From Gammaproteobacteria bacterium (GTDB lineage Bacteria; Pseudomonadota; Gammaproteobacteria; Pseudomonadales; Azotimanducaceae), in assembly GCA_027292925.1 (NCBI GenBank), contig JAPUGI010000236.1, positions 1-34,949 of the forward strand: a stretch of DNA of 34,949 bases. Direction: 5' to 3'. Both the position numbers and the translations under genes were made by a program. Under the pieces are notes generated by a model. That model had not been told where the DNA came from. It did no database searches and saw only the letters and a program-made list of their open reading frames with translations. Each line of letters opens with the position of its first letter. Positions within the stretch are counted from its first letter, which is position 1. Shown here piece by piece: positions 1 to 34,949 of the stretch.

Positions 1-351
1 TCCAAATGGAAGCTGGTTACCGGGTACTTGTTGGAATGAAATCTTGTCTGATAGACGCTGTTGCTCTGCGGCATTGCATGCCAGCTCGACTAGGTAGGCG
101 CCGACATCAATTCCGACGACTCGGTGTGCACCAAATCTCGACGCCAAAAGGCAAGCAGGTCCACCCGAGCCACATCCAAAGTCTAGCATGGTGCAATCTG
201 AAAAATCGGCGCCCTTCATCATCCAGTCCATAGACGCCGGACCTCCGGGGGATAAGAATCCACTCCCAAGGTCTACCTCGAGCGCGCTGATATTTCCGCG
301 GTTATATCCAACTTCCAAATGCTGTGCCGCTAACGTTAACCGAATTTTCAT
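1..351 (-). CDS. Class I SAM-dependent methyltransferase, N-terminal part (runs off window)
   Basis: This open frame is absent from the ORF track because it leaves the window at base 1. The 117 visible codons begin MKIRLTLAAQ and contain the glycine-rich SAM-binding motif I (LDFGCGSGG, about residues 60-68) and the post-I acidic strand (VVGIDVG, about 81-87). These are typical of class I (Rossmann-like) methyltransferases. The catalytic half is missing, so the methyl acceptor cannot be named. ATG at 351 is the only in-frame ATG/GTG/TTG before an upstream stop at 445-447, but no clear Shine-Dalgarno precedes it. It starts 22 nt after a possible 57-aa ORF on the same strand, so the two may be co-transcribed. 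The fold assignment is confident; the substrate is unknown. Confidence 0.8.
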   Translation of the reverse strand, partial: MKIRLTLAAQHLEVGYNRGNISALEVDLGSGFLSPGGPASMDWMMKGADFSDCTMLDFGCGSGGPACLLASRFGAHRVVGIDVGAYLVELACNAAEQQRLSDKISFQQVPGNQLPFG

Positions 352-373
352 TGATACTACTTTGTGTACGCAG

Positions 374-547
374 CTACGGCAATTTCGCTGCTTCTGGCCG
401 GACAGAGACAGGGTTGAGCCTCGTGATGCCGGACAACATGCGGTTTACGTCACTGGTACTAGGACTTTTGCGTAAATCGGAGCTTAAGCGTGAATCTTTG
501 AGCGCATCCGTAACCGCATCAAATCCCAACACCAACCAGCCCCCCAT
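374..547 (-). CDS. Possible small protein (57 aa), function unknown
   Basis: This frame is too short for the ORF track. It encodes 57 residues starting MGGWLVLGFDAV and ending in PEAAKLP. A good ribosome-binding site (AGGAG, 7 nt upstream of the ATG) and a position 22 nt before the methyltransferase start support translation, possibly as the first gene of an operon. The product has a short hydrophobic N-terminus (WLVLGF) followed by a polar, Ser/Asp/Arg-rich remainder. No family is recognised. It could also be chance coding in a leader region. The ribosome-binding site is the main argument for it. Confidence 0.4.
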   Translation of the reverse strand: MGGWLVLGFDAVTDALKDSRLSSDLRKSPSTSDVNRMLSGITRLNPVSVRPEAAKLP

Positions 548-808
548 TGCGAAGCTCCTAACGATCGGCGCTTTCTTTAGCAGTCGATCGCTATAGTTGG
601 CCGATAGTTCCCCCTGCTATGTGACGTTCAAAGGTGTATTTTTGGCTGGTATAGGGCAGTAAGCTGCGCTTTTTACTGGATTAGCAGATTGGTGTTGGAC
701 CAGCACTTACGACGCGAAGGATACATACCCACTACTATATCTGACCCATCAACTGCGTCAGAACCCCAACGTGTGTTTAGGTCGTCGTGTTCACTTCAGC
801 AGAGTAGC
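548..808. other. Intergenic region without a recognisable gene
   Basis: No convincing coding frame is seen on either strand. The plus-strand ORFs listed here lack ribosome-binding sites and family resemblance. An imperfect palindrome, GTGTTGGACCAGCAC, sits at about 692-706 and might be a protein-binding site. The region should contain the promoter of the leftward small ORF/methyltransferase unit and the 3' end of the haemoglobin transcript. Confidence 0.4.
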
Positions 809-1192
809 CTACTGTTTCTCTATAATTTCATCCCTGAGGCTATTAATAAATGCACACACATCTGCCTTTTCGGCCTCAGCAACCTCGAGTTTCTCGAGCG
901 TCCCGATACAATGTTCCATTAACAGGTCGTATTCACTATCAGTAATTCCAAGACCAACATGTGACGTCTGCATATTGCGGCCTGTATAGAAAGTAGGGCC
1001 GCCAGCCGCTTCGCACAGGAAATCCACGGTCAGTTGACGGTCCCGCCGCTTTGTATCGAGGCTGTCGGCAGCCCAATAATAGCCGATCTTTGGATCGTTC
1101 ATCAGGCGATCGCGGAATTCATCCGTGATCGCGGCAATAGCGTCATATCCTCCAAGACGTTCATACAAAGATGCTTCTGACGAATTGGACAT
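809..1192 (-). CDS. Group 1 truncated haemoglobin (paralogue 1)
   Basis: This is a 127-aa 2-on-2 globin of the trHbN group, which binds haem and small ligands (O2, NO) in the cytoplasm. It shows the N-terminal SLYERLGGYDAI signature, the glycine motif AGGP and the proximal haem-ligating His (F8) at about residue 78 in MQTSHVGLGIT. In an ungapped comparison with mycobacterial trHbN, the usual distal B10 Tyr is not conserved (Arg at the aligned position), so ligand chemistry may differ. The ORF track starts at 1210. The internal ATG at 1192 is preferred because AAGGAGG lies 5 nt before it and it makes the N-terminus exactly co-linear with the neighbouring paralogue. It is the last gene of a regulator-globin-globin cluster, separated from the second globin by 110 nt. 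Confidence 0.93.
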   Translation of the reverse strand: MSNSSEASLYERLGGYDAIAAITDEFRDRLMNDPKIGYYWAADSLDTKRRDRQLTVDFLCEAAGGPTFYTGRNMQTSHVGLGITDSEYDLLMEHCIGTLEKLEVAEAEKADVCAFINSLRDEIIEKQ

Positions 1193-1302
1193 AATCTCCT
1201 CCTTGCTCATGGATAGAATCTTCGCTAAGGCACGAAGACCTTCTTACTATAGAAGAGGAGTTTCAATTCAGGTATCCCAGAGTTCTGGGATTTTCTCTGG
1301 AT

Positions 1303-1686
1303 TTATCGGTTCTCGGCAATGACGTTCTCGATGCCTTCGACAATCGTCATGCAGTCATCCCGATCCTTCCCATGAATATCTAGGGAATCCAGGCAATCTT
1401 CGAAATGTTTGATAAAGATACCCCAGTCGCGTTCACTGATATCGAGGCCATCGTGAGCTTCCTTCATGTCACGCCCTCGATAGTAAACCGGACCACCAGA
1501 TATCTCACACAGATAATCAACAGTCAGTTGGCGCTCGGTTCGCAGACTGGTCCTCGAATGGCCTTTCCAATAGACACCTAGCTCCGGGTCGTTTTGTAAT
1601 CGCGACAACAGTTCATCAACAAATTCTGCGATGGCGTCGTATCCACCAAGGCGTTCATACAACGAGATTTCGGACGCAAGGACCAT
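1303..1686 (-). CDS. Group 1 truncated haemoglobin (paralogue 2)
   Basis: This is a second 127-aa trHb of group 1, the same length as its neighbour and co-linear with it (SLYERLGGYDAI, QLTVDYLCEISGGPVYY). The proximal F8 His is at about residue 78 in MKEAHDGLDIS. The aligned B10 position is Leu, so the distal pocket also lacks the usual Tyr and differs from that of paralogue 1. The ribosome-binding site AGGAAG lies 6 nt before the ATG and overlaps the TAG stop of the upstream LuxR gene, indicating a polycistronic message with translational coupling. The two globins have clearly diverged in sequence, so they probably do not do identical jobs. NO or O2 handling is the family expectation but is not shown here. 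Confidence 0.93.
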   Translation of the reverse strand: MVLASEISLYERLGGYDAIAEFVDELLSRLQNDPELGVYWKGHSRTSLRTERQLTVDYLCEISGGPVYYRGRDMKEAHDGLDISERDWGIFIKHFEDCLDSLDIHGKDRDDCMTIVEGIENVIAENR

Positions 1687-1696
1687 GGTGGACTTC

Positions 1697-2044
1697 CTAA
1701 ATCAGTTTGTACTTGAGGGCATACACTGTGAGTTCGACTCGATTACACGTTTTCGTCTTGGCGAAAATATTGGTCATGTGGCGTGTGACAGTATTGAGGC
1801 TGATAAACAGTTCATCAGCAATCTCAGAATTATTCTTGCCGAGGATGACCAGGCTAAGTACTTCCTTCTGGCGCGTGGTGAGTGGAGCATGAGTCTCAGG
1901 GATGGGTCTGATTCGAGAAACGATCACAGATTTAGTCTTCTGAACTAGCGATAGAATTTCTTCCCGTTCGCTTCCATGCGACTGACATTGTTTTGGCCTA
2001 TTCACGAACACCTCGACTAGGCCTTGAAGAATAAACCCTGCCAT
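1697..2044 (-). CDS. Short LuxR-type HTH transcriptional regulator
   Basis: This 115-aa protein has a C-terminal GerE/LuxR helix-turn-helix (LTTRQKEVLSLVILGKNNSEIA through SLNTVTRHMTNIF, about residues 55-95). The N-terminal 50 residues are too short for a receiver, PAS or autoinducer domain, so the input is unclear. The gene may be a minimal stand-alone DNA-binding protein or an N-terminally shortened relic. An in-frame TAG lies four codons before the ATG, and no Shine-Dalgarno is evident. It is immediately upstream of, and overlaps the ribosome-binding site of, the truncated haemoglobin genes, which makes it their likely local regulator (inference from context). Confidence 0.8.
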   Translation of the reverse strand: MAGFILQGLVEVFVNRPKQCQSHGSEREEILSLVQKTKSVIVSRIRPIPETHAPLTTRQKEVLSLVILGKNNSEIADELFISLNTVTRHMTNIFAKTKTCNRVELTVYALKYKLI

Positions 2045-2159
2045 TGGAATAAGCTAGGCGCTCAAGTTTATCGTTTTTCTGGAAGGACCGGCTGGGCACG
2101 GGCAGTGAGTAGCAGATCAAAGTAAAGAAACTAATTCAGTTTCATTCCAACTTCCTGCA

Positions 2160-3854
2160 CTAGGCTTTCCCGTCCCGGATTTCTCTCACTGCCAGTTCAC
2201 GTAGCTCACGTTTGTTAATTTTTCCGGATGCAATTCTCGGCAGGGGTTCGGTAATGATTTTGAAATAACGCGGGATCTTGAACCTCGCCACTCGCGCGTT
2301 AAGGAATGCGTTTAAATCATCAACGTCAATGGCAGACGGGGAATAAACTGTGGTACCGACTTCTTCTCCCAATCGCTCGTCGGGTACCGCGTACACTGTA
2401 GCTTCGAGAATGGCCTCATGCTCAAGCAATGCGGCTTCCACTTCAGCGCAGCCGATATTCTCGCCACCACGAATCACCAGATCCTTGATGCGATCCACGA
2501 TATACAAATACCCCTCGTCGTCGATATAGCCGACATCGCCGGTTTTGAGCCAGCCGTCGACGAAAGCTTCCGTGTTGGCTTCGGGCCGCCTCCAGTAGCC
2601 CTGGATGACTGATGTTCCGCGTACACGCAGTTCGCCGCGCTCTCCCTGGGGAAGTTCATTACCTTCTTCATCAAATGTCGCAAGGTCCAATATGGCAGAG
2701 CAGCGCCCGGAGCTGCCGGGATGATTGAGGTAGTCGTCGCCGCCAATGCCGGTGCCGATGGCGTTGGTTTCCGTCATTCCCCAGCCGGTACCAGGCATCG
2801 CTTTGCTGAAGGTATTGGCGATACCTTTCACCTGCTCCGGGGCCCGGGGAGCACCACCGCCACCGACGGTTGCAAGCGAACTCAAGTCACGGTTGGTTTT
2901 TCGCGCTACTTCTACCAGATCACCCGTCATTGCCGCGGGCGCGATGAAGGATGTTATTCGCTCTTCTTCGATAAGCCCGGCAGCCAGTCTTGCATCCCAT
3001 CGATACATAGACACGATTCGTCTTTGTGAGCGGTAGGAGTTTAATAATACGGCATGGGATCCAGTCGCATGAAACAGTGGTACTGCCAACAAGGTTGTAG
3101 GGGGGTATTCCAGAGGTTGCGGCTCAAGATTCATTGCCAACATAGCGGCCTGGCCGTCCAGCTCCCAGGAGAGTAATGCATTAATAATATTCAGGTGACT
3201 GGAAACGACCCCTTTTGGGTTGCCTGTGGAGCCCGAGGTGTAGAGTATTGTTACATCGTCGTTCGGATCTATCTGTACTGGTGGCATCTCGCAGGGTGGC
3301 ATCTTGTTAAGCAGATCCTCCAACCGGGGAATGTCATCCGGCAATGGCTTGTTCGTGCGAACCGCAATGACCTTGATTTCCAATTGATGATAGATAGGCA
3401 GCACCCGGTCCACCCGTTCCTGGTCTGCAAACAATACACATGAGCCACTATTGTCCAGGCCGTATTCCATTTCCCCGGTCAACCACAGCGAGTTCATTGC
3501 CACCGCGATGGCACCGATTGAAGTAATGGCATTGAATGCCATTACCCATTCAGGATAGTTTCGCATCGAAATCGAAACCCGATCTCCTTTCTTTATCCCA
3601 TAATCGTCCACCAGTAGTTTCGCGATCTGGCAGGATCGTTGGTAGACCTCTTCATAGGTATAGCGTTCATCTTCATAAACGAAAAATGTCACATCGCTGC
3701 GATTTTCAGAGTACAGCTCCCGAAGAGTTGCTGGTGCATTCTTGAACGCACGACAGGCGTGGCCGTACACATCTACTTCTTCAAGTTCGTAGGCCTGTCC
3801 GGGTGCCGTGAGTTGCGCCAGCGCATCGAGCCTTGTGAGTTTCCGTTCGCTCAT
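2160..3854 (-). CDS. AMP-dependent acyl-CoA synthetase/ligase
   Basis: This 564-aa member of the ANL (adenylate-forming) superfamily activates a carboxylic acid with ATP and transfers it to CoA. Visible motifs are the P-loop YTSGSTGNPKG (about residue 206), the A5 motif GWGMTETN, the A7/A8 hinge GDVGYIDDEGYLYIVDRIKD with GGENI, and the C-terminal catalytic lysine region RIASGKINKREL. The length is typical of class I acyl-CoA ligases. The substrate (fatty, aromatic or other acid) cannot be read. It starts 3 nt after the stop of the aminopeptidase P gene, so it is the third gene of an SDR > aminopeptidase > ligase operon and is probably translated by coupling. Confidence 0.95.
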   Translation of the reverse strand: MSERKLTRLDALAQLTAPGQAYELEEVDVYGHACRAFKNAPATLRELYSENRSDVTFFVYEDERYTYEEVYQRSCQIAKLLVDDYGIKKGDRVSISMRNYPEWVMAFNAITSIGAIAVAMNSLWLTGEMEYGLDNSGSCVLFADQERVDRVLPIYHQLEIKVIAVRTNKPLPDDIPRLEDLLNKMPPCEMPPVQIDPNDDVTILYTSGSTGNPKGVVSSHLNIINALLSWELDGQAAMLAMNLEPQPLEYPPTTLLAVPLFHATGSHAVLLNSYRSQRRIVSMYRWDARLAAGLIEEERITSFIAPAAMTGDLVEVARKTNRDLSSLATVGGGGAPRAPEQVKGIANTFSKAMPGTGWGMTETNAIGTGIGGDDYLNHPGSSGRCSAILDLATFDEEGNELPQGERGELRVRGTSVIQGYWRRPEANTEAFVDGWLKTGDVGYIDDEGYLYIVDRIKDLVIRGGENIGCAEVEAALLEHEAILEATVYAVPDERLGEEVGTTVYSPSAIDVDDLNAFLNARVARFKIPRYFKIITEPLPRIASGKINKRELRELAVREIRDGKA

Positions 3855-3857
3855 TGA

Positions 3858-5633
3858 CTAGATGACCCGGGTCGAACGTTCAAGCCATTGCAGATCGTCA
3901 CCCTTTAACATGGGTGACAGTTTCTCCCGTACGTCGATATGGTACTGATCTAGCCAACTGATCTCAGCTTGAGTCATCAGGTCCATATCCACTAATCGCA
4001 GATCAAACGGGGCGAACGTAATTGTCTCGAATGCCAGCATTGAATCGCCTCGAGCAACGACAATCATCAGGTTTTCGCAGCGAATGCCATAACAGTCTTC
4101 CTTGTAGTAGCCGGGCTCATTGGAGAGCACCATGCCGGGCAGCAGCTCTGCCATGGGCACTGAGGCTTTGCCTATTCTAATGGGCCCTTCATGAACGCTA
4201 AGGAAGCTGCCTACCCCGTGCCCGGTGCCGTGGTCATAGTCGAGACCTTCCTGCCACAGGAACTGCCTTGCCAACACGTCCAGTTGCACGCCGGTTGTTC
4301 CGATTGGGAATACGCAGGTCGCCAGGGCAATATGACCCTTTAACACCAGGGTAAACATGTGCCTGTGTTCGTCGCTGGGCTCTCCGATCGCGACGGTGCG
4401 GGTGACATCAGTGGTGCCATCGGAGTACTGGCCGCCTGAATCAACGAGATAGAGAGAATGCATTTCCAGTTTTGCGGGTGTGCCGTTCGTATGATGGTAG
4501 TGGCACATAGCGCCATTGGCACCTGCCGCGGAAATGGTGTCAAAAGAAAGGTCATGGATATGGGACAGTTCCCGGCGAAAGGACTCCAGTTTATCTGCCA
4601 GCGTACCCTCATCGTGCAAATTTCCAGCTGACACCTCACGTTCGATCCAGGCGAGGTAACGGGAAACGGCCGAACCGTCGCGTAGGTGGCAGTTGCGCAT
4701 ACCGGCCAGTTCAGTGGAGTTTTTCTGAGCCTTGGGTACAAGTACCGGGTCTTTCCCGGCAATTATCTCGCAGCCATATTCGATACAACGCAGCACTGAG
4801 AATGCATTTACCGTGGCTTCATCCGCGAGCACTTTCATGGACTCATTACCCAATGAACGAAGCGCTTCAACAACCTTTGATTCATCCTGGATAGCCACCC
4901 CTTCACCTACATGTTGGTGAAGATCATTGGGAATTTTTCTTGCGTCGGTAAAGAAAGTCATCTCGCCGTTTTTGTTCAGGATGGCGAAGCCAAGTAAGAC
5001 AGGCAAGTGTGGTACGTCGCTGCCACGAATATTGAGTAACCAGGCGATGGAATCCAGTTGTGTGATTAGCGCAACATCGCTACCGCTATCTTCAATTATG
5101 GTTCCGATTCGTTGTCGCTTGCTGCTGCTGTGCTCACCGCTAAATTCTTCTCCCAGCAGTATGGCAAGTCGGGGTTCGGGAGAAGGGCGGTCGATCCACT
5201 GGTTATCTATGGGATTGCTGTCAACTTCCACCAGCTCCATATTCGATGATGCCAATAAGGCGCTTGCGGATTTATAAAAGGAATAGGGATGGAGGCGCGA
5301 ATCGAAGCCCACTCGCGCTCCTTGCTCTAGCGTTTTGCTCAACCATTTAAGCGGAGGCTTTTCTATTAAATGATGGAAATCGAACAGCTTAGCAGGCACC
5401 TGCCGTTGAACCTGGATAGTATAACGGCCATCCACGAAAATAACGGCGTGTTCTTTTAGAACAATCACGACACCCGCAGAACCGGTAAAGCCGCTGATCC
5501 ATCGCAGCCTCTCGTTGTGTTCCGGAACATACTCCCCCAGGTACTCGTCCGCTCTCGGGATCAAAAATGCATCCAAATTGACTGCGGCCATTTCCGCGCG
5601 AACAGCGCCCAGTCGATCTTTTATCCCTTTCAT
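3858..5633 (-). CDS. Xaa-Pro aminopeptidase (M24B, aminopeptidase P family)
   Basis: This large cytosolic-type aminopeptidase P (about 591 aa, as in XPNPEP1-like enzymes) removes an N-terminal residue preceding proline. Two creatinase-like N-terminal domains (ADEYLGEYVPEHNERLRWISGFTGSAG) precede the pita-bread catalytic domain. The five metal ligands are visible: the two Asp in VDSGGQYSDGTTDVTRT, His in DHGTGHGVGSFLSVHEGP, and the two Glu in LSNEPGYY and GIRCENLMIV. The ORF track starts at a TTG (5645). The ATG at 5633 is preferred because it begins 1 nt after the SDR stop (TAG-T-ATG), a classic coupling arrangement. No signal peptide is seen. It is the middle gene of the three-gene operon. 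Confidence 0.95.
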   Translation of the reverse strand: MKGIKDRLGAVRAEMAAVNLDAFLIPRADEYLGEYVPEHNERLRWISGFTGSAGVVIVLKEHAVIFVDGRYTIQVQRQVPAKLFDFHHLIEKPPLKWLSKTLEQGARVGFDSRLHPYSFYKSASALLASSNMELVEVDSNPIDNQWIDRPSPEPRLAILLGEEFSGEHSSSKRQRIGTIIEDSGSDVALITQLDSIAWLLNIRGSDVPHLPVLLGFAILNKNGEMTFFTDARKIPNDLHQHVGEGVAIQDESKVVEALRSLGNESMKVLADEATVNAFSVLRCIEYGCEIIAGKDPVLVPKAQKNSTELAGMRNCHLRDGSAVSRYLAWIEREVSAGNLHDEGTLADKLESFRRELSHIHDLSFDTISAAGANGAMCHYHHTNGTPAKLEMHSLYLVDSGGQYSDGTTDVTRTVAIGEPSDEHRHMFTLVLKGHIALATCVFPIGTTGVQLDVLARQFLWQEGLDYDHGTGHGVGSFLSVHEGPIRIGKASVPMAELLPGMVLSNEPGYYKEDCYGIRCENLMIVVARGDSMLAFETITFAPFDLRLVDMDLMTQAEISWLDQYHIDVREKLSPMLKGDDLQWLERSTRVI

Positions 5634-5634
5634 A

Positions 5635-6501
5635 CTACAGATCAATGCCGAAATAGGTCTTGAATTTCTCGTTATATTCCTGGTCGCTCAAGTCTGCCCC
5701 CATTCGTACCCACTCCTCTGAAGGAACAACATGTCGGGCTGCCATTAAACCTTCTGCGTCGGCACCGACTGGCCATCGCATTTGAAAGTCATCGCTCGTA
5801 ATTGCCTCAAGGATTGTTTCAGCCACGATGTCAGCCTGTACCGCCCGCCTAAACCCTGCACCAAAAACCTTTCCGTTACGGCGCATGAGCGGCTGATACG
5901 GTGATTGTTTGTCGTAACGGGTCTGTTCAGTAGAATTTTCGAATATACTGGTCATGATCACGCCCGGCTCTATGTTCACAACTCTAACGCCAAACCGATA
6001 CATTTCATGTGCCAGCGCTTCTCCCAGACATTCCAGCGCCCACTTGGAGGCGGAATAGGCTATTTGATTCGGGGTTGCCTGCAGACCAACTGCAGATGTG
6101 ATGTTAACGATGCAGCCTGAGCCGCGCTCACGCATGTCGGGTAGTACGGCCTGTATGCATCTCACGGCCCCGAAATAGTTGGTCTCGAACATTTGTTTGT
6201 GTTCCGCCAGTGGGGTCAACTCTAACGGCGAGGCTCCACCGATGCCCGCGTTGTTAACAAGAACATCGACTGGTCCAGAACCAGCCACAGTGGCAAACGC
6301 AGAAGCTACCGAATCGGAATCGCAGATATCAAGGGACACAACTTCGATGGGTAAAGATTCTGCGGCGGCGGCTTGTTGCAGGCTTTCAGCTTTGGCTAAA
6401 TTACGCATACCTGCAAAGACCTGGTAACCGTTGCGACCCAGGTGCAGGCTCGTTGCCAGGCCGATGCCTGTGCTGGTACCTGTAACTACGGCGACTTTCA
6501 T
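5635..6501 (-). CDS. Short-chain dehydrogenase/reductase (SDR)
   Basis: This 288-aa classical SDR has the NAD(P) motif TGTSTGIG near the N-terminus, NNAG in strand 4, a catalytic Ser in NITSAVG and the YSASK catalytic Tyr/Lys pair. An extended C-terminus is compatible with fatty-acyl or retinol-type SDRs, but the substrate is not determinable. The ORF track's first residue is a TTG. The next codon, ATG at 6501, is chosen because GAGGAGA lies about 5 nt upstream. It is the first gene of the operon continuing into aminopeptidase P and acyl-CoA ligase. Confidence 0.95.
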   Translation of the reverse strand: MKVAVVTGTSTGIGLATSLHLGRNGYQVFAGMRNLAKAESLQQAAAAESLPIEVVSLDICDSDSVASAFATVAGSGPVDVLVNNAGIGGASPLELTPLAEHKQMFETNYFGAVRCIQAVLPDMRERGSGCIVNITSAVGLQATPNQIAYSASKWALECLGEALAHEMYRFGVRVVNIEPGVIMTSIFENSTEQTRYDKQSPYQPLMRRNGKVFGAGFRRAVQADIVAETILEAITSDDFQMRWPVGADAEGLMAARHVVPSEEWVRMGADLSDQEYNEKFKTYFGIDL

Positions 6502-6683
6502 CAAACTCTCCTCGAAATTTCAAACTGTCCCAGCAATGACTACAGCACAAACCTAATCACAGGCCAGGCCTGAAATACCTGTTACCAGCTCTATCGTTGG
6601 GACTCAAAACCTGGTTTCTACCATGACCGGTATGACTATTAGAAAATTAGAAGGCTGCCAGAGCGCCTGCGGCTATAAAAGAT

Positions 6684-7232
6684 CTAAAACGAAAATCCCC
6701 GCTTCATGTCATCAGGCAACATGGCAATGATATTCTGAACGGTTTGTTCGGCCGATTCGCCTGTCGTATCAATCGTGATGGAGGGGCCAGGTAGCTCCGG
6801 AATATCGAATATACTCATTGAGTCTTCCAAAAGTTGAAAATCACTTAGCTGACCCTGAGCTTTGCGTTCCGGAGTCTCGACCCGTTGTTTCAGTTCTTCG
6901 TCATCACAGGTAAGACCGACGAAAAGACCGATGTCCCCACCCTGCTTCGCCTTCTCGATGTATGCCCGGTAGTTTTCCAGCGGAATCGATGGCACATAGG
7001 TGAAAGAACAGATAATGCCATCCTCGGGTAATGCTAACGCCTGTTCGACCACAAGTTGGGTAATCTTATCTCTGAGTTCATTGAAGGTAGGTGATGAATA
7101 ACCGAAAACAGGACCCCATAAGGTCGCCAGATGATGGAAATTCAAAAAGGGGAACCCCAACTCATTGGCTAGTTCCATGGCGATGGTACGTTTGCCAACA
7201 CCAGGCACACCATGGAGGAATATCAAATGCAT
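6684..7232 (-). CDS. P-loop nucleotide kinase-like protein (AAA_33/shikimate-kinase-like fold)
   Basis: This 182-aa protein opens directly with a Walker A motif (HGVPGVGKRT, residues 8-17), as in small kinases of the adenylate/shikimate/gluconate kinase group. It has a lid-like segment rich in Arg/Lys (KQRVETPERKAQGQ) and no other recognised domain. The phosphate acceptor is unknown. GGAG about 8 nt before the ATG supports the start. The gene is monocistronic by spacing: 182 nt separate its stop from the SDR start on the same strand, and the divergent PhoH gene lies upstream. Confidence 0.8.
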   Translation of the reverse strand: MHLIFLHGVPGVGKRTIAMELANELGFPFLNFHHLATLWGPVFGYSSPTFNELRDKITQLVVEQALALPEDGIICSFTYVPSIPLENYRAYIEKAKQGGDIGLFVGLTCDDEELKQRVETPERKAQGQLSDFQLLEDSMSIFDIPELPGPSITIDTTGESAEQTVQNIIAMLPDDMKRGFSF

Positions 7233-7280
7233 AGTGGCTCCAGGGACTTATCCATTGGCTCTACTGTACCATCCCGACTG

Positions 7281-7334
7281 AAAAAGGTGTCAGATTTATT
7301 TATCCAGAAATCCCGCATATCAAGACCTGACCCT
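7281..7334. repeat. Decayed dispersed inverted-repeat element upstream of phoH
   Basis: The segment starts AAAAAGGTGTCAG and ends CAAGACCTGACCC, so its ends form an imperfect inverted repeat (GGTGTCAG against CTGACCC) around an AT-rich core. From memory, sequences of this type (GACACCTTTTT / AAGACCTGACCCC) flank REP-associated IS200-like Y1 transposases in many proteobacteria. No transposase is present here, so this would be a non-autonomous or decayed copy. Confidence 0.4.
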
Positions 7335-7479
7335 TGCTACTTTGTGAATTTTGTTTAACATCAACAACTGTAGTAGCGATTTTGCCGCTGCAAGAAGAAA
7401 GGAGTTAGTTCGAGACCTGGCGACAGCCAAAATTGTATTACTTAAGTTCATAAAAAATTTTGCAACATACAGGTTTTAT

Positions 7480-8298
7480 ATGGCTAAAAAGTCCCGAGCA
7501 CACAATTCAATTAGGAACAGTTCACTTAATCGAAAAAAACAATCAGAAGGGAGAAGAAACAAACACCAATGTAACAAACAAAAAGTACATCACCTCGAAA
7601 CTGCAGACATCTACACGCTGCATTCGAACCGAACCCACCTTGAAACTGTTTACACCACTCCAAGGTCACACTGGCCGCTTGAAGCAAAAACCGCCTCACA
7701 AAAACGATACATCTCAGCCATCAAGAATAATTGCCTTACCTTCGGGATCGGTCCCGCCGGTACCGGCAAGAGTTATTGTGCTGCAGCGCTAGCTGCGCAA
7801 GCGCTGGAAACGGGTCGGATCGAAAGAATCATTTTGACCCGTCCTGCAGTGGAAGCCGGGGAACAGCTTGGATTCCTGCCAGGAACGGTAGATGAAAAAT
7901 TCGCTGTGTATGTCGATATCTTTCGAGACATGCTAAATGAGAGACTAGGTTCTGGCGCAGTGGAGTATAACTTGCGTCATGGCAGGATTGTGGCTGCACC
8001 TCTTGCTTTCATGCGTGGTAAGACTTTTGGTGGGGATACCTTCGTGATCTTGGATGAAGCACAAAATACTTCAATCGAGCAAATGAAGATGTTCCTCACC
8101 AGGATTGGTGAGGGCTGTAAGGTCGTCGTCAACGGTGACATTCGTCAAAGTGATATCAGGGGTTCAAACGGACTGGCTGATGCTATTGATCGAGTGCGGG
8201 GTGTACCGGGTGTGCACGTGCACCGATTTGAGCGGGATGACATTGTCCGCAGTGGCCTGGTCAGGGCGCTGATTGATCGTTATGAAGCGTGCGTATGA
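7480..8298 (+). CDS. phoH: PhoH-family P-loop ATPase
   Basis: This 272-aa PhoH-type ATPase carries Walker A GPAGTGKSY (about residue 97), Walker B FVILDEAQN and the conserved segments TRPAVEAGEQLGFLPG and VNGDIRQSD. The family is linked to phosphate starvation and RNA metabolism, but the precise role is unclear. The ORF track uses TTG at 7351. ATG at 7480 (MAKKSRAHN) is preferred because it gives the usual family length and the upstream stretch has no family resemblance; the ribosome-binding site is weak either way. The N-terminal ~50 residues are strongly basic and low in complexity (KKSR, RKKQSEGRRNKHQ), suggesting nucleic-acid contact. It is convergent with msrA. Confidence 0.92.
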   Translation: MAKKSRAHNSIRNSSLNRKKQSEGRRNKHQCNKQKVHHLETADIYTLHSNRTHLETVYTTPRSHWPLEAKTASQKRYISAIKNNCLTFGIGPAGTGKSYCAAALAAQALETGRIERIILTRPAVEAGEQLGFLPGTVDEKFAVYVDIFRDMLNERLGSGAVEYNLRHGRIVAAPLAFMRGKTFGGDTFVILDEAQNTSIEQMKMFLTRIGEGCKVVVNGDIRQSDIRGSNGLADAIDRVRGVPGVHVHRFERDDIVRSGLVRALIDRYEACV

Positions 8299-8347
8299 AA
8301 TAACCAGGTGATACTGCAGGGGGCTCTTAATGTTTCACTGCGGTTCT

Positions 8348-8929
8348 TTATTTATCGCTGCTGGCGCCCCAGATCTGACTTAGACGTGCATCGCGTCTGC
8401 ATCCCGAGCGATAAAAATGGTAGCGGATGGGATTCTTCTTGTAGTAATCCTGGTGATAGTTTTCAACGGGGTAAAATGTCGTGTTATCCAGGATTTCCGT
8501 GTAGACCGTTGTGCCTGGGAACTCAGCGGTGACTTTATCTTTTGATGCAACAGCCAGTTCCCTCTGGTCGTTATCAACAAAAATTGCACTACGGTAACTT
8601 GGTCCCTTGTCGCAGAATTGGCCTCTGTTATCGAATGGATCAATATTGACCCAAAAAATATCCAGCAGTTGCTGGTAGGTAATGACGCCCGGATCAAAAG
8701 TGACCTCGACCGCTTCATAGTGACCTTTGTGATCGCCCTTGTAGGTCGGATTTTTCAGTTTCCCGCCAGTAAAACCGGATACAGCATCTAACACGCCATC
8801 GAGATCCTGGTAGGCTGCTTCAACGCACCAGAAACAGCCTCCGGCAAAGACGGCTTTGTCAGCCTTTATCATCGGAGAGTTCAACAGCAGGATGAGAATT
8901 GCCGCCAGGGGAATTTGCTTTTTACTCAT
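8348..8929 (-). CDS. msrA: Peptide methionine sulfoxide reductase MsrA, exported
   Basis: This 193-aa MsrA reduces methionine-S-sulfoxide in proteins. The catalytic motif GGCFWC places the nucleophilic Cys at about residue 32. Family segments TGGKLKNPTYKGDHKGHYEAVEV, DPFDNRGQFCDKGPSYRSAIF and FYPVENYHQDYYKKNP follow. Unlike cytosolic MsrA, it begins with a signal peptide (MSKKQIPLAAILILLL, likely cleavage after IKA, residue 23), implying repair of periplasmic proteins. A second Cys in the C-terminal RSGCRRDA could serve as the resolving residue. The upstream Shine-Dalgarno is weak (GGGA). Confidence 0.96.
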   Translation of the reverse strand: MSKKQIPLAAILILLLNSPMIKADKAVFAGGCFWCVEAAYQDLDGVLDAVSGFTGGKLKNPTYKGDHKGHYEAVEVTFDPGVITYQQLLDIFWVNIDPFDNRGQFCDKGPSYRSAIFVDNDQRELAVASKDKVTAEFPGTTVYTEILDNTTFYPVENYHQDYYKKNPIRYHFYRSGCRRDARLSQIWGASSDK

Positions 8930-9058
8930 ATTGATCCCAGGTTAATTTTGATTCGCTTTCATGATAGATGGCGACAATTTCGGTTTGTTACAGATTGTTC
9001 TGTGATTGAATGACCAACATCACTATTGTCAGTTAGTATAAAGAAAAAGGAATCCTAC

Positions 9059-9835
9059 ATGGAATTCAAAAACAAGGTTTGTGTTGTTACCGGTGGAGCC
9101 AGTGGCATTGGCGCAGCTTGCGCGAGAGCATTCGCTGATGAGGGGGCAAAAGTAGTTGTCGTCGATATTAATGAGGCTGGTGCAAAGACCGTTGCCCAGG
9201 CTTGTGGGGGTCTTGCACTGACCTGTGATGTCGGTAGTGAGGAATCCGTGAACCATCTGGTGGCCGAATGCGAAAGACAAGCGGGATCCATTGACCTTTT
9301 CTTTGCTAATGCTGGCATAGCATCGGGTGGAGATCCTTTGACGACTCCCATTGACGTTTGGGAGAACCAGTGGCAGGTGAACGTGATGGCTCACATCTAT
9401 TCCATTCGCGCTGTTCTGCCAGGAATGCTCGAAAGAGGATCAGGCTACTTTGTACATACCGCCTCTATGGCTGGAATACTCACAACTCATGGCAATCTCA
9501 CATACGCGACAACTAAACACGCGGTAGTGGGTATAGCGGAATGGATGTCCGTCACCTATCACGATAAGGGAATCAGGTTTTCCCTGCTGGCTCCGCTAGG
9601 CGTAAGGACACCGATGCTAGGTGACGATTCGTCTGCATGGGCAGCGTCAGCCGCAGGACCGATTAAGGAACCGGAGGAAGTTGCCCAACAAGTAGTTGAT
9701 GGTGTTAAAAGTGAACAATTTCTCATTCTTACCGATGAGATCGCACAAACCTGGATGAACCGGAAAACGGGAGATCTGGAAAGATGGCTCAACGGAATGC
9801 GTCGACTGCAAGGGAAGATTGATAGCGCAGGATGA
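9059..9835 (+). CDS. Short-chain dehydrogenase/reductase (SDR)
   Basis: This 258-aa classical SDR has TGGASGIG for NAD(P) binding, ANAG, a catalytic Ser in HTASMAG and the YATTK Tyr/Lys pair. The ORF track begins at TTG 9026. ATG 9059 (MEFKNKVCVVTGG) is preferred because AAGGA lies about 8 nt upstream and this gives the standard SDR N-terminus. A crotonase gene follows after 43 nt on the same strand, suggesting a small operon of acyl-CoA/alcohol metabolism. The substrate is unknown. Confidence 0.94.
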   Translation: MEFKNKVCVVTGGASGIGAACARAFADEGAKVVVVDINEAGAKTVAQACGGLALTCDVGSEESVNHLVAECERQAGSIDLFFANAGIASGGDPLTTPIDVWENQWQVNVMAHIYSIRAVLPGMLERGSGYFVHTASMAGILTTHGNLTYATTKHAVVGIAEWMSVTYHDKGIRFSLLAPLGVRTPMLGDDSSAWAASAAGPIKEPEEVAQQVVDGVKSEQFLILTDEIAQTWMNRKTGDLERWLNGMRRLQGKIDSAG

Positions 9836-9878
9836 GCACAGACACGGTACTCTTGACCTAACATTGAAGGAGCAAGAC

Positions 9879-10604
9879 ATGGGTGAATTCTCAACTATCG
9901 AGCGGTGTGATGGCTGGGCGGAAATTGTGATCAACCGACCGGAACGTCGTAACTCCCTGATCCCTCCGCTGGCGGGTGAGATAACTGAAGCCATTCATAC
10001 TTTGCAGGATGAAGATGAAATAGCCAGTATTATTCTGCGTGGTGAGGGGGGTTATTTTTGTTCCGGTATTGACCTCAAAGCCTTGCAACAGGATCCGCCA
10101 CCCGTTTGGGCAGGCAAGGAGGTGGGTGACGTTCGCAGCATGCATATTGCTCTGTTTAGCTGTAAGAAACCGATCATCGGCGCTTTTGAAAAATTTGGAA
10201 TTAATGCAGGCGCAGCTCTCGCTTTTGCCTGCGATATCCTGATTGCGGGAGAAACTGCGTTCCTTCAGATCGGTGAAATTCAGCAGGGTGCCAACATCCC
10301 CATGAATGCGGCCTGGATGAAAATTAAGTCAACGGAAATAGTATTGTCGCGGCTGGCGCTTTATGGCGACCGCGTGCCTGGACCTGAACTTGTCAAATTA
10401 GGTCTTGCAACCGAATGTGTCGCTGACGACGAAGTTGTAAATCGTTGCCGGGAAATCGCCGAACGAATTGCGAGCTTTCCCCGGGGAGCGTCAGCGAACA
10501 TAATTGAAAGCATTCGTGGGTTGAGGAACATTGATGATCCTGATGCATTCTTCCCAAAACGCTCGAGCAATGCGTTACTCACCGCGGCTCAGGTAAAAGG
10601 CTAG
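9879..10604 (+). CDS. Enoyl-CoA hydratase/isomerase (crotonase) family protein
   Basis: This 241-aa crotonase-fold enzyme acts on an acyl-CoA. INRPERRNSL is near the N-terminus. The oxyanion-hole segments are YFCSGIDLKAL and FGINAGAALAFACDILIA. A Glu in LQIGEIQQG and one in STEIVLS sit where the two catalytic Glu of hydratases normally fall. The usual G-G-G of the second oxyanion segment is partly replaced by NAGAA, so hydratase, isomerase or another crotonase reaction are all possible. The ORF track's TTG start (9819) is rejected for ATG 9879, which has AAGGAG 6 nt upstream. It sits between the SDR and the POT transporter. Confidence 0.92.
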   Translation: MGEFSTIERCDGWAEIVINRPERRNSLIPPLAGEITEAIHTLQDEDEIASIILRGEGGYFCSGIDLKALQQDPPPVWAGKEVGDVRSMHIALFSCKKPIIGAFEKFGINAGAALAFACDILIAGETAFLQIGEIQQGANIPMNAAWMKIKSTEIVLSRLALYGDRVPGPELVKLGLATECVADDEVVNRCREIAERIASFPRGASANIIESIRGLRNIDDPDAFFPKRSSNALLTAAQVKG

Positions 10605-10652
10605 AAGAAACCGGGCTTAGACCAATAACTAGCCAAATCTGGAAGTAAATCA

Positions 10653-12176
10653 ATGAATCAAGTTATTGAACGCACCGACACCTTGCTCGGTCATCCCAAA
10701 GGGTTGTTCGTCCTGTTTTTCACGGAGATGTGGGAGCGATTCAGCTACTACGGCATGCGTGCTTTGCTGATCTTGTACCTCACCAAACATTTTCTGTTTG
10801 GGGACAAGGAAGCAGGGCTCATATTCGGCAGCTATGCTTCTCTTGTTTACGCCATGCCGGTATTAGGTGGGCTAATTGCCGATCGATACCTCGGGTTCAG
10901 GAAAGCCATTGTGTTTGGTGCCATATTACTGGTTTGTGGTCACTTCGGCATGGCATTTGAAGGACCTCCCGCAGTGCGGATTGAAGGCCAGAGCACAATT
11001 ATGCGAGACGGTTTCTACAGCCAGATTTTCTACCTGTCCCTGGCACTTATTATTGTTGGGGTGGGTTTCCTGAAGGCCAACATCTCAACCATCGTAGGGC
11101 AACTGTACGGAAAAGATGACCCGAGGCGGGACGCCGGATTCACCATCTTCTACATGGGTATAAACATCGGCGCCCTGGTGGCAACACTGTTGTGTGCTTA
11201 TCTCGGTGAGACTTATGGATGGCGCTACGGGTTTGGCATGGCGGGTATTGGCATGTTGATTGGCCTTGTGACATTTCAGTCAGGTCGCAAGTATCTTCAA
11301 GGTTATGGAGAGCCACCCTCACCAGAAGTGTTAGCTCAACCGGTCCTCTCTTGGCTAAATAAGGAAAAACTCATCTACCTTATTGGTTTGTTGGTAGTGG
11401 TTGCCGTCTGGCAGGTTATTCAGCGGACGGCAGAATTGGGTTTGATGTTGTCGATATTTGGTGCTGCCGTGGTGGGTTGGGTGATCTGGTTTTCAGTCTC
11501 CAAATGTGAGCCGAAGGAGCGTGATCGAATGCTGGTGATGTTGGTGCTGATTGCAGTTTCTGTTCTGTTTTGGGCGCTATTTGAACAAGCTGGTTCGTCA
11601 TTGACGCTATTCACCGATCGCAATGTTGCCATGGGAGATACTTTCACAGCGGGAATGTTCCAGTCCTTCAACCCGCTGTTCATTATTTTACTGGCACCGG
11701 TTTTTGCGGTTATGTGGGTTGTGTTGGGTCGCAAGAAGTGGGAGCCATCGACACCCGCCAAGTTTGGGCTTGGCATTCTGCAGGTGGGTTTGGGTTTTGC
11801 AGTACTGATCTATGGTGCAAGTCTGGCAGGACCTGATGGCAAGGTTTCTGTCATCTGGCTTGCGTTAATGTACCTGCTTCATACGACCGGCGAGCTATGC
11901 CTGTCTCCGGTTGGATTATCGATGGTGACTAAACTATCTGTACAGCGGGTTGGCGCGATGATGATGGGTGTCTGGTTCATGTCCAGTGCGTTTGCTGCTT
12001 ATGCTGCCGGGATGATCGCAGGCTTGATGGCCATTGGTGAAGGTGGCGGCACTGTTGAGTCGGGATTGGCGTCTCTAGCTGTCTATGTCGCTGTATTTGA
12101 AAAGTTAGCTGTTGCTGCAGTCGTGCTGGGCCTACTCGTGCTTGTTGCCTCTCCATTCCTGCAGCGACGTATGTGA
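10653..12176 (+). CDS. POT/PTR2-family proton-dependent oligopeptide transporter
   Basis: This 507-aa inner-membrane protein of the POT family (MFS fold) imports di-/tripeptides with protons. The signature EMWERFSYYGMRALL is at residues 25-39 (the ExxERFxYYG motif that couples protons and substrate). The second PTR2 signature region FTIFYMGINIGALVATLLCAYLGETYGWRYGF follows. About 12-14 hydrophobic helices can be counted. GGAAG lies about 9 nt before the ATG. It lies 48 nt after the crotonase gene, so co-transcription is possible, though a functional link is not obvious. Confidence 0.95.
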   Translation: MNQVIERTDTLLGHPKGLFVLFFTEMWERFSYYGMRALLILYLTKHFLFGDKEAGLIFGSYASLVYAMPVLGGLIADRYLGFRKAIVFGAILLVCGHFGMAFEGPPAVRIEGQSTIMRDGFYSQIFYLSLALIIVGVGFLKANISTIVGQLYGKDDPRRDAGFTIFYMGINIGALVATLLCAYLGETYGWRYGFGMAGIGMLIGLVTFQSGRKYLQGYGEPPSPEVLAQPVLSWLNKEKLIYLIGLLVVVAVWQVIQRTAELGLMLSIFGAAVVGWVIWFSVSKCEPKERDRMLVMLVLIAVSVLFWALFEQAGSSLTLFTDRNVAMGDTFTAGMFQSFNPLFIILLAPVFAVMWVVLGRKKWEPSTPAKFGLGILQVGLGFAVLIYGASLAGPDGKVSVIWLALMYLLHTTGELCLSPVGLSMVTKLSVQRVGAMMMGVWFMSSAFAAYAAGMIAGLMAIGEGGGTVESGLASLAVYVAVFEKLAVAAVVLGLLVLVASPFLQRRM

Positions 12177-12333
12177 CTTAAAACCAGAGCAAGCGATCAT
12201 GTGTCTATCAATCAATCCGCACGTACTCGGGTTTTCTGGCAGATCTATAACACCCTTAAATTGTATTTATAGCTGATTTACACTAGCCTTGCGTAGGAAC
12301 TGCTTAACTGTGTAAAAAAGAGGGAAACTAACA

Positions 12334-14724
12334 ATGAGACATCGCTCAATAGGAATTTATCCACTGGTTGCGATGGCAGTTAGCTTGAGTTTTTCATCTC
12401 AACCAACATTCGCCGAGTCAGATAGAGTCATGGAAGAAGTGGTGACCACTGGCACGAGGAGTTCCAAAGAACGTTCGGTATCTGATGCTCCTGTACCCAT
12501 TGATATTATATCGGCTGATGACTTTAACGCACTTGGTGGCTCAGCAGACCTGACTGATAATCTGCGGGCATTGGTGCCATCCTACACTGCAACACCTGCT
12601 ACTGGTGATGGAAGCGCATTTGTACGTCCTACTTCCCTTCGAGGGCTGGCACCTGATCAGACCCTGGTATTAGTGAATGGTAAGCGCCGACATAGATCCG
12701 CGTTGGTTCAGTTTTTTGCACCTGCTGCAGGAAACGGTGCTCACGGTGTCGATGTTGGCATGATTCCTGGTATCTCGCTAAAAAGAGTTGAGGTCCTGCG
12801 AGATGGTGCCGCCGCCCAATATGGCTCTGATGCCATTGCCGGTGTCATTAACTTCGTGACGAAAGATGCCGACGAAGGTGGCAGCCTCCAGATTCAATTC
12901 GGCCAGCACTATGAAGAAGAGGAAAACTACAAGATTTCCGCAAACGGTGGATTCAGGGTTGGCAGCAATGGATTTATTAACCTGAGTGCCGAGCTTTTTG
13001 ACAATGATGGTTTATCTCGCGGCATAATTCGCCCCGATGCCCAGGCACTCATTGATGCTGGTGTCCCGGATGTTGGTCTTGATGCCCCGTTCGGGGATAC
13101 GCCGTTCACACAGACCTGGGGCCGACCGGAATCTAACGGAAAACGTTTTTTCCTGAATTCCGGATTCGAGCTGAATGATAATTTACAATTGTATGTATTT
13201 GGAAATTTCGGCGAGGTAGACGGTCGTTATCGTTTTTTTTATCGTGACCCGAGCCATTCCACCATCGCGGCGCTGAATGCGCTTGGCTTCACCGGCCTGC
13301 GGGCTGGTTATACCCCGTTTCTGGATGGCGATCAGTCGGATATAAGCATCGTTGCGGGTATTGATGGAGAACTTTCGAGTGGCACATACGACGTTAGCAT
13401 CGGTTTCGGTCGAAGCGAGTTGGATTACGTCCTCAACAATACGCTAAACCCGTCGATTGGCCTGGGAGTCAATGGCCTCCCTCTTCAACGAAATTTCGAT
13501 GTCGGTGGCTACGAGCAGGAAGAAGTTAATATCAACATCGACTTCTCCAGACCCATCGGAGATAACCTGAATCTGGCCTACGGTGCTGAATGGCGCGAAG
13601 AAACCTACACGATTAACGTTGGCGAATTCAATTCTTATACGGGTTCCGGATCAAATGGCCTCAACGGCTTTGCACCGCAAGATGCCGGTGAATTCGACCG
13701 GGATAATTTCGCCTTGTATGTGGATATTGAGCATGATGTAAGCGATGCTTTTCTGGTGCAGTACGCCTTGCGCTATGAGGATTTCTCTGACTTTGGAGGT
13801 ACAACAAACGGCAAGATCGCATACCGGTATCGAGTCTCAGAGACCTTTGCTTTTCGTGGCGCGATTTCCACAGGTTTTCATGCGCCGACGCCAGGTCAAT
13901 CCAATGTGCGAACGACCATCACAACCTTTGATGGCGTGACTGGACTACAGGTGGAGGAAGGTCTGGTTCAACCCACCAGCCCACAGGCTTTGGCAGTAGG
14001 TGGTACGGCGCTCAAGGAAGAGGAATCTCTGAATTTTAGTTCTGGTTTCAGTGCAGATTTCGGGGAGAACACAACGCTGACGTTCGACGTCTACCAGATA
14101 GAAGTAGACGATAAAATCTACCGTACACGCGACATTGCCGTCGCCGGATCTACTACCGGTGCCACCATCTCTTTCTACACGAATGCGCTGGATATTGAAT
14201 CAAAAGGCATTGACCTTGTTCTGACCTCCGGTTTTGAATGGGGTGGGTCAGGCGTATCTACTGACCTGACGTTCGCCTTCAGTTACAACAAGGTTGAAGT
14301 AACCGGTCAAGGAGTCGTGGCCGGTATCATTCCTGTTGCAGACAGCATCGTTGAGGATATTGAAAACAACTACCCCAATGAGCGATTCGTGCTGACAACC
14401 AATACATTCTTCAATGATAAATGGAATTTCATGGCGCGAGCTAATTTCTATGGTGAACATTTCGATGAGCGTGGCACTATCAATGCGGCGACTGATCCCA
14501 GTGCGGAAATTGATTCAACCATCTATGTTGATGTGGAGCTGGGATATCAGATGACCGAGAACGTCAAACTGATTCTCGGTGCCGTCAATGTGTTCGATGA
14601 ATTCATCGACAAGATTGGTGTGGGAAATGCGAATCGTTTGAGTGTTGGATTGCAATACCCAAGACGAAGCGCCGCTAATTACGAAGGTGGTTCCTACTAC
14701 CTCCGGGCTATTGTAGATTTCTAA
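12334..14724 (+). CDS. TonB-dependent outer-membrane receptor
   Basis: This 796-aa TonB-dependent receptor has a signal peptide (cleavage likely after TFA, residue 27), a TonB-box-like start (MEEVVTTGTR), a plug domain (LVLVNGKRRHRSALV; KRVEVLRDGAAAQYGSDAIAGVINFVTK) and a long beta-barrel ending in the outer-membrane C-terminal Phe (YLRAIVDF). Ligand class (siderophore, vitamin or carbohydrate) cannot be inferred. It is a single gene: 157 nt of AT-rich DNA precede it and a strong terminator follows 18 nt after the stop. GAGGG lies upstream of the ATG. Confidence 0.95.
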   Translation: MRHRSIGIYPLVAMAVSLSFSSQPTFAESDRVMEEVVTTGTRSSKERSVSDAPVPIDIISADDFNALGGSADLTDNLRALVPSYTATPATGDGSAFVRPTSLRGLAPDQTLVLVNGKRRHRSALVQFFAPAAGNGAHGVDVGMIPGISLKRVEVLRDGAAAQYGSDAIAGVINFVTKDADEGGSLQIQFGQHYEEEENYKISANGGFRVGSNGFINLSAELFDNDGLSRGIIRPDAQALIDAGVPDVGLDAPFGDTPFTQTWGRPESNGKRFFLNSGFELNDNLQLYVFGNFGEVDGRYRFFYRDPSHSTIAALNALGFTGLRAGYTPFLDGDQSDISIVAGIDGELSSGTYDVSIGFGRSELDYVLNNTLNPSIGLGVNGLPLQRNFDVGGYEQEEVNINIDFSRPIGDNLNLAYGAEWREETYTINVGEFNSYTGSGSNGLNGFAPQDAGEFDRDNFALYVDIEHDVSDAFLVQYALRYEDFSDFGGTTNGKIAYRYRVSETFAFRGAISTGFHAPTPGQSNVRTTITTFDGVTGLQVEEGLVQPTSPQALAVGGTALKEEESLNFSSGFSADFGENTTLTFDVYQIEVDDKIYRTRDIAVAGSTTGATISFYTNALDIESKGIDLVLTSGFEWGGSGVSTDLTFAFSYNKVEVTGQGVVAGIIPVADSIVEDIENNYPNERFVLTTNTFFNDKWNFMARANFYGEHFDERGTINAATDPSAEIDSTIYVDVELGYQMTENVKLILGAVNVFDEFIDKIGVGNANRLSVGLQYPRRSAANYEGGSYYLRAIVDF

Positions 14725-14742
14725 CGAATAACTAAAGGTGCT

Positions 14743-14773
14743 AAAAACCGGTTGCATTCAGACCGGTTTTTTT
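14743..14773. terminator. Bidirectional intrinsic terminator
   Basis: This is a perfect 10-bp inverted repeat, AAAAACCGGT / ACCGGTTTTT, with a 9-nt loop and a run of seven T on the plus strand and five on the minus strand. It ends the TonB receptor transcript and overlaps the last codons and stop of the convergent cytochrome gene, serving both. Confidence 0.9.
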
Positions 14774-15504
14774 AATCGAAAGGTCTCCTCAATCTCCTTG
14801 AGCCGCCGGTTAATAAACACAGCCTTCGGATTGATCTTAAGTGCAGTCAGCAGATGTTCTTTCGCAAGGACCATATCGCCACTGATAAAGCTGAGTTCTC
14901 CGTACAGGAAATGCGCCTGGAACGATTCAGAATTCTCTTCCAGCATGATATCGAGCATTGCCATGGCTTCCGGCATGTTGCCGCTAAGTCCCTGGGTTCG
15001 TGCAAAACTGCTCAGAGTAAATTCGCTAAAGTCATAACTATGGGTGCCGTAATATTCTTCCTTCAAGCTCGCATAGGTTTCCCTGACTCCATCCGCACCA
15101 TTGTCTTCGGCTGCTTCAGCCAGAACCTGTCCCAGTAGCTTTGGTTCTTGTACACCGCGGTGACAGGTAACGCACTGGACCTGAACATGGTCCTCTGCAA
15201 TCGCGTCGAGATGCTCGTTGTTTATAGCGTTTACCATCTCCAGCATTTTTCGAGCTTTTTTCTTGTACTCTTTCTCATCACTTTCAAAATCATATTCGGT
15301 GAGTTTCTGGTCATCTTCACCAACATGGCAACCAGAGCAGCGCAGACCCGTGCCAATGGAAAATCCACGCATGGTGGCACTCAATTCCTCGGGTGAAATG
15401 TTCTCCGGTAGCACTTTGAGATTTTTGGGATCATCGAAAATACCTGCGCTGGCGTAACTGGTTGAAAGCACCAGCAGAGTACAAAAAATTAGTGAGAGGC
15501 GCAT
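14758..15504 (-). CDS. Reaction-centre-type (CytoC_RC) di-haem cytochrome c with TPR tail
   Basis: This 248-aa periplasmic protein has a signal peptide (cleavage after ASA, about residue 20) and two CxxCH haem c sites (CSGCH about residue 57 and CVTCH about residue 113). The spacing and surroundings (LPENISPEELSATMRGF, KKKARKMLEMVNAINNEHL) match the photosynthetic-reaction-centre cytochrome c family also found in non-phototrophs. The C-terminal ~90 residues carry TPR-like helices (ENSESFQAHFLYGELSFISGDMVLAKEHLLTALKINP). The role is presumably electron transfer in a periplasmic complex; the partner is unknown. It is divergent from the histidine kinase and shares a 174-bp regulatory region with it. 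Its 3' end overlaps the terminator. Confidence 0.88.
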   Translation of the reverse strand: MRLSLIFCTLLVLSTSYASAGIFDDPKNLKVLPENISPEELSATMRGFSIGTGLRCSGCHVGEDDQKLTEYDFESDEKEYKKKARKMLEMVNAINNEHLDAIAEDHVQVQCVTCHRGVQEPKLLGQVLAEAAEDNGADGVRETYASLKEEYYGTHSYDFSEFTLSSFARTQGLSGNMPEAMAMLDIMLEENSESFQAHFLYGELSFISGDMVLAKEHLLTALKINPKAVFINRRLKEIEETFRLKKPV

Positions 15505-15585
15505 CGTGGTTTTCGTCCTTGGATTTATCTAACCGGGAGAATATCAATCTGTGGCTACCAGCAGGTGAAGCTTTTAACCCGTTTA

Positions 15586-15606
15586 TGTCAGGATTTTGTC
15601 AGGATT
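15586..15606 (+). promoter_or_regulatory. Direct repeat TGTCAGGATT x2, 11-bp period (candidate OmpR/PhoB-type operator)
   Basis: Two exact copies of TGTCAGGATT begin at 15586 and 15597, spaced one helical turn apart, the arrangement bound by OmpR/PhoB-family response regulators. It lies between the divergent cytochrome c gene and the histidine kinase/response regulator operon. Autoregulation and control of the cytochrome are plausible inferences. Confidence 0.5.
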
Positions 15607-15678
15607 GGGCTGATTAACCCCTCACTCGAGGACAAGCCGCTTGCGCCAGGGCCTTTCGCCCAGCAGAATTCGTTGGAT

Positions 15679-17262
15679 ATGCAGAATCAACTTCAATCTC
15701 GCCTGATATTTGTGCTGCTGGCTCTGCTGCTAGTAGTCAGCTTGTCGTTGGCCTGGCAAGCAATCAGCTCAGTCAGCTCCCACCAGAGAACTGTCGCAGC
15801 AGTATTGGAAGACTATTCGACGCTCATCATTGATGATTATGTTCGCGCGCTTCAGATCAAGGTAGGTTACGAGGGAATATACAAGGCAGTGGGATTACTG
15901 ACCAGTAACGGTTTGATTGAGGGGGGTAGGCAAACCTGGGAAGGTGTTGAAATAGACGTGTTACTCAAAGATGTTGAATTACCGGCTGGCTGGCTCCAGA
16001 GCGTTTTTATTGTCGGCAACAGTGCCCAACCCCAAGAACTGTATGGCAAGGTTGACAAGAACCTTGCAGAGTCCATTGCGAAACTGTCATTACCACCCGA
16101 GCCACCATTCGAGGTCGTCCATCTTGAGCAGGGATCAACCACAGGTCTTCAGGTTCTTATCAAGAGCGGTGAAACATCAGGCCTGGTCCTGGTCTTCAAA
16201 TCCGCAGTGGTTGGTGAAATCCTGAAAGAGGTATTCGCCATTGCCAGGCTGTTGCCTGCGGCGCTTGGCGATACCGGGGCACTCCGTCCTTACATTTTCC
16301 TGAAAGTGACTGACCCGGCAGGCAGGGTCGTTTTTAAGACGGGCATGAGCAGCACGGATGGTAACCGGGTATCGCGCACCATGGATGCGAGTTATTCCGG
16401 ATTGTATGCAGGGTTCACTGTGACGACTTCCATAAATTCCGACGTCGCTGAAGTACTTGAAATTGCTGAATCTCCCTGGGGCAGTAACATGCGCATTGCG
16501 GTATTGCTGATCATCGCACTCCTGCTCGGTTTGTTGTCGTTTGTATTGATCAGACGGGAACGTCAGTTGATCGAAATGCGAAGTGACTTTATCGCGCGGG
16601 TGTCACATGAATTGCGAACACCTCTGACACAGATCAGGATGTTTACTGAATCGATATTACTGGATCGGTTGCCTGACGAGGAGAGCCGCGCCCGGGCCTT
16701 AAAGATCATTGATCGAGAGACGCTACGCCTGTCACGCCTGGTGGAAAATATCCTGAGTTTCTCAAAATTATGGAAACAATCTGTGCCTGCTGAACCAGGC
16801 AGCTACAATCTGTGCGAATTGTTGTACAGGGTGAAAGACGAATTTGAATTGCAACTTGAGGCGTCTGGCGACAGCCTCTCAATTAAATGCGACGAGTCAC
16901 TGGAGGTCGATTATAACAGGGAAGCGATGACCCAAGTGCTGACCAACCTCGTGGATAATGCCATCAAATATGGCCCAGAAGGTCAGGCCATCAGCATTAT
17001 AGTAAGCCGGGAATCCAGCCACCTGAAAATAGATATCGTCGACCAGGGTCCTGGTATTCCTGCAATAGAGCAAAAATATATATGGCAGGCCTATTACAGG
17101 CTAAAACGGGAAAAAGATCGCGCCATATCAGGTACAGGAATTGGCCTGGCGGTAGCCAGCGACATGTCTCATGAGATAGGAGCAGACCTAATCGTCGACA
17201 GCAAAGGGTGCGGAAGCGTTTTTAGCATGGTGTTCGAGTCTGGGGCTTCCGCTGATGGCTAG
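15679..17262 (+). CDS. Membrane sensor histidine kinase
   Basis: This 527-aa sensor kinase has TM1 near the N-terminus (LIFVLLALLLVVSLSLAW), a periplasmic sensing region of about 240 residues, and TM2 at about residues 272-292. The HisKA H-box FIARVSHELRTPL carries the phospho-His at about 310. The HATPase has N-box NLVDNAIKYGPEG, G1 DQGPGIP and G2 GTGIGLAVASD. The periplasmic sensor is unrecognised. The ORF track's GTG 15565 would put the operator-like repeat inside the coding region and adds 38 non-family residues, so ATG 15679 is preferred despite a weak ribosome-binding site. It overlaps the downstream response regulator by 8 nt. Confidence 0.93.
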   Translation: MQNQLQSRLIFVLLALLLVVSLSLAWQAISSVSSHQRTVAAVLEDYSTLIIDDYVRALQIKVGYEGIYKAVGLLTSNGLIEGGRQTWEGVEIDVLLKDVELPAGWLQSVFIVGNSAQPQELYGKVDKNLAESIAKLSLPPEPPFEVVHLEQGSTTGLQVLIKSGETSGLVLVFKSAVVGEILKEVFAIARLLPAALGDTGALRPYIFLKVTDPAGRVVFKTGMSSTDGNRVSRTMDASYSGLYAGFTVTTSINSDVAEVLEIAESPWGSNMRIAVLLIIALLLGLLSFVLIRRERQLIEMRSDFIARVSHELRTPLTQIRMFTESILLDRLPDEESRARALKIIDRETLRLSRLVENILSFSKLWKQSVPAEPGSYNLCELLYRVKDEFELQLEASGDSLSIKCDESLEVDYNREAMTQVLTNLVDNAIKYGPEGQAISIIVSRESSHLKIDIVDQGPGIPAIEQKYIWQAYYRLKREKDRAISGTGIGLAVASDMSHEIGADLIVDSKGCGSVFSMVFESGASADG

Positions 17263-17968
17263 AATTCTCATTATCGAGGACAACCCGGATCTTGCAGAGG
17301 GCCTGCGTGTAAATCTGGAACTGGAGAACCACGTTGTTGAGGTGTGTACCGATGGCGGGCAGGCACTGATCAATATTGCGAAGCTACAACCGGACTTGAT
17401 TATTCTCGATGTCTTGTTGCCTAACCAGGATGGCTTCGGAATATTACAGAAAATGAGACAAAATTCGCTGAATATTCCGGTACTCATGCTAACTGCCAGG
17501 GGTGAAGAAACAGACAAGGTCAGGGCTTTGCGACTTGGTGCAGATGACTATGTCACCAAACCCTTTGGGCTTCTCGAATTGATCGCCCGGGTTGAGGCTT
17601 TACTGCGCCGTAGTGGTTCCGTTTGCGCGCCAGTTACAGGAAGAAAAACGATTTTTGGAACTGTGGAGTTTGACCCGGCAACCCGGCGAGTGTGGCGCGA
17701 AGGTGAACTGGTTAGTCTTACTCCCAAGGAAACCAACCTGCTACTTGTGCTGGTAGAAAAACCTAACCATGTCTGGAGCCGCCAGGAGCTTTTGCAAAAA
17801 GTCTGGGGACATGCGGCCGAAGTAGCGAGCCGTACTGTTGATACCCATATCGCAGAACTTCGCAGAAAACTTGAAATCGACCCCGCCATGCCGCAATTTA
17901 TTCAAACCGCCAGAAGTGCAGGCTACTGGCTAAACACTGATCCCCGGTCATCCCGGAACTCACCGTAG
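17255..17968 (+). CDS. OmpR/PhoB-family response regulator
   Basis: This 237-aa two-component regulator has a receiver domain with acidic pocket E8/D9, phospho-acceptor Asp52 in LIILDVLLP, the conserved Thr in MLTARG and Lys in YVTKPF. A winged-helix Trans_reg_C domain follows (LTPKETNLLLVLVEKPNHVWSRQELLQKVWG ... RTVDTHIAELRRKLE). The start overlaps the kinase stop by 8 nt (translational coupling). The gene order kinase-then-regulator is the reverse of the common one. The last ~9 codons and the TAG stop run into the dispersed repeat at 17945-17999. Confidence 0.96.
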   Translation: MARILIIEDNPDLAEGLRVNLELENHVVEVCTDGGQALINIAKLQPDLIILDVLLPNQDGFGILQKMRQNSLNIPVLMLTARGEETDKVRALRLGADDYVTKPFGLLELIARVEALLRRSGSVCAPVTGRKTIFGTVEFDPATRRVWREGELVSLTPKETNLLLVLVEKPNHVWSRQELLQKVWGHAAEVASRTVDTHIAELRRKLEIDPAMPQFIQTARSAGYWLNTDPRSSRNSP

Positions 17969-17999
17969 TCATCCTGACTGTAGTGAAGAATCTCGCTCT
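17945..17999. repeat. Dispersed repeat, copy A (degenerate)
   Basis: This carries TAGTCATCCTGACTGTAG followed by TGAAGAATCTCGCTC, a diverged copy of the GTCATCCTGAGCG...GAAGGATCTC unit seen at 22645-22731 and 23979-24016. A GGTCATCCCGGA half-unit precedes it. The TAG of the unit is the stop codon of the response regulator. Confidence 0.6.
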
Positions 18000-18032
18000 C
18001 GACGTACACTCCATTCGCTCGTAACAAGGAAC

Positions 18033-19595
18033 CTACCGCCGCACCGTCGAGAGATACTGTTCAGCCTCCTGCCTGTCCAGCACATCATGCCCTTTTCTTA
18101 TCTCCGCGAGCTTGCGATACAGTTTTGCTGCTGCATTTCTATCGCCCAGTTTTGCGTAGGTTCGCGCCAGCCCTAAGAGCGATCTCGGGCGGTTAGGTGT
18201 TCTTGTCAAAGATGCCTGGAACATGGCAACTGATTCTTCGTACTGACCAACCTGTGACAGCACTTCCGCGTAAAGTTCATGTACTGGCTTCTGCGGAATT
18301 GCCGTGCCGCGAGGTGGAGGTAATTTCCTGGTGAGCGCAACACCCTCGGCAAGTAATTCAAGTGCCTCAGCTTCGTGCCCCCTGGCAAGTTTTACCAGTG
18401 CTGCGATTTCCTTATACATGATCTCAGTGGGTATCGGACCTTGTGTATAAGCCTTTTTTTCTTTCTTCGCCTCATCCTTCGCTTTTTTATCCAGCAACTT
18501 TTCGATTTTCATTGCCGACTCCAAATCTCCAAGGGCAATAGCACTCATGCCTGCTGCCAACAAGCTCGTTACATGCGTCTCTTCAGAGACTTCCATTAAT
18601 TGCCAATCCTCAGTTTCGATAATGAGACGAGCCCTGGCTCTTGCAAGGTTGGATGCTTGTCCGCCGCTTGCCTCATCTATTTCCTCTAACCTTGTGATCC
18701 ATAATCTTGCTTTATCATAATCACCTAACTGCAGATCTCCGTATTGTCCCCAGTCCAGGGAGTGCACCATGTCGCCAACCCTGTCTCCTGGTTCCCATAA
18801 AGCTTTGGCCGCATCAAAAGCAGACTGGTTAGATCGTGATACTTCCTCCCACATGCCATGCTGAATAAATATGTGCGACGGCATGTGTCGGGCGTGTGAC
18901 ACGACGGGTGCAATTTTTGCAAACTTTTGCGCTGCGTCCAGTGCAAGAGGAGCGTGCAGTGGGTCATCAAAGGAATGGATAACGTAGTGAGCCGCACCTG
19001 GGTGGTTGCTGTTTTTCCGGTACAGGCGTGTGGCGATCGAACCTGCAAGGACGTTCATCTGCATGCGTGCATCGCCACTGGCGCCCGCGGCACTGAGTAG
19101 CGACAGAGTGTAGAATGCAGCGATTTCATCGTCACCCGGAAACTGCTCATATAATTGCTGCATTGAATCTTTGTAGGCGATACGACGTTGGGCAGTATTC
19201 CCCTGCCCATTAAATAGTGCTTCGACCGCACTTATAAATCCCTTCTCTCGTTTTGTTTGAGATTTGGCCAGACGCTCATCGAAGGTGGAACCCAGCCGCT
19301 CAAGAACCTTTATCGGTGATTGTCTGTTTCGTTCGGTGATCAGAGGATGGTTGTAACATAAGGATTCACCCCAATATGCCAGCGCAAAATCAGGATCAGC
19401 TTCCTGCGCCTTCTTAAATTCGCTGATAGCTTGTTTCCAACCAAAACTGTGCAGCAGGCCAACGCCGCGCAGGAAGTATGGTTGCGCTTCTTTGGCGCCA
19501 GAGTTTTTGAAACTTAAAGATCCGACATCCCGCATTTCAGCAGCAAATAGCAGACTGGAATAGCCAAGCAAGAATAGGAATAAGACGGTTTTCAC
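18033..19595 (-). CDS. Exported TPR-repeat protein
   Basis: This 520-aa protein has a signal peptide (MKTVLFLFLLGYSSLLFA, cleavage after about residue 18) and tetratricopeptide-type helical pairs at both ends (WKQAISEFKKAQEADPDFALAYW; EESVAMFQASLTRTPNRPRSLLGLARTYAKLGDRNAAAKLYRKL). The central block HPGAAHYVIHSFDDPLHAPLALDAA and SHARHMPSHIFIQHGMW is strongly patterned and His-rich, as in a widespread family of uncharacterised TPR proteins. The biochemical role is unknown. The start is GTG, supported by CGGAGG 5 nt upstream. It is convergent with the two-component operon. Confidence 0.88.
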   Translation of the reverse strand: MKTVLFLFLLGYSSLLFAAEMRDVGSLSFKNSGAKEAQPYFLRGVGLLHSFGWKQAISEFKKAQEADPDFALAYWGESLCYNHPLITERNRQSPIKVLERLGSTFDERLAKSQTKREKGFISAVEALFNGQGNTAQRRIAYKDSMQQLYEQFPGDDEIAAFYTLSLLSAAGASGDARMQMNVLAGSIATRLYRKNSNHPGAAHYVIHSFDDPLHAPLALDAAQKFAKIAPVVSHARHMPSHIFIQHGMWEEVSRSNQSAFDAAKALWEPGDRVGDMVHSLDWGQYGDLQLGDYDKARLWITRLEEIDEASGGQASNLARARARLIIETEDWQLMEVSEETHVTSLLAAGMSAIALGDLESAMKIEKLLDKKAKDEAKKEKKAYTQGPIPTEIMYKEIAALVKLARGHEAEALELLAEGVALTRKLPPPRGTAIPQKPVHELYAEVLSQVGQYEESVAMFQASLTRTPNRPRSLLGLARTYAKLGDRNAAAKLYRKLAEIRKGHDVLDRQEAEQYLSTVRR

Positions 19596-19687
19596 GATTG
19601 CCTCCGATTATTTTTAATGGCAGGTTCTGACGACGAGAATTGATTAGTGTTCACTGCTGGTTTCTTAACCTAGGGTACACTCTGCGT

Positions 19688-20614
19688 TTACTCGGTGGCA
19701 AACCCTTGTTCTATCCACGCATCAATGCCACCTATCATGGGGTAAACCTTGGGAATCCCGTATCGTTTGAGCTTAATTGCCACACGGGCACTGGATGCTT
19801 CATCGGGTCAGTTGCAATAAACGATAATATCGCTGTCCTTGGGGATGCGCGGCAGGTGGCGTTCGATTGCTTCCATGGGCACACGCACTGCGGTCGGTAC
19901 CATGTGTGGCTGAGCATCAAAGTCATATTTATGACGCAGATCAATCACGTGCACGTCTTTAGACGAATTCAGAAGCTCATTGACGGCCGAAGGTTCGAGC
20001 CGACGCATGCGCAGGGAACGTAAAAACAGGCGCCGCTGCGTGAATTTTCCGCCGATATACAGCACTAGCGCACCAAAAAGAATGTAGCCCGCCATGACAC
20101 CGAGTTCAGCAAATCTTCCAGCCATGTACTCCAATTGAGTATGGAACCAAAACCCTGTGCCAACGAATACCAAAGCCCAGATCAACGCACCGAGGGTATC
20201 CAGAAACAGAAACAAGCCGACATTCATGTTTGTCATTCCCGCCATGGGAGGCGCGAGGGTTTGCATACCCGGAACAAACTTGGCGATCAACAATGAAAAC
20301 CTGCCTACCCTGTCAAAGGTATGTTCGGTATTGCGAACACAATAGTCTGGTTCTAGTGAAATGCTGCACAATAGGTTGAGTACTTTGCCACCACGAGCCC
20401 GACCCAGCCAGTACCAGAAAAAGTCAATGGGCACAGCAGCGATAATGATGATCAAAATGATCAGGACTAAGGACAGCTCGCCGGTACCTGCGAGTGTCCC
20501 TGCGGCCAACAAGAGGGGTACAGCCGGGAGTGGTAAACCAGCCTGATCAAGCGCTACCCAGACGAAGATAACCAGATACCCGTATTCAATCAGAAATTGC
20601 ATTAATTCCGCCAT
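19688..20614 (-). CDS. DedA-family membrane protein fused to rhodanese; in-frame TGA, candidate selenoprotein
   Basis: The ORF track stops this gene at 19808, but the frame continues after the TGA (19808-19810) for 39 codons (PDEASSARVAIKLKRYG ... IGGIDAWIEQGFATE) to TAA at 19688-19690. That completes a rhodanese domain and gives 308 aa. Residues 1-200 form a DedA/VTT membrane domain with several hydrophobic helices and the GRFSLLIAKFVPGMQTLAPPMAGM re-entrant motif. A rhodanese domain (VHVIDLRHKYDFD ... IIVYCN-x-PDEASSA) follows in the cytoplasm. Relatives carry YCxCP, so the TGA (position 269) replaces the second Cys. A hairpin compatible with a SECIS element follows. Alternatives are a TGC-to-TGA nonsense mutation or a sequence error. 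The fusion is confident; selenocysteine is a hypothesis. Confidence 0.85.
19769..19810 (-). promoter_or_regulatory. Candidate bacterial SECIS element with its UGA codon
   Basis: Read on the minus strand, UGA is followed 18 nt later by UGCC-CGUGU-GGCA, a 4-bp upper stem with a 5-nt loop containing GU. A lower helix can form between GAAGC and GCUC with one bulge. The distance from UGA to the apical loop is 21 nt, and a G lies in the first two loop bases, matching the general description of bacterial SECIS elements. The short stem means chance occurrence is possible. Confidence 0.4.
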
Positions 20615-20752
20615 TCGTGCAGTTTGCAGAAAATTCAGGAATTCACAACTATCCTGTTAATCACTCCTGACAACAGGCTGGCAGGAGCGTTGCGCTACAA
20701 TGTGAATTAAGGTATCGGTTTTTACCAAAACGAACAATCGGAGCAATGCCGC

Positions 20753-21373
20753 ATGAGTAGATCATCGGCTGTAGTAGGTGTATCAGAACATAATGGCTGG
20801 GCGATCTTCGTCTGTGTTTCAGCCCGTGCGGGCAGACCCGTTGTCATCGATCGACGCCGTGTGCAGTTACTTGACTCTGGATTGCCCCGGCAACCCTATC
20901 ACCACGAGGCGACTGAACTCGAGCTTGACAAGGCGGAAGCACTGATTACACGTGTGGAAGAATCAGCTGCGGCAAATGCACTTAGCAGGTTGACCGAACT
21001 ACAGCAGGACATCGAGTCTGATCATGAACTCGTCGCCATTTCCATTCGTGAGGACCCGGTTCGTCCTCTTCCAAAAACAGTAGCAGAAATTTTAAGCCAT
21101 CATCCATCGATGCACGCCGCTGAAGGCATTCTTTACCGCCGGGCGCTCAGAGACGCCGGGCATACGATTGGTATTGAAGTCGATTCCTATCCGCGCAAAA
21201 ACGGGATGGCACATTTTGTCGGTAAGCTGGAGACAGTAGAGGAAAGCCTGGACGATCTGCTAAAAAAGATTGGCAAATCTCTAGGTCCACCCTGGCAGAA
21301 GGACCACAAGGTCGCTACATCTGCAGCAATGGCGGTTCTGTGTGGCCATTGCAAACTGAATCTCGCAATCTAA
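20753..21373 (+). CDS. Conserved hypothetical protein (RNase-H-like in appearance)
   Basis: This 206-aa soluble protein has the N-terminal pattern VVGVSEHNGWAIFVCV, RRRVQLLDSGLPRQPYHH and a long helix (KAEALITRVEESAAANALSRLTELQQDI). A conserved-looking segment follows (PLPKTVAEILSHHPSMHAAEGILYRRALRDA). The opening resembles the start of actin/RNase-H-like folds, and proteins of this layout occur in diverse bacteria, but I know of no assigned function. CGGAG lies 9 nt before the ATG. It is divergent from the DedA-rhodanese gene and followed by an ABC-exporter remnant. Confidence 0.75.
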   Translation: MSRSSAVVGVSEHNGWAIFVCVSARAGRPVVIDRRRVQLLDSGLPRQPYHHEATELELDKAEALITRVEESAAANALSRLTELQQDIESDHELVAISIREDPVRPLPKTVAEILSHHPSMHAAEGILYRRALRDAGHTIGIEVDSYPRKNGMAHFVGKLETVEESLDDLLKKIGKSLGPPWQKDHKVATSAAMAVLCGHCKLNLAI

Positions 21374-21383
21374 GGCTGACAAT

Positions 21384-21575
21384 CCGGATAACGAACTACG
21401 TGGCAGCATTACAATCCTGGTCTCTCATCGCTTCAGTACCGTTCGCATGGCCAGCCAGATCATTGTCCTGGATGGTGCAAAGGTGACCGAGACTGGCACG
21501 CACGCCTCGCTGATGGAAAAGGGTGGGCAATACGCTGAATTGTATGGCATCCAGGCTTCGGCTTATCAGCCTTGA
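21384..21575 (+). pseudogene. Remnant of an ABC exporter (C-terminal end of the ATPase domain)
   Basis: Reading the frame that ends at TGA 21573-21575 gives ITILVSHRFSTVRMASQIIVLDG, then KVTETGTHASLMEKGGQYAELY. This is the H-loop and C-terminus of an MsbA-type ABC exporter. No Walker A, signature motif or membrane domain lies upstream. The preceding gene occupies another frame and ends at 21373. Only about 60 codons survive, so this is a truncated relic, probably left by a deletion that joined the hypothetical gene to the exporter's tail. The ORF track shows only an antisense shadow here. Confidence 0.85.
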
Positions 21576-21679
21576 TAAATAGCAGCGTCCCTGTAAGCCA
21601 GGCAGCTTCAAGCTTTTACCTGCCATTCCGAGACCGAAGAATCTTTGACTCTCAGATAATCCCAAGTTAGTTTGAAAGC

Positions 21680-22645
21680 ATGGACACGAAATTCTACTGG
21701 TTTATTTACCAGGCAAAATACTCAGCGCTAATACTGTTTGCGGGTAGCTTGGCTGTCATGACGTTATGGTTTACAGCTAACGGCGTTTTTAGTGTGGAAA
21801 CCATGCCCGGATCCTGGTCTCGATTGGAGCTTATTGGTCAGGCGCTCATGCTGATTCTCATGCCTTCCTATTTCGCAATGGGGATTGTGTTTGCTCAGAG
21901 GCGTTCGCTTGCCCTGGCGTGGCTGATTCGGTCGCAAACTGCTTTTGACTTCACCCACCATGTCGAATCGGTTCCTGGACGCAATCTGCTCACCGGTTTC
22001 GTATGTGGTTTTGCTTTTTCTTTTTTTAACGTGCCAGGCCTGGGGATCATCGTCAGCAGCAATAGCAGCGTGATGTATGCCATCGCTTTAGCGCAGATCT
22101 TGCTGTGGAGTCTTGTCGGTTTGCTTCTTGCCGCGAGATTTCATGTAGCACGAGCATTCTACAACGCAGGAAAACGAGTGAAACTGGATATATTTGAAAT
22201 CTCCAATCTGAAGCCGTTTGGGCAAGCGGGGCTAACCGATGCGTTACTGATCGTCGTTGCTCTGGCTATCACCACCCTGCAATCATTTGATGCACTATTT
22301 CGCGTGGATAATTACACAAATGCTTTGCTGGTTGCACTTCCGGCAATTGCCGTGTTGATGGTGACCCCCATGTACTCGCTGCACCGGCGAATGGTTGAGC
22401 GTAAGAACGAAGAGTTGCAACAGATCAACGAGCGTGTTCGCGCCGCACCGAAAGATTTCAGCGTCGAAAATGTGAATCAACTGGAGGCGCTGTTGCAAAG
22501 ACGCGAGCGAGTCAAGGCATTGTCCAGTTGGCCAATCGATATGTCTGTTATTTCAAGATTGCTGTTGTACGCTATCCTTCTGCCACTAGCCTGGCTTGGC
22601 ACTGCCCTGGTGGAAATGGCGCTGGATCGATTGCTCGCTCCCTAG
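21680..22645 (+). CDS. Multi-pass inner-membrane protein of unknown function
   Basis: This 321-aa protein has about six hydrophobic helices. Four lie in the N-terminal half (SALILFAGSLAVMTLWF; LIGQALMLILMPSYFAMGIVF; GFVCGFAFSFFNVPGLGIIV; IALAQILLWSLVGLLLAA). One pair lies at about 190-235, followed by a charged, probably cytoplasmic coiled segment (RRMVERKNEELQQINERV) and a last helix at the C-terminus. No family motif is recognised. Such a layout could be a sensor input module or a transporter subunit, but nothing proves either. The TAG stop lies inside the first unit of the dispersed repeat. Confidence 0.75.
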   Translation: MDTKFYWFIYQAKYSALILFAGSLAVMTLWFTANGVFSVETMPGSWSRLELIGQALMLILMPSYFAMGIVFAQRRSLALAWLIRSQTAFDFTHHVESVPGRNLLTGFVCGFAFSFFNVPGLGIIVSSNSSVMYAIALAQILLWSLVGLLLAARFHVARAFYNAGKRVKLDIFEISNLKPFGQAGLTDALLIVVALAITTLQSFDALFRVDNYTNALLVALPAIAVLMVTPMYSLHRRMVERKNEELQQINERVRAAPKDFSVENVNQLEALLQRRERVKALSSWPIDMSVISRLLLYAILLPLAWLGTALVEMALDRLLAP

Positions 22646-22731
22646 TCATCCCGAGCGGGTCCCCAGTCATCCTGAGCGCAGTCGAAGGATCTCGTTATCC
22701 AACCTCAACAATCCTCCTGAGCGCAGCTCGC
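22643..22731. repeat. Dispersed repeat, copy B (three tandem partial units)
   Basis: Three partial units lie in the gap between convergent genes: TAGTCATCCCGAGCG (22643), the fullest GTCATCCTGAGCGCAGTCGA / AGGATCTC (22666-22693) and ATCCTCCTGAGCGCAG (22711). ATCCT and AGGAT within the full unit are complementary, so the transcript can fold into a hairpin. The first unit supplies the stop codon of the membrane-protein gene. Confidence 0.75.
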
Positions 22732-23912
22732 TAACCAACCTCCGCCGCAATCCGCTGCAACATATCCAGACAATCATGATCTTCCATGGCAACCTGCATG
22801 TAAGGCAGACCTTGACCCCACAGCGCCTTCATACGTTCTCCCTCCGGTTGATCAAAAATCGGAATGGTAGCGGCACCGAGCGTGATTAAAGCCATCCACC
22901 ACATTACGAAACTCATCTTGTAGTCTTCGATCAGCATCTCGTAAGTGTAAGCTGCAGCTTTCGGTTGTAACTGCACAAGCCGGTCGTGGTATTGCTTCAG
23001 GAAGTCCTTGTCCTTGCGGCGTAGTTCAGGCGGCAATGAATGTTGCCAGGCCTGGGTAAATTCCGGGCCGGGTGGTCCCGCACCGACTAGTTGCCAGTCA
23101 ATGTAGGTGATGTCAGATTCATCAACAGACTTACCGAGTTCCGGTGCTGTCCTGAATATGTTGTCCGCGCGCAGATCCCCATGAAGTAACGTGTGTGGGC
23201 GAGAAGACATCACGTCAGTCATGTAATCCAGAATTGCAATACATTTTGGTCCAGCGACAAGGTTCGACAATTCTTTTGACGATGAAGCGCCGGGTGCATC
23301 AAAAGGACTTGCGCCAAACATTTTCTCCCAGAGGCTGACATACGTATCCAGGCTGTCGGAACATTGCCTGCAGGCATCATCCAGGGGAAACACGTAGCCC
23401 CCACCTGGGTGGGCAATCCAATCCAGTTGCAGGGTGGGCGATTCCCAGAATTTTGCATGCATGTTAACCGCTTCGAGATTAATCTTGCGCGTGAATGCCT
23501 CGTCAGGCGCGTCCAGCACCTGGTCAAACACCCTTGACTGTGCCGTTAGATCTTCCATCAAAATCACGAAAAATTCGGCATCGACACTGCCATCTTCCTC
23601 AATGGCATAGATGATCGGTGTGCGCATTGGAACTTCGTCCGCGAGATCAGTAAAAAATCTCAGTTCTTTGATGTAAGCATTATTGCTGAGAGCAACTGCA
23701 CGCCGCTAATCGATGACGTTTGCGAGCTTAATAACAGCGGAGGAGGGTGCATCTGCCTCGGCAGAGTACTGAATATTGTGAATTTTAAAGGCGTCAGATA
23801 AAACGCCGCCTTCCAGAAAAGAGATTTCATATCCCGTCACTTCAGCACCGAAAGATTCTGACAACCATTCGTTGCTCAATTCATCAATGTTCCGCGGGAA
23901 TGCTAACGCCAT
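22731..23912 (-). pseudogene. Phosphotransferase (APH/CHK-like kinase) interrupted by in-frame TAG
   Basis: Two ORF-track entries (23706-23912 and 22731-23627) are one gene in the same frame, joined across TAG 23706-23708 (ANVID-stop-RRAVALSNNAYIKELRFF). The combined ~393 codons form an aminoglycoside-phosphotransferase/ecdysteroid-kinase-like fold: catalytic HGDLRADN at TLLHGDLRADNIF and metal-binding IDWQ in ITYIDWQLVGAGPPG. The start is well supported (AAGGAG, 6 nt). No ATG with a good ribosome-binding site restarts translation after the TAG, and the small first fragment lacks the active site, so function is probably lost unless the TAG is read through or is a sequence error (CAG to TAG is one change). 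The family phosphorylates small molecules; the substrate is unknown. Confidence 0.85.
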
Positions 23913-23978
23913 ACTGGGCTCCTTCTCGTTATCGCCGATACCCTAAAAACCACTGTTGCAACACTAGCATATTCCTGG

Positions 23979-24016
23979 GGTCATCCTGAGCGAGCGTAGC
24001 GAGTCGAAGGATCTCA
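23979..24016. repeat. Dispersed repeat, copy C
   Basis: GGTCATCCTGAGCGAGCGTA, then GCGAGTCGAAGGATCTCA, sits between the divergent phosphotransferase and DUF885 genes. It is the cleanest long copy in the window and includes the internal CGAGCGTAGCGAG variant common in such repeats. Complementary ATCCT/AGGAT ends are conserved. Confidence 0.8.
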
Positions 24017-24077
24017 CTCCCCCCACCCGATGTCCGTTTTGGTGTAACCTCGCTTTTCCCGGTAAAAAAGTCCTACC

Positions 24078-25907
24078 ATGAAATACATGTTCTCCCTCGC
24101 CATCCTGGTACTCCTCTTCGGCTGCTCCCCCGCAGGCAACCAGGTCACTGACGCAAACCCAGCCAAAGCTGAAAACATCAGCGAAACACAACGCCTGAAC
24201 TCATGGCTTGATGAAGAATTTATCAACTACCTGGATTTCAGCCCCCTGGCGAAAACCCGCCTGGGTGACAAGAGTGACTACGACGAGTTGGATGATGTGT
24301 CCGAAGCCATGGCGGATAAACGACTCGACTGGCGACGACGTAGTGTGGCCGAAATGAAATCCAACTTTGATCGCGACAAGCTAACTACTGAAGGCAGGCT
24401 CTCCTGGGATTTGTGGGTTTACATGCTCAATCAGGCTGAAGAAGGCGTCCCGTTCAGGCGGCACGCTTATCTTTTCGGCCGCCGTGGGCCGCACACAAGC
24501 CTGCCCAACAATCTCATCAACTATCATAAGGTCGATGACCTATCGGATATGCAGGCCTATATCTCGCGTTTGAACCAATCGCAGCGGTATCTGCTGCAAT
24601 ATCTGGAAAGGGCACAGCTGTCAGCGGCTGATGGTATTCGCGCCCCCTATTTCGACTATGAAGTGGCGATTATCCAGAGCAAACGGGTCCTTAAGGGAGA
24701 GCCGTTCACCAGTGAGGGATCGTCCGCACTCTGGTCTGATATCACGTTGAAGATCGATAAGCTGCACGACGCGGGCGTGGTCACGGATGCCCAGGTGACT
24801 GAGCTAACCGACAAGGCACGTAAGGCGCTTTTAGAGAAGCTAAAACCAGCCTACGAAGACATCGTTCACTGGTTACAGTCTGACTTGAGCAACGTGGTGA
24901 GAGACGCAAAAGGCGTATGGGCACTCCCAAACGGGAAAGCATTTTATGTCTATGCACTAGCACAGAGGACCACATTGCCGCTGACTGCAGATGAGATTCA
25001 TGAAACGGGTTTGTCTGAAGTCGCACGCATCCAGGCGGAAATGGAGGGGATTAAAAGTAGAGTAGGGTTTGAAGGCTCGCTGTCCGAATTTTTTGTTTAT
25101 CTGCGTGAGGATGAGCGATTCTATTTTCCAAATACGGATGAAGGTCGAGCCGGATATTTGGCGTTAGCCAATCAGTATCTGGATGCAATGAAGCAGAAAC
25201 TACCGGAGTTTTTCGGGATTTTGCCAAAGGCAGGTCTTGAAGTGCGACGGGTTGAGGCATTCCGTGAGCACCCCGGTGCCGCAGCACACTACATGCGCGG
25301 TACAAAAGATGGTTCGCGGCCCGGTGTGTTTTATGCACATCTCGCCGACATGAAGGCCACGGCAAAATATCGTCTCGAAAATCTTGCTTATCATGAAGGA
25401 TTGCCTGGACATCATCATCAGGGTTCGATTCAACAGGAGTTGGAAGGCATACCTCGTTTTCGTACCTACCATGGATATACGGCTTATAGTGAAGGCTGGG
25501 GGCTATATTCTGAATTGCTGGGCAAGGAAATGGGTTTTTATGAGGACCCATACTCGGACTTTGGCCGTCTGACAGGAGAGTTATGGCGCGCCATCCGTTT
25601 GGTAGTAGATACCGGTATTCATGCAAAGCAATGGACCGAGCAACAATCCATTGATTATGCGTTGCTAAATTCGCCCAAACCCGAGATTGCAGTACGCTCC
25701 GAAATTCGGCGTTATTTCAATTCGCCTGCACAAGCGACAGCCTACAAAATTGGCATGTTGAAGATTTTGGAACTGCGTGCAAAGGCGAAGAACGATTTGG
25801 GCGATAAATTCGATATCCGGGACTTCCACGATACGGTACTCGGTGGCGGTTCGTTACCCATGTCCCTACTTGAGAGGCGTATTAATGAGTGGATTGGCGC
25901 CCAGTAA
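24078..25907 (+). CDS. DUF885 family lipoprotein (predicted metallopeptidase-like)
   Basis: This 609-aa protein has the usual family length. The N-terminus is a lipoprotein signal (LVLLFGC lipobox, Cys at about residue 16). The DUF885 hallmark AYHEGLPGHHHQG at about residues 436-448 resembles an HExxH-like zinc site, with further conserved stretches RHAYLFGRRGPHTSLPNNLINYH and YSEGWGLYSELLGKEMG. Family members are thought to be peptidases acting outside the cytoplasm, but the substrate is not established here. It is transcribed alone, with only weak ribosome-binding sequence. Confidence 0.9.
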   Translation: MKYMFSLAILVLLFGCSPAGNQVTDANPAKAENISETQRLNSWLDEEFINYLDFSPLAKTRLGDKSDYDELDDVSEAMADKRLDWRRRSVAEMKSNFDRDKLTTEGRLSWDLWVYMLNQAEEGVPFRRHAYLFGRRGPHTSLPNNLINYHKVDDLSDMQAYISRLNQSQRYLLQYLERAQLSAADGIRAPYFDYEVAIIQSKRVLKGEPFTSEGSSALWSDITLKIDKLHDAGVVTDAQVTELTDKARKALLEKLKPAYEDIVHWLQSDLSNVVRDAKGVWALPNGKAFYVYALAQRTTLPLTADEIHETGLSEVARIQAEMEGIKSRVGFEGSLSEFFVYLREDERFYFPNTDEGRAGYLALANQYLDAMKQKLPEFFGILPKAGLEVRRVEAFREHPGAAAHYMRGTKDGSRPGVFYAHLADMKATAKYRLENLAYHEGLPGHHHQGSIQQELEGIPRFRTYHGYTAYSEGWGLYSELLGKEMGFYEDPYSDFGRLTGELWRAIRLVVDTGIHAKQWTEQQSIDYALLNSPKPEIAVRSEIRRYFNSPAQATAYKIGMLKILELRAKAKNDLGDKFDIRDFHDTVLGGGSLPMSLLERRINEWIGAQ

Positions 25908-25942
25908 GTTCTCGCTTTATGTCGATCACATCGACATAGTTA

Positions 25943-26575
25943 CTATCCCATCATCTGGATCCAATCTCCGTAAAATTCCGAATGATTACCCTCAAAATTC
26001 TCCCACCCTGTTCTGCTCAATATGCCTTTTTTACCTGTATAAGGATTCGGCACCTGACTCATAATGAACTGCTCTTTAACGGAACCGGAGTACCAGTTGA
26101 TATTAAACGCCGCCAACTTTGGATAGAACACCATATCCCGGTAGGCAGGGATATGATCATGGATCCACCAGGCTAATGCCGTCCAGTCGCCCGTCTCCTC
26201 ATAGTAGTCAACAAATGAATTGACGACGATGCAAGCGGTAGCACCGTAATTACCGAGATCATCTCTAACATCCCAGATATGTCGCGTATGGTTCGCCTCA
26301 TTTTTTGAACAGTTATAGTTTTTCTCGTTGCCAATACGGTTGATATCCGGAGATCGATAAGCTGATCGAATGCTGACTTTTCCCAGTTTCATTTGAATAG
26401 GCTCCAGGATGTGTTCGCACAGTCCTTTACCTGCCTTAATCACCAGTGTCCTATCAACTGGAATATTCGCCATCCCTTCAATTTGGGAGATTTCCGAGTG
26501 AAGGAAGTCCCGCATGAAGAAGTTAAGAGATAAACGAATTCGTCCCAGGTCCTCAAGTGATTGCAGACTGCCCAT
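25943..26575 (-). CDS. Uncharacterised protein, weakly peptidase M15-like
   Basis: This 210-aa protein starts with a helix-rich segment ending in VSIRSAYRSPDINRIGN, which resembles the substrate-side motif of M15A D-Ala-D-Ala peptidases. The next His/Asp-containing stretch (NHTRHIWDVRD) and a Trp/His-rich region (ALAWWIHDHIPAYRDMVFYP) could provide metal ligands, but the normal SxHxxGxAxD motif is not present, so activity is doubtful. No signal peptide is seen. It starts 2 nt after the stop of the MDR gene, so it is translationally coupled to an oxidoreductase, an odd pairing. Confidence 0.6.
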   Translation of the reverse strand: MGSLQSLEDLGRIRLSLNFFMRDFLHSEISQIEGMANIPVDRTLVIKAGKGLCEHILEPIQMKLGKVSIRSAYRSPDINRIGNEKNYNCSKNEANHTRHIWDVRDDLGNYGATACIVVNSFVDYYEETGDWTALAWWIHDHIPAYRDMVFYPKLAAFNINWYSGSVKEQFIMSQVPNPYTGKKGILSRTGWENFEGNHSEFYGDWIQMMG

Positions 26576-26577
26576 GT

Positions 26578-27558
26578 CTAATCTCGAACAGTCACAATCA
26601 CTTTACCAGTGGATTTCCGGGACAAAATAAAATCCATTGCATCCGCTGTTTCCTCGAGCGGGAAGTGCCTGGATACGTGCGGTTTAATCTTATCGTCTGC
26701 ATACCACTTAAACATTGTTTCAAAGTTAGCCCGGTTTTGATCAGGCGTTCGTGACGCGAATTCTCCCCAATAAACCCCCACCAATGAGAAACCTTTCAGT
26801 AACGCCATGTTCGTTCTCAACTGCGCAATCCGACCTGAAGCAAAACCGATAACGAGCAGGCGTCCCTGCCACTTGATACAGCGCACGGACTGGTCAAACA
26901 CGTCGCCGCCCACCGGATCGTAGATCACATCGGCTCCCTTACCATCCGTCAGTTCTTTGACAACGTCGCGAAAGTTGTTGGTAGAGTAGTTGATGACATG
27001 ATCGGCGCCGTAACGTTTTACGATATCTTTCTTCTCATCAGAGCCAACCGTACCAATGACAGTGGCGCCTAGCAGTTTCCCCAGTTCCACCGCGTTGAGA
27101 CCAACCCCGCCTGCGGCCCCATGAACCAGGAGTACTTCACCAGGTTTCATTTGGGCGCGATCAACAAGGGCGTGATAGGTTGTACCGTAGGTAATAGGAA
27201 ATCCCGCGGCCTGATCAAAGGGCATGCTGTCGGGGATCCTGAAAGTTTTGTTACCTTCGGCCAGAACGTATTCAGCAAACCCTCCGTGACCAAGGTGTGC
27301 CATCACTCGATCGCCGATTCTAAGGTGTGTTTCACCCTCCCCGAGTTCCACCACGGTACCCGCGCATTCCATACCTGGCGAGAACGGAAAGGGCGGTTGG
27401 GACTGGTATTTCCCGGCAATCAACAGGGTGTCTGGAAAGTTCAACCCCGATGAATGTATTTGGATTTTGACCATACCGGGCGCACTGTCCGGCTCCGGAA
27501 CTTCGCCTAAAAATAAGATTGAAGGATCGCCGAATTCTTTGCACAAAATAGCTCGCAT
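26578..27558 (-). CDS. Quinone-oxidoreductase-like MDR enzyme
   Basis: This 326-aa zinc-independent medium-chain dehydrogenase/reductase is related to NADPH:quinone oxidoreductase. MRAILCKEFGDP, the GLNFPDTLLIAGKY substrate segment, the NADP-binding VHGAAGGVGLNAVELGKLLGA and IYDPVGGDVFDQ are family-typical. The Cys ligands of zinc ADHs are absent. The ORF track begins at TTG 27582. ATG 27558 gives the standard N-terminus and begins 1 nt after the stop of the upstream 80-aa ORF (TGA-G-ATG). The electron acceptor or substrate is unknown. Confidence 0.92.
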   Translation of the reverse strand: MRAILCKEFGDPSILFLGEVPEPDSAPGMVKIQIHSSGLNFPDTLLIAGKYQSQPPFPFSPGMECAGTVVELGEGETHLRIGDRVMAHLGHGGFAEYVLAEGNKTFRIPDSMPFDQAAGFPITYGTTYHALVDRAQMKPGEVLLVHGAAGGVGLNAVELGKLLGATVIGTVGSDEKKDIVKRYGADHVINYSTNNFRDVVKELTDGKGADVIYDPVGGDVFDQSVRCIKWQGRLLVIGFASGRIAQLRTNMALLKGFSLVGVYWGEFASRTPDQNRANFETMFKWYADDKIKPHVSRHFPLEETADAMDFILSRKSTGKVIVTVRD

Positions 27559-27559
27559 C

Positions 27560-27802
27560 TCAAAACCGTGGGTGTTTTCCAAACTTGCGTTTTAGCATCT
27601 TAGTCAAGCTGCCTGGTGTCAACAAATTTGATAACTCAAGGACGATGGTCCCATCGAAAGTAGTGTTTGGAAGTAAGTTGGCGGAGTCGAACACCAATGA
27701 ATCGAACTGGCACGGGTCCTGAGGATCTTTCAAGCGGTAGGGGTTATCTGTTAGTGTGGTTTTTATCTGATATTGGTGAAGATGACCACTTCTCAGCTTC
27801 AT
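27560..27802 (-). CDS. Small hypothetical protein (80 aa)
   Basis: This is an 80-residue frame starting MKLRSGHLHQYQ and ending in a basic tail (LKRKFGKHPRF). AAGGAG occurs upstream of the ATG, though at a longish 11-nt spacing. The stop TGA is 1 nt before the ATG of the MDR gene, as expected of an operon leader gene. The composition is protein-like (FDSLVFDSANLLPN), but no family is recognised. If the MDR start were the TTG at 27582, the genes would overlap. The gene call is moderate. Confidence 0.5.
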   Translation of the reverse strand: MKLRSGHLHQYQIKTTLTDNPYRLKDPQDPCQFDSLVFDSANLLPNTTFDGTIVLELSNLLTPGSLTKMLKRKFGKHPRF

Positions 27803-27892
27803 CCCGCCAGTATCTCCTTGATAAATAAAGATAAAGTTAGTTGGTATCGAAATTGCTTTATAGAAGATATTAGTTAATCAAAAGGATTTAAA

Positions 27893-28321
27893 ATGGAAGA
27901 GACAACGAGACAGCGCCTGGTTAGTAGCGACATCTGGATTCGTGCCCTTTACATGGTGCTGTTTGCGGTTGCCTTTGGTATCGCCAGATTTATCATCGGG
28001 TTTTTGGTTGTTTTTCAGTTCTTCGCGGTTCTGTTCACCGGTCGGGCTAACGAGCCTCTGCTGCAGTTTGGCAAAAACCTCACTGTCTATATCTACGAGA
28101 TTCTGGAGTTTCAGACGTTTAACACCGAACTGCATCCTTTCCCGTTCTCAACATGGCCCGATGAGGAACCGGGTGGTGAAGCCTGGTTAGACGACACTGA
28201 TATTGACGTAGATGCAGACATTGATGACGAATTGGACGCGAGCGAGACGACGGCTGACCCGGATGATACTGAAGATGTTGACGACTCGCATGAGGACAGC
28301 GACGAAAAAGACAAGAAGTAA
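27893..28321 (+). CDS. DUF4389 membrane protein with acidic tail
   Basis: This 142-aa protein matches DUF4389: a transmembrane segment (IWIRALYMVLFAVAFGIARFIIG then FLVVFQFFAVLFTG) and the conserved YIYEILEFQTFNTELHPFPFSTWP. The last ~50 residues are an extended, almost purely acidic tail (DDTDIDVDADIDDELDASE through DEKDKK). The function of the family is unknown. AAAAGGA lies about 6 nt before the ATG. It is a single gene divergent from the MDR operon. Confidence 0.9.
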   Translation: MEETTRQRLVSSDIWIRALYMVLFAVAFGIARFIIGFLVVFQFFAVLFTGRANEPLLQFGKNLTVYIYEILEFQTFNTELHPFPFSTWPDEEPGGEAWLDDTDIDVDADIDDELDASETTADPDDTEDVDDSHEDSDEKDKK

Positions 28322-28421
28322 AGCTCAAGCGTCTGCCGATAGTGGGAGGTCGTTGATTTAGGTGAGATGTAGCTCCGGCTAGTGGGTTTTCTATCACATT
28401 TTTTTGTTACTGTTGATGTGC

Positions 28422-29192
28422 ATGAAAACCAACAAGCTATTTATCGGCATCGATGTTGCCTTTGCCAAAAACAAGAAATTACCCATTTGTGTCGCTAGGA
28501 AGAAGGGTGAACAGCTTCTTCCCGTACTACTTGAAGGAACAGGTTTGCCTCCCACGCCCCGTGGTTCCGGAAATGTGGCATCTTTGCAGCCAGGCACAGT
28601 GAGCAAATTCGCCAGGGATGTTGCTGCTTATCTAGGCGCTGTTGAAACCACTCTTGAAGCAAAAATTGAAGTCATTGCCATTGATGCGCCTGCGGATTAT
28701 TCGTTAGATGGACGACGCAAAGGCGAGCGCGACCTAAATGCCAATGGCATCAGCTGCTTTGCCACGCCCACCACTACGCGATTCAAAGAAATTAAGAAGA
28801 AGGTAAGAAGTCACCTTAGAGAAGGTGGTGCTGAGAATAGATTACCGCATGCCAATCAACTCTGGATGCTGGTGGGCTTCGCACTATTTCGTGAACTGGA
28901 GCAGCGTTATCGTTGTCTTGAGGTCTTTCCGCAAGCAATCGTCCACAGGCTGGGCGCGTCCGCGGTGCATAAGTTTCAGAAGAAAGGTTTTGAGATGCAG
29001 CTAGAAGCGGTGGCGAGGGCATCGGGGTGGACTCCGGTCGCACTGGCAGATAAGTTGCAAAAATGCGTATCTGGTGCGGGTCATGATAAGTTAGATGCGT
29101 ATATGTGTGCCTGGGTGGCTAGTTTGTATCCTGACCTTGATGTTTATGGTGAAGCTCCGGACGACGCCATCTGGGTTCCGAAAGTTAATTGA
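28422..29192 (+). CDS. DUF429 family protein
   Basis: This 256-aa protein has the DUF429 pattern: FIGIDVAFAK at the N-terminus, a central IDAPADYS, an Arg-rich GRRKGERDLNANGISCF, EVFPQAIVHRLG and a C-terminal HDKLDAYMCAWVASL. The acidic residues in GID, IDAP and KLDA are consistent with an RNase-H-like fold, but no activity is established for the family. The ORF track uses TTG 28404. ATG 28422 (MKTNKLFIGID) is chosen to give the usual short lead-in, although no Shine-Dalgarno is evident for any of the candidates. It is convergent with the next MDR gene, 17 nt apart. Confidence 0.88.
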   Translation: MKTNKLFIGIDVAFAKNKKLPICVARKKGEQLLPVLLEGTGLPPTPRGSGNVASLQPGTVSKFARDVAAYLGAVETTLEAKIEVIAIDAPADYSLDGRRKGERDLNANGISCFATPTTTRFKEIKKKVRSHLREGGAENRLPHANQLWMLVGFALFRELEQRYRCLEVFPQAIVHRLGASAVHKFQKKGFEMQLEAVARASGWTPVALADKLQKCVSGAGHDKLDAYMCAWVASLYPDLDVYGEAPDDAIWVPKVN

Positions 29193-29209
29193 GTAGTGGG
29201 CCTGGCCTA

Positions 29210-30238
29210 TTATTCCAGGTCGGCGACTTTAATCATTAACTTGCCAAAGTTTTCACCGGTAAACAACATGCGGAAGGCGCTGGGCGCGTTTTCGATCCCC
29301 GCCACAATAGTCTCACGATATTTAAGCTTACCTTCCTTAATCCAGTTGCCCAGCACCCGGGCGGCTTCTTCGAATTCATCGATCCATTCGGTGACAACGA
29401 AGAATCGCGATTCCGGTGGATGTTCGAGCGCACCCAAGACGACGTCCGGCATCCTTATCTGATCTTCGCTGGTGGCGTTGTAGGCAGAGATAAAGCCACA
29501 GACCGGCACACGAGCGCCCTTGTTGAGAAGTGGTGCGACGGCATCGAGAATAGCGCCGCCGACGTTTTCAAAATAGACATCCACACCATCCGGGCAGGCC
29601 TCGGCCAACTTTTGCGGGAAGTCGGCTTCCTTGTAATCAATGCAGGCATCGAAGCCAAGTTCATTCACCACGTAGTCACATTTTGTTTTACCCCCGGCGA
29701 TGCCGATAGCCCGGCAACCTTTGATTCTGGCGATTTGACCGACAACAGAACCGACGGCGCCGGAAGCGGCAGAAACCACCACCGTTTCACCAGGCTTGGG
29801 CTTACCGACCTCAAGTAAACCAAAATAGGCGGTTTGACCAGGCATACCGGTAATGCCAACGGCGGTTGAGATAGGCGCGAGGCCTGGATCGACCTTGAAC
29901 AACCGATAGTCGTCTGGCTTTGCGATGGCATATGATTGCCAACCGTACATGCCACTTACAATTGTGCCGGTTGGGTAGTCGGTATTGTTTGATTCGACGA
30001 CCTGGCTGACGACACCGGCAGTAATCACATCGCCTAATTCCAGAGGTTTGGCGTAAGACTCGCGATCACTCATGCGACCGCGCATATACGGGTCCAGGGA
30101 CAACCACAGGGTGCGCAATAACATCTCGTTATCGCCAGGGCTGGTGACCGGTACCGATTGGATGTCGAAGTTTCCATCAGTCGGCATGCCAAGCGGCCGT
30201 GATTTTAAGACGATTCGTGTGTTAGTTCGTTCGTTCAT
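29210..30238 (-). CDS. NADP-dependent MDR oxidoreductase (LTB4DH/CurA-like)
   Basis: This 342-aa MDR enzyme of the leukotriene-B4-12-hydroxydehydrogenase/CurA group reduces double bonds of alpha,beta-unsaturated carbonyls with NADPH. Family marks are LRTLWLSLDPYMRGRMSD, GITGMPGQTAYFGLLEVGKPKPGETVVVSAASGAVGSVVGQIARIKGCR and VYFENVGGAILDAV. Zinc ligands are absent, as expected. GGAG precedes the ATG by 9 nt. It lies 115 nt downstream of the isocitrate-dehydrogenase-like gene on the same strand, so they may share a transcript. Confidence 0.94.
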   Translation of the reverse strand: MNERTNTRIVLKSRPLGMPTDGNFDIQSVPVTSPGDNEMLLRTLWLSLDPYMRGRMSDRESYAKPLELGDVITAGVVSQVVESNNTDYPTGTIVSGMYGWQSYAIAKPDDYRLFKVDPGLAPISTAVGITGMPGQTAYFGLLEVGKPKPGETVVVSAASGAVGSVVGQIARIKGCRAIGIAGGKTKCDYVVNELGFDACIDYKEADFPQKLAEACPDGVDVYFENVGGAILDAVAPLLNKGARVPVCGFISAYNATSEDQIRMPDVVLGALEHPPESRFFVVTEWIDEFEEAARVLGNWIKEGKLKYRETIVAGIENAPSAFRMLFTGENFGKLMIKVADLE

Positions 30239-30353
30239 GGGAGATGACTCCAGTTATCTGCGTGCGGGTAGCTGGTCTGGACTGGATAACGGAGCGTTTC
30301 CAGCTTTTCTCATTGCATCAGATCATATACCAGATACTTGGCCGGTTGCCCGG

Positions 30354-31424
30354 CTAACACAAGTATTTCGAAGTAGCTTCACAGAATTCTGTGGTGCTGG
30401 CTTTGCCAGCCTGATCGGGCGTAAGGTATTTGCCATCTGCGTAAACCTTCTCGACCGCCTGCACCAGTTGTTTACCTTCATCAATATATCCCAGGTATTC
30501 GAGCATCATTGCGGCAGAGAAGATGGTCGCAGTCGGATTGATAATATTTTGCCCCATGATGTCCGGCGCGGAACCATGGGCTGATTCAAAATAGGCATAT
30601 CCCTTGCCGTAACAACCACTTGGCGCAAGGCCCAGACCACCAATAGCGCCACCAGCGGCATCGGAAAATAAGTCTCCGTACAAATTAGGCAGCAATATCA
30701 CATCAAAGATTTGTGGGTTCACCACGATTTGATGCACCATGTTGTCTGCCAGCAAAGTATCAAACTTAACGTCGGGATATTCCTTGGCTGTTTCCAGTGC
30801 TACCTCACGGAAATAGCCGTCGGCTACTGGAGAGATATTATGCTTGGTGCCACTTGTCACATGGGGTTCGCGACCACTTTCCTCTGACCGCGTTAAAGCA
30901 AGTTCACAGGCAAAGCGAGTGACATCCTGGGTGCAGGCCTCGGTAATCACCTTCATCGCGTACTTTCCTCTGCCCATCTCAGAGACTGGTTGACGATGCA
31001 GGCGGCTCACAAAATTGATAGCCGCCAGATCCTCTAGATCACCCTCGACACCGACGTAGATATCTTCCATATTCTCCCGAACGATAACCAAATCTATGCC
31101 TTCAGGATTCTTCAGCGGGCTATTACAACCAGGAAACCAGCGTGCGGGTCGAACATTCGCATAGGTTCTAAGTCCCCACCGCAGATAACGCAGGGCTCGT
31201 CCGCTGGTACCATTGGTAGAACCAAATAGTGTAGCATCGGAGTTATCGATTGCCTCCTTGGCTTCCGGGGGAAATGGGTTTTCCTGCTGGCGAATACCAA
31301 TCTCACCCACGGGTGGGAGCAGCCAATCAATATCTAGCTGGAGCTGATTGATGAGTTCCACGGTTGGATGAAATGCTTCCGGGGCTGCATCTTCTCCCGG
31401 AATCAAGACTACTTTTTTGGTCAT
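30354..31424 (-). CDS. Isocitrate/isopropylmalate dehydrogenase family enzyme
   Basis: This 356-aa beta-hydroxyacid oxidative decarboxylase opens with VVLIPGEDAAPEAF. RTYANVRPARWFPGCNSPLKNPEGIDLVIVRENMEDIYVGVE resembles NAD-type isocitrate dehydrogenase more than isopropylmalate dehydrogenase. The catalytic Lys/metal region is LLADNMVHQIV, and NLYGDLFSDAAGGAIGGLGLAPS is the family signature. The exact 2-hydroxyacid (isocitrate, isopropylmalate, tartrate) is uncertain. The ORF track's GTG 31475 is rejected for ATG 31424, which has GGCGGA about 8 nt upstream. It is divergent from the acetolactate-synthase-like gene across 124 bp. Confidence 0.9.
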   Translation of the reverse strand: MTKKVVLIPGEDAAPEAFHPTVELINQLQLDIDWLLPPVGEIGIRQQENPFPPEAKEAIDNSDATLFGSTNGTSGRALRYLRWGLRTYANVRPARWFPGCNSPLKNPEGIDLVIVRENMEDIYVGVEGDLEDLAAINFVSRLHRQPVSEMGRGKYAMKVITEACTQDVTRFACELALTRSEESGREPHVTSGTKHNISPVADGYFREVALETAKEYPDVKFDTLLADNMVHQIVVNPQIFDVILLPNLYGDLFSDAAGGAIGGLGLAPSGCYGKGYAYFESAHGSAPDIMGQNIINPTATIFSAAMMLEYLGYIDEGKQLVQAVEKVYADGKYLTPDQAGKASTTEFCEATSKYLC

Positions 31425-31548
31425 TGATTTTTTCCGCCCGATGGTGCGGGTGTAGGCAAAAACATTAAAACACACTAGCCTGCAAACCCTGTATGATCGA
31501 AGGAATCTCTTACATAAAAACGCTTACAACAAAGAGGACTACCACCCT

Positions 31549-33201
31549 GTGAAAGCATCTGATCTGTTCGTTAAATGTCTCGAAGAAGAAGGAATTGAAT
31601 ATATCTTTGGTGTCCCCGGAGAAGAGAATGCCGACTTTATGATGTCGTTGGAGAAATCTGACAAGGTCAAATTCATTCTCTGTCGCCATGAACAGGGAGC
31701 CGCGTTCATGGCAGAAATATACGGCCGTCTGACGGGTACGCCAGCCGGTTGCCTTGGCACCCTGGGGCCAGGCGCCACCAACCTGATTACCGGCGTCGCC
31801 GATGCCAACATGGACAGGGCACCGATGCTGGTGTTGACCGGGCAAGGTTCTTCAGAACGATTGCACAAGGAGTCACATCAGGTGATGGATGTTGTCGGCA
31901 TGTTTGAACCCGTGACCAAGTGGGCGCATCAAATCCTGAACGAAAATACGATTCCAGAAGTTATCCGCAAAGGCGTTCGTCTTGCCCGCACGGAGAAACC
32001 GGGTGCGGTTCTGATTGAACTACCTGAAGATATCGCAAAAAACGAAACCGATAAATCCCCCATTCGGCCAATTCGCTTCCGACGCCCGGTAGGAGATGAC
32101 AAGGCGGTGGATCGTGCCTGGGAGGTCATTAGGAATGCAAAGCGACCGGTCATTCTGGCGGGTAATGGCTGTGTTCGTCGTCGAGCTTCAAAGCAGCTTC
32201 GAATGTTTTGTGAAAAGACTGGTATTGGCGTGATCTCCACGATGATGGCCAAGGGTTGTGTGGATATGGATTCCGATCAATGCCTCTATACCGTTGGCTT
32301 GCAGGCAAAAGATTTTGCTTTTCTCGCCATAGAAGCCGCTGATGTCATCATCACCCTCGGATTCGATATGGTGGAATACCATCCAAGTTTGTGGAATCCC
32401 GATGGTAACAAGATGATTGTGCATGCGGACTTCCTGCCAGCCGAAATTGATGAAAGCTATCATCCTGACTATGAAATTATCGGTGATCTGGCGCACACAT
32501 TATGGATGCTGAACGAGCGCGCGGCCGCAGACGGTAATGGCGACTGGGACCTCAGTTTCCAGGCACAGGCACGGGCAGATATGTGGGCAGAAATCTGTGC
32601 CCACAAGGATGATTCCGGCGAGGGTTTGATTCGACCCCAGAAAGTATTGTGGGATGTGCGACAGGCCATGGACGCAGACGGCATTTTGATGTCGGATGTG
32701 GGTGCCCACAAGATGTGGATAGCAAGACAATATCAATGCCATGAACCCAATACCTGCTTAATACCTAACGGGTTTTGTTCTATGGGGTTCGCCTTGCCCG
32801 GAGCGGTCGCCGCGGCAATGATTTATCCGGACAAGCATATTCTGTCGATCTGCGGTGATGCTGGTTTCCTGATGAATGTCCAGGAAATGGAAACCGCTAA
32901 AAGGTATAACTGCAACATGACGGTGATGGTCTGGGAAGATCATATGTATGGTCTGATCGCCTGGAAACAGACCAGCCAGTTTGGCAGGCACACGGATCTC
33001 ACATTTGGCAACCCTGACTGGATGCAGCTGGCCGATGCTTTCGATTGGCATGGACATCACGTTACCAATGCGGATGATTTGCTGGGCACGATTACGACTG
33101 CGCTAGATGAAGCCGGTCCAAGTTTGATTGTCATACCGATTGACTATCGGGAAAATGCCATCCTGACTGAGCGGATGGGGAACATCGAGTTCGCGATCTG
33201 A
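31549..33201 (+). CDS. Acetolactate-synthase-like thiamine diphosphate enzyme
   Basis: This 550-aa ThDP-dependent enzyme of the AHAS/pyruvate oxidase family has all three domains. The Pyr domain carries catalytic Glu in CRHEQGAAFMAEIYGR and GTLGPGATNLITGVADA. The central domain lies at about 190-320. The PP domain has GDAGFLMNVQEMETA ... VWEDHMYG, where the metal ligand Asn of anabolic AHAS is Asp, as in catabolic acetolactate synthases. No regulatory-subunit gene is present. The start is GTG; a purine-rich AAAGAGGA lies rather far upstream (11 nt). It is followed after 90 nt by an aldehyde dehydrogenase, suggesting that a product aldehyde is oxidised. The actual reaction is unproven. Confidence 0.92.
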   Translation: MKASDLFVKCLEEEGIEYIFGVPGEENADFMMSLEKSDKVKFILCRHEQGAAFMAEIYGRLTGTPAGCLGTLGPGATNLITGVADANMDRAPMLVLTGQGSSERLHKESHQVMDVVGMFEPVTKWAHQILNENTIPEVIRKGVRLARTEKPGAVLIELPEDIAKNETDKSPIRPIRFRRPVGDDKAVDRAWEVIRNAKRPVILAGNGCVRRRASKQLRMFCEKTGIGVISTMMAKGCVDMDSDQCLYTVGLQAKDFAFLAIEAADVIITLGFDMVEYHPSLWNPDGNKMIVHADFLPAEIDESYHPDYEIIGDLAHTLWMLNERAAADGNGDWDLSFQAQARADMWAEICAHKDDSGEGLIRPQKVLWDVRQAMDADGILMSDVGAHKMWIARQYQCHEPNTCLIPNGFCSMGFALPGAVAAAMIYPDKHILSICGDAGFLMNVQEMETAKRYNCNMTVMVWEDHMYGLIAWKQTSQFGRHTDLTFGNPDWMQLADAFDWHGHHVTNADDLLGTITTALDEAGPSLIVIPIDYRENAILTERMGNIEFAI

Positions 33202-33291
33202 CGCAGGTTTGACCTGACTGGTGCACGATAAAAGCCGTGGTCGGGAGATCTTAAACTTCGACAGAAACCAACAAAAATTCGAAGGTGCAAC

Positions 33292-34725
33292 ATGTTAAAA
33301 GAATCATATCCTTTCTACCTGGCTAACGAAGCCGTTTATGCCAATGAAGATCTGGTGGTTATTGACAAATACTCTGGGAAAGAAGCCACCAGGGTGGCCA
33401 TGGCGTCGCCTGAAGTTATTGATGCCGGAATTGCCGCGGCCGTTGATGCACAGGAAGCCTGCGCCGAGTTGCCAGCCTATGAGAGGCAGGCGGTGCTTGA
33501 ACATTGTGTTAAACGGTTCCGGGAAAGGTTTGATGAACTCGCCGAGGCACTCTGTATTGAAGCCGGTAAACCGATCAATGATGCCGAGGGTGAAGTAACC
33601 CGTCTCATCGACACATTCAAAATTGCGGCGGAGGAATCCACACGCATCTATGGCGAGATCATGCCCCTGGATATTAGTCCCCGGGCGAAAGGATACCGGG
33701 GTATGTGGAAACGAGTGCCCATCGGTCCCTGTTCCTTCATCAGCCCGTTCAATTTTCCTCTGAACCTGGCGGCGCACAAGGTAGCACCGGCATTGGCCGT
33801 AGGTTGTCCCTTTATATTGAAACCAGCGAGCCTGACGCCTATCGGCGCCTTGATTATCGGTGAGACACTGGCTGAAACGGATTTACCCAAAGGTGCCTTC
33901 TCGATTCTTCCCTGCAGGCGGGATGGAGCGGAACTGTTTACCGTGGACGAGCGCTTGAAACTACTCAGTTTTACCGGATCTCCCGGCGTCGGATGGCAGT
34001 TGAAAACCCAGGCTGGCAAGAAACCCGTCGTGTTGGAACTCGGTGGCAATGCTGCGGTGATCGTGGACGAAGATACTTATATAGAAGATGCAGTCGACAG
34101 GGTTATCTTCGGTGCTTTCTACCAGTCAGGACAATCCTGTATTGGCGTGCAACGAATATTCATCCATGAAAAAATCTATGACGAGTTCAGGGATGCATTG
34201 GTCGTCAAGACGAGAGCCCTGAAGATGGGTGATCCAAAAGATCGTGAAACCTTTATCGGGCCGATGATTTCGGAGAAAGAAGCAAACAGACTCAAAGGCT
34301 GGATAGACGATGCTGTCAATGAAGGCGCTACCCTGCTATGTGGCGGTGGTTTGGAAGGCGCGATGCTGGAAGCGACTCTACTCGAAGGGGTGCCTGCATC
34401 ATGTGCAGTCAATACAGAGGAGGCGTTCGGGCCCCTGGCAAACCTGGCTTCTTTTTCAGATTTCAATGATGCGCTCAAAGAGGTAAACAAGAGCCAGTTT
34501 GGTTTGCAGGCCGGCGTTTTCACCCGGGACATCTACAAGGTTCAGAAAGCCTGGGACACGCTGGATGTTGGCGGGGTCGTTATTGGCGATGTGCCTTCAT
34601 GGCGAGTCGATCACATGCCTTATGGTGGCGTAAAAGAAAGTGGATTAGGCCGGGAAGGGATTCGCTTTGCCATCGAGGATATGACAGAGGTTCGACTTCT
34701 GGTCATCCGGGAGTCTCAGAAGTAG
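33292..34725 (+). CDS. NAD(P)-dependent aldehyde dehydrogenase
   Basis: This 477-aa ALDH-superfamily enzyme has ISPFNFPLNLAAHKVAPALAVG (cofactor-binding start), LSFTGSPGVGWQL, the catalytic Glu in VLELGGNAAVIV and the nucleophilic Cys in QSGQSCIGVQRI, with a normal length. It resembles succinate-semialdehyde/lactaldehyde-type cytosolic ALDHs; the substrate is not determinable. AAGG lies 7 nt before the ATG. It is downstream of the thiamine-diphosphate enzyme, and the pairing is typical of a two-step aldehyde-forming/aldehyde-oxidising unit (inference). Confidence 0.95.
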   Translation: MLKESYPFYLANEAVYANEDLVVIDKYSGKEATRVAMASPEVIDAGIAAAVDAQEACAELPAYERQAVLEHCVKRFRERFDELAEALCIEAGKPINDAEGEVTRLIDTFKIAAEESTRIYGEIMPLDISPRAKGYRGMWKRVPIGPCSFISPFNFPLNLAAHKVAPALAVGCPFILKPASLTPIGALIIGETLAETDLPKGAFSILPCRRDGAELFTVDERLKLLSFTGSPGVGWQLKTQAGKKPVVLELGGNAAVIVDEDTYIEDAVDRVIFGAFYQSGQSCIGVQRIFIHEKIYDEFRDALVVKTRALKMGDPKDRETFIGPMISEKEANRLKGWIDDAVNEGATLLCGGGLEGAMLEATLLEGVPASCAVNTEEAFGPLANLASFSDFNDALKEVNKSQFGLQAGVFTRDIYKVQKAWDTLDVGGVVIGDVPSWRVDHMPYGGVKESGLGREGIRFAIEDMTEVRLLVIRESQK

Positions 34726-34744
34726 CAGAGTTGGGTGCGAACGA

Positions 34745-34779
34745 GAGTGACCCTACCGCAAAATCGGGTAGGGATACTC
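34745..34779. terminator. Hairpin between ALDH and gdhA (possible terminator)
   Basis: GAGT-ga-CCCTACC and GGTAGGG-at-ACTC pair as a 7-bp plus 4-bp stem with a 9-nt loop in the gap between convergent genes. There is no T tract, so it is not a canonical intrinsic terminator. A second small inverted repeat (CCTAGC/GCTAGG) follows at about 34799-34814. Confidence 0.35.
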
Positions 34780-34859
34780 AGGTGGGATGACAACAGTTCC
34801 TAGCTAGGGCTAGGCTAAAAAACCTCCGGCCCGTGCTGTTCCTTACAAACTAATCTCCG

Positions 34860-34949
34860 TTAAACAACACCATAGGCAATCATGGCATCGGCAACCTTGA
34901 CGAATCCGGCAATGTTCGCGCCACGTACATAGTCTATGCTGCCATCACC
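34860..34949 (-). CDS. gdhA: Glutamate dehydrogenase, C-terminal end (runs off window)
   Basis: This is not in the ORF track because it is cut by the window edge. The last 29 codons read GDGSIDYVRGANIAGFVKVA followed by DAMIAYGVV and TAA at 34860-34862. That is the C-terminus of hexameric glutamate dehydrogenase (compare YVHGANIAGFVKVADAM in the enterobacterial enzyme). It interconverts 2-oxoglutarate plus ammonia and glutamate. It is convergent with the aldehyde dehydrogenase. The C-terminal match is strong but short, so cofactor type cannot be judged. Confidence 0.9.
   Translation of the reverse strand, partial: GDGSIDYVRGANIAGFVKVADAMIAYGVV

Follow-up and report, generated by a model that had tools for sequence, protein, structure and literature searches.

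A covarying stem-loop behind an in-frame UGA points to selenocysteine in a family of DedA-rhodanese fusion proteins

We found that the UGA at codon 269 of a marine bacterium's gene encoding a DedA-type membrane domain fused to a rhodanese domain very probably encodes selenocysteine (Sec), two residues past the presumed catalytic cysteine (C-x-U). This reading rests on a TGA that is conserved among homologues, on a covarying stem that follows it, and on the presence in the same genome of a complete Sec machinery (tRNA-Sec, SelA, SelB and SelD) and of a second selenoprotein gene. The homologues also display synonymous constraint at the hairpin codons, and the stem is lost in relatives that have Cys instead of Sec. 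The original prediction had proposed that the hairpin is a SECIS element and lends support to a recoding of the rhodanese TGA, and our data support this proposal through the homologue stem and the contrast with Cys relatives, not through the single sequence. Within the window, by which we mean the whole stretch of 34,949 nucleotides that was analyzed, the gene occupies the minus strand, and its features are as follows.

19688–20614, minus strand: DedA/VTT membrane domain and rhodanese domain fusion gene, ATG at 20614, TAA at 19690–19688; frame uninterrupted past the TGA in 37 distinct homologues
20153–20530, minus strand: VTT/DedA domain, residues 29–154 (Pfam PF09335, VTT_dom, 1.8e-13)
19709–19987, minus strand: rhodanese domain, residues 210–302 (Pfam PF00581, 7.3e-12; the predicted fold matches solved rhodaneses)
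19814–19816, minus strand: Cys267 codon TGC, at the position of the canonical rhodanese catalytic Cys, invariant in the protein alignment
19808–19810, minus strand: in-frame TGA, codon 269, very probably Sec, motif C-N-U; TGA in 37 distinct homologues, TGC or TGT in 29 more distant ones
19778–19790, minus strand: putative upper SECIS stem-loop, UGCC 19790–19787, loop CGUGU 19786–19782, GGCA 19781–19778, assessed by pair types over 37 sequences, by folding and by contrast with Cys homologues
19775–19793, minus strand: full 7-pair stem in its family form (columns 30–36 with 42–48 of alignment A2), with a G.A mismatch at pair 5 and a C.U mismatch at pair 7 in the window
19775–19777, minus strand: Ile codon ATT, which breaks stem pair 5; Leu CTN in 36 of 37 homologues
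19769–19801, minus strand: proposed lower helix, GAAGC 19801–19797 with GCUC 19772–19769; 89% paired, covariation equal to shuffles

The mechanical ORF (20614..19808) terminates in ...IIVYCN*, since standard annotation stops at the TGA. Once UGA is read as Sec, the product has 308 residues: past the UGA, the reading is ...YCN-U-PDEASSARVAIKLKRYGIPKVYPMIGGIDAWIEQGFAT, then Glu, then the TAA. Codon 269 falls within the rhodanese domain. Cys267 aligns with the YC of solved rhodaneses, and in the predicted structure (mean pLDDT 85.6) Cys267 and Sec269 are placed in a loop between strand 262–266 and helix 270–284. The C-x-U motif is present on the rhodanese active-site loop as C267-N-U269.

By searching 147 relatives, 207 genomes of the source's bacterial family, the GTDB contig collection and 399 phylum genomes, all genomes being metagenome assemblies, we collected the homologues of this protein. 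A match was found in 36 of the 207 family genomes, with TGA at codon 269 in every full-length one. Pooling all searches gave 37 distinct sequences that carry TGA and a further 29 whose equivalent codon is TGC or TGT; the in-frame TGA is therefore both conserved and aligned to Cys in homologues, as looked for in a selenoprotein gene. The TGA homologues reach down to ~38% identity, and protein conservation persists beyond the TGA, where P270, E272, A276, R277, V278, A279, G295, G296 and W300 are invariant. Most of the named records are marine Gammaproteobacteria assembled from metagenomes (Pseudomonadales, OM182 and K189A clades). No conserved gene neighborhood was found around these genes, the biggest cluster being an antisense frame of the fusion gene itself. 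One homologue of the same genus (L014, on G001:C27) has a second in-frame TGA where the others have Trp, and a different N-terminus; this second TGA is probably due to decay or to an assembly error.

First, we considered the hairpin in the window sequence taken alone. The minus strand from 19810 down to 19769 reads UGACCCGAUGAAGCAUCCAGUGCCCGUGUGGCAAUUAAGCUC. The UGCC-CGUGU-GGCA hairpin is present where it had been described, from 19790 to 19778, and its loop does start 21 nt past the UGA, with the same 21 nt in all 37 homologues. The 4-bp upper stem had been called weak, and we agree, the window copy being unremarkable alone. Folding of the 42-nt segment gave a minimum free energy of -6.5 kcal/mol, compared to a mean of -6.56 for shuffled sequences (z 0.03), and in a 60-nt context including bases upstream of the UGA another fold was preferred over the hairpin. 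Set against the bSECIS limit of -7.5 kcal/mol, the window scored -6.5 (42 nt) or -7.9 (48 nt), and the 48-nt folds of the homologues ranged from -6.6 to -17.1 kcal/mol. Since single-sequence z-scores were mostly near 0 for the window and the homologues, single-sequence folding was not used as evidence. As for geometry, the published bSECIS description (stem of 4–16 bp, loop of 3–9 nt, G in loop position 1–2, spacing of 16–37 nt; PMC13188914) is satisfied by some hairpin at 59.5% of the 1,320 UGA trinucleotides in the window, with 2.4% of them having a stem of at least 4 bp in the very register of the window hairpin (spacing 21, loop 5); with 4 bp, the window copy stands at the lower end of the 4–16 bp range. 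An Rfam search, at the gathering threshold and at a permissive E-value, returned nothing relevant and no family matching the hairpin. Taking the hairpin of this single sequence as independent support for recoding was thus too strong, because both folding and geometry place it at chance level.

Second, we checked whether the stem is conserved in the TGA-containing homologues, which it is. The 37 sequences align without gaps, and the usual family stem has 6–7 bp: it is contiguous over 4–7 bp in 70% of the homologues, the others having 3 bp, one mismatch and further pairs. The three loop-proximal pairs are formed in 37/37 distinct Sec sequences, and pairing is less strict at pair 4 (70%, with a mismatch in 11/37) and pair 7 (68%). 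The loop-closing pair, which joins the third base of Ala276 to the third base of Val278, both synonymous sites, undergoes compensatory change: it is CG in 30 sequences, UA in 5, AU in 1 and GC in 1, is never unpaired (0/37) and shows no one-sided change, the UA version being present in two separate clades. On a protein-based tree from which the hairpin codons were left out, this pair changed 4 times, with both sides changing in 4/4 independent comparisons; covariation is mainly that of one pair and four events, and a sign test on the four independent pairs alone gives p 0.125. Within the gene, the same pair has the top mutual information of 6,009 third-position pairs no more than 20 codons apart, and is unique among them in reaching its combined pairing and covariation. 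Taken over the entire stem, both the covariation and the number of paired cells were higher than in 500/500 shuffles and in all slid registers. A systematic helix scan around the TGA scored this stem best, and RNAalifold independently recovered 5/7 of its pairs in the same register.

The lower helix GAAGC/GCUC that had been suggested beneath the hairpin was not supported: it forms only 3 bp in the fold of the segment and, although 89% paired, its covariation equals that of shuffles, with no two-sided pair change. The actual extension of the stem consists of the three pairs directly beneath the 4 bp (A-G-N with C-U-N), one of which is broken in the window only. We also rejected the correlations that column 51 shows with columns 4 and 12, since they track the split of two clades and correspond to no helix. 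The window is the sole copy of the 37 with Ile at codon 281, which replaces the G-C of pair 5 by G.A, so that 4 pairs remain contiguous, and by stem energy its element is among the weaker ones of the family. The window element may be less efficient, or the changed base may be an assembly error.

Third, we scored codon constraint in the 37 Sec sequences against the gene's own codon usage. Over the stretch up to +20, five of the six strongest synonymous constraints lie at codons +5 to +9 past Sec, with Arg as CGU in 32/37 (z 5.4), Val as GUG in 30 (z 4.4), Ala as GCC in 30 (z 3.8), the first Ser as UCG in 25 (z 3.4) and the second Ser always as AGY (z 2.7). Each of the gene's top-scoring seven-codon blocks for constraint overlaps the hairpin. 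The codon before the TGA (19811–19813) is equally constrained (z 5.4; Ser always AGY, Thr mostly ACG, Asn always AAC); UGA context may account for this, or a role in the base of the SECIS, for which no helix was found.

We also observed that Ser275, Arg277 and Leu281, whose codons form the stem and loop, are invariant or nearly so in Sec forms but not in Cys forms. The RNA element may thus constrain the protein at these residues.

To check for an equally good hairpin in TGC-containing relatives, we used 29 Cys forms sharing the motif Y-C-x-C-P-x-E, 3 of 32 Cys loci having been dropped for a differing motif. There was none: the three loop-proximal pairs occur together in 6/29 Cys forms, against 37/37 Sec forms, and the loop-closing pair is formed in 34% of Cys forms compared to the 46% expected from column make-up. 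Out of 7 stem pairs, Cys forms have 3.7 on average and Sec forms 6.35, and a G in loop position 1–2 is found in 14/29 Cys forms compared to 37/37 Sec forms. Since most Sec forms are closer to the window than the Cys forms are, kinship adds to the contrast in invariant pairs, not to the covariation.

These data bear on a first alternative, namely that the stem is conserved by protein or codon-usage constraint (ASSARVAL written in favored codons) and that Sec is inserted via another element. Such constraint would fit the four of seven pairs that touch first or second codon positions and vary little, as well as the relatedness of the sequences to each other. However, we consider it highly unlikely: the decisive pair consists of two third positions, of Ala and Val, with four Watson-Crick types and UA in two clades; Arg is CGU in 32/37 at the hairpin whereas Arg codons are mixed at +15 and +20; and the Cys relatives have neither these codons nor the stem.

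We then asked whether the host has the machinery expected for a SECIS-dependent selenoprotein. The genome to which the window belongs (3.54 Mb in 401 contigs, 89% complete) carries a tRNA-Sec with anticodon UCA (Rfam 68.4 bits, ARAGORN agreeing) and SelA (6e-161). An overlapping 641-residue frame downstream of SelA reads as SelB, and the C-terminal part of a 737-residue frame near tRNA-Sec reads as SelD, both named from sequence reading, so that all four components were found. The selA and selB frames overlap on contig C121, and on contig C10 tRNA-Sec lies close to the 737-residue frame, which is apparently an NADH-dehydrogenase-like domain fused to SelD; these features fall in L040 4234–7547 and L041 242–5275. 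The genome has in addition a second selenoprotein gene, SelW-like (G000:C191:4001-4207), with TGA in a CxxU motif (IHYCSQ-U-DYKPEA) and a hairpin in the 48-nt fold after its TGA (-13.0 kcal/mol). Co-occurrence of the fusion gene with SelA was rejected as evidence: SelA is present in 177/207 genomes of the bacterial family (86%), so its presence does not single out the carriers of the gene, and it is also found in 3/7 Cys carriers tested.

A second alternative is UGA readthrough without Sec, the TGA being either reassigned to Trp, Gly or Cys or read by a near-cognate tRNA, with the stem as stimulator. A stem-loop located 3' of a stop can indeed stimulate readthrough, and the second TGA of L014 at a Trp codon would suit such decoding. 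Still, this is even less probable than the former alternative. TGA is the normal stop of 6 of the 27 window genes, which indicates that there is no general reassignment of the code; relatives have Cys at the aligned position, the usual exchange partner of Sec; the genome encodes tRNA-Sec(UCA), SelA, SelB, SelD and a canonical CxxU SelW-like protein; and the bSECIS rule of a G at loop position 1 or 2 holds in every Sec form but in only about half of the Cys forms (14/29). A third alternative takes the TGA for a genuine stop or a nonsense mutation that leaves a truncated DedA protein or a pseudogene, with a hairpin formed by chance. It agrees with the standard annotation that closes the ORF there, with the chance-level hairpin of the window alone and with the normal use of TGA as a stop in 6/27 genes, but is the most improbable of all, given that 37 distinct sequences share the TGA and keep the 38 codons behind it conserved, that synonymous sites covary, and that distant relatives have Cys at this codon.

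Selenocysteine insertion directed by the stem-loop is thus the reading that we retain. In this mechanism, the hairpin would be the apical part of a bacterial SECIS, 21 nt past the UGA of codon 269 in the DedA-rhodanese mRNA, to which SelB carrying Sec-tRNA(Sec) would bind via the small G/U loop before delivering selenocysteine to the UGA at the ribosomal A site. Reasoning from the computed results on the TGA, the stem and the machinery, we hold with high confidence that SelB binds the stem-loop with its Sec-tRNA and that Sec enters at codon 269. Translation would then run for 39 more codons and complete the rhodanese domain. The predicted product would carry Cys-Asn-Sec in the rhodanese active-site loop, with Cys267 at the catalytic position and, two residues later, Sec269, where more distant relatives have Cys. 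Since both residues lie in the rhodanese loop and Cys267 aligns with the catalytic Cys, the chemistry is likely sulfur/selenium transfer or thiol redox via the C-x-U pair; the protein may act as a membrane-tethered transferase or as a thiol-redox enzyme working through a selenenyl-sulfide. More tentatively, and with somewhat less than even confidence, we propose an as yet undescribed membrane selenoprotein family of marine Gammaproteobacteria that combines a DedA-like domain without the usual lipid-phosphate arginines with a C-x-Sec rhodanese and performs selenium-dependent sulfur transfer or redox at the membrane, its SECIS having shaped the protein, as the near-invariance of Ser275, Arg277 and Leu281 in Sec but not Cys forms would suggest.

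Compared to described bSECIS elements (PMC13188914), the element shares its location in the coding region directly after the UGA, the 21-nt spacing, a loop of 5 nt whose second base is G and whose third is U or G, and a contiguous stem of 4–7 bp in most homologues; what sets it apart is the marginal energy and stem length of the window copy. Among rhodaneses, the CxU type is already known as a predicted selenoprotein form (NF041203; PMC13188914, PMC9312934), NF041203 rhodanese_LYCAU being the CxU ‘rhodanese-like domain-containing protein form 3’ (PMC13188914). This model is the best NCBIfam match of the rhodanese part and likewise has C-x-U in a rhodanese, but it covers 126 residues of rhodanese only, whereas the fusion protein adds an N-terminal DedA membrane domain and scores 71.3 bits, below the curated cut-off of 115. 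None of the 207 bacterial-family genomes has an NF041203 match above that cut-off, and no standalone NF041203 gene above it was found in the 207 family and 321 class genomes.

Fusions of DedA and rhodanese with Cys have been described before (COG0586-rhodanese, e.g. P. aeruginosa PA1209), and how they relate to undecaprenyl phosphate has been called unclear (PMC10127716, PMC12893004). Cys-type fusions on plasmids are annotated as ‘DedA family protein/thiosulfate sulfurtransferase GlpE’. They share the domain order of the Sec family and are homologous to it over the full length, with Y-C-x-C-P-x-E in place of Y-C-x-U-P-x-E, but have Cys, not Sec, and no covarying stem. NCBIfam 2026, a 2026 review, the deep-Sep paper and the literature searched yielded no description of a DedA fusion containing Sec, which is not proof of novelty; the literature search likewise gave no papers that bring together DedA, selenocysteine and rhodanese, and none about DedA selenoproteins among the papers listed. 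As standard annotation ends the gene at the TGA, the selenoprotein would be missed or recorded as a truncated DedA in dozens of genomes. With compensatory synonymous changes, strong codon constraint at the loop and loss of the stem along with the switch to Cys, the family provides a clear comparative case of a coding-embedded bacterial SECIS.

The DedA domain differs from the canonical form as well. Of the features of COG0586 DedA undecaprenyl-phosphate flippases, the VTT/DedA domain is present (PF09335, 1.8e-13) and the two-arginine site is absent: R-F-x-P-x-x-R in eight DedA proteins from other genomes is K-F-V-P-G-x-Q in the Sec family (20255–20284 in the window, residues 112–118). The positions of the Arg pair are K112 and Q118 in the window protein, each of these two residues occurring in 34 Sec rows; in Cys fusions the K is kept and the second position is variable. 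The Arg pair would be the essential arginine pair of YghB, in the second re-entrant helix (inferred from PMC10127716), and the lipid-phosphate function of the DedA domain may be changed in the Sec family. The link between DedA and rhodanese becomes testable through this family, since reliance on selenium suggests a demanding redox or sulfur-transfer reaction taking place at the membrane.

Elsewhere in the window (809–1686, minus strand), we noticed two neighboring, similar genes that resemble truncated hemoglobins, with SLYERLGGYDAIA in both.
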